NCBI GenBank assembly: GCA_009758405.1
Contig: WSBC01000016.1
Coordinates: forward strand, 1 to 64,000
Origin: Methanobacteriota archaeon
GTDB lineage: Archaea > Thermoplasmatota > Thermoplasmata > Thermoplasmatales > ARK-15
Length of the DNA stretch: 64,000 bases
Reading direction: 5' to 3'
Part shown: positions 1 to 64,000 of the stretch, one piece after another
How the letters are laid out: every line of letters begins with the position of its first letter
Position numbering within the stretch: position 1 is the stretch's first letter
The notes under the pieces: generated by a model
The model's input: only the letters and a program-made list of their open reading frames with translations
Told to the model about the DNA's origin: nothing
Databases searched by the model: none
Position numbers and translations under genes: made by a program

Positions 1-43
1 GATACCAGTAAAGAGGTTCGAGTCAAGAGAGTACGGCTTTTGA
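1..43 (+). CDS. C-terminal end of an upstream gene (partial)
   Basis: The frame starting at base 2 is open from the window edge and stops at TGA 41-43, giving a 13-residue tail that ends REYGF. The stop lies 10 bases before the porA ATG, and the porA ribosome-binding site overlaps it, so this gene is probably the previous member of the oxidoreductase operon. In archaea that is often the gamma or delta (ferredoxin-like) subunit. The visible residues are too few to identify the product, so the name is inference from context only. Confidence 0.45.
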   Translation, partial: IPVKRFESREYGF

Positions 44-53
44 GGTGATTAAA

Positions 54-1295
54 ATGTGTGCAAGAACAGAATTAATTCCACCTGTTTCAAAAGAAAAACC
101 TGGTTACAAGGTGTGGAATGGAGCAAGGGCCATTGCAGAGGCAGTCAAGGTAGCGGATGTGGATGTTATTTCAGCATACCCAATTAGGCCTTACACTGGA
201 ATAATGAATGCATTGGCAAAGATGCTTGCGGACGGGGAGTTCAAGGCAGAGATAATTATAGCAGATTCTGAGCACAGCCAGTTCGAGATAGTAAAGCATG
301 CAAGTGCAACAGGGGCAAGAACCTTTGTGGGGAGCAGCGGTGTAGGGCTTCTATATGCCTTCGAGGCTGTCACCGCCACTGGCCTGGGATCTGTTCCTGT
401 TGTAGGTGTAATAGGAACAAGGGCACTTGACGACCCAGGCAATTTTGGAATGGAATGGACTGACATTATGACAACAAGGGACCTCGGCTGGTTGATTTCC
501 TGGCCAATGGATGTGCAGGAGGCAACAGATATGACAATAGTTGCCTACAGGGTTGCCGAGGATAAAAGTGTATTACAGCCACATTTCATTGCAGTGGATG
601 GAGCTGCAATCACCCATGTCTCTGCCCCTGTAATACCACCTGATAAAGAAACAGTGGCGGAATTCCTCCCGCCATATGACCCTCCCTATAGAATAGACCC
701 TGAGGAGGGAGCGGTAACAAAGGCAATGCACATAGCCCCATCGCTCATTGGAACAGAGCAAAGGAAGGTAATTGATTATTCATTCAAGAGATCCATGGAT
801 GTAATTGTAGAGGCATGGAATGACTTTAGTAAATACACTGGAAGAAAATATCCACCCTTTATAGAATCGAAGAACATGGAAGATGCAGAAATTGCACTTA
901 TAGGCATGGGTGCATATATGAAGGATGTGGAGTTTGTTGCAGAAAATTTAAGGAAAGAGGGCATAAAAATAGGCACAGTAAGGCTAAGGTATTTAAGACC
1001 CTTCCCTGCAGAGGAGCTTTCTAAAATACTTGAAGATGTTCAATCAGCTGGAGTAATAGAGTTTGCATTCTCCTATGGCTCACCCTACAGAACTGGGCCT
1101 CTTTACCATGAGCTGGCAACATCTCTTTACCATTTGGATAAAAGACCTAAATTGCTCGATTTTCTCTTCCTTGGCGGTAGGGAGCCAAGGACAGAACATT
1201 TCAAGAAGGCAGCTGAGAAATTGATCGATATTAAAAATGGCAATTTACCTGAAAAAAGGGCATACTGGCTTACGCTGAGGGGTGAAGACATATGA
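54..1295 (+). CDS. porA: 2-oxoacid (pyruvate):ferredoxin oxidoreductase, alpha subunit
   Basis: Alpha subunit of the thiamine-diphosphate enzyme that oxidatively decarboxylates pyruvate or a related 2-oxoacid to acyl-CoA and reduces ferredoxin in the cytoplasm. The protein of about 413 residues carries the alpha-subunit motif AYPIRPYTG near residue 41, a central pyrimidine-binding domain (DSEHSQFE...GARTFVGSSGVG) and a transketolase C-terminal-like domain (around 290-350). The track start is GTG at 45; ATG 54 is preferred because GAGGTGATT lies just before it. The stop overlaps porB as ATGA, so the two are translationally coupled. Substrate is not certain from sequence: pyruvate is most likely given the beta partner, but other 2-oxoacids are possible. 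Confidence 0.9.
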   Translation: MCARTELIPPVSKEKPGYKVWNGARAIAEAVKVADVDVISAYPIRPYTGIMNALAKMLADGEFKAEIIIADSEHSQFEIVKHASATGARTFVGSSGVGLLYAFEAVTATGLGSVPVVGVIGTRALDDPGNFGMEWTDIMTTRDLGWLISWPMDVQEATDMTIVAYRVAEDKSVLQPHFIAVDGAAITHVSAPVIPPDKETVAEFLPPYDPPYRIDPEEGAVTKAMHIAPSLIGTEQRKVIDYSFKRSMDVIVEAWNDFSKYTGRKYPPFIESKNMEDAEIALIGMGAYMKDVEFVAENLRKEGIKIGTVRLRYLRPFPAEELSKILEDVQSAGVIEFAFSYGSPYRTGPLYHELATSLYHLDKRPKLLDFLFLGGREPRTEHFKKAAEKLIDIKNGNLPEKRAYWLTLRGEDI

Positions 1296-2254
1296 GTCTT
1301 GAGGAATTCAGGAACATAAAAAAATTACCACCTGAGGATTATTATACAGCGGGTCACAGGACCTGTGCCGGCTGTGGCCCTGCCCTTGCATACAGGCTTG
1401 TTGCAAAGGCTGCAGGACCTAACACAATTCTAATAGGACCCACTGGCTGCATGTACGTTGCAAATGCTCACCAGTTCCTGACATCCCCCTATGCAGTCCC
1501 CTGGTACCATACACAGCTTGGTGGAGGTGGTGCAGCCGGTATAGGGACGGCTGCCGCACTTAGGGCTTTAATGGAAAAGAAAAAAAGGAAAAAAGAGGAA
1601 ATTAATGTGATAGTATTTGGAGGGGATGGTGCAATGGCTGACATTGGCCTTTCAGGTCTATCAATGGGATTGTCCTACGATTTCGAAAGGTTGCTCTATA
1701 TAGTATACGACAATGAAGCATATGCAAATACAGGAATTCAGGCATCGAGCACCACCCCTTGGGGTGCTACTACCACATTTACCCCCGAGGGAAGTGTGAA
1801 GAGGATAGGAAATGAGAGGTACAAGAAAAACATGGCACTCTTTGCCGCTTCACATCCGAACATAAAGTATGTGGCAACTGCGACACTTCATCCTCCCCTT
1901 GACCTCATGAACAAGGTGGTAAGGGCACTCAACTCAGGAGGACCTTCGCTGATTAACATACTTACTCCATGTCCAAAGGGTTGGTTCAGCGAGCCTTCGG
2001 ACACTGTTATTCTAAGCAGGCTTGCTGTTGAAACAGGCCTCTGGATTCTGTGGGAATATTCAGAAGGCAGATTCAAATTAAACTACAGGCCAAATCCAAG
2101 AAGGCATGTAAAGGAATATTTAAGGCTACAGGGTAGATTTTCACATCTTGATCCTGAGGACATTGAGAGAATAGAAAAAATGGTGGAAGAGGAATGGCCA
2201 TACTGGGAGGAATCTGATAAAATTGGGAAGATAATAATTCCATTTATTCATTAA
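1292..2254 (+). CDS. porB: 2-oxoacid (pyruvate):ferredoxin oxidoreductase, beta subunit
   Basis: Beta subunit, which binds thiamine diphosphate and a [4Fe-4S] cluster and works with PorA. The cluster cysteines are visible: the CAGC pair at residues 25 and 28, C53 in the GPTGC motif, and a fourth in TPCPKGW near residue 226. The TPP/Mg site is the GGDG motif (about 109-112) followed by YDNEAYANTG. The YDNEAYANTGIQ-SSTTPxGATTT pattern is typical of pyruvate-type PorB. Length (320) is normal. The ATG overlaps the porA stop by four bases. A run of T residues follows the stop and may end the transcript. Confidence 0.93.
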   Translation: MSLEEFRNIKKLPPEDYYTAGHRTCAGCGPALAYRLVAKAAGPNTILIGPTGCMYVANAHQFLTSPYAVPWYHTQLGGGGAAGIGTAAALRALMEKKKRKKEEINVIVFGGDGAMADIGLSGLSMGLSYDFERLLYIVYDNEAYANTGIQASSTTPWGATTTFTPEGSVKRIGNERYKKNMALFAASHPNIKYVATATLHPPLDLMNKVVRALNSGGPSLINILTPCPKGWFSEPSDTVILSRLAVETGLWILWEYSEGRFKLNYRPNPRRHVKEYLRLQGRFSHLDPEDIERIEKMVEEEWPYWEESDKIGKIIIPFIH

Positions 2255-2285
2255 TATTTTTTTAATTTTTTTAAAAAAATTAATA
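2255..2285 (+). terminator. T-rich probable terminator after porB
   Basis: Directly after the porB stop come two T tracts and an A tract with no strong hairpin. Archaeal intrinsic termination commonly uses such T-runs. No experimental support; the same AT-rich stretch could also hold the promoter of the next gene. Confidence 0.35.
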
Positions 2286-2309
2286 TGTGTTATGGATTGA
2301 ATTTATTTT

Positions 2310-3377
2310 ATGAAAGTTATTGCAGCCCTTTACCTTTCTGAATGTCCCGCAGTCCCAACATCCCACATTAAGGCTCTTGAAGGTAGAGAATTTGATAAGT
2401 CTGTAACAATTTATGTCACCCACGGATGCAATTTTAGATGCAAAACCTGTTACTTAAGTGCAGGAGATCCATTAAAAAATGAACTCTCTGTTGAAAACTA
2501 TGAAAAAATATTCAGAGAAATAAGGGATCTTGGCTTTCAAATTGTTTACATACTCGGCGGTGAACCATTGATCAGGAAAGATATATTTGAAATAATAAAA
2601 AGGGCCAAGGAAAACTCACTTTATGTTTCAATGAGCAGCAACGGATATTTCATTAACATGGATAATGCTGAAAGATTGAAAGATTCAGGCCTTGACCAAA
2701 TACAGATAAGCCTGGATTCTGCGGATGAAAGAATAAATGATATTATAAGAGGCCCCGGATCCTACAGGGGTGCAATCAAGGCTATTGAAAATTTAAAAAG
2801 GACAGGGATAAAAACCTCTTTAGCCTTTACAATAACCTCACTATATTCGAATGTGAGTGAAATGATGAAATTTGCAAATTCTTTGGGTATAAAGCTTTTA
2901 AATATAAGCGTTGTTCAACCCTTTGGAAGGGCATTGGAAAATAGAGTTTTACCTTCAATTGAACAGGTCACCAAGGCTATAAATGATATAAAGAATTCCG
3001 AATATGATGTAAGGCTAACATTTAACGGGTTCAGGTTTTATCTCGATCAAGAGGGATACAAGGAAGCAAGGGTTTATGCAAGGAGCGATTATGTTACATG
3101 TCCTGCAGGTGTTAACAGGTTTGTTATAGATTCAAATGGAGATGTTTATGGTTGTGAATTACTAATGTTTGATGAGTTTAAGGAAGGTAACATTAGGGAG
3201 AGAGGTATTTCTGAGATATGGAGGAATGGTTTTTTAATTTTTAGGGAGAGAAGATTGCCTAAGGAGTGTCAGGAATGTCCATACAAGGATTTATGTCAGG
3301 GTGGATGTCCTGCACGTGCATATCTTAATGGTGGTCTAGACAGAAGGGACATTTTATGTAAACAGGTTATTCAATAA
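2310..3377 (+). CDS. radical SAM/SPASM domain protein
   Basis: Radical S-adenosylmethionine enzyme of 355 residues. The cluster motif C-x3-C-x2-C is at residues 40, 44 and 47 (THGCNFRCKTC), the SAM-binding GGEP is at 83-86, and the C-terminal half has a full SPASM pattern (TCPAGVNRF, YGCELL, CQECPYKDLCQGGCPARAY, final C near 350) for auxiliary Fe-S clusters. Such enzymes modify peptides or cofactors (PqqE, MftC and heme d1/AhbC-like families), but the sequence does not say which. No small precursor-peptide gene was found beside it. The coding end is odd: the last few codons overlap a decayed photolyase fragment read in another frame, so the original C-terminus was probably lost by recombination just after the last SPASM cysteine. 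Confidence 0.88.
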   Translation: MKVIAALYLSECPAVPTSHIKALEGREFDKSVTIYVTHGCNFRCKTCYLSAGDPLKNELSVENYEKIFREIRDLGFQIVYILGGEPLIRKDIFEIIKRAKENSLYVSMSSNGYFINMDNAERLKDSGLDQIQISLDSADERINDIIRGPGSYRGAIKAIENLKRTGIKTSLAFTITSLYSNVSEMMKFANSLGIKLLNISVVQPFGRALENRVLPSIEQVTKAINDIKNSEYDVRLTFNGFRFYLDQEGYKEARVYARSDYVTCPAGVNRFVIDSNGDVYGCELLMFDEFKEGNIRERGISEIWRNGFLIFRERRLPKECQECPYKDLCQGGCPARAYLNGGLDRRDILCKQVIQ

Positions 3378-3786
3378 TAGATGCAGGTATGAGGGAGCTT
3401 AACAAAATAGGCTGGATTTCAAAAAGTATAAGGATGCTTACCTCTTATTTTCTTTTAAAACTACTCAGGATATATTGGGAGAAGAATATTTAGAGAAAGG
3501 CTCATTGATTATGATTTTATACTTAACATTGCTAACTGGCATAATTGCAGATACAGCCGGGTTGAGGAAGTTCAATATCTTAAAGCAGCAGAAGAAATAT
3601 GATATGAATGGTGAATATATTAGAAAATGTATAGAGGAACTAAGAAATTTACCTGACATTTTTATTCATGAGTCCTGGAAGATGGAAATGAAGGATATAG
3701 AAGGTTATTGTTTTGACTATCCCTTGTTTGTTATTGATGAAAATCTTGCAATCATAGAATTCAAAAAATCAATAAAAATGTTTTAA
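3362..3786 (+). pseudogene. decayed C-terminal fragment of a DNA photolyase/cryptochrome
   Basis: Read across three frames, this stretch matches the C-terminal FAD domain of class I photolyases. Frame one (from 3362) gives TGYSIIDAGMRELNKIGW and SIRMLTSYFLLKLLRIYW, matching the family's 'G-P-VDA-MR-L---GWMHNR-RM--ASFL-KDLL--W'. It stops at TAG 3491. Frame two continues as GEEYLEKG; a third frame (3501 on) gives LIDYDFILNIANW; frame two resumes with RKFNILKQQKKYD, GEYIRKCIEELRNLP and IHESWKM, then DYP and a natural-looking stop at 3786. At least three frameshifts and an in-frame stop make it non-functional. The N-terminal photolyase domain is absent. The 103-residue open frame at 3475-3786 is a remnant, not a gene. 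Confidence 0.88.
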
Positions 3787-3808
3787 AGCAAGGATTCAAT
3801 TTTGATTT

Positions 3809-4366
3809 ATGGAAATTGCATTTTCCGGAAGTAAGATAGTTTTGAAAAGGGGTGACATAACAGAAGAGTATTGTGATGCAATAGTCAATGCAGCAAACTC
3901 AAGCCTGATGGGTGGGGGTGGTGTGGACGGTGCAATACACAGGAAGGGTGGATTGGAGATAGATAATGAATGCATCAAAATAAGAAGGGAAAAATATCCA
4001 GATGGATTGCCTCCAGGGGAGGCAGTGATTACGAAGGGTGGAAAACTCAGGGCTAGATATGTGATACATACTGTAGGCCCTGTCTGGAGAGATGGAAAAC
4101 ATGGAGAAAAAGATATACTTAAAAGGTGTTATTTAAATTCCTTAAAATTGGCATTGGAAAATGGATTGGAATGCATTGCCTTTCCAGCAATAAGTACAGG
4201 GGCATACGGATATCCCGTAGATAAGGCAGCGGATGTAACATTCTCCGCAATAAAAGAATTCATTCAAAATAATCCTGGAAAAATCAAGGAAATAAGGTTG
4301 GTACTTTTTACAGACGAAATTTATAAAATTTTTAGGGAAAAAGCAAGGGAATTTTTTAAAGAATGA
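3809..4366 (+). CDS. macro-domain protein (ADP-ribose / O-acetyl-ADP-ribose binding)
   Basis: Macro-domain protein of 185 residues that binds ADP-ribose and probably hydrolyses O-acetyl-ADP-ribose or mono-ADP-ribose. Visible hallmarks are GDIT (residues 15-18), VNAANSS (26-32), the glycine-rich GGGGVDGAIH loop (35-44), VIHTVGPVW, and the second phosphate loop AISTGAYGYP. The domain fills the whole protein; there is no fusion. It starts at ATG 3809, close after the photolyase remnant, and ends back to back with the convergent permease gene without any spacer. Confidence 0.92.
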   Translation: MEIAFSGSKIVLKRGDITEEYCDAIVNAANSSLMGGGGVDGAIHRKGGLEIDNECIKIRREKYPDGLPPGEAVITKGGKLRARYVIHTVGPVWRDGKHGEKDILKRCYLNSLKLALENGLECIAFPAISTGAYGYPVDKAADVTFSAIKEFIQNNPGKIKEIRLVLFTDEIYKIFREKAREFFKE

Positions 4367-5218
4367 TTATTTATTGACAATGGCCACACCGCCTATTACA
4401 AGTATACCACCTATTATTGTAACAATGGTTATTGTTTCATGTATCAATATGTATGCGCTTAATATAGTAAATATTGGAGCGAGGTAATAGAAAACAGATG
4501 CAGTTGAGGGTGAAAGTATACTTACACCTTTGAAATTAAGATAGAAGGCTAAAAATGTTGCAAATGCCACAAGAAAAAAAAGTGAAAACCAATCAAAAAT
4601 ATTGAATTTATAGACAAGAATAGGAAATTTGAAAAAGAATGGAATAATAAAAAATGTACCTATTATGGAGGAAAGTGATGTAACATAAAGTACATTATAC
4701 TTCTCAAGAACGTTTTTAGATAATATTGTATAAATGCTCCATGAGATTGATGCAAGGGTTATAAGAATTATTGAAATAAGGCCTGTGATCGTTCTAATTT
4801 CCTCAAAAAATATTATAAAAATACCCAGGAATGAAATTATTATACCCAACATCTTTGAAACTCTAAATCTCTCGTTTAAAAAGACCATTGAAAGGAGATA
4901 AATAAAAATTGGCTCCGTTGATATAAATATTGATCCTAGGCCTGCAGAAACACCTTCCGCACCTGAATTGTAGAAAATTTGATATAATGCGACGCCAGTT
5001 AATCCCATCATCACAATTGTTATAAGATCTTTTCTTTCAATTTTTACCCTTATTAAAAATACTACTGGTACGAAGAAAATCAATGAAAAAATGAACCTTA
5101 CAGAGCCTAGGGTAAAGGGATCCATTACCCCAAGGAGTATTTTAATGGCAGTATATGCAACTCCCCAAATAAGCGCTACGGAGATCATGTAAATATATCC
5201 AAGATATTTCCTATCCAT
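4367..5218 (-). CDS. EamA/DMT-family membrane transporter
   Basis: Integral membrane protein of about 283 residues with some ten hydrophobic segments arranged as two EamA repeats, the drug/metabolite transporter pattern. The N-terminal repeat contains IWGVAYTAIKILL and the second repeat contains ISWSIYTILSKNVL, the usual 'W-s-y-t---k' signature of the family. Substrate unknown; metabolite or amino-acid export is typical. The track start is GTG 5224; ATG 5218 is preferred because GGTG sits a few bases upstream. The gene is single and divergent from the decarboxylase gene. Confidence 0.85.
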   Translation of the reverse strand: MDRKYLGYIYMISVALIWGVAYTAIKILLGVMDPFTLGSVRFIFSLIFFVPVVFLIRVKIERKDLITIVMMGLTGVALYQIFYNSGAEGVSAGLGSIFISTEPIFIYLLSMVFLNERFRVSKMLGIIISFLGIFIIFFEEIRTITGLISIILITLASISWSIYTILSKNVLEKYNVLYVTSLSSIIGTFFIIPFFFKFPILVYKFNIFDWFSLFFLVAFATFLAFYLNFKGVSILSPSTASVFYYLAPIFTILSAYILIHETITIVTIIGGILVIGGVAIVNK

Positions 5219-5369
5219 TAACACCGTGAATATAATGTGTTATAATATTTTTATCCTTGCAAGGTTAATAAAAAATTAAGATTATTCGATCTTAAAGTGA
5301 TGAGATGTTAGGAATATAAAATTCTTAAAAAAATTTCCATCAATCTTAATAAATTCTTGAAATTAAAAA

Positions 5370-5383
5370 CAATATTTAAATAC
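5370..5383 (+). promoter_or_regulatory. TATA box for the PLP-decarboxylase operon
   Basis: ATATTTAAATA lies about 28 bases before ATG 5405, the spacing expected between an archaeal TATA box and the transcription start. It supports a leaderless transcript that begins at or near ATG 5405, and argues against the upstream TTG at 5357. Confidence 0.5.
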
Positions 5384-5404
5384 AACATTTTCCATTATTT
5401 TATT

Positions 5405-6907
5405 ATGAAAAATAAATTTTTTTTAAAAATGGATAAATTGGATTTAAAAATTTTAAAATATTTAAAAGACAAAAAAGAAATTGACTTATCAAATTTTTCA
5501 AAGAAAACTGGTTTATCCAAAGAAAAGATCAAAAATAGATTTAAAAAAATTGAAGCGATTTATTCATTACATGAGATCAATGAATTTGATGTAGATCCTA
5601 CAAGTGGCAAACTATTTGCCTATGTTTATGAAACAGGCGAAAAGGATCTTAAGGATATTGCTATGGAGGCCTTTAATCTTTATGCAGAGAAAAATGTGCT
5701 AGATTTCACTGTTTTTAAGAGTGATATTTTATTTGAGAGGGAAATAGTAAACTTTGGCAAAAAATTGATGCATGGAAATGAGAATGTGGTTGGTACTGTT
5801 ACATATGGTGGAACTGAAAGCATATTTCTTGCTGTAAAGGCAGCAAGGGACAGATATAAAAAATTATATGGTAAAGATAAAGTTCCTGAGATAATTGCAC
5901 CCGTTACGATTCATCCAGCATTTTTAAAAGCAGCGGATTATATGGTATTGAATATAAAAAGGGTCCCTGTAAATGAAAATCTAAAGGCCAACATAGAATC
6001 TATTAAAGAATCTATTACTGATAAGACAGCTCTCATTGCAATTTCCGCGCCTAACTGGCCCTATGGTACAATTGATGATGTTAAGGATATCTCTGATATT
6101 GCCCTGGATAAGAACATACCTTTGCATGTGGATTCATGCGTTGGTGGATTTATACTCCCTTTTTTTGAAATGCTGGATGAAAAAGTTCCACCTTTTGATT
6201 TCAGGGTACCTGGTGTTTCTTCAATTTCACTCGATGTTCACAAATATGGTTATACTACAAAGGGTGCATCCATTGTCCTATTCTCATCCCCCGATTACAA
6301 AAAATTTTCAATATATGTTGATTCCACTTCTCCAGGTTATCTTTTTGTTAATCAGGCAGTACTTTCATCAAGATCTGTTGGCCCATTTGCTGCCGCATAT
6401 GCGACAATCAAATATCTTGGAATTGATGGTTATAAAAGGCTTGCAAAAAAGGTTTTGATTGCCAGAGACAGGATCTACAGTGGACTAAAAGAGCTTGGCT
6501 TTAGGAGCACTGGGCCTGTTGAAAGCAGCATTCTTTCCCTCTATAGTGATAAAGTGGATTTGCTTGGCTACGCGTATAATATGAAAAACAAGGGATGGCA
6601 TATCTCACTTCAAAAACCTGTTAAAGATTACAATATTCCTTTAAATATTCATTTGACCATAAGCCCAGTCCATTATAGGGTAGCACAGAGGTTTATTATT
6701 GATTCTAGGGAGTCCATCTCTATTCCATCAAAAATAAACATGCAGGAGATTAAGAATCTTATAGAGAATGGTGAGATGGGGAAGGTAGTGGAATATTTGG
6801 AGAATGGAAGCATAGATTCAGGAATAATACCTATTTTGCTTGAAAATCTACCCGAGGATATTGCATCAGATCTAGTGAAGGATATAGTCATAGGGTGGTT
6901 TAAATGA
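5405..6907 (+). CDS. PLP-dependent group II decarboxylase / S1P-lyase-like enzyme with N-terminal winged helix
   Basis: About 500 residues. The main part is a fold-type I PLP enzyme: TYGGTESIFLAVKAAR for phosphate binding, a VDSCVGGF aspartate for the pyridine nitrogen, and SLDVHKYGY with the Schiff-base lysine. It belongs with sphingosine-1-phosphate-lyase-like and MfnA/glutamate-decarboxylase-like proteins; the substrate cannot be read from sequence. The first 60 residues look like an Lrp/AsnC-type winged helix (LDLKILKYL...SKKTGLSKEKIKNRFKKIE), unusual for this family. Start: ATG 5405, set by the TATA box; ATG 5429 is also possible. The stop overlaps the next gene as ATGA, so enzyme and transporter are coupled. 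It may decarboxylate an amino acid whose product the MFS carrier moves. Confidence 0.85.
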   Translation: MKNKFFLKMDKLDLKILKYLKDKKEIDLSNFSKKTGLSKEKIKNRFKKIEAIYSLHEINEFDVDPTSGKLFAYVYETGEKDLKDIAMEAFNLYAEKNVLDFTVFKSDILFEREIVNFGKKLMHGNENVVGTVTYGGTESIFLAVKAARDRYKKLYGKDKVPEIIAPVTIHPAFLKAADYMVLNIKRVPVNENLKANIESIKESITDKTALIAISAPNWPYGTIDDVKDISDIALDKNIPLHVDSCVGGFILPFFEMLDEKVPPFDFRVPGVSSISLDVHKYGYTTKGASIVLFSSPDYKKFSIYVDSTSPGYLFVNQAVLSSRSVGPFAAAYATIKYLGIDGYKRLAKKVLIARDRIYSGLKELGFRSTGPVESSILSLYSDKVDLLGYAYNMKNKGWHISLQKPVKDYNIPLNIHLTISPVHYRVAQRFIIDSRESISIPSKINMQEIKNLIENGEMGKVVEYLENGSIDSGIIPILLENLPEDIASDLVKDIVIGWFK

Positions 6908-8082
6908 AAAGCACATCATTTAGCATTAAATTAGCAACCGCAGGTTTTATGCTCATCCTAATATCATCACAGGCTATATGGGTCACATTTTCTCCTGTGG
7001 TGACATATGTGGCAAGTGACCTCAATACTTCTGTAGAACTTGTTGGCCTTCTTGCTGTAACTTACCCTGTATTTTTCCTTATTTTAACAATACCCAGTGG
7101 TATACTCCTGGATAGAAACTTCAAGTTTTGGCTCTTATTCGGAGTTACAACCACATTTTTAGGTTCTGTAGTAAGATTTGCATTTACCAATTACTGGTGG
7201 TTCTTTTTTGCACAACTTTTGGGAGCAGTAGGTCAGCCATTCCTCCTCAATGGTATAGTTCCATTTTCATCACGGCTATTTGAAGAAAAAAAGAGTGCAT
7301 TAATAATCTCAATTTTAAGTTTTTCAATGTACCTTGGAACAATTATAGCACTAGGTACAGGAACTATTCTTTACTCTGCAGGTGGAATACAACTCCTGAT
7401 ATCCCTTCCTGCTGCTTTTGGGATATTGGGATTCATATTATTAGTCTTAGCCATTATGCAAGTAAATTTCGTAAAAAATGAGGAAAAACAAAGCAGTCTG
7501 AAGACCATGGGCAATATTTTAAAAAGAAGGGATCTTTGGTTGATTGCACTCATCCTGGGATTTGGTGTAGCTGTCTTTGATAACCTCTCTACTTGGCTAC
7601 AGCCTGCACTAAGGGACACTGGCTTAGAAAATATTGCCGGTGATGCTGTGGCAATCTCAATAATACTTGGTTTGATTGGCACTATCATTATTCCAAGATA
7701 CATAGCCAATAAGAATGCAAGGACAATGTACCTGAGGATTGTGACTATTCTTATAACAATATTCTTCATTACCCTAATAATGACTGTAAACAGCCTTTTT
7801 ATTTTCACATTCCTCGGAATAAGCGGACTTTTAATGATACCTGCATATCCAATAATTATGGACTGGATTTCGAGATTTAATAAAAAAGATGTCCATGGTA
7901 GTGCTACGGGTTTTGTGGGCCTGATAAGCAGAATTGTCTCAGTTTCTCTTACATTTAGTGCAATGTTTTTTATAGGAAGTTCAAGATTCTATTTTTCATT
8001 TCTAACTATTTCTTTGGTCTTAGCATTCATAATTTCATTGATGCTGCCAAAGGACAAAAAAATGGAGGATTTAATGAAATAA
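6904..8082 (+). CDS. MFS transporter
   Basis: Membrane protein of 392 residues with about twelve hydrophobic helices and the major-facilitator pattern: after helix 2 comes PSGILLDRNFKFW, a variant of the family's G-x-L-x-D-R motif. Its ATG overlaps the stop of the upstream PLP enzyme (ATGA), which suggests the two gene products act on one pathway, for example substrate/product exchange. No substrate-specific motif is recognisable. It converges on the aldehyde oxidoreductase gene with 11 bases between the stops. Confidence 0.88.
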   Translation: MKSTSFSIKLATAGFMLILISSQAIWVTFSPVVTYVASDLNTSVELVGLLAVTYPVFFLILTIPSGILLDRNFKFWLLFGVTTTFLGSVVRFAFTNYWWFFFAQLLGAVGQPFLLNGIVPFSSRLFEEKKSALIISILSFSMYLGTIIALGTGTILYSAGGIQLLISLPAAFGILGFILLVLAIMQVNFVKNEEKQSSLKTMGNILKRRDLWLIALILGFGVAVFDNLSTWLQPALRDTGLENIAGDAVAISIILGLIGTIIIPRYIANKNARTMYLRIVTILITIFFITLIMTVNSLFIFTFLGISGLLMIPAYPIIMDWISRFNKKDVHGSATGFVGLISRIVSVSLTFSAMFFIGSSRFYFSFLTISLVLAFIISLMLPKDKKMEDLMK

Positions 8083-8093
8083 AAATTTGAATT

Positions 8094-9824
8094 TTACCAT
8101 TTCCTTAGTCTATAGTACCTTTCAAGGAGAGACCTTAGTTCATCATCCTTCATTCCTGATTCCTCTGGTTCTCCCTCAATATTATTTCTCACAATCCTGG
8201 GGAGGTAATCATCCTCTTTTTTCAATCCCAGCCCTACGTTAATCTTTCTTTTTAAGTCAATTATCCTTGAACCTGTTTCCATTAGTTCTTCCAAGGATTT
8301 TTCAAATCCTGTGGAGAGGTTAAGTGCATCAAGTATCTCCTGGGGGGATGGCTGTGCATAATAGCATAATATTATGGAGTTATAGATCTGCCTGTAATCC
8401 TGCGTTTTTATGGCCGACATTACCCTCTCATCACTGTCCACAATCCACCTGTCACCCGAGGTGATTCCTATCTCCTCATGGGATCCACCTATATCCACCT
8501 GATACATATCACCCTGCATATGGTCTGCACCCCTGCTGGATGTGGCATAAACAAGACCCTGAAGCTTGAATGCCCTGGGATCATGCATAGGTATTTCAAG
8601 GCCCTTAACAGTTGCTATTAAATCCCTATCAATACCGCGTGATTTTGCGAATCTCTCAAGTCCATAGGATAACTCTTCTCCTATCCCTCTCCTGTATGCA
8701 ATGTCCATGATAAGCCTTCCTACACCTTCAAACCCATTCTCAAAGTAAGACGCTATCTCCCCATCTAAAATATTATTTTTTGAGAAGAATCTCAATGCGG
8801 AAATAAGTACTCCAGCACTTATTGTATCCATGCCCAGGGAATTGAGCATATGGTTCCATTTAACTATCTTTTCAAAATCCTGATTTCCCAAAAGTGGACC
8901 CAGGGCTGCAACAGTCTCATACTCAGGTCCATCAACAATAATGCCATGGAAATCAACTGTCCTACCACAGCCTATAACGCATGAAGAACAGTTATAGCTC
9001 TTAACACTGTAAATCTCGTGGAACTTCATACTGCTAAGTGAATCGTATGGGAAATTATGATCCATGAAATAATTTGCTGGTATATCCCCAAAACCCTGGC
9101 CGCCATCCATCCAGATCATACTACCATATGCCCTGAACCCTGAAACAACAGGTGACTCCAGGATCTCCTTTGCTACCCTTGAGGAGAGCCTGTTGAATTC
9201 ATCCTTTTTCCATAGTGGAACTAGCCTTTCACCCTTGACCGCAATTGCCTTGAGTTTTTTATATCCAAATACAGCACCAAGGCCAGTCCTTCCCGCTGCC
9301 CTACCCTCATCGTTCATAACAGATGAAAAAAGTACACCGTTTTCACCGGCCGGGCCTATTGCCATTACGGAATAGTTTCCCTTTTCCCTTATCCTGTTCC
9401 TTGTCTCATAAAAATCAAGTCCCCAGAGATGGGAAGCATCATCTATCCTGACATCTTCCTTAATATAGATTACCCTTGGAGCTTCTGCCCTCCCCGTTAT
9501 TACTATACCGTCTATACCTGCCCTCTTTAATTCATAGCCAAAATGTCCGCCAGAGTTTGACTCCCCGAGGAGGCCGGTAAGCGGGCTTCTGCTAATAATT
9601 TCATGCCTTCCAGTGTTGGGGAAGGATGTACCTACTAAAGGCCCTGTCATTATTATAATTGGATTTTTTTCAGAAAGTGCATCATGGTTACCTATCTTTT
9701 CAAAAATGTATGACCCTATACCAATACCTCCTAGATACTTTTCCCATGCATCTTCGAGCTTCTCATACCATGCCTCACCTGTGGTCAAATTTATGTAAAG
9801 GATATTATCCCAGAATCCTGGCAT
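8094..9824 (-). CDS. aor: tungsten-containing aldehyde:ferredoxin oxidoreductase
   Basis: About 576 residues of the AOR family, which oxidises aldehydes to carboxylic acids and reduces ferredoxin, using a bis-tungstopterin and a [4Fe-4S] cluster. The N-terminal domain is intact (NTGRHEIISRSPLTG, SNSGGHFGYELKRAG, GPAGENGVLFSSVMNDEGRAAGRTGLGAV). Cluster ligands are in CSSCVIGC, with the fourth cysteine likely in IILCYYAQ. The pterin-contact segment ATSSRGADHM is present. The track start is TTG 9833; ATG 9824 is chosen as it follows GGAG and lies six bases past the stop of the alcohol dehydrogenase. It is the last gene of an SCP2-ADH-AOR operon, which suggests stepwise alcohol to aldehyde to acid conversion. 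Substrate unknown. Confidence 0.92.
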   Translation of the reverse strand: MPGFWDNILYINLTTGEAWYEKLEDAWEKYLGGIGIGSYIFEKIGNHDALSEKNPIIIMTGPLVGTSFPNTGRHEIISRSPLTGLLGESNSGGHFGYELKRAGIDGIVITGRAEAPRVIYIKEDVRIDDASHLWGLDFYETRNRIREKGNYSVMAIGPAGENGVLFSSVMNDEGRAAGRTGLGAVFGYKKLKAIAVKGERLVPLWKKDEFNRLSSRVAKEILESPVVSGFRAYGSMIWMDGGQGFGDIPANYFMDHNFPYDSLSSMKFHEIYSVKSYNCSSCVIGCGRTVDFHGIIVDGPEYETVAALGPLLGNQDFEKIVKWNHMLNSLGMDTISAGVLISALRFFSKNNILDGEIASYFENGFEGVGRLIMDIAYRRGIGEELSYGLERFAKSRGIDRDLIATVKGLEIPMHDPRAFKLQGLVYATSSRGADHMQGDMYQVDIGGSHEEIGITSGDRWIVDSDERVMSAIKTQDYRQIYNSIILCYYAQPSPQEILDALNLSTGFEKSLEELMETGSRIIDLKRKINVGLGLKKEDDYLPRIVRNNIEGEPEESGMKDDELRSLLERYYRLRKW

Positions 9825-9829
9825 ATAAA

Positions 9830-10939
9830 TCAATCTCCGTAGGCCTTTTTATAGATGTTCCTCAGGTCCTCCTCACCTACAACAACAGGGTTAAAGGCAA
9901 GTTCACTGTCCTGGATGGATTTTGAAACAAGCTCATCAATCCTTGAAAAATATTCATCACTTTTAATGCCCAGATCCTTTACCCTGTAGGGCTGTCCTAA
10001 CTCCCTGTAGAGTTGAATTATACTATCAACAAGATCATCCACCTGTAGCATTCTTTCTACCCTCTTATATTTCATTTTTGTCATCTCATCGGATGAGTTG
10101 AACTCTATCACATAAGGTAGGAAAAGTCCAACAGATGTTCCATGGACTATATGAAAGGTGGCGCCAAAGCTGTGGCCCAATGCATGTGCAAGTGCAGTTC
10201 CACTGTTTGAAAAAGCCATTCCTGCCATTGTTGCGGAAAGATGTACAAGATCCTTTGCATTCTCATCATTCTCCATTGCACCCTTGAGGTTCCTATAGAT
10301 AACATCTATTGCCTTTTCTGCAAGAGCATCAGTAAATATTGTTGCAGTATTTGCAGAAAGTGCCTCAAAGGCATGAACAAATGCATCAATGCCAGTGGCC
10401 CTTATGATTTCCTTTTTTCCTGGTGTGAGGCTTGAGTCAAGTATGGAAATATGAGGCACAAGCTCATAATTTCCAAGGGCAAGCTTTCTCTCACCATCGG
10501 TAAGAACTATACCAAATGAGACGTCGCTCCCAGTACCAGAGGTAGTTGGAATTGCTATCAATTTCACATTTAATCTTATTGTCTCAAAGGGATTTACTTC
10601 CCTGAGATCCTTGTCCGGATAGGATATCTTAATTGCAATTGATTTTGCAAAATCCATCACGCTTCCGCCACCAACTGCAATTACAGTATCAAATTTTTCA
10701 TTTCCAAGTTCTTTAAATGCTCTCTCTATGCTATCCACTGTAGGTTCGGGAAGAACATCATTAAAAATTTTGTAGCCTTTTTTTAAATTTTTTATTATTC
10801 TTTCCCCATGTAATGACATTATGTTTTTATCAGATATTATAAGTACGTTATTTGAATTCTCACTGTTCAATATTTCATCTAGGTTGTCTATGATATCTCT
10901 CTGAAAATATATCTTTCTTGGAAAAGTGAAAAGTGCCAT
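9830..10939 (-). CDS. iron-containing (type III) alcohol dehydrogenase
   Basis: About 369 residues of the Fe-ADH family. The NAD(P) region is AVGGGSVMDFAKSIA; the second conserved segment is PTTSGTGSDVS. Metal-ligand positions are visible as DSSLTP, GIDAFVHAFEA, and the paired histidines in ALAHALGHSFGATFHIVHG. It interconverts an alcohol and an aldehyde with NAD(P)H. It lies between the SCP2 gene and the AOR gene; stops and starts overlap or nearly touch, so all three are co-transcribed. Start: ATG 10939 or GTG 10945, which overlaps the SCP2 stop as GTGA; both fit. Other group members use lactaldehyde, butanol or glycerol, so the substrate is open. Confidence 0.9.
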   Translation of the reverse strand: MALFTFPRKIYFQRDIIDNLDEILNSENSNNVLIISDKNIMSLHGERIIKNLKKGYKIFNDVLPEPTVDSIERAFKELGNEKFDTVIAVGGGSVMDFAKSIAIKISYPDKDLREVNPFETIRLNVKLIAIPTTSGTGSDVSFGIVLTDGERKLALGNYELVPHISILDSSLTPGKKEIIRATGIDAFVHAFEALSANTATIFTDALAEKAIDVIYRNLKGAMENDENAKDLVHLSATMAGMAFSNSGTALAHALGHSFGATFHIVHGTSVGLFLPYVIEFNSSDEMTKMKYKRVERMLQVDDLVDSIIQLYRELGQPYRVKDLGIKSDEYFSRIDELVSKSIQDSELAFNPVVVGEEDLRNIYKKAYGD

Positions 10940-10941
10940 AA

Positions 10942-11364
10942 TCACTCAAGATACCTTGTTGGTATGCTCTGTGCCACCTTTACCATGGCGATTGCGGCAC
11001 CCGCATACCTTAAAAGTAGGGCCATATTCCCTTCTACCTTCATCTGTCCTGTTAGCATGGCCTGTGTGGGGTTAATCTTTCCATCAATTATTTTCCTCCA
11101 GTTGGCATATGTGGCAGAGAGTTTAAAAGGTGCAGTCTTTCCCGGCTCCTTTACCACCTCACAGTTCTCACATCTTCCATCCTTAAGATATAGAATGAAT
11201 GAATCAAACTGTGGTTTTTCCTTTAGAGACTCTAGGTCGATCATCTTGAAAAGTATTGGGTCCTTCCAGCCCTTCCCTGATTTATTATAATCCGGGGATT
11301 CGCTCAATCTTTTACAGTATTCCCTTACCCACTCCTCTGATGGAAACAATAATTTTTCCTCCAT
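10942..11364 (-). CDS. SCP-2 sterol-carrier-like lipid-binding protein
   Basis: About 140 residues, matching the length of a single SCP2 domain. The pattern is recognisable: a central strand pair with FDSFILYLKDGRC, then KLSATYANWRKIIDGKINPTQAMLTGQMKVEGN, which is the family's 'D----d--G---p--a-m-G-lki-Gd' signature. SCP2 proteins bind hydrophobic ligands or acyl-CoA. The longest ORF starts at 11496, but the extra 44 residues look non-coding; ATG 11364 gives a domain-length protein. First gene of the operon with an alcohol dehydrogenase and an aldehyde oxidoreductase, so it may present a hydrophobic alcohol or aldehyde to them (inference). Confidence 0.85.
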   Translation of the reverse strand: MEEKLLFPSEEWVREYCKRLSESPDYNKSGKGWKDPILFKMIDLESLKEKPQFDSFILYLKDGRCENCEVVKEPGKTAPFKLSATYANWRKIIDGKINPTQAMLTGQMKVEGNMALLLRYAGAAIAMVKVAQSIPTRYLE

Positions 11365-11552
11365 GTTTAAAAAAAATATAAAACATTTATTTAACTTTAT
11401 TCTATCCATATGCCGTGAAAGAATGGTAAAAATTGTAAATGTTGCAGGAGGTGCTTTCTGGGCTGTAAGTTTACCCTGTAGCTCTGAGGATCCCACCTCC
11501 CTTAGTATATCTTAATATTGAATAACTTCAAAATAATTTTCCTGAATAAATT

Positions 11553-12701
11553 TTATCTATAGAGGAATTTTTCATTAAAATACCTTTTTCTAAAAAGAAT
11601 ATAAAAGAAGACTACTGGAATGGATAATGAGGCAATAAGTAATCTGAAGCCAAAATAGGAAAGAAGATATCCAAATAATGGTGGTACAACAATAGCAATT
11701 ATGTTCCCAAAGGCAACAAAATAAGAATTGACTGCATTTCTTTCTTTAATGTCGGTGCCACGGGAGATCATTATTGTAGACATTGGATATATAGCCCCAT
11801 GTGGAATTCCAAGCAATATCATTGCTACAATTACCGCATAAAAATTTAATGGTAATGCAAGAATAATTATACCTAATGCAGTAAAAATTGTTGAAATTGT
11901 AATAGGTTTTTTTAGATTTTTAAATGGTTTATATGCCATATAAGATCTAGTTAAAAATGAGACCACAAAAAAGGGGATATATATTGAGTATGCAATTGTT
12001 CCTGGTACATGATAAACCTCTATTGAATATATTGCCGCAAATACGGTTAAAATTGAAAAGGGAATATTATAGATTAATAAATTTAATATTGATGCAAATA
12101 AGACCCTTTTATTTATTTCCTTAAAATTGTAACTTTCTCTTTTCACTTCTGGAAACCTTATAAAGAAAGATAATAAAAATAAAGGAATTGCAATTGGAAT
12201 AAAAAGGAGAAAAATATGTCTATAATCAAAATAATTTAAGAGATAAGTTTCAAAGGATGGACCAATTATTAGACTCAAGCTTAACGATACTGAATAAATG
12301 GCAAGAATTCTCTCAGCAATATCTTTTTCTTCAAATAATGAGGAGGATGTAATTATATTAGGTGTTATAAAACCGTATGAAAAACCTGCAAATATCGAAA
12401 ATATCCAAATTGTAAAGGTATTTGAGTAATAAAATAGAACAAGAATTATTATAATACAAAATGAAGATAATATGAATATTAATTTTCTAGCATCTTTCCT
12501 TAACCTTGGATTAATAAATGTGGTTGCTACAAATGTGGAAAGAAATGAAAGAGAAGTAAGTAAACCAATCTCGCTGCTAGAAAAATTGAGCTCATATTTA
12601 GAGAAAAGAGGTATAGTTGTAGAGATCATGTTATTTACCGATCTCATTGATATTGTAGTAAATGCTATTATTAGTGCAAGGCCTACGTATCTTAACTTCA
12701 T
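11553..12701 (-). CDS. MFS transporter
   Basis: Membrane protein of 382 residues with about twelve hydrophobic helices. N-terminal half: MRSVNNMISTTIPLFSKYEL, then a TSLSFLSTFVATTFINPRLRKDARK loop in the position of the MFS cytoplasmic motif. The second half contains LGIPHGAIYPMSTIMISRG, typical of drug or metabolite MFS carriers. It is a single gene, about 190 bases from the SCP2 operon. AT-rich, like other membrane-protein genes here. Substrate unknown. Confidence 0.85.
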   Translation of the reverse strand: MKLRYVGLALIIAFTTISMRSVNNMISTTIPLFSKYELNFSSSEIGLLTSLSFLSTFVATTFINPRLRKDARKLIFILSSFCIIIILVLFYYSNTFTIWIFSIFAGFSYGFITPNIITSSSLFEEKDIAERILAIYSVSLSLSLIIGPSFETYLLNYFDYRHIFLLFIPIAIPLFLLSFFIRFPEVKRESYNFKEINKRVLFASILNLLIYNIPFSILTVFAAIYSIEVYHVPGTIAYSIYIPFFVVSFLTRSYMAYKPFKNLKKPITISTIFTALGIIILALPLNFYAVIVAMILLGIPHGAIYPMSTIMISRGTDIKERNAVNSYFVAFGNIIAIVVPPLFGYLLSYFGFRLLIASLSIPVVFFYILFRKRYFNEKFLYR

Positions 12702-12854
12702 CCTGGGGAATTAAGTTTTAATTCTATAAATAATTTTATTTTTTACATTTTTAAATAGTTTTAAAAAATTTTATCATAATAAATTTATATTGAGAGTATA
12801 GCAAGATTTTATCCAAAAGATTTGAAGTAAATGAAAATTTCAATTGTGAAAATT

Positions 12855-13484
12855 TTATCTTTTTTCGAAAATTATAAAGCATTCATTTCCTCCACTTCTT
12901 GAAATATTTTCATAATTTATTGATCCATTTATTACAAATGGTGGATCTGTTCTTAGTATAGATAAGTTATGATTTGAATATATATAATCCAGGTAATATT
13001 TAAAATCAAGATATACCCATTTATCGACATAATTTTCCCTTAATTTTTCGTCCTTTTTTATTAGATTGTATTCTCTTATGATTTCATCTGCACTCTTTTT
13101 TTCACCATAGTTGTAATAAACCCTATCAATGGGTTTAAAACCGAGTTTTTTGGAGAGTTCAATGGAAGGAACGTTTGTTTCAAGTATCATCAGTCTGTGT
13201 ATATTTTTACCAGAGATCTTCATTGCATTTTTTGTCAATTCTGTTGCGATTCCTTTCCTTCTGTATTCTTTTTTTACCCTAAGGCCCTCCAGCCAGGAAA
13301 ATTCATCAAAAAGTCTTACATGGAGAAAACCAAGAATTTCACCATTCTCTACAGCTTTTAAAAATATACCTGATCTTAGCCATTCATCAAAAACATATTC
13401 TATGTAATCTCCCCATTCAAAGCTATCCTTTGAGAGCTCAATTATTTCCTCCTTGTCCTTCAGGTCCACCTTTTCAATTCTCAC
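12855..13484 (-). CDS. GNAT-family N-acetyltransferase
   Basis: 209 residues. The first 140 form a GNAT domain: strand-turn EILGFLHVRLFDE, then LEGLRVKKEYRRKGIATELTKNAM, which is the acetyl-CoA pyrophosphate loop (R/Q-x-x-G-x-G/A), and MILETNVPSIELSKKLGFKPI as motif B. The last 70 residues are an extra domain with no recognised family. Acceptor substrate unknown. It starts with GTG 13484; there is no good ribosome-binding site, so the message may be leaderless. Divergent from the eL42 operon. Confidence 0.85.
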   Translation of the reverse strand: MRIEKVDLKDKEEIIELSKDSFEWGDYIEYVFDEWLRSGIFLKAVENGEILGFLHVRLFDEFSWLEGLRVKKEYRRKGIATELTKNAMKISGKNIHRLMILETNVPSIELSKKLGFKPIDRVYYNYGEKKSADEIIREYNLIKKDEKLRENYVDKWVYLDFKYYLDYIYSNHNLSILRTDPPFVINGSINYENISRSGGNECFIIFEKR

Positions 13485-13561
13485 ATCAAATAAGAAAATC
13501 TTAACTTTAAAAAATTTTGCCCCTGGATAATTGAAAAAAATTATTCATAAAGATTAAATAA

Positions 13562-13574
13562 TGATAATTTATCA
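13562..13574. promoter_or_regulatory. small perfect inverted repeat upstream of the eL42 operon
   Basis: TGATAA-T-TTATCA, six-base arms with a one-base spacer, sits between the divergent GNAT and eL42 genes, 35-47 bases before the eL42 ATG. It could be a regulator site or simply part of an AT-rich promoter. Weak evidence on its own. Confidence 0.25.
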
Positions 13575-13608
13575 CGTAAAAGAAAACATTCAATAAAGGT
13601 GTATTAAG

Positions 13609-13893
13609 ATGAAAATGCCTACTAAGGTAAAAAGATACTGCCCCTATTGCAAGAGGCATACTGTCCATGAGATAGAGAGAGTAAAAAAGAGGAAGGCAAG
13701 CGAATTGAAATGGGGTCAGAGGAGATTCAGAAGGGTCACCTCTGGCTATGGTGGCTTCCCTAGACCCAAGTTTGAGGGCAGGGAAAAACCAACAAAGAGG
13801 ATCAATATTAGGTACAGGTGCACCGTTTGCCACAGGGCACATACAGTACCCATGTGGAGGGCAAAGAAATTCGAGCTTGTGGAGGTGGAGTAA
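13609..13893 (+). CDS. rpl44e: 50S ribosomal protein eL42 (L44e)
   Basis: 94-residue zinc-ribbon protein of the large subunit near the E site. Two cysteine pairs are visible: YCPYCKRHT at the N-terminus and RCTVCHRAH near residue 70. The basic middle ([22 protein letters not shown]) is typical of the family. GGTG lies upstream of ATG 13609. It is the first gene of a compact translation operon with eS27, aIF2-alpha, Nop10 and a PAC2 protein, an order common in Euryarchaeota. Confidence 0.96.
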
Positions 13894-13894
13894 A

Positions 13895-14092
13895 TTGGAA
13901 AAGGAATTTACATCACCGAAGGATCTTGAGAAAAAATTTATCAAGATTAAATGCAAGGACTGTGGTAATGAGGAAATAACATATATAAGGGGTAGTACTG
14001 TTGTTGTTTGTTCAGTTTGTGGATCCACCCTTGCCATCCCCACAGGTGGAAAGTTGTTGATTAAGGGTGAAATAACGGGGACCTTTGAATGA
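13895..14092 (+). CDS. rps27e: 30S ribosomal protein eS27
   Basis: 65 residues, starting with TTG 13895 directly after the eL42 stop. GGAGGTGGA just upstream fixes this start; the longer open frame back to 13748 is an artefact inside eL42. The zinc ribbon is KCKDCGNEEITY and VCSVCGSTLA. The tail GGKLLIKGEI is typical of eS27. The stop TGA overlaps the aIF2-alpha ATG (ATGA). Confidence 0.95.
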   Translation: MEKEFTSPKDLEKKFIKIKCKDCGNEEITYIRGSTVVVCSVCGSTLAIPTGGKLLIKGEITGTFE

Positions 14093-14850
14093 GGAAGGAT
14101 TATCCAGAGATTGGTGATCTCGTAATAGGAACAATAGAATCTGTCAAGGATTATGGGGCATTTGTTGATCTTGATGAGTATCCTGGAAAAAAGGGTTTTA
14201 TACACGTGAGTGAGGTAGCATCAGGCTGGATAAAATACATAAGGGATTATGTAAGGGAGGGGCAAAAGGTAGTGTGTCAGGTAATCAATATTGACAGGGA
14301 AAAGGGGCATATTGATCTTTCGCTTAAGAGGGTAAACGAACACCAGAGAAGGGAAAAGGTGCAGGAATGGAAAAATGAACAGAAGGCAAGGAAATTGCTT
14401 GAGATAGTAAAGCAAAGATCAGGGGATCTGGACATTGAAAGGCTAGCAGAAGATCTTGAGAACAGTTATGGCACCCTTTATGCCGCCTTCGAGACTGCCT
14501 CATACGACCCAGAGGCCTTTGAAAGGGAGAATGAGGGAAACTGGGTCACACACTTTATAGATGTTGCAAAGGAGAACATACAGCCACCAGAGGTAAAAAT
14601 TTCTGGGTTTGTAGAGATATCCCTTAACTCCAAGGATGCTATAGATCACATCAAGGAGGCTTTGATGAGCATTCACAGGCCTGAGGATGGTATCACAGTT
14701 CAATACACAGGGGCACCAAGATACAGGATTGTTGTTGTTGCACCAGATTATAAAACTGCAGAAGAAAAGCTCAGGGACGCTGCCACCAAGGTGGTAAAGA
14801 ATATAAAGGAAAAGGGTGGCAACGCAGAGTTCATAAGGAAGGTGGAATGA
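14089..14850 (+). CDS. eif2a: translation initiation factor aIF2, alpha subunit
   Basis: 253 residues. The N-terminal S1 domain (residues 8-80) has DYGAFVDLDEYPGKKGFIHVSEVASGWIK and the IDLSLKRV end. A helical middle domain and a C-terminal alpha-beta domain (GFVEISLNSKDAIDHIKEAL, YRIVVVAPDYKTAEEKL) follow, as in archaeal aIF2-alpha. The heterotrimer brings initiator tRNA to the ribosome. Embedded in the eL42-eS27-Nop10 operon with overlapping starts. Confidence 0.96.
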   Translation: MRKDYPEIGDLVIGTIESVKDYGAFVDLDEYPGKKGFIHVSEVASGWIKYIRDYVREGQKVVCQVINIDREKGHIDLSLKRVNEHQRREKVQEWKNEQKARKLLEIVKQRSGDLDIERLAEDLENSYGTLYAAFETASYDPEAFERENEGNWVTHFIDVAKENIQPPEVKISGFVEISLNSKDAIDHIKEALMSIHRPEDGITVQYTGAPRYRIVVVAPDYKTAEEKLRDAATKVVKNIKEKGGNAEFIRKVE

Positions 14851-14851
14851 A

Positions 14852-15022
14852 TTGAAAACAAGGATAAAAAAATGTCCCCAATGTAAGATTTATACATTAA
14901 AGGATAAATGCCCTAAGTGTGGTAATGATACAGTTTATATAGCACCACCACGTTTTTCCCCTGTTGATAAATATGGGGAGTATAGAAGAAAGTATAGGAT
15001 GGAGGTAGAAAAAAATGGATAA
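14852..15022 (+). CDS. nop10: Nop10, H/ACA ribonucleoprotein subunit
   Basis: Small gene encoding 56 residues from TTG 14852 (one base after the aIF2-alpha stop, with GGTGGA upstream) to TAA 15022. The zinc ribbon is KKCPQCKIYTLKDKCPKCG, followed by PPRFSPVDKYGEYRRKYR, the highly conserved Nop10 segment that contacts Cbf5. Nop10 is part of the guide-RNA pseudouridylation complex; cbf5 lies elsewhere in this window. It overlaps the next gene by eight bases. Confidence 0.95.
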   Translation: MKTRIKKCPQCKIYTLKDKCPKCGNDTVYIAPPRFSPVDKYGEYRRKYRMEVEKNG

Positions 15023-15770
15023 TGTACTCGTAAAGATATATAAAAAACCGAGGCTTAAAGATCCAATATTAATTGAGGGTCTTCCAGGCGTGGGTAATGT
15101 TGGTAAGCTTGCTGCCGAATATCTTGTTTCGAAATTGAAGGCTGAGAAATTTGCTGAAATTTATTCGAAGTATTTTCCCCCTCAGGTATTAATAAATGAA
15201 GACGGTACACTTTACCTGGTTAAAAATGAGCTTTATTATCTAAAAACCAGGGGAAAGAGTGATCTTATTTTTCTAGTTGGTGATTATCAAGGTCTTTCCA
15301 ATGAAGGGCAGTTTGAACTTTCCTACAGAGTTCTTGAGATTGCAAAGATGATGAATGTAAAGATGATCTATACATTAGGGGGCTTTGGAACTGGACAGTT
15401 AACGGATCAGCCAAGGGTGTTCGGTGCTGCTACCAACACTGAAATTGTTGAAATGTTGAAAAATTATAACGTGGTATTTTCTTCTGGTGAACCAAGTAAC
15501 GGAATTGTTGGTGCTGCAGGACTTCTTCTCGGCCTAGGTATGAACTTCTTCGAGATGGAGGGCGCGTGTTTGATGGGTGAAACTTCTGGTTATTTCACAG
15601 ATCCAAAGGGTGCTATGGCGGTGCTTAAGGTGCTGGTAAGCATACTCAATCTTAAGGTTGATTTTAAGGACCTGGAGGCAAGGATACAGGCTCTTAATGA
15701 GCTTACACAAAAGATGCAGGAACAGGTGGAGCAGAAGGTAAGGAAGGAAGACCTCGGCTATATAGGCTAA
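15015..15770 (+). CDS. PAC2-family proteasome assembly chaperone
   Basis: 251 residues. N-terminal ILIEGLPGVGNVGKLAAEYLV and central YTLGGFGTGQ and NGIVGAAGLLLGLG mark the PAC2 family (archaeal PbaB-like), which helps assemble the 20S proteasome. The C-terminus (about 215-245) is charged and helical, likely a coiled coil. It is the last gene of the translation operon, overlapping nop10, an arrangement seen in many Euryarchaeota. It converges on tRNA-Ser. Confidence 0.9.
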   Translation: MDNVLVKIYKKPRLKDPILIEGLPGVGNVGKLAAEYLVSKLKAEKFAEIYSKYFPPQVLINEDGTLYLVKNELYYLKTRGKSDLIFLVGDYQGLSNEGQFELSYRVLEIAKMMNVKMIYTLGGFGTGQLTDQPRVFGAATNTEIVEMLKNYNVVFSSGEPSNGIVGAAGLLLGLGMNFFEMEGACLMGETSGYFTDPKGAMAVLKVLVSILNLKVDFKDLEARIQALNELTQKMQEQVEQKVRKEDLGYIG

Positions 15771-15792
15771 AAGATTTATATTTTTAAAGAGG

Positions 15793-15874
15793 CGCGGGGA
15801 GAGGGATTCGAACCCTCGAATCCTTTCGGATAACGGCTTAGCAGGCCGTCGCCCTACCGCTAGGCTATCCCCGC
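15793..15874 (-). tRNA. tRNA-Ser (anticodon GCT)
   Basis: On the minus strand the sequence folds as a class II tRNA: acceptor GCGGGGA/TCCCCGC with discriminator G, D-arm GCCTAGCGGTAGGGC, anticodon stem ACGGC/GCCGT with loop CTGCTAA (anticodon GCT), a long variable arm TATCCGAAAGGAT, and T-arm GAGGG-TTCGAAT-CCCTC. Long variable arm plus anticodon identify serine (AGC/AGT codons). No intron and no encoded CCA. Confidence 0.96.
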
Positions 15875-15916
15875 TTAATAGGAAAATGTAATATCTATAA
15901 ATTAATTTTCCCCTAG

Positions 15917-16960
15917 ATGCTCTACCTTGTCACCACCACGGGCAGATGTAATTTAAAATGCAGCTATTGCGGTGGATCCTTCAATGAAAAGCTTGTCCCC
16001 TACAGTGTAAAGTATGATATTGAAAATCTTGTAAAGATAATAGAAAAAGATGAAAATGCCACAGTTGTCTACTACGGAGGCGAGCCCCTTCTCAATCCAT
16101 CATTCATTGTAGATTTGAATTCAAGGATAAGGGGAAGGAGAATAGGCATCCAGACCAATGGAACTCTAGTTAAGAATTTTCCTCCTGAATTCTGGAAAGA
16201 TTTCAGCTTTGCTCTAATATCAATAGATGGTATCAGTGAGATTACTGAAAAAAACAGGGGGAAAGGAGTTTATTCTAAAGTGATCGAATCGGCCAAATAC
16301 CTTAAATCCCTTGGCCTTGAGACCATAGCGAGAATGACCGTTAAAGAGGAGACTGATATATTCAGGGACGTTATGCATTTATATAACCTGAATCTATTTG
16401 ACAGGATACACTGGCAGCTAGATGTTGTATGGGAAAGGCGCTGGGACCTTAAGAATTATGCGAAAAATACATACATTCCAGGGATAGAGAAGCTGATGAA
16501 TGAATTTACTAAAAATCTAAAAATTGGTAGAATAATGGGAATAGTTCCCTTCCTGGGAATATTAAGCTCATATTTCTTTAAACCCTACAATCATTTCCCA
16601 TGTGGTGCAGGGCAGAGATCAATAACCGTGAACACTGATGGAAAAATCCTTGCCTGCCCAATCGCACCAGAATATGAATGGAACCAACTTGGTGACCTGA
16701 ATTCATTCAGGAAAATAGAAACGCCTCAATGCAATAATTGCAAATATTTTGGTTACTGTGGTGGTAGATGCCTCTTCTCCTATATTGAAAGATACTGGGG
16801 TGAAGAGGGTTTTAGGGAGATATGTGATGTAACTATGAGGACAATAGATATTGTCCTTGAAAAAGTGAATCTCATTGAAGATCTTATTGGAAAAGGGGTA
16901 ATAAAAAAGGAATCCCTGAAATATGATCCTGTCCTTGACTCTACCGAGGTGATTCCCTGA
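15917..16960 (+). CDS. radical SAM/SPASM protein, AF0577-like putative peptide-modifying enzyme
   Basis: 347 residues. The radical SAM motif C-x3-C-x2-C is at the very N-terminus (GRCNLKCSYCGG), with YYGGEPL as the SAM loop near residue 56. The C-terminal SPASM region has FPCGAGQRSITVNTDGKILACPIAP and CNNCKYFGYCGGRCLF plus a late CDVTMR. The early position of the CxxxCxxC motif and this SPASM spacing resemble the archaeal AF0577 family (recalled, not searched). Its substrate is unknown. The short leader and nearby TATA-like TCTATAAATTA suggest leaderless expression. Its 3' end overlaps the convergent AlaX gene by 20 bases. Confidence 0.87.
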   Translation: MLYLVTTTGRCNLKCSYCGGSFNEKLVPYSVKYDIENLVKIIEKDENATVVYYGGEPLLNPSFIVDLNSRIRGRRIGIQTNGTLVKNFPPEFWKDFSFALISIDGISEITEKNRGKGVYSKVIESAKYLKSLGLETIARMTVKEETDIFRDVMHLYNLNLFDRIHWQLDVVWERRWDLKNYAKNTYIPGIEKLMNEFTKNLKIGRIMGIVPFLGILSSYFFKPYNHFPCGAGQRSITVNTDGKILACPIAPEYEWNQLGDLNSFRKIETPQCNNCKYFGYCGGRCLFSYIERYWGEEGFREICDVTMRTIDIVLEKVNLIEDLIGKGVIKKESLKYDPVLDSTEVIP

Positions 16961-18098
16961 GTATTTTTTCTATCCTTGATATCAATTCAGCATATACTGA
17001 ATCAAAAATATCCTCCTGTACGTTTATTAAGAAATTTTTCTTACCACCACCCTTTAAACCCATTTCATTGATGAATTCATTCAATCTTATATCAATATCT
17101 GTAGAATTTATAATTTCAATCCTTTTCAATGATCTTCTTGCAATAATAATTACGCACTTCTCCCTTTCAGATATTGAGTATGCCCTTTTCTCTATGCCCT
17201 TAATGTCACCAATCTCCTCCTTTGTAAAATAGACATTAATTCCATTCACGGTATAATTTTCAAATCTGAACATACCCTCGGTGATCTTGTAATAATCATC
17301 CCTTAGTTTATCTAGCTCAGTCTTCATTTTAACTATTTTCTCATAAACATTTGAAAAATCATTAAGAAGATGTGAAATCCTTCTATATGCATTCTTTGAA
17401 ATCTCAATCTCCTTTAATGCCTCATCTCCTACAACGAAGAATATCTCATTCTCCCTTGAATATTTTATTTTTTTTACATGTATCCTTCCTATCTCCCCAG
17501 TATTTTTAACATGCACACCTGCACAAGCTGAAGAATCAAAATCGCCTATTCTCACCACCCTTATCTCTCCCTCCCTTATTCTGTCCCTCCTAATCCTTAT
17601 GTCCCCAGAATCTTCAAGAGCCTTTACTTCAACTGTCACTGGAATATTGCTCGAAACTATTGAATTTGCCATCTCCTCTGCCTTCTCTATATCATCAATA
17701 GAAAGCCTACCATCTATGAAAATTACGGATTCAGGAACATTGAACTCAACCTTTACAAACCTTACGGGATATAGTTTTTCCAGGGATCTATAGAGAATAT
17801 GCTCCCCTGTGTGAGATTTCATCAAGTAATATCTTCTTTCCCAGTCAATATATATCTTTCCTTTATCCTCAGGCTCCCCATTTAATTTCCTTATCATGTG
17901 CCATATTCCATCCTCATCTTTTTTCACATCAATTATTTCTGCAAGAAAATTCTCACCCTTGAAATATCCTGTATCATGTGGCTGTCCCCCACCTCCTGGA
18001 TAAAATATGGTGTCATCGAACTTGAGATAATCTCCCCTTCTTGATACTACCCTTACCTCCAGTTCCTTTAGATAGGGATCTTCATAGTACTTTGGCAT
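16941..18098 (-). CDS. alaX: alanyl-tRNA editing protein, AlaX-L type
   Basis: 385-residue free-standing editing enzyme that deacylates Ser-tRNA(Ala) or Gly-tRNA(Ala). N-terminal beta-barrel FDDTIFYPGGGGQPHDTG, then the zinc site HTGEH (about residue 95) and the second ligand motif CAGVH (about 190). A coiled-coil linker (235-275) and a C-terminal DHHA1-like domain with the GLKGGGKKNF motif follow, which makes it the long AlaX form related to the C-terminal half of AlaRS. No aminoacylation domain. Start ATG 18098. Confidence 0.93.
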   Translation of the reverse strand: MPKYYEDPYLKELEVRVVSRRGDYLKFDDTIFYPGGGGQPHDTGYFKGENFLAEIIDVKKDEDGIWHMIRKLNGEPEDKGKIYIDWERRYYLMKSHTGEHILYRSLEKLYPVRFVKVEFNVPESVIFIDGRLSIDDIEKAEEMANSIVSSNIPVTVEVKALEDSGDIRIRRDRIREGEIRVVRIGDFDSSACAGVHVKNTGEIGRIHVKKIKYSRENEIFFVVGDEALKEIEISKNAYRRISHLLNDFSNVYEKIVKMKTELDKLRDDYYKITEGMFRFENYTVNGINVYFTKEEIGDIKGIEKRAYSISEREKCVIIIARRSLKRIEIINSTDIDIRLNEFINEMGLKGGGKKNFLINVQEDIFDSVYAELISRIEKILRESPR

Positions 18099-18122
18099 AA
18101 AAGGGAATATGATTTATGGCAT

Positions 18123-21100
18123 TTATCTTTTGCCTATCTTTGAGGGCCACCAGTTGTATTTCTTCATTATAAGCATCACGGATGGTATAAATATCATCCA
18201 AGATATCAGTGTATCTGCAAGAACACCAAGTGCCAATCCAACGCCCACCTCCTGTATTATTGCGATTGAAGTAAAGTAAAGGGAAAGGAATGTTGAAATT
18301 AGGATGAAACCGAGTATCATTATGACTGATCCATTTTCACGCATTGAAACTGCAATTCCATTATCATCATCCCCTCCCTTTATTACCTCTTCCCTTACCC
18401 TTGTTATCATGAATATATCATAGTCAAGGCCCACGGCCAGGAGTGTTATGAAAACAAAGAGTGGCATAAATAATAGAATTGGCATGTGGAATGTGTAATA
18501 AAATATGAAATAGGAAATAACTAAGGAGAATAGCACAATGCCTATTACCATTAGAACAAGCCTGAGTGGTGTGAAGATTGAGTTAAGCTGTATCACAAGA
18601 ACAAAGAATGCAGCAATTGCAAGAATTGGAACTATTGTCTCAAAGGCATTTAATGTTCTCTGGTTCGCATCTATCAGCCCCTGTGCAAGACCTCCAATGT
18701 ACCAAGTCACATTAACAACATGGTTCATATTTGATGATATTTTCTCCACAAGTTTCATTGCACTGTCTGTCCATGAAAGCATTGAGGTCTGGAAATATAT
18801 AACTACTGTCCTATTGTCCTTTCCTATGTATGAGTTTATCTGTGAAGTGTATATGGATTTTGTTGCATTTGTGTAGTTACCAAGGGAATCTGGTGAAACA
18901 TAATTGCCAAAGGGATATGTGGGACCATAAACGAAGGAGATTTTATTTGTAGATAATAGATATTCCTCCACATTTGTGACTTCGTTCATTTCCCATTTGT
19001 TGTAGGATCCATTGTTCAAAATCGGTGATGGGAATACAAGTAATATATAGTTCTGGAAAACAGTATCCCCTCTGAATGTCTTATTAATTACCTCAACCGC
19101 ATTGAGACCACTTTCATGTGGAACAAGCTGGAATATATCCATTCCAGATGGTGTAATCTCATATACATAGAGTGAACCAAGGGTTATAATAATAAATATT
19201 ACAAGTAGTGCCTTCCTGTATTTTTTATCAAAATTGAATATTTTTTCCATTACCCTGTGGGAAACCTCACCTGAGTTTTCTATTTTTCCTGGCCAGAAGA
19301 TCCTTTTCTTCAAAAAGAACATTAGTGAGGGTAGGAACGTCAAGGCAAGAAGGAGTGTAACAGATATTGAGAGTGCATTTGTAAGCCCAGAATCACTGAA
19401 GAGTGGTATATCCATAAGCCATAGAAGAAGATAGGATATTATCACCGTTAGACCACTGGTAAATACAGCATGTCCGGCCCATCCCACCGTTGTAAGTGCA
19501 GCATCCGCATTACCTTTTTTCAATTCGTTCCTGAACCTTGATAACATATATACACTGTAGTCCGTTGTAAGTCCAAGAAGCAAAATAAGGAGTAATGTTG
19601 GTGTAATAAAGGTTACCTTTGTTTGCAATATGTATTTGTAAATAAATGCATTTAGTCCGAGGGATATATCGGCTGAGATACCAAATGTTATGATTGGCAA
19701 GAGGCCTGCGATTGGAGACCTGAAGAAAGCAATTGATATTGCTACTGCCGCTATTATTCCTACCGCAAGTGCCCTCATCATTCCTGAATTGGTTTGATTT
19801 GTTAGCTGCAACTCAATTGCATTCTCTCCGCCAATCAGATAGTTAGAGATTCCTCCCAGATATTGCCTTGCGGTGGAGTTTATTGTATCAAGGGTATTCA
19901 TGGGAGCTTTTTCATCAAGGTATATGAGTATTATAGAAACATTCCCTACATAGCTGACAAATTTGTGGTATATGTAATCTGATGGTATAACCGGGTATGT
20001 TGTAAAATTCCAGTTTAGGATTGTGGAATTTACAAGGTCATGCACATTTGATGAATTAAGCATATAAAGATAATTTGGTAGGCTATACTTGTTCAAATTT
20101 GTAAGCGGATTACCGTAAAAGTTCTTTTCAAGGACATTTGTGCTCTCATTTATGGATGTTTCTGTAATGTTATTTGAATAGTAGGCATTTTTAACCAGTG
20201 TTAAAGGATCTATGTAAATATCCCTGAGAAAATTTGATAGAGTTGAGTTATTTGAATAGTATTGGGAAATATGTAATATTGTATAATTCAATAAATCATT
20301 ATTTTTTAAAATTTCGTAAAGATAGTTTTCACCAAGTATTGCTGAAAGGTTATAGCCCTTAAAATACACACTGGCATAATCTATTGCCAGTTCTGTATAA
20401 TTTACGTTTTTGATAACACTATAAACAAAGTAATGTGCACCATAGGGTAGCATTGATATAATTGTAGAATTTGATGAAAGCCCTTGTGATATCTCATCAA
20501 TTGTGAAATTTTCAATGCAATCCCTGTTCATATAATTTGATGTGTTGAAATAAAGTATTAACTTCTGCCAGAATGGTATCATCAGGTTTGAATATTTCTC
20601 AGAGAATGATGAGTTGTATATGGTCATGTATATGCTATAATATTCTATATCATTTGCCATTGCAGGCGAGGTAATTGTATAGTTCCAGAAGTATGTAAAG
20701 TTATTAAAATAATCCCTTGCAAGACTACCTGTTTCTGAAAAATAATCATTAACAAAATTAATCGTTTCCTGGTATGCCAATTTTTCAGCTATATCAAAAC
20801 CTTTTCCACTATCAATTATATAGAGGAATACATTCTTATAATATTCTGGTATGCCAAATATTAATAGGAGGGAGCTGTTGGTATTATTAAATAGTTGTTT
20901 ATAATTCAAATATGTTGTGTTTGCAAGTAATATTATGCCCTCCATATATTCCTTTGAATAATTGGCAAAAGAATTAATTTGAATAACAGTATCTTTCGTT
21001 TCCTTGTTAAGATTATATATGCCAGAAATTAAATATTTTGTATTTTCAGAAAAATTTAGCAATAGATCCTTTTCAATTGTATAAATCGATTCAACACTTA

Positions 21101-21443
21101 CATTATATTTTTTCAAATAAGAATTATTAAGGATTGCATCCTGCATAGATAAAATATTTTTTGTAACATTTTTTGAATTAACGCTTGCATTTTCAATTAA
21201 TATGAAATCTAGAGTGGTTGAGTTATTACCTTGGGAGCCAAATTCCTTTGATAATATGTTCATTGCCTTCCCTGACATCGTATTGTTAGATATGACACTT
21301 CCAGCAATATCATAGGAAGTTTCTTGAAATATCATACCTACGAATGGAAGGAATATTAGTGCCAATAGTATCCATATGAGTATTATATATTTCCATCTTT
21401 TCTCAGCAATCTTCCCGAGAGCATGGAAATATTTTTCAAACAT
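18123..21443 (-). CDS. MMPL-family RND membrane transporter
   Basis: 1106 residues. One N-terminal helix (WKYIILIWILLALIFLPFV), a very long outside domain to about residue 545, a block of five or six helices, then a second unit with helix, outside domain (about 770-900) and five more helices: the two-fold RND layout. SADISLGLNAF and LTTDYSVYMLSRFR, and later VGLDYDIFMITRVREE, are the charged transmembrane motifs that carry protons. MMPL proteins export lipids or hydrophobic compounds. The first outside domain is far larger than usual and very rich in N-x-S/T sequons, so it is probably N-glycosylated. Single gene; transcribed toward AlaX. Confidence 0.92.
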   Translation of the reverse strand: MFEKYFHALGKIAEKRWKYIILIWILLALIFLPFVGMIFQETSYDIAGSVISNNTMSGKAMNILSKEFGSQGNNSTTLDFILIENASVNSKNVTKNILSMQDAILNNSYLKKYNVSVESIYTIEKDLLLNFSENTKYLISGIYNLNKETKDTVIQINSFANYSKEYMEGIILLANTTYLNYKQLFNNTNSSLLLIFGIPEYYKNVFLYIIDSGKGFDIAEKLAYQETINFVNDYFSETGSLARDYFNNFTYFWNYTITSPAMANDIEYYSIYMTIYNSSFSEKYSNLMIPFWQKLILYFNTSNYMNRDCIENFTIDEISQGLSSNSTIISMLPYGAHYFVYSVIKNVNYTELAIDYASVYFKGYNLSAILGENYLYEILKNNDLLNYTILHISQYYSNNSTLSNFLRDIYIDPLTLVKNAYYSNNITETSINESTNVLEKNFYGNPLTNLNKYSLPNYLYMLNSSNVHDLVNSTILNWNFTTYPVIPSDYIYHKFVSYVGNVSIILIYLDEKAPMNTLDTINSTARQYLGGISNYLIGGENAIELQLTNQTNSGMMRALAVGIIAAVAISIAFFRSPIAGLLPIITFGISADISLGLNAFIYKYILQTKVTFITPTLLLILLLGLTTDYSVYMLSRFRNELKKGNADAALTTVGWAGHAVFTSGLTVIISYLLLWLMDIPLFSDSGLTNALSISVTLLLALTFLPSLMFFLKKRIFWPGKIENSGEVSHRVMEKIFNFDKKYRKALLVIFIIITLGSLYVYEITPSGMDIFQLVPHESGLNAVEVINKTFRGDTVFQNYILLVFPSPILNNGSYNKWEMNEVTNVEEYLLSTNKISFVYGPTYPFGNYVSPDSLGNYTNATKSIYTSQINSYIGKDNRTVVIYFQTSMLSWTDSAMKLVEKISSNMNHVVNVTWYIGGLAQGLIDANQRTLNAFETIVPILAIAAFFVLVIQLNSIFTPLRLVLMVIGIVLFSLVISYFIFYYTFHMPILLFMPLFVFITLLAVGLDYDIFMITRVREEVIKGGDDDNGIAVSMRENGSVIMILGFILISTFLSLYFTSIAIIQEVGVGLALGVLADTLISWMIFIPSVMLIMKKYNWWPSKIGKR

Positions 21444-21618
21444 GGAAAGGGAGAATTAAATATATCTATAAAAAGGTTACATCTTTAATTTTCAGGAGAT
21501 TTTTTAAATAGTAAAAAATTCAATTTTTATTAAAATTTTTAAATATAGTATGTATAAAATAATTAAAAAGGAAAATTTTTATTTAGTTGTATTTTAATAG
21601 GAGATAAAAGGTGATGGA

Positions 21619-22431
21619 ATGACAGATTTTGTTACAATACCTCAGGATGAGTTTATAAAAGAAGTAACAGAACTTGTTGAAAAGGCACAGAAGGAGGGAA
21701 TAGTACTTAGAATTCTAGGTGCTTTAGCAATACATATTCATTCAACACACTGTGAGGAATGCATTGTTTTGCACAAGGCGCTTGACCGGCTTGGGGGTGG
21801 CAAGCCCATGTTTACAGACCTCGATTTAATGGCATACTCAAGGCAATCCAAGCAGGTAAGGGAATTCTTTGAAAAGAAGATGGGTTATAAACCAGATCAG
21901 TATGTGAACACAATATTTGGAAATAGGAGAAATATTTTTTACCATCCCAAGGGTCATTTCCATGTTGATGTATTCTATGATGTCCTAAGCTTTAGCCATG
22001 ATGTGAAGTTTGAGAATGGAAGACTTGAAAAAACAATACCTACAATACCCCTTGAAGAACTTGTACTTGAAAAATTACAGATACATCAGATAAATAGAAA
22101 GGACCTTGTTGATCTCTTTGTACTCTTCCTTGCACATGATGTATCGAATGTGGAGGAGGAGGAGAATAAAATAAATGGCAAATACATAGCTGAGATTCTT
22201 TCTGATGATTGGGGATTCTGGTATGATGCTACAAATAACCTTAGGAAGGTCCTTGAGGTATTACAGAATGATCCTAAGGTGGATAAAAATCAGTTTGAGA
22301 CGGTAAAGGAAAGGATTAATAAACTTTTGAAGATCATTGATGAAACTCCAAAAACAAAGGCTTGGGAAAAAAGGGCAAAGAAGGGAACATCTAAGCCATG
22401 GTTCAATGAAGTAGAGGAAGTTGAAAGGTAA
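21619..22431 (+). CDS. nucleotidyltransferase-fold protein (AbiEii/MNT-like), function unknown
   Basis: 270 residues. The pattern fits a Pol-beta-type nucleotidyltransferase: a loop VLRILGALAIHIHS where the usual G-[GS] is changed to G-A, then FTDLDLMAY with two acidic residues, then FHVDVFYD with the third, and PLEELVLEKLQIHQINRKDLVDLFVLF, the alpha-helical segment seen in AbiEii-type proteins. The last 90 residues are helical and charged. GGTGATG precedes ATG 21619. It starts a three-gene operon with a nitroreductase and a small membrane protein. No antitoxin-like partner of the AbiE type is visible, so a toxin role is not supported. Confidence 0.6.
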   Translation: MTDFVTIPQDEFIKEVTELVEKAQKEGIVLRILGALAIHIHSTHCEECIVLHKALDRLGGGKPMFTDLDLMAYSRQSKQVREFFEKKMGYKPDQYVNTIFGNRRNIFYHPKGHFHVDVFYDVLSFSHDVKFENGRLEKTIPTIPLEELVLEKLQIHQINRKDLVDLFVLFLAHDVSNVEEEENKINGKYIAEILSDDWGFWYDATNNLRKVLEVLQNDPKVDKNQFETVKERINKLLKIIDETPKTKAWEKRAKKGTSKPWFNEVEEVER

Positions 22432-22435
22432 AAAT

Positions 22436-23023
22436 ATGAATTTTCAGGAGATAGTAAGAACAAGGAGGAGCATCAGAAGATTCAAAAGATCTGAGATACC
22501 TGACACAAAAATAATGGCAATACTCGACTCTGCCAGATGGGCTCCTTCATACAGGAATTCACAGCCATGGCATCTTCTTGTGGTACATTCACCTGAGGAC
22601 CTCGAATTTATTTCAAAACTATACCTCGAATCATACCTTAAACTTGCTGATAATCTTAAGGATAATGAGGCAAGTGCAATAAGAGCCATGGCTGATATGC
22701 TTAAAAAGGAGGTGTCAGACGCCTCTTTTACAGTGATAATGATTGCTGATCCAAATAGATCAATATCTTGGCCCATAGACCTTTCAATGGCATCACAGAA
22801 TATGATGTTGATGGCTCACAATCTTGGTATAGGATCTTCCTTCATAGATCTTACATACTCCAGGATGTCCTCCTATTTCAATAAGGAATTAATGAGGGAA
22901 AGATTTAATATTCCAGAAGGCCTTGTAATTTTCTCAATGATAGTATTCGGAATTCCTGAGGAAATCCCAAGGCCGCCGCAGAGAAAATCGCTCTCTGAGA
23001 TTATACATTATGGAAGGTGGTAA
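22436..23023 (+). CDS. nitroreductase-family FMN oxidoreductase
   Basis: 195 residues. The N-terminal FMN phosphate site RTRRSIRRFK and SARWAPSYRNSQPWHLLVV are classic for the family; SMASQNMMLMAHNLGIGSSFIDL supplies the other flavin contacts, and the C-terminus has IVFGIPEE--RPPQRKSLSEIIHY. Reduces nitro-compounds, quinones or other acceptors with NAD(P)H; the natural substrate is not clear. The track start is TTG 22421; ATG 22436 after AAAGGT is preferred. It overlaps neither neighbour much but shares a transcript. Confidence 0.92.
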   Translation: MNFQEIVRTRRSIRRFKRSEIPDTKIMAILDSARWAPSYRNSQPWHLLVVHSPEDLEFISKLYLESYLKLADNLKDNEASAIRAMADMLKKEVSDASFTVIMIADPNRSISWPIDLSMASQNMMLMAHNLGIGSSFIDLTYSRMSSYFNKELMRERFNIPEGLVIFSMIVFGIPEEIPRPPQRKSLSEIIHYGRW

Positions 23024-23025
23024 AA

Positions 23026-23649
23026 TTGCCAAAGAATCCAAGTGACATGGATCTGCATAATATGGCATGGACAATATCCAGCCTGGATATGGCAATTTAT
23101 GGTAATCCAATAAGACTTGATTATATTGAAAAAATAATGAACAACTATGAAAAAAAATATAGCGAGATAAACCAACCGAGGATAATTGCCTCACTAAAGA
23201 ACATTGAGAGAATAATGCTTGATAGGATCTATACCCCAGTTATTAGAAAAAGATTAAAAATACTCAACTATGGTACCAGGACCTTTCTAATCTCAGCAAT
23301 TATTGTTGCATTTATTTCGCTTTTTTATAGAATGAGCTGGCTATTATATGTTTTTTATTCATTATTTATATTAGCGGTTTTACTTCTTTTATTGAATTAC
23401 ATTGTTTTAAAGGGCATAGATAGAAAAATAGAAAATTTGAATGATGAAGATTATTTGAAGGAAAAGGAGTTTATCAAAAGCATAAATCAATATCTTATAG
23501 ATTTAATGGCAAAAAAGGTAAAAGAAAAGAATGCAAACCCAAGGGACTATAGGATTCCTCTAAAAAGTGAGTATAAAAATTTGGAGATTGTTTCAAGGTC
23601 AACTTTTTTTAGAAAGTACTACACTGCAATCGTTAAGATTCAGCCTTGA
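23026..23649 (+). CDS. unknown protein with two central membrane helices
   Basis: About 207 residues. I do not recognise a family. Residues 1-75 are soluble with a helical pattern, then two hydrophobic segments (TFLISAIIVAFISLFYRM and LLYVFYSLFILAVLLLLLNYIVL), then a charged, lysine-rich helical tail of about 85 residues. Start: TTG 23026 preceded by GGAAGGTGG is favoured over GTG 23017. It follows the nitroreductase closely. Converges with the phosphoesterase gene, overlapping by ten bases. Confidence 0.75.
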   Translation: MPKNPSDMDLHNMAWTISSLDMAIYGNPIRLDYIEKIMNNYEKKYSEINQPRIIASLKNIERIMLDRIYTPVIRKRLKILNYGTRTFLISAIIVAFISLFYRMSWLLYVFYSLFILAVLLLLLNYIVLKGIDRKIENLNDEDYLKEKEFIKSINQYLIDLMAKKVKEKNANPRDYRIPLKSEYKNLEIVSRSTFFRKYYTAIVKIQP

Positions 23650-24587
23650 ATCTTCCAGTATTTCTCAATCCCCTGCCTGTTTATATCAATTATATATCCC
23701 TTTAAAAGACCCTCACCATATTCAGAACCTGGATTCAATACTAGCGTTTTTCCAATGAAATCGTAACCAGCTGATTCATGTATATGCCCGTGGAGACCAA
23801 GGATTGGCTGATATTTTTTAATAGCATCCCTTACTGCCTTGCTGCCAACGTGTATGTATTCAACACCTGCAAAACCAGAAACTATTTTCATACTTTTATC
23901 AAGCTTAGGAGCAAGGTCCAGGTTTGTTTCATATGGTGGGCAGTGAAAATTAAAAATCCCATTTTCTGGCCTTTGCATCTGTTTCACAGCCTTGTCTATT
24001 ATCTTTGAAAGTGTCCTCTCATCCGCCTCCCTCGGAGTATTCCAGGGTGTGGGATTTGTATGCGCTATGCTAGCCATCTCATGACCTTCTATCTCAACTA
24101 TTCTTTCAAGAGGATATATTATCCCCTTGTCCTCGAACTCCCTTATCACAGGATCTATTACAAACTCATCATCGTTGCCAGGCATTACCACTGTAAGTAT
24201 TTCTTTCGTGTTCACCTTTTCCACCAGAAGGTTCAGCCATGTCCTGATCCTTTCTATCATCAATTTGTTTATTGTTTCTGAGACTAGCTCGGGTTTTTCC
24301 TTCATCCTTTCAACTTCATCCTTTTTCATCCTTTTGTAGTATACACCACCGTTATCCAGCTTCCTCTCAAAGTCCTGTATCTCCGCCTCATCCTTCAATA
24401 ACCAAGTCTTACCGTAATATGATGCCTTAAATGTGCCATCACCCTGATCTATTATTGGAACTAGAACCTTACCTGTCAGATCACCAGCAAGTATTAGACC
24501 GTTCGTCTTATATATATCCACAGCTGAAATCCACTTCCTCCATACCGTGGTAGCACCATGAACGTCAACCGCAAAAAACAACCTCAT
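23640..24587 (-). CDS. calcineurin-like metallophosphoesterase
   Basis: 315 residues. Dinuclear metal motifs in order: FAVDVHG at residues 5-11, LILAGDLTGK, MPGNDDE (the GNHD-type motif with D for H), IFNFHCPPY, and GLHGHIHES. These make a typical phosphodiesterase/phosphatase site; the substrate is unknown. The ORF runs back to 24680 but ATG 24587 with GGAGG upstream begins exactly at the family's first strand. Not obviously linked to the permease gene upstream, which is 26 bases away on the same strand. Confidence 0.9.
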   Translation of the reverse strand: MRLFFAVDVHGATTVWRKWISAVDIYKTNGLILAGDLTGKVLVPIIDQGDGTFKASYYGKTWLLKDEAEIQDFERKLDNGGVYYKRMKKDEVERMKEKPELVSETINKLMIERIRTWLNLLVEKVNTKEILTVVMPGNDDEFVIDPVIREFEDKGIIYPLERIVEIEGHEMASIAHTNPTPWNTPREADERTLSKIIDKAVKQMQRPENGIFNFHCPPYETNLDLAPKLDKSMKIVSGFAGVEYIHVGSKAVRDAIKKYQPILGLHGHIHESAGYDFIGKTLVLNPGSEYGEGLLKGYIIDINRQGIEKYWKIQG

Positions 24588-24613
24588 TTTAATTCCTCCA
24601 GAAAAATAAAAAT

Positions 24614-26221
24614 TTAGGCTGGTGGAATCTCCGTGAAAATCTTGTTTGGATCTATCCCTTCTTTTTGGTTCTTTGCCCACATGTAAACAAGGAGGAGGAG
24701 ACCTGCAGTTACAAGCACGATATTAAGAATCTCAGCCATTATATCCTCTTCAGTTGCTGTCATTATCATGACATACCAGCCTACAGCGAATGTCAATGTA
24801 CCTAAGATTGTCATAACAGGCACACCCATTATCTTATACTGGAATGTGCTCTTTTCAAATAGATCAGGCCTTGTATAGGGAAGTAGCATACCCGCAAGAC
24901 CAAGTGGCCATATGAAAAACAGGCATGTGAAATCCATCAGTGCAAGGACAGAGCTTGCTAAACTCATTGAATAATAATCCATAAGACCTAGAACAACTCC
25001 CAGGAATGCAAAGATGCCAATGAAATGGTTAGCCCATGTAGGGGATCCCCTTTTATTTATGTTAGCAAACCTGGTGGGTATCATCCTGTCAAAGGCCATG
25101 GCAAAAAGGCCACGTACTCCTGCCATCCATATGATTATTATTGTATTTATATACCATAGCCAGTAAGCAAAACCGAGCACTATTGCTATATATGGATTTC
25201 CTAGTATTATTGAGGCATAGAATGGAACAGTAGGTGCAGCAGGTGTGGTTCCAAGGATTGTTTGAAGTGCATTATAGCTCGACGATGAATTATAGTACAG
25301 GAATGAATAATCTTCTATGAATTTGTAACCAAATGCGTAGGATACTGTCCATGCGTTAAGCATGTAAAGAATTATTACTGCTATTAAACCATATACATAT
25401 CCTCTCATGAAGCTTGTCTTTGGAGTTTTAACCTCGCTCCCTGCAAATGATATACCCTCAAGTCCACTGTATGCCCACAAAACTATAAGCAAAAGTCCAG
25501 TGGTAGCGGCACCGAAGTCCATATATGTAAGACCATTCTGTGGTGCTGCAGTAAGTATTGCCTGGTATGTCCCCTGACCAAATACATTATTCCATGCAGT
25601 CTGAGCACCAGAGGGGCCTGCTATAAGAAAAACAAGAATCACAAAGATTGTAAGTGCCAGGGGCAAAAGTACTATTACCCTCATTACCCATTTCAATGAT
25701 TTTATACCTATGTACTCAATGATCCAGAGCACGATTACCATTATAAAACCGACAGTAAGAAAACCAGATGGATCACTAAGAAAACTAGCAATTCCAGAGA
25801 AATATGAGTTATGTGTGATTATTCCTGCAGCACCGAAGCCACTGGCTAAAGGTATTATGCTAAGGTACAGTAAAAACCCACTTGCAAGTGCAGATCCACC
25901 ACCTATTGCATAAAGCCATATTGGTATGAATCCAAGGGTTACATGTGTAGCCCTAGATATTACAAGATATGGGGCACCTGTTCTTGGAAAAGAGGAGGCG
26001 AATGCGGCAAGTAGAAGTGCAATTGGTGTCCACATTAAACCGCCCAGGAAAAAGGCAAATGTAATATCTCCGCCTGGATAAAGACCTGGGAATTTCACTG
26101 TATAATATGTCATTCCTGAGGCTGCGGGTCCAGCAATCACCCAGAGAAGAACATCAAACCATGTTAGTTCACGCACCAGCCCAGAAGCTCTCCTAGTAAA
26201 AATTACACCTTCTTCAGCCAT
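24614..26221 (-). CDS. APC-family amino acid/polyamine permease
   Basis: 535 residues with about twelve membrane helices. N-terminal RELTWFDVLLWVIAGPAASGMTYY matches the APC substrate-binding first helix, and SSFPRTGAPYLVISR fits the family's 'P-sGG-Y-y--r' motif. Long loop around 300-340. Likely imports an amino acid or related solute by proton symport; specificity is not readable. Thermoplasmatales have several such permeases. Same strand and 26 bases before the phosphoesterase gene. Confidence 0.9.
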   Translation of the reverse strand: MAEEGVIFTRRASGLVRELTWFDVLLWVIAGPAASGMTYYTVKFPGLYPGGDITFAFFLGGLMWTPIALLLAAFASSFPRTGAPYLVISRATHVTLGFIPIWLYAIGGGSALASGFLLYLSIIPLASGFGAAGIITHNSYFSGIASFLSDPSGFLTVGFIMVIVLWIIEYIGIKSLKWVMRVIVLLPLALTIFVILVFLIAGPSGAQTAWNNVFGQGTYQAILTAAPQNGLTYMDFGAATTGLLLIVLWAYSGLEGISFAGSEVKTPKTSFMRGYVYGLIAVIILYMLNAWTVSYAFGYKFIEDYSFLYYNSSSSYNALQTILGTTPAAPTVPFYASIILGNPYIAIVLGFAYWLWYINTIIIIWMAGVRGLFAMAFDRMIPTRFANINKRGSPTWANHFIGIFAFLGVVLGLMDYYSMSLASSVLALMDFTCLFFIWPLGLAGMLLPYTRPDLFEKSTFQYKIMGVPVMTILGTLTFAVGWYVMIMTATEEDIMAEILNIVLVTAGLLLLVYMWAKNQKEGIDPNKIFTEIPPA

Positions 26222-26339
26222 TTATTTCCCTCAAAAAGAAATTAAAATCCCTATTTATAAATATTTCTGATATTTTCTTGAAAAAAGTTAATTTTTAGAA
26301 TTCAAAAATATTAAATATTGTCATTATATATATGAATCT

Positions 26340-26813
26340 ATGAAAATCTGTCCTAACTGTGGTTACCAAAATCCGGATGAGGCAATCTATTGCATGAAAT
26401 GCGGTGCAAAATTGGATAATACACCTTTAAAACAAATTTCAGCCTTGGAAAACACAAGGCTCTGGGTAATGATTGCATACATATTTTCAATAGTTATGAC
26501 CTTTGTATTCTTAATTCTACTAATATTTCAGATGGTTAATCTTGCCCTGCATATTTCCAATTTATTCGTCACTGTTTATGATGCAATAACAGCTGCAATA
26601 TATGCTTTGATGGTTATATTTGGATTCTTTGTTTTTCAAAGAACTAGGGAGATTTACTACCTATTACAGGATAACAAGATTGAGGAAGCAAATGCCAAGC
26701 TTACTCTGGAATGGATAGTTATTGCCATAATCTTTAACGGTGTAATATCCGGTGTGTTCCTATTGCTTTCAAAAATTGAAATGGAGTCATACTTTGGAAA
26801 AAAAATAATATAA
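26340..26813 (+). CDS. zinc-ribbon membrane protein
   Basis: 157 residues. The N-terminal zinc ribbon is [22 protein letters not shown] (residues 4-23 region), followed by three hydrophobic helices (about 42-65, 75-100 and 128-150). Small zinc-ribbon membrane proteins of this build are common in archaea, and their function is unknown. Convergent with the giant repeat protein gene, with only four bases between the stops. AT-rich promoter TATATATGAATCT region just before ATG 26340. Confidence 0.8.
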
Positions 26814-26817
26814 AAAT

Positions 26818-29800
26818 TTAATTATTTTTTAATGGTTCTTTCCATTCCTTTACACCGTGTCTTTTCCTTTTTCTCATGAAGATTATTACTAGTATTACTG
26901 CTATTATTATCAAAACGATGGCGAGAAGGATAGCATAGTTAAAACCTGGCTGGGCATAGATATTTTTAACAACAGTATTCCCTGAAATATTTATCGTTCC
27001 TGCAGTGACGTTTGTACTGTAGCCCTTTGGCAAATGTATCCAATAAGAATATGAACCGTTTGGCACTAGGAATATGATCCTGTCGGTAGTGGAATTTAAT
27101 GTGATGTTTAAATTCTCACCATAAAATGTTCTTCCTGCCAGGATGACAGACCATAAAGTACCATTGGGTATTCCACTCTGGACTATTGTTACCTTATATT
27201 TGATTATAACCCATGTAATGGTAATATTAATGTTATTTCCATATACAGTAAATTTTCCACTGTTATTCACCATATAACCCTGTATTATTGGTAAGCTGTA
27301 TTCGTAAGTTCCATTGGGTAGATACATAAGAATTGTATTTCCATTGCTAGAAACATTAAGACTCCCCACCTTTACCCACCAGTTAGTACCTGGATATAAG
27401 CCAGTTTCAAAGAATGTCACCCTGTAAACTACAAGGGAAAAATTGACATATAAAACGGCACTGGATCCATTTATTGTGAAATAGCCTGGGGCTGCAGAAT
27501 ATTTTTTATCTACGGTACCTATTGTGTAACCGTATGTACCATTCATCAATGCCACAACTATTTTGTTTCCTGTCCCATTCAAAGAAATTCCATTGGATAT
27601 ATTTATAAACCATAAAGTTCCCTGTGGCAGATAATTTTCAATAAAAGTCACATTGTATTTTACAGGGTTAAATAAAATTGTTATCTTTAAACCTGATCCA
27701 TTTATTATGAATTCCCCATGGTATGGATATGGTGCGTATCTCTTATCGGATGTTGCTATATAAAATGAATATGTCCCATTCTGACCATAGAACGTTAGAG
27801 CATTTCCATTTCCCTGGATGGAATGATAACCAGATATATTTACAAACCATGTAGTTCCGGATGGGAGCCCATTAGCCTGGAACAATACAGGATATGTATA
27901 TGGATAGAAATATATCTGCGGGCTAATACTTGATCCTGATACTGTGAATGATCCTAATGGTGAGGCTGGAGCATAGTCCTTGTTTACAGTTGATACTGTA
28001 TAATGATATGTGCCATTTGACAATAGAATGATTATTGTATTATTAGTGCTGTAGAATGATCCAACACCAGTCAAATTAACATACCATTTTGTTCCCAAAG
28101 GTAAACCTGTTTCAACAAATCTCACCATATAAAGCAAAAGCGTGAACTTTATGGATATGCTGACACTATTACCATTTACTGTAAATGATCCTGAGAGGGG
28201 TGAAGGATAATAATCCTTGTTGGATGTTGAAATATAAAATGAATATGTGCCGTTCATCAGGCCAAACGAAATATTAGTATTATTTCCTGAATAGGATTGA
28301 CCGTTACTCAAATTAACATACCACATGGTTCCTGGAGGCAATCCATTCTCTTTGAATAAAACAGTGTATGTATAGGGTCTGAAATTAATAATTACATTTA
28401 CGTTTCCTCCATTAACCACAATGGAGCCCTCAGAAGGTATTGGATAATATCTTTTGTCAACTGTTGATATGGTGAAAGAATATGATCCATTTGGTTCCGT
28501 GAACGAAAGCTGAGAACCTGTTCCTGAAAACCTCTGACCATTGGACAGGTTAATGTACCAGAGCGTATTTGATGGAAGACCATTCTCAAGAAATGTGATT
28601 GTATACATAACTAGGTAGAAGGTGATATCTATATTGACATTTTTTCCATTAACAACAAAGTTTCCATTAAATGGAGAAGGTGCATAAAATTTATTGACCG
28701 TTGCTACATAAAATACGTATGTGCCATTAGGTTCACTAAATGTAATTGTTGTGCCTGTGCCTGAAAATGATTGACCATTGCTTAAATTAACAAACCATGT
28801 TGTTCCTGAGGGCAATCCAGATTCTCTAAATGTAACTGAAAAGGTGATTAGGTAAAATGTTATGTTTATTGATAGGCCAGCACCATTTATAGTAAAATAT
28901 CCTGAAGAGGTAACAGGAGAATATCTTTTATCAACGGTGGCAATATTAAATGAATATGAGCCGTTTGGCTCAAATATTGAGATAGTTGATGTATTTCCAG
29001 AGAATGACTGTCCCGTGGATATATTTACAAACCAAAGGGTATCAAGAGGCAATCCATTTTCATTGAATGTTATCTTATATGTAACAAGTATAAATTTAAT
29101 TGAAATGTTTACCGAGGATCCTTGTACAATGAATGAGCCTGATTGATTTAAAGGTTCATACCTTTTATCCTTTGTGGCAACTGTAAAATTGTAGGTACCG
29201 TTAGGCTCACTGAACTTTATTGTACTATTATTTGATGAGAATTTTTCACCATTGGTCAAATTAACATACCATAAGGTACCAGATGGTAAATTAATGGCAT
29301 TAATTATTATTGTATAGGTAACAAGATAAAATTTTATTGATACTGTGACGTTTGCACCGTTCACATAAAATGTACCTGTCTGGGGTGTAGGGGCATAAAG
29401 CTTGTAAGTTGTTGCAATGCTAAATATATATGTTCCATTTGGTTCATTAAATTTAATATATGAGGCATTCCCATTAAATGACTGACCATTGCTCAAATTC
29501 ACAAACCAAATAGATCCTGATGGTAGCCCTGTCTCATTAAATATAACTACGTAAGTTATTAATTTAAAAGGTATACTTATATTCAGCCCCTTTCCATTTA
29601 CGGTAAAGTTTCCATAAGGGGTAAGTGGTGAGTACCTCTTGTCCTTGGTAGCTATTGTATATGAATAGGATCCATTTGGCTCATAAATGGTTATGGTATC
29701 AACATTACCTTTAAAACTCTGGTCATTGGTAAGATTCACATACCATACTGTACCCGATGGAAGACCTGTTTCAACAAAATTTACAGCAAATGTAACCAGT

Positions 29801-31380
29801 GAGAAATTAATCGAAATACTTACAGACAAGCCATTTACCTTAAATATTCCTGAAGTTGGAGATGGGGAATAGCTTTTGTTTGTTGTTGCAATACTAAATG
29901 TATATGATCCATTTGGCTCATTGAATGTTATTGTTGTACCTGTTCCTGAGTATGTTTGACCGTTACTCAAATTAACATACCATTTTGTTCCTGTTGGTAA
30001 TCCACTTTCTGTGAATGTCACAGTGTATGTTACCAGGATGAATGTTATTGGTACATTCACATTTGCTCCACTTACCGTGAATGATCCTGTATATGGATTT
30101 GGTGCATAACTCTTATTTACAGTTGCTATTGTATATGTATATGATCCATTTGGCTCATTGAATGTTATTGTTGTACCTGTTCCTGAATATGTTTGACCGT
30201 TACTTAAGTTAACATACCATGTTGTTCCTGTTGGTAATCCACTTTCAGTAAATGTCACATTATATGTTACCAAGGTGAATGTTATTGGTAAATTCACATT
30301 TGCCCCATTTATTGTAAATGCTCCAGAGTATGGACTTGGAGCATAAATCTTGTTCACTGTTGCTATAGTATATGTATATGATCCATTTGGCTCATTGAAT
30401 GTTATTGTTGTACCTGTTCCTGAATATGTTTGACCGTTACTTAAGTTAACATACCAAGTTGTTCCTGTTGGTAATCCACTTTCAGTAAATGTCACAGTGT
30501 ATGTCACAAGTTTAAAATTAATTGAAATAGTTAAAGGTGCTCCATTTACCGTAAATGTACCTGAAGAGGGAAATGGTGCATACTTTTTATCTCCTGAGGC
30601 TATGCTAAAATTGTATGTACCGTTAGAAAGACCAATTGTAACACTTGCTCCTGTAACAGATAAAGATTGACCGTTTGAAAGATTGATATACCATGCTGTA
30701 CCCGAGGGTAGACCACTTTCCTTAAATGTAACTGAATATATTCCTTGTGGAACAAATGTAATAGCCTGAGTATAATTATTACCATTTATTGAAATTATAC
30801 CTGAGGAGGGTTTAGCTATAAATCCAGATATGGACGCAACAACAAACTGATATGAACCATTGGATACTACAAATTTTATATAATTTGTATTAGAACTTTT
30901 TGTAATGTTACCAAAGGTAACGGACCAATTAGTTCCTGAGGGGAGTCCAGTTTCTGAAAATGTTACGGTGTATAAAACGGGCTTAAACAAAATTGCTATG
31001 TTTAAATTACTACCATTTACATTAAAGGAACCCTGGGATGGAGAGGGAGCATATAATTTATTAACAGTTGCTATTGTAAAATTATATGTACCATTGGGTT
31101 CATTGATAGTTATACTCGAACCTGTAAGTGAGAAAAACTGATTTGTTGATAGATTCACATACCAGGTAGTATTTATTGGCAAACCTGTTTCACTGAATGT
31201 AATTTTATATGTTGTTATTACAAATTTATTTATTTTACTTATTTCACTTGATTTCCCCGTTCCAAGGATTTTTTCAGTGTTTACTAAAATAACAAGACTT
31301 GAAAAGAGTAGCATTGCCACAACTGCTATTGTAATTGCTCTTTTCATTCCATATAATTTATTATTTCTTCCGATTATCAT
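26818..31380 (-). CDS. giant cell-surface protein with 18 tandem 79-residue repeats
   Basis: About 1520 residues. The N-terminus is a signal peptide (basic start, then AITIAVVAMLLFSSLVILV). Eighteen repeats of about 79 residues follow, each with a core like F-E-x-GLP-x-GT-x-W-Y-V-N-L-S-N-G-Q, then EPNGSY-Y-IAT-x-x-K-x-YAP and a GxFTVNGxxVxIxI strand: an all-beta, bead-like ectodomain rich in N-glycosylation sites. Repeats 4-6 are almost identical. A C-terminal helix (FNYAILLAIVLIIIAVILVI) and basic tail anchor it. Such proteins are typical of Thermoplasmatales and related acidophiles; adhesion or envelope support is plausible but unproven. ATG 31380 is chosen because a TATA box lies 26 bases upstream; GTG 31401 overlaps the TATA box. 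Confidence 0.9.
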   Translation of the reverse strand: MIIGRNNKLYGMKRAITIAVVAMLLFSSLVILVNTEKILGTGKSSEISKINKFVITTYKITFSETGLPINTTWYVNLSTNQFFSLTGSSITINEPNGTYNFTIATVNKLYAPSPSQGSFNVNGSNLNIAILFKPVLYTVTFSETGLPSGTNWSVTFGNITKSSNTNYIKFVVSNGSYQFVVASISGFIAKPSSGIISINGNNYTQAITFVPQGIYSVTFKESGLPSGTAWYINLSNGQSLSVTGASVTIGLSNGTYNFSIASGDKKYAPFPSSGTFTVNGAPLTISINFKLVTYTVTFTESGLPTGTTWYVNLSNGQTYSGTGTTITFNEPNGSYTYTIATVNKIYAPSPYSGAFTINGANVNLPITFTLVTYNVTFTESGLPTGTTWYVNLSNGQTYSGTGTTITFNEPNGSYTYTIATVNKSYAPNPYTGSFTVSGANVNVPITFILVTYTVTFTESGLPTGTKWYVNLSNGQTYSGTGTTITFNEPNGSYTFSIATTNKSYSPSPTSGIFKVNGLSVSISINFSLVTFAVNFVETGLPSGTVWYVNLTNDQSFKGNVDTITIYEPNGSYSYTIATKDKRYSPLTPYGNFTVNGKGLNISIPFKLITYVVIFNETGLPSGSIWFVNLSNGQSFNGNASYIKFNEPNGTYIFSIATTYKLYAPTPQTGTFYVNGANVTVSIKFYLVTYTIIINAINLPSGTLWYVNLTNGEKFSSNNSTIKFSEPNGTYNFTVATKDKRYEPLNQSGSFIVQGSSVNISIKFILVTYKITFNENGLPLDTLWFVNISTGQSFSGNTSTISIFEPNGSYSFNIATVDKRYSPVTSSGYFTINGAGLSINITFYLITFSVTFRESGLPSGTTWFVNLSNGQSFSGTGTTITFSEPNGTYVFYVATVNKFYAPSPFNGNFVVNGKNVNIDITFYLVMYTITFLENGLPSNTLWYINLSNGQRFSGTGSQLSFTEPNGSYSFTISTVDKRYYPIPSEGSIVVNGGNVNVIINFRPYTYTVLFKENGLPPGTMWYVNLSNGQSYSGNNTNISFGLMNGTYSFYISTSNKDYYPSPLSGSFTVNGNSVSISIKFTLLLYMVRFVETGLPLGTKWYVNLTGVGSFYSTNNTIIILLSNGTYHYTVSTVNKDYAPASPLGSFTVSGSSISPQIYFYPYTYPVLFQANGLPSGTTWFVNISGYHSIQGNGNALTFYGQNGTYSFYIATSDKRYAPYPYHGEFIINGSGLKITILFNPVKYNVTFIENYLPQGTLWFINISNGISLNGTGNKIVVALMNGTYGYTIGTVDKKYSAAPGYFTINGSSAVLYVNFSLVVYRVTFFETGLYPGTNWWVKVGSLNVSSNGNTILMYLPNGTYEYSLPIIQGYMVNNSGKFTVYGNNINITITWVIIKYKVTIVQSGIPNGTLWSVILAGRTFYGENLNITLNSTTDRIIFLVPNGSYSYWIHLPKGYSTNVTAGTINISGNTVVKNIYAQPGFNYAILLAIVLIIIAVILVIIFMRKRKRHGVKEWKEPLKNN
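29820..30520. repeat. three near-identical 237-bp coding repeats
   Basis: Inside the surface-protein gene, the segment TTTGGCTCATTGAATGTTATT begins near 29912, 30149 and 30386, exactly 237 bases (79 codons) apart, with only scattered mismatches over each unit. The other fifteen repeats match only at the protein level, so these three arose or were homogenised recently. Confidence 0.85.
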
Positions 31381-31400
31381 ATTAAAACAAATATTTTTCA

Positions 31401-31410
31401 CATATATAAA
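31401..31410 (-). promoter_or_regulatory. TATA box of the surface-protein gene
   Basis: Minus-strand TTTATATATG centred about 26 bases before ATG 31380 fits an archaeal promoter with a leaderless message. It lies between the gene and tRNA-Val, which runs the same way and ends at 31418. Confidence 0.55.
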
Positions 31411-31417
31411 TATTTAA

Positions 31418-31491
31418 TGGGCTCGACCGGATTCGAACCGGTGACCTCCGCCGTGTCAAGGCGACGTCATAACCAACTAGACCACGAGCCC
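31418..31491 (-). tRNA. tRNA-Val (anticodon GAC)
   Basis: Minus-strand cloverleaf: acceptor GGGCTCG/CGAGCCC with discriminator A, D-arm GGTCTAGTTGGTTATGACG, anticodon stem TCGCC/GGCGG with loop TTGACAC (anticodon GAC), and T-arm ACCGG-TTCGAAT-CCGGT. Short variable loop. No intron, no encoded CCA. Confidence 0.95.
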
Positions 31492-31518
31492 TGTTTTTGT
31501 AATTGCCTTTCTATTTAT

Positions 31519-31968
31519 TTATTTTTCTCTTTGCCCATGTGTTATCCTGAAAAATATCTGATTTTTTTTGTCCTCGGGTAGAAATTTGTCAATCTGTTGG
31601 AAAAGTCCATTTTCCTCCTTATATATATGCTGGGAAAGTAGGTTTGAGATTTCAATCAAATATTTTCTTTCTTTAAATTCTTTAAATTTTCTAAAGAGAT
31701 TTCTTACTCCATTATGTTCTGCAAGTACCATTTTTATTGGTTCCATATATGGGAGATATTCCTTGAGGTATGGTTCAAATTCGGGAAATAATATTTCTTC
31801 CTCAATTTTGAAATGGTGTTCAAGAAGGAATTCAATGTGAAAAATAAATTCTTCATCCTTTACCTTTCCATTGTTGAATCCGTTTAATATTTCGTATGTT
31901 TTTTTATGCTCATCTCTAAGCGGCTGTGTAGCCAATGATCCCTTAAAATCTGATATCCAATTTTCCAT
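31519..31968 (-). CDS. hemerythrin-like HHE-domain protein
   Basis: 149 residues forming one four-helix HHE domain. Iron ligands are visible in order: LRDEHKK, FLLEHHFKIEEEILFPEFE, LAEHNGVR and LLSQHIYKEENGLF. Family members bind oxygen, nitric oxide or iron, or repair Fe-S centres. Upstream of the same-strand tRNA-Val and divergent from DNA ligase with 60 bases between them. Confidence 0.9.
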   Translation of the reverse strand: MENWISDFKGSLATQPLRDEHKKTYEILNGFNNGKVKDEEFIFHIEFLLEHHFKIEEEILFPEFEPYLKEYLPYMEPIKMVLAEHNGVRNLFRKFKEFKERKYLIEISNLLSQHIYKEENGLFQQIDKFLPEDKKNQIFFRITHGQREK

Positions 31969-32028
31969 GGGAGTACCATCATTTCCGGTTAAAAAAATTT
32001 ATTATGTATTTATTGTTTAATTTTAAAT

Positions 32029-33813
32029 ATGAAATACAAGGTCCTTGCTGAAACATATCAAAAAATTGAAGAAACATCAAAGAGACTTGAAATGACCGAT
32101 TATCTCGTAGAACTTCTTAAGAATACTGAAAAGAGCGCACTTGACAAGGTAATATATCTCACGCAGGGGAAAATATATCCTGATTACGTGGGTATTGAAC
32201 TAGGAATGGCAGATAAAATGGCAATCAGGGCCATCGCACTTGCATACGGTGCAAAAAGTGAAAAGGTGGAGGAAAGGTATCAAAAACTTGGAGACCTCGG
32301 TCTCACAGCTGAAGAATTTGCAAAGAATAAAATGCAAAAAACACTTTTTACATTTGAAGAAAAAGGGGAAGGCCTCACTATTGAAAAGGTATTTGAAAAC
32401 TTTAGGAAGATTGCAGAAACCACGGGTGAGAGAAGCCAGGATAAAAAGATCCAGCTTCTCGAAGAACTTTTGAACCTTGCAGATCCCCTTGAATCAAGGT
32501 ATATAGTAAGAACAGTTTCTGGAAAATTAAGACTTGGAATTGCAGATGCAACAATACTTGATGCAATGGCAATAGCATTTAGTGAATCCAAGGAAAACAG
32601 GGAGGAAATAGAAAGGGCATACAATATACATCCTGACCTTGGATTTATAGCTAATGTCCTTGCAAATGAAGGAATAAATGGTATTAGGAAGATCAAAGTA
32701 ACACCTGGAGTACCTGTAAGATCAATGCTTGCTGAAAGGCTGCCAACCCTTGATGAAATACTCGAGAAGATGGGTGGAAAATGTGCCTTTGAATACAAAT
32801 ATGATGGTTTGAGGATCCAGTCCCATTATACAGGAGAAAAAAAGTTAATATTTTCTAGAAGGCTAGAAAACCTCACATCACAGTTCCCAGATATTATTGA
32901 AAGCCTGAAGATTGCAGTTGGTAATAATGATGTAATACTTGATGGTGAAGGTGTACCGGTAAATGTTGAGACAGGTGAACTCTTGCCTTTTCAGGCTGTT
33001 TCACACAGAAGGGGAAGGAAATATGATGTTGAAAAGGCAATAGAGGAATATCCTGTTGTACTTTTCCTTTTCGATATACTTTATCTGAATGGTGAGGATC
33101 TCACACTCAAACCATACCCTCAAAGGAGAGAAATACTGGAAAGTATTATAAAGGAAACAGAGAAGGTAAAACTGGCCACCAGGATTGTTTCTGACAATAA
33201 AGAAGAGATATCCAGGTTCTTTGAAAAGGCAATTGAAAGCGGATGTGAGGGCCTCGTGGCAAAGAGTATCTCCGATGATTCTATTTACAGGGCAGGGGCA
33301 AGGGAATTCCTTTGGATCAAGTTCAAAAGGGATTATCAAATGGAATTATCAGACACTGTGGATCTAGTTGTAGTAGGTGCATTTGCCGGCCATGGACTTA
33401 GGACAGGAACATATGGTGCACTTCTGATGGCTGCATATGATGAGGAAAAGGATGCATTTGTTACAGTGTGTAAATTGGGATCTGGATTCACTGAAGATCA
33501 TCTTAAACAGCTTCCAAGGATCTTGGATCCATACAGGCTTGACCATAGGCATCCAAGGGTAATATCAAGCATAGAGGCAGATTTTTGGTTTGCTCCCTAC
33601 GTGGTTCTTGAGATCATAGGGGCCGAATTAACACTCAGTCCATCCCATACTTGCTGTATGGATGTTGTAGAAAAGGGTTCTGGCATATCAATAAGATTTC
33701 CCAGATTTACCGGCAGATTCAGAACTGATAAAAAGCCTGATGAGGCAACCACCTCTAAAGAAATATTGGAGCTATACAGGAGCCAGAAGAAAAAACTGAT
33801 TACGGAATCATAA
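32029..33813 (+). CDS. lig: ATP-dependent DNA ligase
   Basis: 594 residues. The catalytic lysine is K257 in EYKYDGLR (motif I). Also visible: SRRLENLTSQFPD (motif Ia), ILDGEGVP (III), FLFDILYLNG (IIIa), EGLVAKSI (IV) and REFLWIKFKRDY (V). The N-terminal 230 residues are the archaeal/eukaryotic LigI DNA-binding domain; the C-terminal OB fold ends with SIRFPRFTGRFRTDKKPDEATT. Joins Okazaki fragments and repair nicks. Normal length for archaeal ligases. Its stop overlaps the convergent Cys-rich gene by six bases. Confidence 0.97.
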   Translation: MKYKVLAETYQKIEETSKRLEMTDYLVELLKNTEKSALDKVIYLTQGKIYPDYVGIELGMADKMAIRAIALAYGAKSEKVEERYQKLGDLGLTAEEFAKNKMQKTLFTFEEKGEGLTIEKVFENFRKIAETTGERSQDKKIQLLEELLNLADPLESRYIVRTVSGKLRLGIADATILDAMAIAFSESKENREEIERAYNIHPDLGFIANVLANEGINGIRKIKVTPGVPVRSMLAERLPTLDEILEKMGGKCAFEYKYDGLRIQSHYTGEKKLIFSRRLENLTSQFPDIIESLKIAVGNNDVILDGEGVPVNVETGELLPFQAVSHRRGRKYDVEKAIEEYPVVLFLFDILYLNGEDLTLKPYPQRREILESIIKETEKVKLATRIVSDNKEEISRFFEKAIESGCEGLVAKSISDDSIYRAGAREFLWIKFKRDYQMELSDTVDLVVVGAFAGHGLRTGTYGALLMAAYDEEKDAFVTVCKLGSGFTEDHLKQLPRILDPYRLDHRHPRVISSIEADFWFAPYVVLEIIGAELTLSPSHTCCMDVVEKGSGISIRFPRFTGRFRTDKKPDEATTSKEILELYRSQKKKLITES

Positions 33814-34041
33814 ATATACTATTTCTTCTTCCTCAAGATATGTTCTGTAATATTTGCAATTTGTATCCCTACCATCACATTTGAATGTTCCAAGTTTTTT
33901 GCAGTAACCATCCCTATAATAAGCACATAGACCCTCTGGTACTGGAAATTTCCCATAAAACCTGCATTTATCCCCAATGCATTTAAATCCCCTGTAAAGC
34001 CCGTGACATATTCCTTCGTCATCTTCGAAGGCACATCTCAT
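33808..34041 (-). CDS. small eight-cysteine protein with internal duplication
   Basis: 77 residues, no recognised family. Cysteines are at 3, 12, 21, 26 and at 39, 47, 55, 62. Each half reads C-x7/8-C-x7/8-FKC-x4/6-C-x-[FY]-Y, so the protein is a tandem duplication of a four-cysteine unit, likely two zinc knuckles or small Fe-S sites. The reading frame uses normal codons and ends in an acidic EEEE tail. It is transcribed away from tRNA-Ser(GGA) and overlaps the ligase stop. Confidence 0.75.
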   Translation of the reverse strand: MRCAFEDDEGICHGLYRGFKCIGDKCRFYGKFPVPEGLCAYYRDGYCKKLGTFKCDGRDTNCKYYRTYLEEEEIVYL

Positions 34042-34085
34042 AATCTAACAATTAATATCATGTTTAAAAACTTATTTAATTTAAG

Positions 34086-34171
34086 CGCCGGGGGGGAGAT
34101 TTGAACTCCCGCTCCCCTTTCGGAGAACAGGCTCTCCAGGCCTGCGCCTTGGCCAGCTCGGCTACCCCGGC
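34086..34171 (-). tRNA. tRNA-Ser (anticodon GGA)
   Basis: Minus-strand class II tRNA: acceptor GCCGGGG/CCCCGGC with discriminator G, D-arm GCCGAGCTGGCCAAGGC, anticodon stem CAGGC/GCCTG with loop CTGGAGA (anticodon GGA), long variable arm TTCTCCGAAAGGGGAGC, and T-loop TTCAAAT. Reads TCC/TCT codons. No intron. Confidence 0.95.
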
Positions 34172-34556
34172 TTTAATAATTCAGTAAAAAATTAAATGAA
34201 AAGAAATTAATATGCTTTTCTATTGATCGGTTAATAATTTTTCAATTAAATCAAAATATCTTTTGATAAAATCTAAAAGGTTGTGTAAAAGAAAGGGATA
34301 TCTATTTGCTAAATATCTCTTAATTAAGCAAAAATAACATGGAAGATCAAGATAATTTTTTTTAAATGCAAGAATAGAGTTATTTTAAAATATTACCCAG
34401 GGAAATCTTATAATTATTATATTTTGATATTTAAAAAATTTTTTAAATCCTTACCACAAAAAGAATTTTCAATGTTAAAATAATTTTTTAAAACTTATAA
34501 ATTATTATTTTAATAAAGACGTATTAATAATTAAATTTTGGTAATTTGATGAAAAT
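34172..34556. other. AT-rich intergenic stretch without a recognisable gene
   Basis: About 385 bases of very AT-rich sequence between tRNA-Ser and the promoter of the RHH gene. I see no open frame with coding character, no tRNA, no C/D-box pair (a TGATGA-like word near 34548 has no matching CTGA), and no long direct repeat. It may hold upstream promoter or regulatory elements, but nothing specific can be named. Confidence 0.6.
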
Positions 34557-34627
34557 CTTTAAATATAGAAATAAACATAACTTTACATATCAGTGCCGGA
34601 TCTGTCCAAAAGGAGGTATATATCAAA
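34557..34627 (+). promoter_or_regulatory. TATA box, leader and strong ribosome-binding site of the RHH-FtsZ-like operon
   Basis: CTTTAAATATA at 34557-34567 is a good TATA box; transcription should begin near 34592, leaving a leader of about 35 bases. AAAGGAGGT ends ten bases before ATG 34628 and is among the strongest Shine-Dalgarno sequences in the window. This operon is therefore led and SD-driven, unlike many leaderless genes around it. Confidence 0.6.
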
Positions 34628-35053
34628 ATGAAAACAGACACGAAAATAACAGTCCGTATAAGCAAAATGGAACTTGATGCCATAGATGATTTTCTTGTAA
34701 GACATCCGGAATACAAAACAAGGTCTGACTTTATCAGATTTGCAGCTATGAAGGAATTGGAAATTCTTGACAAGATGCAGTATCAAGAAGAATCTGTAAC
34801 AGTAAACCTAAATAAAAAATTAATGAATACATTCAGCGATCTTGTAGAACTTGGCCTATTCAAGGACATTGGAGAGGTAGTGGACTATTTCTTTTCTAGA
34901 TTTGTACAGAGTAGAAAGTTCGAAGAGGAGCTTGCGTTACTTCTACAGGGATACTCAGGCACAGACAGGCTCATCGATAATTATAGAGCACAGCAGGAGG
35001 ACAGGCTTTCCGGCAGGTTAAGAAAAGGAAAGGGTGAATTGCATGATAAATAA
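34628..35053 (+). CDS. tandem ribbon-helix-helix (CopG/MetJ-like) protein
   Basis: 141 residues with two ribbon-helix-helix units. Unit one (about 5-45): KITVRISKMELDAIDDFLV then TRSDFIRFAAMKEL. Unit two (about 57-95): SVTVNLNKKLMNTFSDLVE then DIGEVVDYFFSRFV. Each has a beta-strand with alternating residues followed by two helices, so a single chain could mimic an RHH dimer. The tail is basic and Gln/Arg rich. It leads an operon with an FtsZ-like gene, overlapping it by 11 bases. In haloarchaea the RHH regulator CdrS sits beside ftsZ2 and controls cell division (known), so a similar regulatory or autoregulatory role is a reasonable inference. Confidence 0.82.
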   Translation: MKTDTKITVRISKMELDAIDDFLVRHPEYKTRSDFIRFAAMKELEILDKMQYQEESVTVNLNKKLMNTFSDLVELGLFKDIGEVVDYFFSRFVQSRKFEEELALLLQGYSGTDRLIDNYRAQQEDRLSGRLRKGKGELHDK

Positions 35054-35819
35054 TGATTTCATAATGAGGTCCCTGAGGAAGGATTTACTTGAACCATTAT
35101 ACATACCAATAATAGGATTTGGCGGTGCTGGATCAAGGATAATAGATGCTGTTGAAAAAATGCTCTATGATTTGAAGAAGGGAGAAGATGGAGATGAATA
35201 TGCAAACGTACTTACGGTAGAAATCAACACAAAGCAGGAATACCTTGATGAAAGTCTCCAGGCTGCGAGCAAGGTATTAATATCAGATAAAATACTTGGA
35301 ATACATCAGGACACAGGAGGTTTCGTTGAGGTGGGAGAAAAGCTGATAAAAGACAATTTTGACAGTATATTTGGCGTAAAGGGAGTGGTAAATTTCAGAA
35401 ATGCCGATGCAGTGATACTCATAGGTGCAGCAGGTGGAGGAATGGGAATGGGTGGACTTAAAGAAACATTGAGATATTTAATGGAAAATTATAGGAATCT
35501 TCCAGTCTATCCCATCGTAATACTTCCCTTCAGGATGGAAGACAGGCCTCTTTGGAGAGAGGAGGTCAGTAACTTAATGCAGATAAAGGCCAATTTCACC
35601 ACTGTAAACAATGAGATGTACATAAAGGATAGAAAAGCTAGATTTTCAGATGTACTTGAGAGCATAAACATGAATGTTGCCTCAAAGGTTATAGATATAA
35701 TAAAAAATGTAAAAAACAAAAGACAGCAAGTGTTTGAAGAATTCATTAATTCAATCTATGAGAGAAAGTTCACTGAGAATCTGTACGAGCTCGAATTTGA
35801 GTATAGTAGAGTTTCATAA
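35043..35819 (+). CDS. divergent FtsZ/tubulin-superfamily protein lacking the C-terminal domain
   Basis: 258 residues resembling the GTPase half of FtsZ. The first loop is IIGFGGAGSRIID (residues 23-35). INTKQE (61-66) corresponds to the 'NTD' motif, DTGGFVEVGEK (90-100) to FtsZ 'GAGANPE-G', and ADAVILIGAAGGGMGMGG (121-138) to the tubulin signature GGGTGTG, here with Met in place of both Thr. VYPIVILPFRMEDR matches FtsZ 'V-VVT-PF-FEG'. After residue 180 no T7 synergy loop (N-x-D-x-x-[DE]) is visible, and the C-terminal activation domain is absent; the end is a charged helix. The protein may bind nucleotide without forming normal filaments. Start ATG 35043 follows AAGGGTG. Coupled to the RHH gene; the next gene is four bases away. 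Confidence 0.8.
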   Translation: MINNDFIMRSLRKDLLEPLYIPIIGFGGAGSRIIDAVEKMLYDLKKGEDGDEYANVLTVEINTKQEYLDESLQAASKVLISDKILGIHQDTGGFVEVGEKLIKDNFDSIFGVKGVVNFRNADAVILIGAAGGGMGMGGLKETLRYLMENYRNLPVYPIVILPFRMEDRPLWREEVSNLMQIKANFTTVNNEMYIKDRKARFSDVLESINMNVASKVIDIIKNVKNKRQQVFEEFINSIYERKFTENLYELEFEYSRVS

Positions 35820-35823
35820 AGGC

Positions 35824-36588
35824 ATGAAGATCAACGATCTTGACCTCAGGAGATGGAAAGAATACGATGAAATATTAACAGATTCACTTTGGATATTTGA
35901 TAGAAGGGAGAGGGGATTAACAAGATCCGGGGAATATCATGGCAACTTCATTCCACAGATACCGAGACAGGCAATACTAAGGTATACAAGAAAGGATGAA
36001 TGGGTAATAGATCCATTTGCAGGTTCAGGAACTACACTTATAGAGGCAAAGATTCTAGGAAGGAACTCTGTGGGCATAGAGCTGAAGAAGGAAAACGTTA
36101 AAAAAATAGAAGAACTACTTTCAAAGACCCCTGGCGAAGGTAGGCATTTTGTAGTTCATGGTGATTCCATGGATCCAGAAACATTCAATTTGCCATACAA
36201 GTGTTTCCAGCTTGCCATACTTCATCCACCCTATTGGAAGGCAATAAGATTCTCTGAGGACCCGAGGGATATGTCAAATCTTCCAGATCTTCAAACCTTC
36301 CTGGAGGGATTTTCAAAGGTACTCGATAACACGCTGAGAGTTCTTGATAATGGAAGGTTCCTTGTTCTTGTTATAGGTGATATTTATGATGATGGTGAGG
36401 TAATACCCCTGGGTTTCCTTACCATGGACATTGTAATAAAAAGGGGACTGAAATTAAAGGGTATTGTTGTAAAGAACATAGAGGAGAACAGAGGAAAAAG
36501 AAATAAAATTTCACTTTGGAGATACAGGGCACTTAAAAATGGTATATTTATATTCAAACATGAGTATGTCATATTCTTTAAAAAATAA
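35824..36588 (+). CDS. site-specific DNA methyltransferase (N4/N6 amino type), orphan
   Basis: 254 residues. SAM-binding motif DPFAGSGTTLIEA at 63-75 with GRNSVGIEL as motif II, and the catalytic motif HPPYW at 134-138, where the usual D, S or N of [DSN]PPY is His. FxGxG before PPY is the order of the non-beta classes. N-terminal segment GEYHGNFIPQIPRQAI is a typical lead-in. The ORF extends back to 35734 into the FtsZ-like gene; ATG 35824 is the natural start. No restriction endonuclease or specificity subunit lies nearby, so it is an orphan enzyme. Its operon with RHH and FtsZ-like genes suggests a housekeeping or cell-cycle role (inference). An RNA target cannot be excluded. Confidence 0.82.
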   Translation: MKINDLDLRRWKEYDEILTDSLWIFDRRERGLTRSGEYHGNFIPQIPRQAILRYTRKDEWVIDPFAGSGTTLIEAKILGRNSVGIELKKENVKKIEELLSKTPGEGRHFVVHGDSMDPETFNLPYKCFQLAILHPPYWKAIRFSEDPRDMSNLPDLQTFLEGFSKVLDNTLRVLDNGRFLVLVIGDIYDDGEVIPLGFLTMDIVIKRGLKLKGIVVKNIEENRGKRNKISLWRYRALKNGIFIFKHEYVIFFKK

Positions 36589-36650
36589 AAATACATAAAA
36601 TTTTGAATTAATAGATAAAGATTTTAATTTAGTAATATTTAAAGTAATTA

Positions 36651-37625
36651 ATGCTTGAGAATTATTTGATTGATTGGGAAAGTATTGTTGATGAGCTTAA
36701 AAGAAAAAATGCAAAAAAAGTATTAATTGAGCTTCCAGAGGGTGTCAGAAGTGGAATTTTTGAAATAGAAGAAAGGCTCAAGGATTTTGATCTGGCATTC
36801 TCCGGTGAAAATGTTTATGGAGCCTGTGACACAATCAATGATATGGAGGGTTTTGATGCTGTCTTACATTTTGGCCATTCAAGGATACCAAATTTAAATT
36901 ACAGCGATAAGGTAATATTTGTTGAGATGAGAAGAAGGGTGCATATTGATGAATCAAAATTTGAAATTCCAGGATTTACAAGGATAGGTTTGCTTGCAAC
37001 AATTCAATACCTAGATCTACTTCCAAAGATCTCGGATATATTAAAAAGGCAGGGTAAGTCTGGCATAATTTCAAGAGGTGATGAAAGACTAACATATCCT
37101 GGCCAGGTACTTGGGTGCGATTTTAGTGCTGCAACCATGATAAAGGATAAAGTTGATTGTTTTCTTGTTATAGCAGATGGGGAATTCCATGCCACTGGTA
37201 TAGCAATATCCACAGGAAAGGAGACATTTGCACTTGATCCCAATACAGGCATAATAAGGAAAATAGACACTGAAACTTTCATTAGGAAAAGGTATGCGAT
37301 GGTGGAAAAGGCAATGAATGCAAAAAATATAGGTATAATAGTTTCCAAAAAAATAGGTCAGAAAAGATTTAATCTTGCAAAATTTTTAAAGGAAAAAATA
37401 GAAGGATCTGGTAGGAAAGCATCAATAATAATGATGGATGAAATTACACCTCAAAAACTTGCAAATTTTCCATTCGATATATATGTTAATACGGCCTGTC
37501 CAAGGATCTCCCTCGACGATGCTGAACTTTATGATTTCAAGATTGTAACACCACAGGAAATCTATCTTGCTATTGGAGAAAAGCCCTTGGATAAATACAC
37601 TGTTGATATGATAAATGAGCTTTGA
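36651..37625 (+). CDS. dph2: diphthamide synthase Dph2 (2-(3-amino-3-carboxypropyl)histidine synthase)
   Basis: 324 residues. Homodimeric archaeal Dph2 uses a [4Fe-4S] cluster and SAM to transfer the 3-amino-3-carboxypropyl group to a histidine of elongation factor 2. The three cluster cysteines lie in the three domains: ENVYGACDTIND near residue 59, QVLGCDFSAA near 162, and NTACPRISLDD near 282. Usual length. ATG 36651 is preceded by TATA-like AATATTTAAAG, fitting a leaderless message. Stands alone, downstream of the methyltransferase operon. Confidence 0.94.
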   Translation: MLENYLIDWESIVDELKRKNAKKVLIELPEGVRSGIFEIEERLKDFDLAFSGENVYGACDTINDMEGFDAVLHFGHSRIPNLNYSDKVIFVEMRRRVHIDESKFEIPGFTRIGLLATIQYLDLLPKISDILKRQGKSGIISRGDERLTYPGQVLGCDFSAATMIKDKVDCFLVIADGEFHATGIAISTGKETFALDPNTGIIRKIDTETFIRKRYAMVEKAMNAKNIGIIVSKKIGQKRFNLAKFLKEKIEGSGRKASIIMMDEITPQKLANFPFDIYVNTACPRISLDDAELYDFKIVTPQEIYLAIGEKPLDKYTVDMINEL

Positions 37626-37715
37626 CATAATTTTAAAATTAAAAAATGTATATTTTAATGCCCGTATTTTATGGATTTTCCTCTATGTATTATAAATGCT
37701 TAATATCTTAAAATT

Positions 37716-38018
37716 CTAAAATGAATATGTAATTCCCTCAGCCATGAATTTCCCTCTTACAACAGAGTATTTTATTAATACCCTATCACCATGTTTTATT
37801 ATTTTTTTATATAAATAACTATTAATAAAAACTTTTATTGGATCTTTTTGATAAAGCACATATTCCGTTTTTACAGGTGATGTAGTAATTTCAATTTTTG
37901 GAATCATTTTGCAGAGATTTTCATTGCAAGGACCCATTACATAAATAATGTTTATGTAAATTGATTCTATTTTCTTTTTTAATATTATTTTGAGTGCTTT
38001 TTGTGTAAAGATTATCAT
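37716..38018 (-). CDS. small HesB-like or CC-motif protein of the copper cluster
   Basis: 100 residues. Starts IIFTQKALKIILKK like HesB/IscA or the CC/Se-motif family, followed by a C-x4-C pair (GPCNENLC, residues 31 and 36) and a beta-rich end. Assignment is tentative. Its ATG overlaps the stop of the copper ATPase gene (ATGA), so it is made together with it; a copper- or iron-handling accessory is a possible role. No signal peptide or membrane helix. Confidence 0.6.
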   Translation of the reverse strand: MIIFTQKALKIILKKKIESIYINIIYVMGPCNENLCKMIPKIEITTSPVKTEYVLYQKDPIKVFINSYLYKKIIKHGDRVLIKYSVVRGKFMAEGITYSF

Positions 38019-40072
38019 AGCCTTACCCTCTTGAGGAGGAGAGAATTTGACACTACAGTTGTAGAACTAAATGCCATGGCAATGGCAGCCAAGAATGGTA
38101 AAATATTATATATTTCAGGACCATAAAAAGGAATTAGTAGGCCTCCGGCTATGGGTATCAATATTATATTATATAAAAATGCCCAGGCAAGATTCTGTTT
38201 GATCTTTGACATTGTTTTTTTAGCAAGCTTAAAAACCTTTGCTATATTTTTAGGATCGTTATTTATAATTATTACATCCCCTGTTTCTTTGGCAATATCT
38301 GTACCACCCCCCATAGCAATTCCCAGGTCTGCCTTAGCGAGTGCGGGCGAATCATTAATACCATCCCCCACCATTGCCACTTTCCTGTTTTTCTTTTGAA
38401 GATCCTCAATAATTTTCAATTTTTCCTCCGGTTTTACATTTGAATAAAATTTCTCTATGTTTAGTTTATTTGCTACAATCCTTGCCACTAGCTCATTATC
38501 ACCCGTTACCATGTAAATATCCATATTCATTAATTTTAAATCCCTAATTGCTTCTTCCGCACCTTCCTTTATATTATCGTAAATTGAAATTATACCAACT
38601 ATATCCTGATCATATGCAACCAAAAGGGCTGTGCCTCCATTCTTTTCTATTTTTTCAATATAATCATATTTATCAAATGGAATTTTTTCTGATTTAATCA
38701 ATTCTTTATTTCCAACAATTATCCTTTTTCCTCTATAAATAACCTTTACACCCAGACCGGGAAAATATTCAAACTTTTCAGGAAATTCTATTACACCCTT
38801 AAATTTATTTAAAATAGCTTTACCGAAAGGATGTTCGCTATGAATTTCTGCAATTGCAGCCAACTTAAGAATAAATTGTTCATCATAATTGAATGTAAAA
38901 ATTTCACCCAATTCTGGTTCTCCCTTTGTCAGTGTTCCTGTTTTATCTAATATTATTGTATCTATTTTGCTTGCCTTCTCGATTGATTCTCCATTTTTAA
39001 ATATTATACCATTAGAAGCTGCCCTCCCTGAGGAGACTATTAAGGCTGCAGGGGTGGCTATACCCATGGCACAAGGACACGCAATTATTAAAATACTCAC
39101 CAAAACAAGGAGAGAGAAAGTTAAGCCAATTTTTCCAATAAAATACCAGAAAATAAAGGAGGAAAGACCAGCAATTATGACTATTGGAACAAATATTGAA
39201 GAAATCACATCAGCAAGCCTCTGGATGGGTACTCTTTCTGTTGATGCCATTTCAACTATGTTTATTATTTTTGAAAGAGTTGTATCCTCCCCCACTCTTA
39301 TTGCCTTAATCTTTACACTTCCTGTTCTATTTAATGTACCACCTATTACCTCATCTCCTACCTTCTTTATTACAGGTCTGCTTTCACCGGTAATCATAGA
39401 CTCATCAACTTCAGTAATGCCTTCGATTATTATTGAGTCTGTTGGAAATTTTTCTCCTGGCTTTACAAGAATTATGTCCCCTTCCTTCACCTTCTCAACA
39501 GGAACATCCTGAATTCTATTTTCAATAATTACGTGGGCAACATCGGGTTGTATCGAAATTAACTTCTCTACAGCATCCCTAGCCCTTCTTTTCATTAAGT
39601 GCTCCATGTATGTTCCCGTGAGAACTAGGGTGATTATAACAGTTGATGTATCAAAATATATGCTTTTTGTAAGAAAAATATTTGGAAAAAAGGTGACTAT
39701 TGTGCTAAAAAGCCATGCTACAGTGGTACCTAGGGAAATCAAAGTATCCATATTACCTATTTTGTTTTTTATTGCATCCAATGTACCCCTGTAAAATCTT
39801 GAACCGGAATAAAACTGAACTACAGTAGCAAGAATAAAGACAATATATTTAGTAAAGAGGTATATAGGAAAATAAGTAAAAAATAACACAGGGATTGTCA
39901 ATGTCCAGGAAATAATTATCTTTTTTTTCAATGTTTTAAATTCCTTTTCTGGTTTCTCAAATTGTTCTTTACAGGATTCACTGCAGAAATAATAGGTTTT
40001 TCCAAACCTTATACTCTTAATAGCATCCTCTCTTTCTTCGACATACATACCACAAATAGGGTCTTTTGCCAT
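38015..40072 (-). CDS. copA: copper-transporting P1B-type ATPase with N-terminal YHS domain
   Basis: 685 residues. N-terminal YHS metal-binding domain with C7 in PICGMYV and C30/C34 in YYFCSESCKEQF, in place of the usual heavy-metal-associated domain. Eight membrane helices; the transport motif CPCAMG sits in helix six, phosphorylation site DKTGTLTKGE, actuator MITGESRPV and hinge MVGDGINDSPALAKADLG are all intact. CPC points to Cu(I) (or Ag) export. Downstream is a coupled small gene; upstream lies a stand-alone YHS protein and the divergent TRASH regulator. The cluster is likely copper-induced. Confidence 0.94.
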   Translation of the reverse strand: MAKDPICGMYVEEREDAIKSIRFGKTYYFCSESCKEQFEKPEKEFKTLKKKIIISWTLTIPVLFFTYFPIYLFTKYIVFILATVVQFYSGSRFYRGTLDAIKNKIGNMDTLISLGTTVAWLFSTIVTFFPNIFLTKSIYFDTSTVIITLVLTGTYMEHLMKRRARDAVEKLISIQPDVAHVIIENRIQDVPVEKVKEGDIILVKPGEKFPTDSIIIEGITEVDESMITGESRPVIKKVGDEVIGGTLNRTGSVKIKAIRVGEDTTLSKIINIVEMASTERVPIQRLADVISSIFVPIVIIAGLSSFIFWYFIGKIGLTFSLLVLVSILIIACPCAMGIATPAALIVSSGRAASNGIIFKNGESIEKASKIDTIILDKTGTLTKGEPELGEIFTFNYDEQFILKLAAIAEIHSEHPFGKAILNKFKGVIEFPEKFEYFPGLGVKVIYRGKRIIVGNKELIKSEKIPFDKYDYIEKIEKNGGTALLVAYDQDIVGIISIYDNIKEGAEEAIRDLKLMNMDIYMVTGDNELVARIVANKLNIEKFYSNVKPEEKLKIIEDLQKKNRKVAMVGDGINDSPALAKADLGIAMGGGTDIAKETGDVIIINNDPKNIAKVFKLAKKTMSKIKQNLAWAFLYNIILIPIAGGLLIPFYGPEIYNILPFLAAIAMAFSSTTVVSNSLLLKRVRL

Positions 40073-40075
40073 AAT

Positions 40076-40234
40076 TCAGCAGCCACTTCTTTTTACATTG
40101 ATATATTTTTTAGGATTTTTGTCAAATTCATCTTTGCAGGATCTGCTGCAAAAATAATATGTATTACCATTGTATTCGCTCTTAAATTTTGTATCTTTAC
40201 TAACCTCCATACCACATACAGGATCTTTTACCAT
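40076..40234 (-). CDS. small YHS-domain metal-binding protein
   Basis: 52 residues, too short for many gene finders. M-V-K-D-P-V-C-G-M start (C7), then NTYYFCSRSCKDEFDKNPKKY with C29 and C33, and a final SGC. It closely resembles the N-terminal domain of the ATPase encoded three bases downstream and probably carries copper to it as a chaperone. GGTGAT lies just before ATG 40234. Confidence 0.88.
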   Translation of the reverse strand: MVKDPVCGMEVSKDTKFKSEYNGNTYYFCSRSCKDEFDKNPKKYINVKRSGC

Positions 40235-40280
40235 TTTTATCACCGATAAGGATTAATAAATTTACTATTTACGAGTATCT

Positions 40281-40318
40281 TTTTACATTTGTAAAAGGTT
40301 AGAAAAGTTATTTAATTA
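40281..40318. promoter_or_regulatory. inverted repeat between the divergent copper genes, with TATA box for the regulator
   Basis: TTTTACA-TT-TGTAAAA (40281-40296) is a perfect inverted repeat with seven-base arms, between the YHS/copA promoter and the regulator. TATTTAATTA at 40309-40318 is about 25 bases before ATG 40337 and is the regulator's TATA box. A site of this form, placed upstream of both promoters, is a good candidate operator for the TRASH/Lrp regulator. Confidence 0.55.
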
Positions 40319-40336
40319 TTAATCTATTCCTTTTTT

Positions 40337-40924
40337 ATGAAGATAAGTAAACTTGATATAGATATTATAAATTTAATAAATGAAAATTCTAAATTGTCAT
40401 TAAGAACTATTGCAAAAAAAGTAAATTCTACTGTTCCAACGGTAAAAAAAAGGATAAAGATCTTGGAGAAAAATGGAATAATAAAGGGATATTTCACGAT
40501 TTTTAATCCATATCCTCTTTCAATTTATAAAGATATATTTATTTTATATACAGGAGAAGATAAAAAATTATTCAAAAATTTTATGGAGATGGATGGGGTA
40601 AAAAGAATATTTAAAATTGAGGAAAGGAGGCTTATTTTGATTTTTGTTTATAAAGAATATAAAGAAATTCTTGAATTCATGAAATTTCTGGAAAAAAATG
40701 GAGTAGAATATGAAAAATTTTCTGTATTGGAAGAGCCCCTTCTTAAAAATGAGATAATTACTGAAATGAATGAAAGGATTTACTGTGATTATTGTGGAAA
40801 GGAGATAAAAGAAAAACCAATAATTAAAAGAATAGATGGTGAGGAAAAATATTTTTGCTGTTCTACCTGCAAGAATGAATATATTAAAAGGAGGAAAAGG
40901 CTAAGGTCTCTGGGTCATCCATAA
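40337..40924 (+). CDS. copR: Lrp/AsnC-type metal-responsive regulator with C-terminal TRASH domain
   Basis: 195 residues. N-terminal helix-turn-helix LDIDIINLINENSKLSLRTI then NSTVPTVKKRIKILEKNGIIKGY, as in AsnC/Lrp proteins. A short middle domain follows, and the C-terminus has YCDYCGKEIKEKP and YFCCSTCKNEY, the treble-clef TRASH pattern for metal binding. The same build is seen in the Sulfolobus copper regulator CopR/CopT (known). It is divergent from the copper exporter cluster, as expected for its regulator. Leaderless start at ATG 40337. Convergent with the flavoenzyme gene, overlapping by ten bases. Confidence 0.88.
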   Translation: MKISKLDIDIINLINENSKLSLRTIAKKVNSTVPTVKKRIKILEKNGIIKGYFTIFNPYPLSIYKDIFILYTGEDKKLFKNFMEMDGVKRIFKIEERRLILIFVYKEYKEILEFMKFLEKNGVEYEKFSVLEEPLLKNEIITEMNERIYCDYCGKEIKEKPIIKRIDGEEKYFCCSTCKNEYIKRRKRLRSLGHP

Positions 40925-41994
40925 AGCCCTCTGGGAACATTGAATGCTCTTTCATACTGAACAGGATAAAATTTGTAACCATTATAAAAACCCTTTCTTA
41001 TGGGCCAGTATGGATCCCTTAACAATACCCTGCCAAGGGTAACCATATCTGTCTTATTCTCTTCAATGAGTTTATTTGCGAATTTATCATTAAAAATGTA
41101 TCCCACTACAGATGTGAGTATATTTTCATTTTTCTTGATCGCCTCTGAAATGAATACATTGTATCCCTCTATTTCTGGCAATTTTATATCAGGGATAATA
41201 CCACCTGAAGAACAGTCAATCAAATCCACACCATAACTCTTCATTTCTTTGGCTAAATATATGGTATCATCAATACCCCATCCACCATCTGCAAAATCCA
41301 CCCCTGAAATCCTTACAAAAAGTGCTGCATCATTCGGGATCTTTTCCCTTATTCCTTCGATTATTTCTAGTAAAAACCTTGATCTATTTTCAAGTTTTCC
41401 TCCATATTTATCATTTCTTTTGTTTGTTAATGGAGAAAGAAATTCATGTATGAGATATCCATGTGCTGCATGTATTTCTATTATTTGAAATCCCGCATTA
41501 TATGCTAGTATTGCAGAATTAATAAACTTGTTTTCAATATTTTTTATACCATTTTCACTGAGCTCACTTGGCTTGATCCAATCGTTGACATATGGTATCA
41601 GTGATGGTGCTACTGGAATCCAACCCCCCTTTTCTAATGGTATTTTTCCTAAGCCCTCCCATGGAACGTATGTACCTGCCTTTCTTCCAGCATGTGCAAG
41701 CTGAATTCCTGCTAGGGCACCACTATCCTTTATGAATTTTGCAATCCTTGAAAGTGCCCTCATCTGTCTTAAATTGTAAAGGCAGAGATCGTTAGGAGTA
41801 ATCCTACCTATCTTCTCTACGGCTGTTGCCTCAAGAATAATAATTCCAGCACCACCTATAGCCCTGGAACCATAATGAACAAAATGAAAATCGTTTGGAA
41901 GCCCATTTTTCGCTGAATACATGGCCATAGGTGACATTATTATCCTGTTTTTTGATTTTAGATTTTTAATTGTGATACTTTCAAAAAGTTTCAT
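40915..41994 (-). CDS. NADH:flavin oxidoreductase, old yellow enzyme family
   Basis: 359 residues of a TIM-barrel OYE protein. Typical motifs: LKSKNRIIMSPMAMYSA (flavin-binding N-terminus), QLAHAGRKA, EIHAAHGYLIHEFLSP for the catalytic His pair, YGGKLENRSRF, and GRVLLRDPYWPIRK near the C-terminus. Similar in length to YqjM-like ene-reductases, with no C-terminal Fe-S/NAD domain. Likely reduces an activated C=C bond. Single gene. Confidence 0.92.
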   Translation of the reverse strand: MKLFESITIKNLKSKNRIIMSPMAMYSAKNGLPNDFHFVHYGSRAIGGAGIIILEATAVEKIGRITPNDLCLYNLRQMRALSRIAKFIKDSGALAGIQLAHAGRKAGTYVPWEGLGKIPLEKGGWIPVAPSLIPYVNDWIKPSELSENGIKNIENKFINSAILAYNAGFQIIEIHAAHGYLIHEFLSPLTNKRNDKYGGKLENRSRFLLEIIEGIREKIPNDAALFVRISGVDFADGGWGIDDTIYLAKEMKSYGVDLIDCSSGGIIPDIKLPEIEGYNVFISEAIKKNENILTSVVGYIFNDKFANKLIEENKTDMVTLGRVLLRDPYWPIRKGFYNGYKFYPVQYERAFNVPRGLYG

Positions 41995-42053
41995 GTAAAA
42001 AAAATAATTTAATAATTAATAAATTTTATTATGAGCTAATTTATTCAAAAATT

Positions 42054-42665
42054 ATGAACATTGGTGTTCTTGTTTCCGGTAGGGGTACAAATCTTCAAGC
42101 CATAATTGACGCATCAAAGGATGGTAAAATAAAATCAAGGGTAGTTGTGGTAATCTCAAATAAAAAAGATGCATATGCCCTTTTGAGGGCAGAAAAGGAG
42201 GGAATACCTGCATTCTTTCTTTCCTCTAAGAATAAGACACCTGAGGAATATGACAAGGAAATTATTGGTATTTTTGAGAATTACAAAGTTGATCTTGTTG
42301 TACTTGCAGGATATCTAAAAATACTTTCAGGGGTTCTTATTGAAAGATATAAAGATAGAATAATAAACATACATCCTGCACTTTTGCCAAGCTTTGGTGG
42401 GAAGGGTTTTTATGGGGAAAATGTTCACAGGGCAGTTCTTGATGCAGGTTGCAGGGTAAGTGGCTGTACAGTGCATTTCGTCAGGTTAGAGATTGATAAA
42501 GGTCCGATCATTGTACAAAAATGTGTAGAGGTGCTGGATAATGACACGCCTGAAACACTTGCAGAAAGAATACTCCCACATGAACACCAGGCATTAGTGG
42601 AGGCAATAAAGATCATTGAAGAGGGAAGGTACAAGATAGAAGGGATGAGGGTAAAAAGGATCTAG
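42054..42665 (+). CDS. purN: phosphoribosylglycinamide formyltransferase
   Basis: 203 residues. GART uses 10-formyl-tetrahydrofolate to formylate glycinamide ribonucleotide in purine synthesis. Visible motifs: VLVSGRGTNLQAII (phosphate loop), VLAGYLKILSG, INIHPALLPSFGGKG with the catalytic N-x-H and SGCTVHFV with the active-site D in EIDKGPIIVQ. Full length. Overlaps the convergent UspA gene stop by four bases. purF lies 1 kb downstream but in a different transcript. Confidence 0.95.
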   Translation: MNIGVLVSGRGTNLQAIIDASKDGKIKSRVVVVISNKKDAYALLRAEKEGIPAFFLSSKNKTPEEYDKEIIGIFENYKVDLVVLAGYLKILSGVLIERYKDRIINIHPALLPSFGGKGFYGENVHRAVLDAGCRVSGCTVHFVRLEIDKGPIIVQKCVEVLDNDTPETLAERILPHEHQALVEAIKIIEEGRYKIEGMRVKRI

Positions 42666-43084
42666 GGTGGTACCACTATAACTGGAATATTACTCTCACT
42701 TATTATGGCAGAGCTAACACTCCCCATTATTATCCTTTCTAATCCCTTCAATTTCCTGGTTCCTGTCACAACAACATCGCCATTATTCTTTGCTGCGAAA
42801 TCGAGTATAATGGATGATACAGGTTTTTTTTCGGATAATGTATATGAAAATTTCACATTATAACCTGAAAATATTGCATAAAAAACATCCCTGAGATAGT
42901 AAATAAAGCTCTCCACATCGTTGAATGTCCTTGTTCCCTCAAAAAGATTGGCCTTTATTGGAGGTGTTGTATCAGTGACAACATATAGACCATATACAAG
43001 ATCCCCCTCCTTGAGAAATTTTTTTATAAATTCAGATGCCGCAACTGCCCCTGAGGAACCATCAAATGCAACTATAAAATTCAT
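42662..43084 (-). CDS. UspA-type universal stress protein
   Basis: 140 residues forming one Usp alpha/beta domain. The N-terminal strand NFIVAFDGSSGAVAA and the C-terminal GDVVVTGTRKLKGLERIIMGSVSSAII, with the G-x2-R/K-G-x9-GS pattern, are the ATP-binding motif of the family. Function in stress tolerance is general. Divergent from the LSm operon. Confidence 0.9.
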   Translation of the reverse strand: MNFIVAFDGSSGAVAASEFIKKFLKEGDLVYGLYVVTDTTPPIKANLFEGTRTFNDVESFIYYLRDVFYAIFSGYNVKFSYTLSEKKPVSSIILDFAAKNNGDVVVTGTRKLKGLERIIMGSVSSAIISESNIPVIVVPP

Positions 43085-43153
43085 GGTTAGGATTAATGAG
43101 GATTATTTTATTAACTTTTTGAAAAAAATAATTTCTCTTTAAAAATGGGAACA

Positions 43154-43164
43154 TTTTAATATAT
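43154..43164 (+). promoter_or_regulatory. TATA box of the LSm-eL37-purF operon
   Basis: TTTTAATATAT lies about 25 bases before ATG 43184, giving a leaderless transcript; no Shine-Dalgarno sequence precedes the LSm gene, while the following eL37 has one (GAGGTGA). Confidence 0.55.
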
Positions 43165-43183
43165 CATATAATTTCCATAAAGC

Positions 43184-43411
43184 ATGGATCAAGTGGTAAA
43201 GCCATTGCAGGTACTTCAGAATTCACTGAACAAGAATGTACTCGTATGTGTTAAGGGTAACAAGGAGTACAGAGGTATATTGACAGGCTATGACCAGCAT
43301 ATGAACCTTGTATTAAAAAATGCAGAAGAATTCTCAGAAAGTCAATCAAAGGGCACATATCCGGTAGTGGTGGTAAGGGGGGATAATGTTATCTACATTT
43401 CCCCTTCCTGA
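43184..43411 (+). CDS. lsm: LSm (Sm-like) RNA-binding protein
   Basis: 75-residue Sm fold. Sm1 motif is VLVCVKGNKEYRGILTGYDQHMNLVLKNAEEF and Sm2 is VVVRGDNVIYISP. Archaeal Lsm proteins form heptameric rings that bind U-rich RNA. The pairing with eL37 directly downstream (11 bases) is conserved in Euryarchaeota. Confidence 0.95.
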   Translation: MDQVVKPLQVLQNSLNKNVLVCVKGNKEYRGILTGYDQHMNLVLKNAEEFSESQSKGTYPVVVVRGDNVIYISPS

Positions 43412-43422
43412 GGTGAATTGAT

Positions 43423-43587
43423 ATGGGATCTGGTACACCCGCCATGGGTAAAAGGAATAAAAATAAAACGCATATTGTTTGCAGGAGATGCGGTCATAAA
43501 ACTTATAATGTAAGGGAAAAGAGGTGCTCCCATTGTGGATTCCCCGCCCCTAGGTTACGCCGTTATTCCTGGGCGAAAAGGAAGTGA
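43423..43587 (+). CDS. rpl37e: 50S ribosomal protein eL37
   Basis: 54 residues from ATG 43423 (GAGGTGA just upstream) to TGA 43587. Starts GSGTPAMGKRNKNKTH, then the zinc site CRRCGHKTYN and CSHCGFP, and the basic tail RLRRYSWAKRK: all standard for eL37. Its 3' end overlaps the 5' end of purF by about 53 bases in another frame. Confidence 0.95.
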   Translation: MGSGTPAMGKRNKNKTHIVCRRCGHKTYNVREKRCSHCGFPAPRLRRYSWAKRK

Positions 43588-44974
43588 AAAGTGCGGCGTT
43601 ACTGGATTTAAGATAAAGGGGAACGCCACACCTTATCTTTATTATTCCTTAAGGGCATTACAGCACAGGGGCCAGGAGTCTGCCGGTATAGCCATTTTCA
43701 AGGAAAAGATATTATCCTTTAGGGGGATGGGGCTAGTTCATGAGGTTTTAACAAGGGATATTCTTGAGGAATTTTCCTCTGGAACGGGGATAGGGCATGT
43801 TAGGTATTCAACCGCAGGGTCATCCACATTATTAAATTCACAGCCCATAGTAGTTCATGGACAGGCAGGTGATATGGCCATAGCACATAATGGGGAGATA
43901 GTAAATGCAAATGAATTGAAGGAATACCTGGAGAACCAGGGAATTTCATTTAATACAGAATCAGACACTGAAGTAATTATAAGGCTTCTTTCCTTTAATA
44001 TCAGCAGGTCATCCAACATAATTGAGGGTATTAAGAAAACGATGGGCATGATGGTAGGATCCTATTCTCTTGCCCTTCTAATAAAGGACAGGCTTTTTGC
44101 AATAAGGGATCCACTTGCTATCAGGCCACTCGTATTTGGAAGGGTAAATGGTGGCTATGGATTCGCATCTGAGAGTGTTGCCTTTGATGCTGTGGGTGGT
44201 GAAGTAATCAGAGATTTAAGGCCTGGAGAGATACTTGAGATAAAAGAGGATGGGTATGCATCCTACAGCCTCGAAAATGATGTCGGGCATACGGCCCACT
44301 GTATGTTCGAGTATGTTTATTTTGCGAGGGCTGACAGTACAATTGATGGTAAAAATGTATACAACATAAGAATGCGTTTGGGCCAAATACTTGCAAGGGA
44401 AAGCCCAGCTAAGGCTGATGCTGTAGTACCCGTTCCTGATTCTGGAAGGGCACATGCACTTGGATATTCAAACGAATCGGGCATCCCCTTTGCAGAGGGT
44501 TTAATGAAGAACAGGTATGTTGATAGAACATTCATAATACCTGACCAGTCCGGTAGGGTACAGGAGATACAGATAAAGCTAAACCCTGTGAAGGAGATAA
44601 TAAAGGGAAAGAGAATTGTTCTTGTTGATGACAGTATTGTGAGGGGAAATACTATGAAAAAGATAGTGAAGCTTCTAAAGGACTCCGGTGCAAGTGAGGT
44701 GCATGTAAGAATAGGTTCACCCCCTATAGTTTCACCATGCTATCTTGGTATTGATATGAAAACGAGGAGCCAGTTTATTGCAAATGGAAAAAGTGTGGAG
44801 GAGATTAGGAAGGAGATTAATGCAGATTCTCTTGCATACCTAAGCATAAATGGCCTTGTAGAGGCAATTGGATTCGATAAAGAGGATCTATGTTTAGGTT
44901 GTCTCACAGGCGTTTACCCTGTAAAGATAAAGGGTGAGAAATACAGGTGGCAGAGAGAGCTCGATTCTTTTTAG
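43535..44974 (+). CDS. purF: amidophosphoribosyltransferase
   Basis: First enzyme of purine synthesis: makes phosphoribosylamine from PRPP and glutamine. The mature N-terminus would be the catalytic Cys of KCGVTGF (codon at 43592), followed by LRALQHRGQESAGI and GIGHVRYSTAG of the glutaminase. C-terminal PRPP loop is VLVDDSIVRGNTMKK; DLCLGCLTGVYPV near the end resembles the Fe-S type PurF cysteines. No ATG precedes the Cys; TTG 43535 within eL37 is the nearest usable start, giving an 18-20 residue propeptide that must be cleaved. Convergent with nop5, overlapping four bases. Confidence 0.93.
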   Translation: MDSPPLGYAVIPGRKGSEKCGVTGFKIKGNATPYLYYSLRALQHRGQESAGIAIFKEKILSFRGMGLVHEVLTRDILEEFSSGTGIGHVRYSTAGSSTLLNSQPIVVHGQAGDMAIAHNGEIVNANELKEYLENQGISFNTESDTEVIIRLLSFNISRSSNIIEGIKKTMGMMVGSYSLALLIKDRLFAIRDPLAIRPLVFGRVNGGYGFASESVAFDAVGGEVIRDLRPGEILEIKEDGYASYSLENDVGHTAHCMFEYVYFARADSTIDGKNVYNIRMRLGQILARESPAKADAVVPVPDSGRAHALGYSNESGIPFAEGLMKNRYVDRTFIIPDQSGRVQEIQIKLNPVKEIIKGKRIVLVDDSIVRGNTMKKIVKLLKDSGASEVHVRIGSPPIVSPCYLGIDMKTRSQFIANGKSVEEIRKEINADSLAYLSINGLVEAIGFDKEDLCLGCLTGVYPVKIKGEKYRWQRELDSF

Positions 44975-45804
44975 GTTTTTCTTGAATTTTTAATAAAATC
45001 GTCATTCTTTCTTTTTGAAAAATAGTCTATTCTTGCTGCAATTGCTATTTTGCAGGCAAGAGACCTCGCATTCTTACCCCTTTCCTTTGAATTATGAACA
45101 TATGGGTGCTTGAAAATAACACCGTGTTTAGGTCCTGGCTGTGAATTTTTTCTTGAAGAAAAAAATGCCTTACCTGCACCAAGAATTTGTATCCTGCTTC
45201 CTGGCATCATGGCAAGGCTTTTAAGCCCACCTGCGATTGAAATTAGCTCTGCCCCCAGTAAAGGTCCTGCAATTGATGTCAAGTTGGGGCAGCATTCCTC
45301 CATTTTTTTCTTTATAAAATTTTCAATACTTTCCCTTGTTTCCCTGAGGCCTGAGTATGTATTTTTTACATTTTCGAATGCATAATCAACACCTTCGGAG
45401 GCCATTATCTCCTTGATAAGTTCCCTTTCCTCCATCCTATACCTCGTGAATGGATAATATATCTGATGCCAGTCCTCCATATGCATCTTATAAACATTCT
45501 CCATCTTTTCTAGATCCTTGAGAAACTTCCAGGATTCAATAATGAGGAGCTCATTTTTCTCCATTGACTCTATCAATTTTTTTCCATAAAGTATCAAGGC
45601 CTCATGGAGAATTTCATTTACCCTACTAGGCTTCATCTCCACCTTTGGCCCGAATCTTAGGTAGAAATCACCAAGAAAAGAAAAATCCTTTTTCCCTATC
45701 ATTAAAAATATATCTGAAAGCTTCTCAGGATCCAGTGGAAAATCAAAGACTTCGCTCTTTTCATCGCTTATTCCCACTGCCCTGTTCCAGTATATTTGAA
45801 TCAT
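44971..45804 (-). CDS. nop5: Nop5 (Nop56/58), box C/D RNP core protein, short form
   Basis: 277 residues. Coiled-coil (LIIESWKFLKDLEKM...HQIYYPF) and Nop domain with CPNLTSIAGPLLGAELISIAGGLKSLAMMPGSRIQILGAGKAFF and HGVIFKHPYV, which binds L7Ae and the guide RNA. Together with fibrillarin this forms the 2'-O-methylation complex. The N-terminal fibrillarin-binding domain is only about 65 residues, around half that of typical archaeal Nop5, and the C-terminal tail is a short basic stretch. It is the last gene of the leftward ribosomal run, 41 bases past cbf5. Confidence 0.92.
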   Translation of the reverse strand: MIQIYWNRAVGISDEKSEVFDFPLDPEKLSDIFLMIGKKDFSFLGDFYLRFGPKVEMKPSRVNEILHEALILYGKKLIESMEKNELLIIESWKFLKDLEKMENVYKMHMEDWHQIYYPFTRYRMEERELIKEIMASEGVDYAFENVKNTYSGLRETRESIENFIKKKMEECCPNLTSIAGPLLGAELISIAGGLKSLAMMPGSRIQILGAGKAFFSSRKNSQPGPKHGVIFKHPYVHNSKERGKNARSLACKIAIAARIDYFSKRKNDDFIKNSRKT

Positions 45805-45844
45805 AGATTTGGTATTGTGAATTTTATTTAAAAACTTATTCCAT

Positions 45845-46726
45845 TTACCAGGTTTTCGGATACCTTCCCCTCTCCACTATTACTGTATCCATCTTAACAA
45901 AGGGCTCCCTTGAAGAGGTGTCAAGATTTCCAGCTATCTTGCCCACCGATATTAACTCACCATCAGTTGAAAACACAGCTACCGTTGCCCCAAGATATAT
46001 TTTGCCCTCTACTTTTTCTACGCCCGCCGAGTAAAGTGGTGCACCATTTGCTATGGCCTCTATTGCACTGTTTTTAACATATACCTTTGGCAGAGATTTT
46101 ACTATCTCCCTTCCTGGCCTGAGTATATTCCTCAGCATGTCCTCCTTTCCCTGTTTATAGAATTCAACGGCATCCTTCAGTTCCTGGAGTGTATGTGCAT
46201 CATTCTCACCAATATCACCCGTTCTTGTTCTCCTTAGTTCAACAAGGTTACCGCCCGTGCCAATAGCATCACCAAGATCCACACATAGTGTTCTTATATA
46301 AGTTCCGGATTCTGTTGAGACCCTGAAAAGTATATTTCTTCCATCTATCTCCAATATCTCAATTTCATTTATTTTCCTTTTTCTGATCCTTCTTGACACT
46401 GCTGCCCTTACTGGCACCATCTGGTAAATCTCACCCTTGAACTCTGAAAAAACCTCTCTAATTCTATTTTCATTTGCCTCTGCATGAAGATACATCAGTG
46501 CAACGTATTCCTTGTCCTGTAGATGTAAAAGATTGATTATTCTAGTTGCCCTGTTTATGCCCACGGGAAGAACACCCGTCACATGAGGATCAAGTGTACC
46601 CGCATGGCCGGCCCTTTTCACACCTAATATCTCCCTCACCCATGCACTCACCTGATGGCTAGTAGGGCCATATGGCTTGTCAATCACTACGAAAGAAAAC
46701 TGAAGAAGGTCCTCTATTTTTTCCAA
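45845..46726 (-). CDS. cbf5: tRNA/rRNA pseudouridine synthase Cbf5 (TruB family)
   Basis: 293 residues. The catalytic aspartate is in RAGHAGTLDPHVTGVLPVGI near residue 46; SHQVSAWVREIL and SGTYIRTLCVDLG are the other TruB motifs. The last 75 residues are a PUA domain (VYVKNSAIEAIANGAPLYSAGV). Cbf5 works with Nop10, Gar1 and L7Ae in H/ACA particles; nop10 is also in this window. It overlaps cmk by 13 bases. In many archaea eL14 lies between cmk and cbf5; here it is missing. Confidence 0.95.
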   Translation of the reverse strand: MEKIEDLLQFSFVVIDKPYGPTSHQVSAWVREILGVKRAGHAGTLDPHVTGVLPVGINRATRIINLLHLQDKEYVALMYLHAEANENRIREVFSEFKGEIYQMVPVRAAVSRRIRKRKINEIEILEIDGRNILFRVSTESGTYIRTLCVDLGDAIGTGGNLVELRRTRTGDIGENDAHTLQELKDAVEFYKQGKEDMLRNILRPGREIVKSLPKVYVKNSAIEAIANGAPLYSAGVEKVEGKIYLGATVAVFSTDGELISVGKIAGNLDTSSREPFVKMDTVIVERGRYPKTW

Positions 46727-47241
46727 GATTCAACACCCTTTATTATCTGTTCCGCCACATCTTCAGGACCAATATTGTCCGTGTTAATAACAAGATCATA
46801 TATTGAAAGATCCTTAAAATTTATACCATAATAATCCAAATATCTTTTTAACTCGCTTCTCTCTCTGAGAATTATCTTATCAATTGTGGCATCAGTATCC
46901 CTTTTCTTTATTCTTTCATACCTTTTTTCAAGGCTAGCATCAAGAAAAACCTTAAAGGATTCTATACCATTCCTTACCGCAAACCATGCTGCAAGCCTTG
47001 AATCAACAACAATATCTCCATTTTTCCTCATGGTTTCTAGAATATACTCATCCACATGCCTGTCTATCTCTGGGTGATTTTCAGCATAGATGCTGAAGGA
47101 TTCAAGGTCCATTCCATATTTTTTTGAAAGTGACCTGAATACATCACCGCTTGATATTAATTGAAAATCTAACCTTCTAGATATAATCCTTGCTACAGTA
47201 GTCTTTCCTGAGCCTGGCGGGCCACTTATAATAATAATCAT
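46714..47241 (-). CDS. cmk: archaeal cytidylate kinase
   Basis: 175 residues. P-loop ISGPPGSGKTTVARIISRRL, then SSGDVFRSLSKKYG, DSRLAAWFA and YERIKKRDTD in order: the compact archaeal CMP kinase. Makes CDP/dCDP. Overlaps both neighbours by four and 13 bases in the operon. Gene order DUF106-cmk-cbf5 is common in Euryarchaeota. Confidence 0.93.
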   Translation of the reverse strand: MIIIISGPPGSGKTTVARIISRRLDFQLISSGDVFRSLSKKYGMDLESFSIYAENHPEIDRHVDEYILETMRKNGDIVVDSRLAAWFAVRNGIESFKVFLDASLEKRYERIKKRDTDATIDKIILRERSELKRYLDYYGINFKDLSIYDLVINTDNIGPEDVAEQIIKGVESWKK

Positions 47242-47870
47242 AGCTCCCTTAACCTTTTATTAAATTCGTAGAGCTTAAAAAGGTATGTAACAAAATATCC
47301 AAGTGGTACAGTAAAGAAGGTGTAAAGTATTAGCCAGTTTGGAAAGAATGAAATGCCACCGGTGATATCTATGCCCATGGCCCACGGAGTGTTGAAAAGT
47401 TTTACCTGCGCATGTGCTAGGAAATAATAAAGCCAGGTAAATATTGCAATAACAATTACCATTGTTATTAGCATTGGCTTCATCTGGTCCTGTTGCGATT
47501 TCATCTGGTCCATCATTATCTTTTGCTGTATTTTCCTGTATTTTTCAATCTTGCCCATGTCCCTAGCTCTGTATGCTTCTCTCATCTTTTTTGATATGAA
47601 CCTTGTTTTTTCCTGAAGCCTGGCCATTTCAAACCAGTCAATAAAATAATGCCTTGCATACATATTTATAATTGTTAAAAATAGACCCGCAAAAATCATT
47701 GTAAGTATTGGATATCTTCCATTAAAGCCAAGAAGGGGTGTGAAAACAAAACCTACAGCAATTGCGAATGCGTTCCTTACATCTGGTATTATTATAATGA
47801 ACATTACCAGCATTAAAATGACAAAGTAAATACCAGAATAGGATGCTGAAAAACCCTTTTTCTCATCCAT
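47238..47870 (-). CDS. DUF106 membrane protein (Oxa1/YidC/EMC3-like insertase homologue)
   Basis: 210 residues with an N-terminal helix, a second helix (MIFAGLFLTIINMYARHYF), a long cytosolic hairpin of basic helix (EKTRFISKKMREAYRARDMGKIEKYRKIQQKIM), and two helices at the end. This is the layout of archaeal DUF106, a relative of Oxa1/YidC and eukaryotic EMC3 that binds ribosomes and inserts membrane proteins. Next to secY and adk, which fits that role. Overlaps adk by eight bases. Confidence 0.9.
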   Translation of the reverse strand: MDEKKGFSASYSGIYFVILMLVMFIIIIPDVRNAFAIAVGFVFTPLLGFNGRYPILTMIFAGLFLTIINMYARHYFIDWFEMARLQEKTRFISKKMREAYRARDMGKIEKYRKIQQKIMMDQMKSQQDQMKPMLITMVIVIAIFTWLYYFLAHAQVKLFNTPWAMGIDITGGISFFPNWLILYTFFTVPLGYFVTYLFKLYEFNKRLREL

Positions 47871-48411
47871 TTTTAATCATTCCAAGTAGAGTATCAACTG
47901 CCTCATTAACCTTTCCTTCCTCATTTCTCACTATTACTACTGTTGCACCAGTTATCATTGCACAGGATGCAGCAAAATACCTGTTAAGTGACTGATGTGT
48001 ATCTATGTCATTGGCAGAATCCGTATCCCTATACCTTGAAGAATCCCTGCTCCTCCTTGCCATTATTGATTTAGGGTCGGCCTCTACAAGGACAAGCATG
48101 GATGGTTTAAGGGATCTGAGTACCCATTCTGGTAAGCCTGGAAGAAAGCCAGAGGGCGTTTTTATGCTCATATGTGTATCAACAATAACATTTTCCATTT
48201 TACCTATGTATTCCCCTGCAATCCTCTGTAATTCCCTCTGTTTTTCCACTGGCAATTTCCTTATCTCATCCCTGTTCCTTACACCCATCTCCTTTGCCTT
48301 TTCGAGCATTATGTCACCGAAGTTCACTATCCTATAATCTATTCTTTTCGCCACACCTTCCATAATGGTGGATTTACCCACCCCAGGTACTCCTGTAACA
48401 ACAATCCTCAT
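47863..48411 (-). CDS. adkA: archaeal adenylate kinase
   Basis: 182 residues. P-loop VVTGVPGVGKSTIMEG, then NFGDIMLEKAKEMG, VIVDTHMSIKTPSGFLPGLP and SIMARRSRDSSRYRD, as in the AdkA type. Converts ATP + AMP to 2 ADP. Directly after secY, which is the common archaeal order. Normal length. Confidence 0.95.
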   Translation of the reverse strand: MRIVVTGVPGVGKSTIMEGVAKRIDYRIVNFGDIMLEKAKEMGVRNRDEIRKLPVEKQRELQRIAGEYIGKMENVIVDTHMSIKTPSGFLPGLPEWVLRSLKPSMLVLVEADPKSIMARRSRDSSRYRDTDSANDIDTHQSLNRYFAASCAMITGATVVIVRNEEGKVNEAVDTLLGMIKNG

Positions 48412-48414
48412 AAC

Positions 48415-50220
48415 TCATCCCTCGAAGAATTGTCTTATTACAGGGTGCATCTCCATAAGCTGCTCCCTACCCATTGCCTCATAGAACTGTATTATTATTC
48501 CAACTGTTAGAAGCACACCGGTTCCTGTTGTATTTCCAACAGTTCCAATGAGACCGGCAAAGGCGGCAAGAGCGCCTACGGCTGCACCGCTGAATATTGT
48601 TATTGGAGGTATATATTTATTCAATATATTTTCTATTACCTTTGGCTCCCTCCTGAAGCCTGGTATCTGCATACCGCTCCTCAGTATTTGTTTTGCTACT
48701 GCCTCCGCATTCATGTTTGTTGTATCTATCCAGAATTTTGCAAAGAGTATGCTCATCCCTACCATAAATAAAACAAATGCCACAACATGCATAATAAACT
48801 GGAAAGTAGAATGACCGAGGAATGCATTTGCGTATGCGCTTGGCTCCATTAAGGGCAGGAGCCATTCACCCAGGCCATTTATATTATTGAGATAATATGC
48901 AAGACCTCCTATAGGAGTAGACTGCTGAATACCGAGTGCCTGCGCCTGTTCAGGTGTAGGATAGACACCAAACCAGGGATTATGCCCCAGCAAGGGAACG
49001 TGCGAAAGTGCTGGGTTTGTCCAGAAAATAAGGGACCACATGGTTATGTTTGCCATAAGTGCAGAGGTAAGTATTACTGGTATGTTTGATGCATAGAGAA
49101 GCTTTATTGGATACCTTCCCCTTGCACCCCTTACCCTCTCATGGGCAAGGGGCAGTTCTATCTTTGTACTTTCAGTCCATGCAACTATAAGGAATACTAT
49201 TATTACACCGATAAGTGAAACAAGGCCATTTGGCATCCTGAAAAGAAGTGTTTCAATACGTCCATTGTAAAGGTCCGAGGCAGAGAAATGTGATAGTAAA
49301 TAAACGGCCCCAGGTATCGCGCCACTTGGTGGATTGTATACTGAAACTGGTTGTGAAGGATTGGTGGGTATCCAGTTTATTGTTCCTGTAATTAATGCTT
49401 GGGAAACACCAGCAGCAATGAATAGTGATATACCTGAACCTATTCCCCATTTGCTAACAAGCTCATCCATCAGGAATAGAACATAAGAACCAAAGAATAA
49501 CTGAAGAACAATGAATGTGTCCGCAAGGAAACTTCCATGACCTGGCCATACAGAATTCATTGAATTCACAAATGCAGAGTCCGGGGTTAAGTAACCAAAT
49601 ACCTGTGGAATTGCCTCAACAAATATCATAATGATTACAAGTAACTTTTGAACGCTCTGGTAAATTGCCTGATCCTCATGATCTCCAAGGTCGAGATTTA
49701 TCAATTTTGCACCAACAAAGAGCTGCATAATTATGCTTGCGGTAACAATAGGACCTATACCAAGGTCGAGCAAAGAACCCTGTGCACCTGCCATTATAGC
49801 CCTGAAGGATGAGAATACGTCAATCATTGTTGATGTGTTTAGTCCATAGATGTAAATATTTGTTAGAACAAAATATAGTATGAGTACAAGCCCTGTCCAA
49901 AAAAGCTTCTCCCTAAACCTTACATGCCTCTGTGGCTTTTTTATTATTGGCAGCTTTTCCACGAGAGGCTTTAGCCCGTAAAGCTTGCTCTTCTTTTCAC
50001 CCTTGTATGATGCTATTAAATATGTAATATAGAACAATGGGGCCACAAGAAGTACAAAAACAAGTGTATCTATCCAGTCCTTTTCTATTGAAGATGCAAA
50101 GGCCTGTAAAGAAATAAGAGATCCTGCCAGGTAGGCCTGGTAGGCGTATAATACAAAAATGAAAATTATGGCAATTACTATTCCAACTGACCTATTCCTT
50201 GGAATTTCCTCTTCAGGCAT
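48415..50220 (-). CDS. secY: protein translocase subunit SecY with extended N-terminus
   Basis: 601 residues, against roughly 430-490 in most archaea. Standard SecY begins near residue 85 (LVEKLPIIKKPQRHVRFREKLFWTG), with LGIGPIVTASIIMQL for the plug and channel, KWGIGSGISLFIAAGV, and RVRGARGRYPIKLLYASNIPVI as the SRP/ribosome loop. The first 80 residues add two extra helices (VGIVIAIIFIFVLYAYQAYL and WIDTLVFVLLVAPLFYITYL). The outside loops between helices 5-6 and 7-8 are also longer than usual. Forms the translocon for membrane and secreted proteins. Overlaps uL15 by eight bases. Confidence 0.95.
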   Translation of the reverse strand: MPEEEIPRNRSVGIVIAIIFIFVLYAYQAYLAGSLISLQAFASSIEKDWIDTLVFVLLVAPLFYITYLIASYKGEKKSKLYGLKPLVEKLPIIKKPQRHVRFREKLFWTGLVLILYFVLTNIYIYGLNTSTMIDVFSSFRAIMAGAQGSLLDLGIGPIVTASIIMQLFVGAKLINLDLGDHEDQAIYQSVQKLLVIIMIFVEAIPQVFGYLTPDSAFVNSMNSVWPGHGSFLADTFIVLQLFFGSYVLFLMDELVSKWGIGSGISLFIAAGVSQALITGTINWIPTNPSQPVSVYNPPSGAIPGAVYLLSHFSASDLYNGRIETLLFRMPNGLVSLIGVIIVFLIVAWTESTKIELPLAHERVRGARGRYPIKLLYASNIPVILTSALMANITMWSLIFWTNPALSHVPLLGHNPWFGVYPTPEQAQALGIQQSTPIGGLAYYLNNINGLGEWLLPLMEPSAYANAFLGHSTFQFIMHVVAFVLFMVGMSILFAKFWIDTTNMNAEAVAKQILRSGMQIPGFRREPKVIENILNKYIPPITIFSGAAVGALAAFAGLIGTVGNTTGTGVLLTVGIIIQFYEAMGREQLMEMHPVIRQFFEG

Positions 50221-50641
50221 TGGGTTCTACCCCACCACCTGCTTCCCTGAGTTTTTTGACCGCAAGTTCGCTTGCCTTTGGAACCCTGACAAAAATTTTT
50301 TCATCCACCTTACCCTTACCTAGTAATTTTGTATATCCTGCAGCTACCAGATCCACATGCCAGGAATCCCCCTCTTTTCTCGCATAACCAAGATCTGAAA
50401 AAATGGGAAAATTTTCCTGAAGCTGGTCAATATTGATTACCCTATCTGGTCTTGATGGATGGTGACTTGTGAATCCATGCCTTCCCCAGTGCTCCCTGTA
50501 ATACTTGTTCAGCCAGATCCATTTATGCTTTCCTAGACCGGAGAATCCACGCCCGCCCTTAAGACCATGGCCTCTTCTGCCCTTCATTCCATGGCCATGC
50601 CTTCTATATCCCCTGAACTTTCTACCTCTACTGTAGGACAT
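50213..50641 (-). CDS. rplO: 50S ribosomal protein uL15
   Basis: 142 residues. Starts with the long glycine- and arginine-rich N-terminus (RKFRGYRRHGHGMKGRRGHG, KGGRGFSGLGKHKW) and ends in the globular part with SWHVDLVAAGYTKLLGKGKV and VRVPKASELAVKKL. Large subunit, linked to secY as in most archaea and bacteria. The stop overlaps the SecY start by eight bases. Confidence 0.96.
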   Translation of the reverse strand: MSYSRGRKFRGYRRHGHGMKGRRGHGLKGGRGFSGLGKHKWIWLNKYYREHWGRHGFTSHHPSRPDRVINIDQLQENFPIFSDLGYARKEGDSWHVDLVAAGYTKLLGKGKVDEKIFVRVPKASELAVKKLREAGGGVEPNA

Positions 50642-51106
50642 TTAAATCACCATCATCCTTTTTATTAGATCATTTATATGCTTCTGTCTATAACCAAGAT
50701 CACCATTCTCCCTGAAGGATCTCTTTGTATTTTTGAAACCACCCCTGGGTGGGTTAAGCCTGAAAACAGGCTTTACTTCAGGTAGCCTATCATACCTTAC
50801 CTTTTTCTCCAGTATTGCATCGGCAAGCTCTTCAAATGAATTGAAATTTAATTTTTTCAGGTATTCAAGATCTATTGGCCTATCACCTATAAGCCTTCCT
50901 TTCCTGGAGATTAGTTCGGCAAGTGTTTCCCTGTCTATCTCTCCCCAGGTGATGTAATCCTTGGCCTTTCTTAGCATACCGTCTGTCACCCTATTTTTTG
51001 GGAGAATAACAAGATGGTTAACCCTTGTTAGCCTCAGATACCTTAAGGTCTGTGCAACATCCCTGTTTACACCTGCCCTTCCCCTAATCCTTATTACTGC
51101 GTACAT
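50642..51106 (-). CDS. rpmD: 50S ribosomal protein uL30
   Basis: 154 residues, the longer archaeal/eukaryotic form. N-terminal core [25 protein letters not shown] with NHLVILP; the C-terminal extension contains [21 protein letters not shown], as in archaeal L30 and eukaryotic L7. Directly abuts uL15; overlaps uS5 by 23 bases. Confidence 0.95.
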
Positions 51107-51755
51107 CTACGCCACCACCCCTATATATTGCAAGATTGAGTGTAATCTTTTCATTCATCTTCATAGATGATGTTTGTTTAAGGGCATTGTATGCAGCAAT
51201 TGCATAGTTTACAGTTGTCTTTGTATGTCCCTCTGTAAATCCCCAGGCATCCTGTATTCCTGCAAGCCTGAGCACATCCTTGGCCACATCACCCACGGCC
51301 AGGCCAACACCCCTTGGTGCAGGCTTGAATATTACTCTTACAGAGCCTGAAGAGCCCTCCACCTTGAATGGTAGTGAATGGGGCCTGTTGCATCCACATT
51401 CCCAGGAACCGCAACCCCTCTTAATCTCAATTATGTTAAGCTTTGCATTCTCAATTGCCTTCTTTATAATTGGGCCTACCTCTTTACCCTTTGCCCTTCC
51501 AATGCCAACAAACCCATCCTTGTTACCTATTACAACAGTAACAGAGAATTTTGTCCTCCTACCGGAGTCCGTCATTCTCTGTACCATTTTAATATCAACC
51601 ACCTTTTCCTCAAGGTTAGGAAGGAGCATGTCAACTATCTGCGGTTCCTTTAATGGAAGCCTTGTGGCAAGGGCCTGTGACATGCTTGTTATCTTACCCT
51701 CATAAACAAGCTTTCCGAGTTTTGTCTTAGGAATCCATCCAGTGCCTTCTTCCAT
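51084..51755 (-). CDS. rpsE: 30S ribosomal protein uS5
   Basis: 223 residues. Double-stranded RNA-binding half: [29 protein letters not shown]; then the archaeal zinc-like CGSWECGC segment and [26 protein letters not shown], the S5 signature. Small subunit, on the solvent side and in decoding fidelity. Starts one base before uL18's stop region, 1-base spacer. Confidence 0.96.
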
Positions 51756-51756
51756 A

Positions 51757-52254
51757 TTATATCACCATCTTCTCCTTAATCTGGTCTATAATCTTTTCAA
51801 TATTTTCATTCAAATGTTTACCCTTGAGCCTTTCCTCATCAGGCTCTGTTTCATCACCATGGGGTATGTCTATTCCAGCATCAACCAAACCCTTCATTGC
51901 TGCGTATATCCTACCACCCTTGGTAGGCTTTAAAAGACCCGAATCTAGAACAGCTTTCTCTATTTCTGCCTTCTTTGCCCTCAAACCTGCAAGATAACCT
52001 GTGAGATATGCAGCAGGTACAGATTTTGTTGAAAATTCCCAGCCAAACTTCTTGAGTTCACTTGAAACTGCACTTGCAACAATCCTGTCACCAGACTCAT
52101 GGTAAAGGGCTATCTGCACAATGGTGTTTTTTAGTGTCTTCCTTACCACCGCCCGTGGAAGACCAGACTTAAGAAGTGCAAGCCTCTTTCTGTAATCTGT
52201 CCTGTTCTCCCTTCTTCTCCTGAACTTTACATGGTACCTAGGACCATCGCTCAT
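51757..52254 (-). CDS. rplR: 50S ribosomal protein uL18
   Basis: 165 residues. Basic start [25 protein letters not shown]; core [27 protein letters not shown] and the archaeal motif [21 protein letters not shown]. Binds 5S rRNA with uL5. ATG overlaps the eL19 stop by four bases. Confidence 0.96.
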
Positions 52255-52691
52255 TTACCCACCCCCTTTAGATGTAGCAGCAGGTGGGCCCTGCTCCTGA
52301 ACATTCCACCCTTTGCATACCTGTAATACCTTCTGTATATTTTTTTATCAATCTTACCTTCATTCCTTAGCCTCCTTAGTTCATCCCTTATGGCCCTTAT
52401 GGTCTTTATCCATCTTTCTTTCCTTCCAAGTCTTGCATACTTTGTTCCCTTCCTAGATCCAGGGCCATTCCTGAGTCCCTTTTTCTTCTGCTCCTGTCTT
52501 TTCCTTATCCTTGACCTTGAATTACCCTTCTTTGGAAGCTTTTTTATCAGGCCCTTCTTTATTAGCATCCTTATATCTTCCCTTGTTATTGCCTCTGAAA
52601 CATCCTCAATTCCCTTTGGATCTATGTATACCCTTGACTTGCCACATTTAAGTATCTTTGCGGCAAGTTCCTTCTGGAATGATAAATCCAT
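52251..52691 (-). CDS. rpl19e: 50S ribosomal protein eL19
   Basis: 146 residues. Typical eL19: QKELAAKILKCGKSRVYIDP, then EAITREDIRMLIKKGLI, the KKGNSRSRIRKRQEQKKKG basic loop, GSRKGTKYARLGRKERW, and a C-terminal helix with YAKGGMFRSRAHLLLHL. Unique to archaea and eukaryotes; large subunit. Confidence 0.96.
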   Translation of the reverse strand: MDLSFQKELAAKILKCGKSRVYIDPKGIEDVSEAITREDIRMLIKKGLIKKLPKKGNSRSRIRKRQEQKKKGLRNGPGSRKGTKYARLGRKERWIKTIRAIRDELRRLRNEGKIDKKIYRRYYRYAKGGMFRSRAHLLLHLKGVGK

Positions 52692-53090
52692 TTAGCGCAC
52701 CTCCTCGAAGTTAAGTACCCTGAATCCCTTTTCAACTGCATTCCTGTAAATTTCAATCTTCTTTCTTCTTCCAACTGTGGATGCTATCCTGACAGCATCC
52801 ACCTCTGGATTCAGGGTGGATAATTCCTTAACATTATGTACAAGAACGTCCCTGTAGCCAGAGGGATGGAGGTACCTCACAGCCCTGGGGCCCCTGAAGC
52901 CTGAATCCACTACGGGTGGCCTGTACTTTCTGTGCTCCCTCATTTTAGAGTGTTTTCCCTTAGGCCTCCTCCAGGAAGTGCCTAGCTTTTTATACCTGAA
53001 CCATTCCTGTCTCCTGAACAGAGGCCTTTTTCTTGCCATATCAAGCTTGAGCAGGAATAGTCTTTTAATATTACCATCAAGTTTTCTCAT
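52692..53090 (-). CDS. rpl32e: 50S ribosomal protein eL32
   Basis: 132 residues. Contains [27 protein letters not shown], then [25 protein letters not shown] and [17 protein letters not shown], as expected. The track start is TTG 53096; ATG 53090 is preferred as GGTGAT lies upstream. Between uL6 and eL19 in the standard archaeal spc order. Confidence 0.95.
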
Positions 53091-53092
53091 AT

Positions 53093-53632
53093 TCAATCAC
53101 CCTTACTTATTATATATATTCCATCCTGGAATACCCTGGGATCATAGTCCTTTATCCTTGTTGCCCTTTCAATGTTGGCAGCGGTCTGACCTACCTCCTC
53201 AATGTTTATTCCAGTTACTATCACTATATCGTTCTTTACCTCAACCTTACAATCTCCAAATATCTCTGCCCTTCTTGGCCTCTTTTCACCTAGGAAATTC
53301 TCTATAATTATCTCCTTTCCCTTTACATTGACCTTTATTGGGAAATGGGCATAGACTATCTTCAGCCTGTATTCATAGCCATCAGTCACACCCTTCATCA
53401 TATTCCTAATATGTGCATTCCAGGTTCCAGCAAGGGCAACTTCCCTTTTCCTTGGGAGCTCACATTCAATAAACAAGGTATTGCCCTCCTGTCTCATCTT
53501 TACCTTGTCATCAAGGAAAAACCTCTTCAGCTCTCCCTTTGGTCCCTTGACAGTAAGTAAACCATTTTCGAACTTGAATGTAACACCCTGCGGGGCATCA
53601 ATCCTGTAGGCTAAATTTTCACTAATTACCAT
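53093..53632 (-). CDS. rplF: 50S ribosomal protein uL6
   Basis: 179 residues with the two related alpha/beta domains of L6. N-terminal half: [22 protein letters not shown] and [32 protein letters not shown]; second half has [18 protein letters not shown] and the end [21 protein letters not shown] 53632 (GAGGTG before it) is preferred over TTG 53638. Large subunit near the factor-binding site. Confidence 0.95.
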
Positions 53633-53643
53633 ATTCAAGCACC

Positions 53644-54033
53644 TCAGTAAACATATGCAATCAATTTTCCTCCCAGCCCATTCTTCTTTGCCTCTGAATG
53701 TGTCATCAATCCCCTGTTTGTAGATATGATTAGAATTCCAAAGTCCTGTGCAGGAAGATATCTTGCCTCAAACTTTTCAATATCTTCCCTTTTTACTGAG
53801 AACCTAGGCTTAATAGACCCGCAGCTGTTTATTGAGGGGTGCAGCCTTACCCTGAAAACACCGCCCCTATTATTATCCAGGTACTCAAAATCCTTAACAT
53901 AGTTGTAATCCTGCATTATCTTGAGTACCTTTCCTATAAGCTTACTAGCTGGTCTTATCTCCACCTCTAACTTTCCAACATTTACCGAATTTTTTATTTT
54001 GCTGAGAGCATCACTCAGCGGATCATTCTGCAT
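53644..54033 (-). CDS. rpsH: 30S ribosomal protein uS8
   Basis: 129 residues, the normal archaeal length, from ATG 54033 after GAGGTGAT; the longer open frame back to 54066 overlaps uS14 and is not real. Motifs: [18 protein letters not shown] at the N-terminus, [19 protein letters not shown] in the middle and [20 protein letters not shown] near the end. Primary 16S rRNA binder of the platform. Confidence 0.95.
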
Positions 54034-54043
54034 TAATATCACC

Positions 54044-54205
54044 TCATGAATATTTTTTAAAGCCAATTTCCTCCGCTACTTCCCTGAAACACTGCCTGCA
54101 AAGGTGCAATCCATATCTTCTTACTATACCTCTCTTTCTACCGCACCTTTCACATCCTTCAACTCTACCGTATTTTTTCTTAGGTCTCAATTTAGGCTGT
54201 GCCAC
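54044..54205 (-). CDS. rpsN: 30S ribosomal protein uS14, zinc-binding form
   Basis: 53 residues from GTG 54205, right after the uL5 stop and preceded by GGAGGTGAAG. Zinc cysteines at 18/21 ([10 protein letters not shown]) and 36/39 (HLCRQCFRE), ending IGFKKYS. Its 3' end overlaps the start region of uS8's ribosome-binding site but not its ATG. The gene is too short for some ORF finders. Confidence 0.95.
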
Positions 54206-54733
54206 TTACTTCACCTCCAGTATCTCAATTCCAAATTTTTTCTTCATATATTCCATTGCCTCTTCCCTACTTACCCTCTGCCTTTTTGGGAGTTTTCTTC
54301 TGTTTACAGTTCTCCTTGAAACCCTCTCCCCACACCTTCTCTTAAAATTTACATTTATATCCATACCGAATATACCAATCTCAGGATCGTACTTTATACC
54401 TTCAAAGCTAGTATAATCCCTTATTCCGAAGCTAAGGCTGCCAGTCTCATCAAATGAATACTGGGGCAGCTTGAAATTCTTAACCCAAAGCGCCCTCTTG
54501 AGAAAGTTCTCTGCATCATCCTTTCTGAGGGTTACCTTTGTTCCTATGGGCTGCCTCTTTCTAATGTTGAAATCCCTTATTGTCTTTTTTGCTATTGTTT
54601 TTACAGGCTTTCTACCTGTCAATATCTCTATCACCTTCATCGCCTTTTCTAGCTTTTCTCCACCTTCACCCACACCAATATTTATTACTACCTTATCTAA
54701 GGTGACTTCCCTAGTAGGATTCTCTGATTTCAT
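54206..54733 (-). CDS. rplE: 50S ribosomal protein uL5
   Basis: 175 residues. Conserved start REVTLDKVVINIGVGEGGEKLEKAMK; GRKPVKTIAKKTIRDFNIRKRQPIGTKVTLRKDDAENFL in the middle; and SFGIRDYTSFEGIKYDPEIGIFGMDINV, the L5 signature. Binds 5S rRNA. Overlaps eS4 by four bases. Confidence 0.96.
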   Translation of the reverse strand: MKSENPTREVTLDKVVINIGVGEGGEKLEKAMKVIEILTGRKPVKTIAKKTIRDFNIRKRQPIGTKVTLRKDDAENFLKRALWVKNFKLPQYSFDETGSLSFGIRDYTSFEGIKYDPEIGIFGMDINVNFKRRCGERVSRRTVNRRKLPKRQRVSREEAMEYMKKKFGIEILEVK

Positions 54734-55443
54734 TCAACCCTCACCTCCGGAGGCTGTACAAGAGGCCTCACTGTTCCAATTGGAAAAACGTTGTCCTTAG
54801 ATGTCTCGAACCCCTCCTTGAATTTTACCATATTTGGGGTAATTGCATTTACCACCTTGTAGGATTCAATCCTTCCTATCCTGCCCACATTTTTACCACC
54901 GGTAATGAAGGCATAATTGTTCTCTGCAAGGGGTATGTGTGAAATAATATCACCCTTCTCAAGATCAATCTGAAGCGTGTCACCTGTTGAATATAACTTC
55001 TTTTCAAGCAGGAGGTTTCTACCATCATGAAGATGGTACTGGAACTTTCCACCTTTAACTGTGGAGATATCCTCTATCCTTGAGAGCTTCCATTTTGAAT
55101 CCTCTTCACCAATTTCCACGAGTCTTAACCTTCCTAGTGTATCGTATAGAACCCTGTAATATTTTTTAATTTCTGGGATAGATATTACATCCATGAAGCC
55201 AACTGGAAACTTATGATCTGTTTCCACCTTTCCGTTCACCCTTACCGTCCTCTTCACGAGTATCTTCTTTGTTTCCCACATTGTATCAGAAAGGTGCAGG
55301 TAGTCCCTGATTAACATACCCAGGGCTATGCTTTCCTCGTTTGGATGTGGCCCAGCCCTTGGCTTTGTTGCGAATTTATATTCCTTTCTAGGAACCTGGA
55401 TTGCCCTGCTCAGGTCCAATCTCTTTAGATGCTTGCTCAACGT
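54730..55443 (-). CDS. rps4e: 30S ribosomal protein eS4
   Basis: About 237 residues. SKHLKRLDLSRAIQVPRKEYKFATKPRAGPHPNEESIALGMLIRDYL is the conserved N-terminal S4-like domain; the middle KOW-type segment is KGDIISHIPLAENNYAFITGGKNVGRIGRI. The ORF begins at TTG 55458 inside uL24; TTG 55443 gives the family N-terminus and has GGAAGGTGA five bases upstream. Archaeal/eukaryotic small-subunit protein. Start overlaps the uL24 end by about 55 bases. Confidence 0.93.
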   Translation of the reverse strand, partial: TLSKHLKRLDLSRAIQVPRKEYKFATKPRAGPHPNEESIALGMLIRDYLHLSDTMWETKKILVKRTVRVNGKVETDHKFPVGFMDVISIPEIKKYYRVLYDTLGRLRLVEIGEEDSKWKLSRIEDISTVKGGKFQYHLHDGRNLLLEKKLYSTGDTLQIDLEKGDIISHIPLAENNYAFITGGKNVGRIGRIESYKVVNAITPNMVKFKEGFETSKDNVFPIGTVRPLVQPPEVRVE

Positions 55444-55825
55444 TCTCACCTTCCTCAATTACCTTATTTTTCATTAATGCTACCTTCCTTACCTTTTCAA
55501 GCCTCAGCTTATCTGAAAGATCCAATCTTGTAATAATTACATTTGATGCATCAATCCACCTAGGCTTTTGCTTCTTGTCTGCCTTGTTGATCAACACACC
55601 CTCAACATTAATTTTCATCTTTTTCAGATCAACATTTGAAACTTTGCCCTCAAACCCCTTGAAATTTCCCCTAACTATCTTGACTGTATCCCCCTTCCTT
55701 ACTGGAATTGATCTTATTCCATACCTTGAATAGAGTTCATCGCTAACATGGGATGATATTATCTTTTCCCTGCGATGTTTCGGGGAGTTGTAAAGTTCTT
55801 TCCTTACCTTTCCAGGCTTTACCAT
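55388..55825 (-). CDS. rplX: 50S ribosomal protein uL24
   Basis: 145 residues. KPGKVRKELYNSPKHRREKI and the KOW motif RKGDTVKIVRGNFKGFEGKVSNVDL, then GVLINKADKKQKPRWIDASNVIITRL, as in archaeal L24 (eukaryotic L26). The last 40 residues are an acidic tail that reads across the eS4 start in another frame. Assembly initiator of the large subunit. Confidence 0.95.
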   Translation of the reverse strand: MVKPGKVRKELYNSPKHRREKIISSHVSDELYSRYGIRSIPVRKGDTVKIVRGNFKGFEGKVSNVDLKKMKINVEGVLINKADKKQKPRWIDASNVIITRLDLSDKLRLEKVRKVALMKNKVIEEGENVEQASKEIGPEQGNPGS

Positions 55826-55835
55826 ATTTCACACC

Positions 55836-56234
55836 TCATATTATTGTTGATGCTATTGCGGCTATCCTTGGCCATCTTTCAGCTGCCTCCCTTGCCACCG
55901 GGCCCTTTATCTCCGTACCCTTTGTCTCACCAGTATCTGTTATTATTACAGCTGCATTATCCTCAAACTGTACCATGGTACCATCCGGTCTCCTGAAGGG
56001 TCTTTTCTGCCTCACTATTACCGCCCTCATTACCTTTTTCCTTGTATCTGGCGTCCCCTTCTTTACACTGACCACAACTGCATCACCAACTCCTGCAGCA
56101 GGCTGCCTGCTTTTTGTGCCATGGTATGCAAGTACGGTGATTATTTGAACTACCTTTGCCCCAGTATTGTCTGCACATTCTATCTTTGCACCGGTTGGCA
56201 ATCCCCTAGTCTGTCTACCTGCTAGACCTTTCAA
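55836..56234 (-). CDS. rplN: 50S ribosomal protein uL14
   Basis: 132 residues, starting at TTG 56234 with GGTGAT upstream. Typical pattern: [29 protein letters not shown], then [32 protein letters not shown] and [32 protein letters not shown]. Large-subunit protein beside eL24-type bridge sites. Very well conserved. Confidence 0.96.
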
Positions 56235-56236
56235 AT

Positions 56237-56563
56237 TTAATCACCCCTCACCTTTTCAATTGCAACAAATGAAACAGTTTTTGAAATTGGCCTGCATTCC
56301 ATGAATTTTATCAGGTCACCTTCCCTTAACTCAAGACAATCTGGTGCATGCACATGATACTTGCCCCTCCTTTTCTCGTACCTTTCATATTTTTTATTGT
56401 AATGCAGGTAATCCCTCACCACCACCACAGTCCTCATCATCTTTGCACTCACCACTCTTCCTTCAAGCATCTGTCCCCTCACCTTCAGATTACCATGGAA
56501 GGGACAGTTGGGATCATTGCACTCCTTTTTAGGCTCCTTTACCTCTATTCCTATGTTCTTCAT
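56237..56563 (-). CDS. rpsQ: 30S ribosomal protein uS17
   Basis: 108 residues, the longer archaeal/eukaryotic form. N-terminal [62 protein letters not shown] has the OB fold and C-x4-CPFHG lead-in. Early 16S rRNA binder. ATG overlaps the Rnp1 stop by four bases. Confidence 0.96.
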
Positions 56564-56799
56564 CTTCTACCACCCCTTGAGATCCTGTCTATAGGTCTAC
56601 CATAAAGTTCATTACCGTAGAAAATCCTACCATTAATAAGCAGGTTAACAGTATCCTTTGGCACTACCCATCTCTTCTTTCCCTCAATAACAATTGTATT
56701 CTTTGTTTCATCTATTATTTTTCCAGATATACCCAGAAGGTTTGGATTGGATGATTCAATGACGCTAGCCTCCTTTCCAATCAAGTTTATCCAGGTCAT
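56560..56799 (-). CDS. rnp1: ribonuclease P protein component 1 (Rpp29/Pop4 homologue)
   Basis: 79 residues. Sm-like fold of archaeal Rpp29: NLIGKEASVIESSNPNLLGISGKIIDETKNTIVIEG then KRWVVPKDT. Binds the RNase P RNA with Rpp21, for tRNA 5' maturation. Its position between uL29 and uS17 is a well-known euryarchaeal arrangement. Short tail of basic residues ([12 protein letters not shown]). Confidence 0.94.
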   Translation of the reverse strand: MTWINLIGKEASVIESSNPNLLGISGKIIDETKNTIVIEGKKRWVVPKDTVNLLINGRIFYGNELYGRPIDRISRGGRR

Positions 56800-57002
56800 A
56801 CCCTTACCCCCTTCTCCCTTAATACTGTCTTAATCCTTGCAATCTGTCTCCTGAGAGACTTCACCTTTCCTGGATTGTGGGGAGCGCCTCCCATGGAGGA
56901 TAGCCCCCTCTCGTTCAAAAGCTCCGAACTAAGCTCCTTTAACTTTTTAATTATATCTTCATTGGACAGGTTCCTTAGGTCCTTCGCCCTGATCTCCTTC
57001 AT
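56796..57002 (-). CDS. rpmC: 50S ribosomal protein uL29
   Basis: 68 residues. Two helices with MKEIRAKDLRNLSNEDI, LKELSSELLNERGL and PGKVKSLRRQIARIKTVLREK. At the polypeptide exit and a docking site for the signal recognition particle. Start overlaps the uS3 end by 44 bases; stop overlaps rnp1 by four. Confidence 0.95.
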   Translation of the reverse strand: MKEIRAKDLRNLSNEDIIKKLKELSSELLNERGLSSMGGAPHNPGKVKSLRRQIARIKTVLREKGVRV

Positions 57003-57606
57003 TTTTAACTTCCTCCTTTGGCTCTATTATTGTAATTTCATCAGGAAGCTTTGCATCTGGTGGCAGTATCTTCACAGTAACACCAATTATACCTGGTTTT
57101 GTCATTGCCACCGCAAATCCTACCCTTACCTGCTCCCTTGGCTTTCCAGAATACTTTATCTTTCCGGCAGTGATCTTTTCCCTCTTTGCCCTATCACCAC
57201 CGAGCTTCCCGCTTATTATTACCTGTGCTCCCTTGGCTCCCGCATCCATTATGCGTTTTATTGTTGAATGAGCGGCCCTCCTGAAATGCCAGCCAGTCTC
57301 AAGGGCCACAGCAAGCTTCTTTGCCATTATCTGTGCATTGAGGCTTGGATTTGGATCATCCTTTACCTCAATCTGTGGATTTTCTATCTTGAACTTTGTT
57401 GTCATTATGTCGGTAAGATCCTTTATCTTAGTGCCCTTTTTTCCTATAATAAGTCCGGGCTTCTCCACCTGGAGTACTATCCTTGTACCCATTGGAGTCC
57501 TCTGAATCTCAAGCCCACCAAAACCTGCATTATCTGCAAATTTTTTTACATATTCCTTCAGGAGGAGCCTTTTTACATTCTCCTGAACAAATTTTTTCTC
57601 ATCCAT
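56959..57606 (-). CDS. rpsC: 30S ribosomal protein uS3
   Basis: 215 residues. KH domain: VEKPGLIIGKKGTKIKDLTDIM; C-terminal domain: AQIMAKKLAVALETGWHFRRAAHSTIKRIMDAGAKGAQVIISGKLGG and the RAKREKITAGKIKYSG segment. The tail is acidic (KEEVKNEGDQGEGPKEP) and reads through the uL29 start. Lies at the mRNA entry of the small subunit. Confidence 0.96.
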   Translation of the reverse strand: MDEKKFVQENVKRLLLKEYVKKFADNAGFGGLEIQRTPMGTRIVLQVEKPGLIIGKKGTKIKDLTDIMTTKFKIENPQIEVKDDPNPSLNAQIMAKKLAVALETGWHFRRAAHSTIKRIMDAGAKGAQVIISGKLGGDRAKREKITAGKIKYSGKPREQVRVGFAVAMTKPGIIGVTVKILPPDAKLPDEITIIEPKEEVKNEGDQGEGPKEPVQ

Positions 57607-57608
57607 GT

Positions 57609-58052
57609 CTATACCTCCCTCACTATTATCTCAAAATGTACCCTCTCCTTGAAGAACTCCGTACTCCTTCCCTGTGCCCTTGGTATGTATTTCTTTACAG
57701 TCCTTCCTTTTTTTACTATAAGTGAATGTATCACAAGATTATCTGTATCCAGATCCTGATTCTCAGCGTTAGCCTCAACATTCTTTATCAATTCAAGCAT
57801 GTATTTGCACACCTTTACAGGATACCTTCCCGGACCCATCCCCCTCCTATGGGAAACGGAGTCAAGGTGTCTCCTGAATGGTATTGCAGCCTTTTTTTCA
57901 ATCACATTCTCAAGGTAATCCTTTGCCTCCTGAAGCTTCATACCCCTAAGGAATCTTGCCACCTCTAGAGAATCCTTTACGGATACATTCACATCAATCA
58001 TCCTAGCCTTAGCAGATTTTTTCGGCATTTCCTTAACTGTATATTCCATCAT
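57609..58052 (-). CDS. rplV: 50S ribosomal protein uL22
   Basis: 147 residues. KSAKARMIDVNVSVKDSLEVARFLRGMKLQEAKDYL at the start; the extended loop and strand with AIPFRRHLDSVSHRRG and GPGRYPVKVCKYMLELIKNVEANAE; ends HIEIIVREV-like. Lines the exit tunnel. Typical of archaeal L22/L17. Confidence 0.95.
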   Translation of the reverse strand: MMEYTVKEMPKKSAKARMIDVNVSVKDSLEVARFLRGMKLQEAKDYLENVIEKKAAIPFRRHLDSVSHRRGMGPGRYPVKVCKYMLELIKNVEANAENQDLDTDNLVIHSLIVKKGRTVKKYIPRAQGRSTEFFKERVHFEIIVREV

Positions 58053-58061
58053 TTTTATCCC

Positions 58062-58520
58062 TCACTTCAAGGGCACATATTTTGAAGATCTTGTTGCACC
58101 CACACCAGGACTTGAATGCTTTACCTCTTTCCTGGTAAGGGCAAATTCACCAAGATAATGCCCGAGCATCTCGGGCTTAATCTCAAATTCAATGTAATCC
58201 TTTCCATTGTGTAACTGTACCCTTTTTCCTATGAAAGCCGGGAGTATTACCATATCCCTTACGTGTGTCTTTACCACTTCAACATCAGGATCGGATAGTT
58301 TTTCAAATACCTTCATCTGTTCACTGTTCCAGCCACGTTTTAATGTTCTTCTTACCCTGGCTGGCATTATTGGTATGAGTTCCTCAATCTTCATTGACAT
58401 TAATTGATCAACAGTATAACCCTTGAATGTGAACTCCTTTGCTCTTTCCAGGGCAAGCTTCCTCGATTTCCTTACCCTTCTCCTTGCACTCTTTTCTGAA
58501 GTTACCATTTTTTTGGCCAT
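58062..58520 (-). CDS. rpsS: 30S ribosomal protein uS19
   Basis: 152 residues, archaeal/eukaryotic S15-S19 form with N-terminal extension (RRVRKSRKLALERAKEFTFKGYTVDQL, IMPARVRRTLKRGWN). The conserved core is KTHVRDMVILPAFIGKRVQLHNGKDYIEFEIKPEMLGHYLGEFALTRKEVKHSSPGVGATRSSKYVPLK. Near the small-subunit head. Confidence 0.96.
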   Translation of the reverse strand: MAKKMVTSEKSARRRVRKSRKLALERAKEFTFKGYTVDQLMSMKIEELIPIMPARVRRTLKRGWNSEQMKVFEKLSDPDVEVVKTHVRDMVILPAFIGKRVQLHNGKDYIEFEIKPEMLGHYLGEFALTRKEVKHSSPGVGATRSSKYVPLK

Positions 58521-58527
58521 ATTTTAT

Positions 58528-59226
58528 TCACCTCTTCTTCTTCCTCTTAGGGGCAAACCTTCCCACCTTCCTTCCAGGTGGTGTGTTCTTGGAAACGGTG
58601 CTAGGCCTTCCTATATGCTGATGGTTGCCTCCACCGTGGGGGTGGTTCACAGCGTTCATTGCCACACCCCTGACAGTATAGGGCTTTTTGGCCCTGCTCT
58701 GTAGGGCGTGTATCTTATTCCCTGACTTGAGGAATGGCTTATCACTCCTACCAGCACCCGCCACAGCACCTATAACTGCCCTGCACCTAGGATCAAGTAG
58801 CTTGAATTTACCAGAGGGGAGCAGAACTGTGGTCTTCATACCATGTGAAACAATTGTGGCAGAGGATCCCGCGGTCCTAACAAGCCTACCACCATCCCCT
58901 GGCAAAAGTTCTATATTATGTATTGGGATGCCTTCAGGTATACTTCCCAGGGGAAGTATGTTTCCTTCCTTTATAGGTGCATTTGGTCCTACGTATACCC
59001 TATCACCTACGGCTATTCCTGATGGCGCAAGCATATAATAGTAATCATTTTCAAACTTTACCACTGCCACAGGGGCTGTATGGCTTGGATCGTTCATAAG
59101 CTCTAGCACTGTTCCCTCACCTTCCTTAATCACTGGAAGCTTTATATCAGCTACATACCTGTGGGAAGGTGCCCTGTAAACGGATGTACCGGCACCGCGC
59201 CTTCTTGACCTTACCCTCTTTCCCAT
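58528..59226 (-). CDS. rplB: 50S ribosomal protein uL2
   Basis: 232 residues. Catalytic-centre stabilising protein. Motifs: [62 protein letters not shown] and the C-terminal [36 protein letters not shown] with the critical HPHGGG. Start [13 protein letters not shown] is typical. Among the best-conserved archaeal proteins in the cluster. Confidence 0.97.
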   Translation of the reverse strand: [232 protein letters not shown]

Positions 59227-59237
59227 ATTTCACCACC

Positions 59238-59495
59238 TCAGAATATTCCTATCCTCACGGCTATTTCATCAGCCCTGTATTCGGGCTTTAGTTTTACAAT
59301 TGCCTTTTTACCCTCTCTCGTAATAAGCATGTTAACGCTATCCACCTTTACATTGAATATCTTTTCCACTGCCCATTTTACCTGTTTTCTGTTTGCATCA
59401 CGCCTCACTATAAAGGTAAGCTTATTCTCCTTTTCAATAAGCATCATTGCCTTTTCTGTCACGTAAGGTTTTAAGATTACCTCATACTCATTCAT
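59238..59495 (-). CDS. rplW: 50S ribosomal protein uL23
   Basis: 85 residues. [57 protein letters not shown] is the full conserved fold; ends VRIGIF. Exit-tunnel ring and SRP docking. ATG 59495 preferred to the TTG at 59504 as it overlaps the uL4 stop. Confidence 0.95.
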
Positions 59496-60256
59496 AATAT
59501 CCAACCCCTTATCTCATCAATTGCACCCTTTGAAAATAATACAAGCCTACCCGGCATTGCACCAGGTGCAAGTATCTCTGTATTAATTTCAGATGGGGTA
59601 ATAACCTCAACACCAGGTAGATTGCTGAATGATTTTAACGCCTTCTCCTTATTCTTTAAAACAATAAGTATACTCTTAGGTGTATAATATTTCCTTCCCC
59701 TTGTCTTTCCTCTTCCAGCCCTTATCTTCTCACCATTTTTGGCCCTGAGAACATCCTCCTCAAGACCTAGTCTTCTAAGTATTGTCAGTGCATCTGAGAC
59801 CTTTTCCACATTTTCAATAGTATCCTCTACAACAACTGGTAGTGTAAGATCCTCCTTAAACCTGTGGCCCCTCTTTCTTACCATCTCCCTGTTAGCAGTC
59901 TGTGCTAGAGCAGAGAGCTTTGACAACAACTTTTCCTTTTTATTCATCTTCCTCTGCCATTTTCTCTGGGTTGTTGGTGCATGTGCAGTTCTTCCACCCA
60001 CCATATTGTTCATTATTACACCGCGATCACCATTGGGTATCCTTGGCACCCTGGCCCTACCATGGTTTGGTCCCCAGTTATGTCCCACCCTCCTAAGGCC
60101 TGCCATGGGTGAAACACCGTAGGGCTGTCTTGAATTTGATTGCATTATCTTTACTGCCCTCCTAATCAGGTCAGGCCTAAATGGATAATCAAATGCCTTT
60201 GGAAGCTGTAGCTGTGATTTTACATTTCCCTCGATGTCATAAAGGTTAACAATCAT
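59492..60256 (-). CDS. rplD: 50S ribosomal protein uL4
   Basis: 254 residues. Starts [20 protein letters not shown], with the exit-tunnel loop [29 protein letters not shown] and [23 protein letters not shown], and ends with [15 protein letters not shown]. Archaeal/eukaryotic form. In bacteria L4 regulates its own operon; whether this happens in archaea is unknown, but the structured leader ahead of this operon makes it worth asking. Confidence 0.96.
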
Positions 60257-60259
60257 AAT

Positions 60260-61270
60260 TTACACCCCCTGCTTTGAGCTCCTTGAAACATATACCAACC
60301 TGAGATCCTTTACCTCTTCCTCGGTAGGCCTAATTGGATCCCTGAATCTAACAAGCCTCTTTGTTGAGCCCGGTATGGATCCATGTATGAGAACATAGGG
60401 ATTTCTGACAAGGCCATAATGTAGAAATCCACCCTGGGGATTAATGTCCTCCTCAAGCTCATTTCCCTTCTTTTGTACAACCCTCAATATCCTTTTGTTA
60501 TATTCTGTTCTCTGCTGGAAGCCCATCTGTCCCGCCATTGGAACAGTATACATCACCCAGTTTGGATGCCAGGGGCCTAGTGTGCCTATCATCCTCCTAT
60601 GTTTCCTGTTCTTCCTTGGGAGAAGTTTTATTCCAAACCTTTTGACATGCCCCTGGAAGCCCTTCCCCTTTGTTACTGCTATTACATCAACAAGCTTTCC
60701 AGCTTCTGAAAAATCATTGAAATTTATCTCCTTTCCAAGCTTCTGTATTGCATAATCTATCCTCTGTTCCACGGTACCCCCTCCCACCCTGATCTCCATT
60801 ACTTCAGGTGTTTTTGATGGGACTCCAGTGACAAGATGGGGTTTAGTATAAGTTATTAACCTTACTTCGTCTATTGATGATTTGTCAATGTTCTTCAGCC
60901 TTTCTTCTGGACTGTTTTTAGGTACATTCAATCTCCTTGCAAGCTCCTTATCTATGTTGTTTGTCCATATTTCATTTGCCACCTGGAGGCCGTAAGTAGT
61001 TTTCCTGTAAAGCCTAATACCAAGTACGCCCATTGGGGGTACCTCAACAACTGTAACGGGCAACATTATTTCCTGGCCTGCAGTTTCACTCTTCTTCCTC
61101 CAATCAACCATAAGAATGTGTGTCATGCCCACCTTATATCCCGCAAAACCCTGTATTTTTGGGCCCTTCTCTATTTCGGGCCAACTCTTTATATGTGCAA
61201 CTATATCTCGCGCTCTCTTCCTCGGATAGTATGCCATAGAGCCATGTCTCGAATGATGAGGCGTAGCCAT
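60260..61270 (-). CDS. rplC: 50S ribosomal protein uL3
   Basis: 336 residues, archaeal form. Contains SMAYYPRKRARDIVAHI, FAGYKVGMTHILMVD, GKGFQGHVKRFGIKLLPRKNRKHRRMIGTLGPWHPNWVMYTVPMAGQMGFQQRTEYNKRIL. It is the first gene of the leftward ribosomal operon. ATG 61270 follows GGAGG after a leader of about 120 bases that can fold into several stable helices. Confidence 0.96.
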   Translation of the reverse strand: MATPHHSRHGSMAYYPRKRARDIVAHIKSWPEIEKGPKIQGFAGYKVGMTHILMVDWRKKSETAGQEIMLPVTVVEVPPMGVLGIRLYRKTTYGLQVANEIWTNNIDKELARRLNVPKNSPEERLKNIDKSSIDEVRLITYTKPHLVTGVPSKTPEVMEIRVGGGTVEQRIDYAIQKLGKEINFNDFSEAGKLVDVIAVTKGKGFQGHVKRFGIKLLPRKNRKHRRMIGTLGPWHPNWVMYTVPMAGQMGFQQRTEYNKRILRVVQKKGNELEEDINPQGGFLHYGLVRNPYVLIHGSIPGSTKRLVRFRDPIRPTEEEVKDLRLVYVSRSSKQGV

Positions 61271-61285
61271 ATTTATTTCCTCCTT

Positions 61286-61393
61286 TTTCCAGCCGCCACC
61301 CGTGACACTTACTCACTCCCCAGAATTATTAAATTCGGGGATTGAGAACGGGAATCCTATGGATTATCCCTCTGTGTCTGGGTGGTTTTTTGG
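61286..61393 (-). promoter_or_regulatory. structured 5' leader of the uL3 ribosomal operon
   Basis: Read on the minus strand, from about 61393 to the uL3 ribosome-binding site. A long-range helix pairs CCACCC-A-GACAC (61385-61374) with GTGTC-AC-GGGTGG (61308-61296), eleven base pairs with a small internal loop. It encloses two hairpins. One (61370-61350) pairs GGGA..ATCC with GGATTCCC around an ATA loop. The other (61346-61312) pairs CTCA with TGAG, then CCCCGAATT with AATTC.GGGG around TAAT with one bulged T. Together these make a compact three-helix junction of about 90 bases ending just before a GGAGG. It is not part of a known gene; a regulatory RNA or ribosomal-protein site is suggested. 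Confidence 0.65.
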
Positions 61394-61412
61394 AGTTAGG
61401 CAGATTAATATG

Positions 61413-61427
61413 TAGATATATAAAAAA
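61413..61427 (-). promoter_or_regulatory. TATA box of the ribosomal protein operon
   Basis: Minus-strand TTTTTTTATATATCT; its centre lies about 27 bases before 61393, where transcription is expected to start, only eight bases ahead of the first paired stem in the leader. The same AT stretch could also serve the divergent nmd3 gene. Confidence 0.5.
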
Positions 61428-61483
61428 ATTTCCCATATTTATGGGGTAAAGATTAAAAATGAGAAATAATGTGGTAAGTTAGA

Positions 61484-62512
61484 ATGAAATGTGTCGTTTG
61501 TGGTAGGAATGAGGCCAAGATAAACGGCCTTTGCGAGGAATGTTACCTGAATAGTAGAAATTATATTAAGCCACCGAGGAATGTTGAGATAATAAAATGC
61601 CCAAGGTGCGATGGAATAAGGGTAGGCAACACATGGTATTATGGAAAAATCTTGGAGGATGCTATAGCCGAATCACTTGAAAAAAACTCTAAAATACTTG
61701 ATGACAGGATAGATGTAAAAATACAGTATAGTGTGATCAATACACAGAATATGCTTGATGTTGACTATATCCTAAAATTAAACAACGTTGAAAAGGTGGA
61801 AAAACATCTTGTTCCCTTCATTTTTAAAAAACAGCTATGTCCTAGATGTAGCAGGTATTCAGGTGACTATTTTGAATCAATTATTCAGCTAAGGTCTGAT
61901 GGAAGACTTAAAGATGATGAGTTGCTGGACTTAGAAGAATTTGTTTTCAAGAATGTTGATATTGAGAGAAAAAAGAATCCAGATCTTTATGTACTTAAAA
62001 AGGAAAGCAGGGATGGAGGTATGGATTTTTATCTTAGCTCAAACTCAAGCGGAAGGGTGATTGCCAGAAAGATTGCTGACAGGTATGGGGCAACGGTAAG
62101 AGAATCACCTCATCTTGCAGGTGTGAAGGAGGGGAAGGATTTTTACAGAATTACATTTTCCGTCAGGTTACCGGATTATAGGGAGGGGGATTTCATAAAG
62201 GTGGGAAACAATGCATACATGGTGGTAGCCATAAGGAAGGGACAGGTAAAGGTGATTAATCTAAAAAACGGATATGTTGAAAGCATCACACAAAAGGACC
62301 TTAGGGACGGGGGATACAGGATTTTTGCCAGGAAGGGGGATGAGGTGGGTGCAATAAAGCTTTACGAGGAAGGAGAATACATACACTTTATGGAGACAAA
62401 AAACTACAGGACACTTGTGATAAAAAAGCCCTTTTTTAAGGTAAATAGGGAATTTTTAATAGTTCTTGATGGTGAAGAAATTTACATTGTACCAGAAACA
62501 ATGAATTTTTAA
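61484..62512 (+). CDS. nmd3: NMD3-like 60S-type ribosome export/assembly protein
   Basis: 342 residues. N-terminal zinc sites: C3/C6 (KCVVC), C17/C20 (LCEEC), C39/C42 (KCPRC) and C119/C122 near QLCPRCSRYSG. Later GKDFYRITFSVRLPDYREGDFI and the eIF5A-like region fit archaeal Nmd3. In eukaryotes it exports the large subunit; in archaea it is thought to help its assembly. Head to head with the ribosomal operon, fitting co-regulation. Confidence 0.92.
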   Translation: MKCVVCGRNEAKINGLCEECYLNSRNYIKPPRNVEIIKCPRCDGIRVGNTWYYGKILEDAIAESLEKNSKILDDRIDVKIQYSVINTQNMLDVDYILKLNNVEKVEKHLVPFIFKKQLCPRCSRYSGDYFESIIQLRSDGRLKDDELLDLEEFVFKNVDIERKKNPDLYVLKKESRDGGMDFYLSSNSSGRVIARKIADRYGATVRESPHLAGVKEGKDFYRITFSVRLPDYREGDFIKVGNNAYMVVAIRKGQVKVINLKNGYVESITQKDLRDGGYRIFARKGDEVGAIKLYEEGEYIHFMETKNYRTLVIKKPFFKVNREFLIVLDGEEIYIVPETMNF

Positions 62513-62536
62513 ATAAATAAAGGTTATACACTTTTT

Positions 62537-63499
62537 GTGATTTCAAAGGCAATAAAGGTAAAAAGGAATGAAATATCAAGGATCATGGAATTTCTCAAAA
62601 ATGAGGGCCTTTTGATTAAGGGCCTCAAGATAATTAAGGATGGTGATTTTTCCTTTTTACCTGTAAAATCTGTGCCTGAAGGCTACGACTCATATGAAAT
62701 GAATTTTGAAGAGATACCAAGAATAAGAAGTTATATTGATCTTGTTAAAATACCGGAGGATTTAAAAAAATATCTGCCCAGGTCCATGGATATCGTGGGA
62801 AATGTTGCAATAGTTAAGCTGAATGAAAATATAATGGAATATTCCAGAGAGATAGGAAATGCAATAATGCTCTTCAATAAAAATATTAAAACTGTAGCAC
62901 TTGACAGGGGTGTAAAGGGGGAGTTTAGGGTAAGGGATCTTGAGGTGATAGTTGGTGATGGCCTGGAAACTGTGCACAGGGAAAATGGCATCAGAATTTT
63001 CATAGACTTGGGGAATGTTTATTTTTCACCTAGGCTTTCAAAGGAAAGATCAAGGATTCTCTCCCTCGTCAGGGATGGTGAAACAATCCTTGACCTTTTT
63101 TGTGGTTCAGGGGCCTTCTCAATATTGATAGGTAAAAAAAGGAAGGTGAAAATATATTCAGTTGACAAGAATCCGCGTGCAATAGAATGCCTGAGGGAAT
63201 CAATAAGAATAAATAAGATCGATAACATTGTACCTATTCTCGATGATGTGAGGACAGCTGTAAATTACATTCCAAATGGTGATAGGGCAATCATGGACCT
63301 ACCCATGGAATCAATAAACCTCCTTGATTTTGTAATTAATAAATCCTCATATTTCCATATTTATTACAAAACAAATTCTCCGGATGATGTAAAAAATTTT
63401 ATAGAGGGAAAGGGGTTAAAAGTGGAGAATTATGGCCTTGTACATGGATATTCGCCTTCCGAGGGAATGTACTATTTTGATGCAAGGAGAGGTGCATAG
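62537..63499 (+). CDS. trm5: Trm5-family tRNA (guanine-N1-)-methyltransferase
   Basis: 320 residues. N-terminal D1-like segment, then a class I SAM domain: ETILDLFCGSGAFSILIG (motif I), KIYSVDKNPRAIECLRESIRINKID (II), VPILDDVRTAV, and IMDLPMES as the Trm5-type NLP motif. Expected to make m1G37 in tRNA. The start is GTG 62537, about 25 bases after TTTAAATAAATA in the nmd3 end, so it may be leaderless. Followed by an MFS gene two bases on. Confidence 0.9.
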   Translation: MISKAIKVKRNEISRIMEFLKNEGLLIKGLKIIKDGDFSFLPVKSVPEGYDSYEMNFEEIPRIRSYIDLVKIPEDLKKYLPRSMDIVGNVAIVKLNENIMEYSREIGNAIMLFNKNIKTVALDRGVKGEFRVRDLEVIVGDGLETVHRENGIRIFIDLGNVYFSPRLSKERSRILSLVRDGETILDLFCGSGAFSILIGKKRKVKIYSVDKNPRAIECLRESIRINKIDNIVPILDDVRTAVNYIPNGDRAIMDLPMESINLLDFVINKSSYFHIYYKTNSPDDVKNFIEGKGLKVENYGLVHGYSPSEGMYYFDARRGA

Positions 63500-63501
63500 A
63501 A

Positions 63502-64000
63502 TTGCTTATATCAATACTACATGATATACTTGGTTTCAAAAAATTCCCTAGGGATGCCAAATTACTTATTATTTCATCGATAGTGATGAGCTTTACACAA
63601 GGTTATATGTTCGTAGATTTCTCCATATACCTGAGCCAGGTAGGATACAACACGTACTTGATAGGCATTGTACTCTCTGTACCAACATTCCTAGGCGCAT
63701 TGTTCATGATACCCATGGGCCACCTTTCTGACATGTATGGGAGGAAGAGGTTTATTTTAATGGCCAGGCTTTTTTCCTTTATTGGTGCTACTATTTATTT
63801 TTTAACATACAATCTTATTTTAATAATAATAGCTGGTATATTCCAGGGAATTGCATTTGCTAATGCATCATCAAGTTACAACGCACTAATGGCTGAAAAA
63901 ACAACCCCACAGGACAGAAACTTAATATTTGCATCCAACAGCTTCCTTTCTGGTATTGCACAGGCGGCAGGAATGTTTTATGGATCCATACCCCCCATAA
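63502..64000 (+). CDS. MFS transporter (partial, runs off the window)
   Basis: Open from TTG 63502 (GAGAGGTGC before it) to the window edge, 166 codons. Contains three to five hydrophobic helices and the family loop MPMGHLSDMYGRKRFILMAR, which is a clear MFS motif A (G-x-L-[SA]-D-x-x-G-R-[KR]). Later SSSYNALMAEKTTPQDRN fits a second cytoplasmic loop. It follows trm5 closely, so it may share its transcript. Substrate unknown. Confidence 0.88.
   Translation, partial: MLISILHDILGFKKFPRDAKLLIISSIVMSFTQGYMFVDFSIYLSQVGYNTYLIGIVLSVPTFLGALFMIPMGHLSDMYGRKRFILMARLFSFIGATIYFLTYNLILIIIAGIFQGIAFANASSSYNALMAEKTTPQDRNLIFASNSFLSGIAQAAGMFYGSIPPI

Follow-up and report, generated by a model that had tools for sequence, protein, structure and literature searches.

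The window, by which we mean the whole stretch of 64,000 nucleotides that was analysed, carries an archaeal ribosomal-protein operon on its minus strand. The genes run in the order uL3, uL4, uL23 and uL2, with uL24 and eS4 further down. A gene for the RNase P/MRP p29 subunit (PF01868) also lies within the operon, at 56560-56799 on the minus strand. Divergent from the operon, 61484-63499 on the plus strand encodes an NMD3 homologue (PF04981, a family of large-subunit export/assembly factors), followed by a Trm5/TYW2-type tRNA methyltransferase (PF02475). The region upstream of uL3 contains a structured element, and the features that concern us here are the following.

61413 to 61427, minus strand: TATA-like box AATTTTTTTATATAT, read in the sequence; predicted transcript start at about 61393.
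61295 to 61386, minus strand: the whole conserved leader element, matched by covariance model R1 at 57.9 bits (E 5.7e-13, the E-values of models R1 and R2 being rough because calibration was short); sole match in the genome.
61374 to 61385, minus strand: 5′ strand of helix P1, CCACCC-A-GACAC, from the fold and from covarying pairs over 100 sequences.
61350 to 61370, minus strand: hairpin P2, GGG-AUAA-UCC/GGA-UU-CCC, from the fold.
61312 to 61346, minus strand: hairpin P3, variable in sequence, with UUYUGG frequent on its 3′ side, from the fold.
61296 to 61308, minus strand: 3′ strand of P1, GUGUC-AC-GGGUGG, from the fold and from covarying pairs over 100 sequences.
61279 to 61283, minus strand: Shine-Dalgarno site GGAGG, read in the sequence.
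60260 to 61270, minus strand: uL3, first gene of the operon (Pfam PF00297, E 1.9e-90).
59492 to 60256, minus strand: uL4 (Pfam PF00573), candidate ligand by precedent.
59238 to 59504, minus strand: uL23 (Pfam PF00276), candidate ligand by a possible rRNA likeness.

The initial annotation of this DNA described an 11-bp closing helix around two hairpins, and folding the minus strand from 61400 to 61270 reproduces this arrangement exactly. In the fold P1 consists of 61385-61380 and 61378-61374 paired to 61308-61304 and 61301-61296, and is interrupted by an unpaired A61379 opposite A61303-C61302. The minimum free energy is -47.8 kcal/mol (z -4.44) and none of 200 dinucleotide shuffles was equally stable, in agreement with the earlier opinion that such an arrangement is unlikely to arise by chance. 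The TATA-like run at 61427-61413 is also present as described. The GGAGG before uL3 is where it was reported, at 61283-61279, but its spacing to the ATG (A at 61270) is 8 nt and not 16.

Relatives of this genome show that the element is not a local peculiarity. We located uL3 in 104 of the 117 genomes of the order and retrieved the upstream DNA. Nearly all of these upstream regions contain, as judged by eye, a recurrent motif of CC-A-[GU]AC[AG]C, GGGCAAUGC..GCA-[AU]-CCC, a variable hairpin and GYGU[AC]-AC-GG; published contigs from Poseidoniia carry it as well. Model R1 was built from an alignment of 48 sequences, 46 from the order and two from Poseidoniia, and Thermoplasmatota genomes were searched with it. 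Within the order it has matches in 85 of 117 genomes; for the phylum the figure is 283 of 390 sampled genomes (103 of 155 genera), a set that includes many incomplete drafts and in which the individual check of negatives covers family f7. With very few exceptions, in the order as in the phylum, there is one copy per genome. Of 60 copies from other families, 59 have the uL3 start immediately 3′ of them in the same orientation, as do copies in members of the order; this bears out the reading of the structure as a conserved, cis-acting part of the uL3 operon. A folded three-helix RNA, probably a leader, is kept at the same place in most sampled Thermoplasmatota lineages.

The common core consists of an outer P1 of any sequence, an A/AC loop, an inner P1 of 5 bp, a short junction, P2 and a free P3. 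Single-sequence folds from many families give the same three-helix plan. The phylum consensus for P2 is GGG-CAA-UGC/GCA-[A/U]-CCC, with the loop CAA and a first inner U-A pair each found in 87 of 100 sequences; the window's own family has GGG-AUAA-UCC/GGA-UU-CCC instead. In family f4 the P1 loop is shifted and model scores are only weak, but the fold is the same. Leaders of family f22 (L203 and L206) have P1 and P2 but lack a clear P3, and L203 folds as P1 plus P2; P3 is therefore dispensable, and this natural deletion marks P1 and P2 as the likely binding core. Absences are also seen. The motif is not visible upstream of uL3 in the one genome of family f3 (G023), and the element was not found in family f7, where 15 genomes were checked and uL3 was present in all. 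The TATA box of f7 is about 50 nt before the ATG, hence the 5′ UTR is very short, and the leader is lost in this family. Several f7 genomes (L215-L218, L222 and L225) share a palindrome-like CTCTACGCGCGCGTTC some 90-150 nt upstream of the uL3 start codon, a possible DNA-level control site replacing the RNA.

The evolutionary evidence for a folded RNA comes from covariation, which the initial annotation had proposed looking for among relatives and which turns out to be strong. In A2, an alignment of 100 sequences, standard pairs occupy 99.1% of pair cells, and both sides have changed in 148 cells compared with 35.6 +/- 4.5 when partners are shuffled, while sliding the partners leaves just 24-41% paired; these counts lean towards the P1/P2 structure, because the alignment was fitted to it. 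Four extra outer P1 pairs provide an unbiased check, since they are absent from the model: they are paired in 72-74% of sequences, and each shows 35-42 double changes. Counted on the taxonomy, which serves as a crude tree, there are at least 90 double changes from one Watson-Crick pair to another, against 17-35 for slid partners. The A2 pairs 6-100, 7-99, 11-94, 20-45 and 21-44 are invariant and uninformative either way. As P3 could not be aligned it was folded separately, and it beats mononucleotide shuffles in 99 of 100 relatives, with a mean z of -2.7.

Where the element sits in the transcript can be judged from promoter-like words. TATA-like boxes are found upstream of the motif in 96 of 148 cases, with a peak at 55-35 nt and almost none closer, and in the relatives they never fall inside the element. 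Transcription should therefore start just before P1, rather than downstream of 61374, the outcome that had earlier been named as speaking against a leader. From these box positions the element should belong to the mRNA leader (5′ UTR). At its other end the relation to the ribosome-binding site differs between families. In the Thermoplasma-like family f6 the ACGG and the ATG are 9-21 nt apart, so the 3′ strand of P1 abuts the Shine-Dalgarno site, and two f6 leaders that were folded have that site mostly paired. In other families a spacer of 60-90 nt separates the element from the ATG and frequently contains a hairpin that could pair with the ribosome-binding region. Second hairpins specific to a lineage occur between element and start codon, close to the Shine-Dalgarno site, for example in f36 (L147, L148, L163 and L171) and f8 (L145 and L155). 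In the fold of the window's own leader the Shine-Dalgarno site is mostly open, with a probability of being unpaired of about 0.7-0.9, so that blocking it would require steric hindrance or a change induced by a protein. The window has no terminator- or attenuator-like U run after the element, which makes translational control more likely than attenuation.

The initial annotation did not recognise a known Rfam family here, and a scan of the leader indeed returns none at gathering score; this needs amending in one respect, as RF03135 shares the architecture even though its model misses the sequence. A borderline L4 leader has been described upstream of rplC-rplD-rplW-rplB in Archaeoglobi, and the same study lists no such leader for Thermoplasmata (Eckert & Weinberg 2020, PMC7247131); we found no later report of one in the open-licence literature. 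This is the Rfam family RF03135, 'L4-Archaeoglobi'. In its consensus fold P1 is interrupted by a bulge of AA in the 3′ strand, and the other helices are a P2 of CGGGU-CAA-UGGCG/UGCCA-C-GCCCG and a P3 hairpin. This family and the Thermoplasmatota leader share topology, loop positions, an A-rich bulge on the 3′ side of the closing helix, a P2 whose CAA/N loop is flanked by a GGG/CCC helix and a U-A pair, and the uL3 operon. The likeness holds for the phylum consensus, whereas the copy in the window has AUAA/UU and not CAA/N. Furthermore, the P1 of RF03135 has a bare AA bulge where Thermoplasmatota have an A/AC loop, and P3 is shorter and variable in Thermoplasmatota, which are a different phylum.

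The RF03135 model exceeds its cut-off in none of 17 genomes and, with the threshold relaxed to E 10, still reports no hit on the leaders; run on 20 leaders it gives no match at E<=0.5. Its best Thermoplasmatota matches, at 14-20 bits, are below the cut-off of 34.5 and away from the leaders, and we discarded them. Given the same plan and the lack of a model match, we call the leader architecturally the same kind as RF03135, probably homologous as a distant relative, rather than a demonstrated member. Convergence on the same protein ligand, as opposed to common descent, would account for the silence of the RF03135 model on the leaders and for the shortness of the shared loop letters, but topology, loop positions and operon all coincide, and we regard it as somewhat unlikely. 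As an aside, the six RF03135 control genomes included a single archaeon, Haloferax volcanii, and one unspecified control was over the cut-off; the family may reach Halobacteria.

Since a conserved cis-RNA, present once per genome, precedes the main ribosomal-protein operon, we consider it very likely that the element is an autogenous ribosomal-protein leader (r-leader) that blocks translation initiation. The initial annotation had leaned the same way, and its reading gains from the covariation and the conservation before uL3, with regulation by a ribosomal protein as the inferred part. We propose that an operon-encoded ribosomal protein in excess over rRNA would bind the P1/P2 core and stabilise P1, whose 3′ strand is close to the uL3 Shine-Dalgarno site. 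The ribosome-binding region would then be held closed, initiation would be blocked, and the remaining genes of the operon would fall by coupling. Points that weigh on the other side are the mostly open Shine-Dalgarno site in the fold of the window's leader, the lack of a significant rRNA match, the silent RF03135 model and the absence of the element from f7. In the families with a 60-90 nt spacer the second hairpin is possibly an alternative output stage on the same sensor. By analogy with the S10 operon of E. coli, and with the assignment of RF03135, uL4 would be the likeliest ligand.

Another candidate ligand is uL23, which is encoded in the operon and binds domain III of 23S rRNA. The suggestion is that P2 imitates a 23S hairpin, GG-CAA-UG..CA-G-CC, which we take to belong to domain III. 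The archaeal 23S consensus in Rfam has cucGG-CAA-uG..Ca-G-CCgag, and most copies of the leader have a P2 of GGG-CAA-UG..CA-[A/U]-CCC. The window's own P2, however, carries AUAA in place of CAA, and CAA/[A/U] loops in rRNA are no commoner than expected. Searches of rRNA with the leader models gave no significant match, scans of 16S and 23S for the P1/P2 loops gave matches no more frequent than in shuffled sequence, and the strict hairpin motif has a chance expectation of about 0.2 in 16S plus 23S by our own estimate, so the likeness is a lead only and we think uL23 unlikely to be the ligand. Several other resemblances were rejected. The best rRNA match of R1 is antisense to the rRNA and was dropped for that reason; likenesses to LSU 194-233, LSU 251 (GGGCAAACCGAAUCCC) and 16S GUGUAACGG were judged to be chance, the Rfam structure pairing the LSU stretches differently; and the likeness to ACGGUC at the LSU 3′ end is unconserved in the Rfam consensus. 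Viral carriage was likewise set aside, as none of 10 IMG/VR pattern matches adjoins uL3 and just two have weak model scores.

A riboswitch-like element that senses a small molecule or an ion would also suit the highly conserved letters of the internal loop and junction next to a free P3, as these could form a ligand pocket. Against this, the element is confined to the front of the ribosomal-protein operon, once per genome, its architecture matches a proposed r-leader, and P3 can vanish entirely, and we find the idea very unlikely. A conserved DNA site, be it an operator or a promoter element, would fit a position just downstream of a promoter, but is strongly disfavoured, to the point of being scarcely credible, by the compensatory changes in P1 and P2, the asymmetric strand-specific loops, a P3 that varies freely yet folds, and the location 3′ of the TATA boxes.

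The autogenous r-leader, then, is the reading with which we compare known systems. In E. coli the S10 operon leader mediates repression by the operon's own uL4 (PMC10931766). It too heads an operon with uL3, uL4, uL23 and uL2, although uS10 is the first gene there and uL3 is the first in Thermoplasmatota; the window lacks an attenuator-like U run after the element, and the two leaders are not known to be homologous. The Rfam models of ribosomal-protein leaders, that of E. coli S10 included, leave the leader unmatched. Autogenous control of an archaeal ribosomal-protein operon has a precedent in the L1 operon leader (PMC10931766), a different RNA in a different operon, in which the mRNA site of uL1 closely mimics its rRNA site. 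The archaeal S15 and eL15 r-leaders are predictions backed by covariation (Eckert & Weinberg 2020, PMC7247131); they belong to other genes and lineages, and the window's leader has no Rfam match.

Known r-leaders are typically narrow in distribution. If the present reading is true, few known r-leaders would be as old or as widespread as this one, kept through most sampled lineages of the phylum and with an apparent relative in Archaeoglobi. The most far-reaching version is a joint claim: an r-leader that predates the split of Thermoplasmatota and Archaeoglobi, is present once per genome in at least two archaeal phyla, and uses a P2 that mimics the 23S domain-III hairpin to let uL23 control the operon. 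Taken as a whole this is quite improbable. Thermoplasma-like and Aciduliprofundum-like organisms are tractable cases for studying ribosomal-protein feedback in archaea, its ligand and its evolution, with f22 as a natural minimal version and f7 as a natural loss. In shape the element matches a little-studied RNA that until now had been predicted in Archaeoglobi alone, and for a leader of this kind it is unusually widespread.
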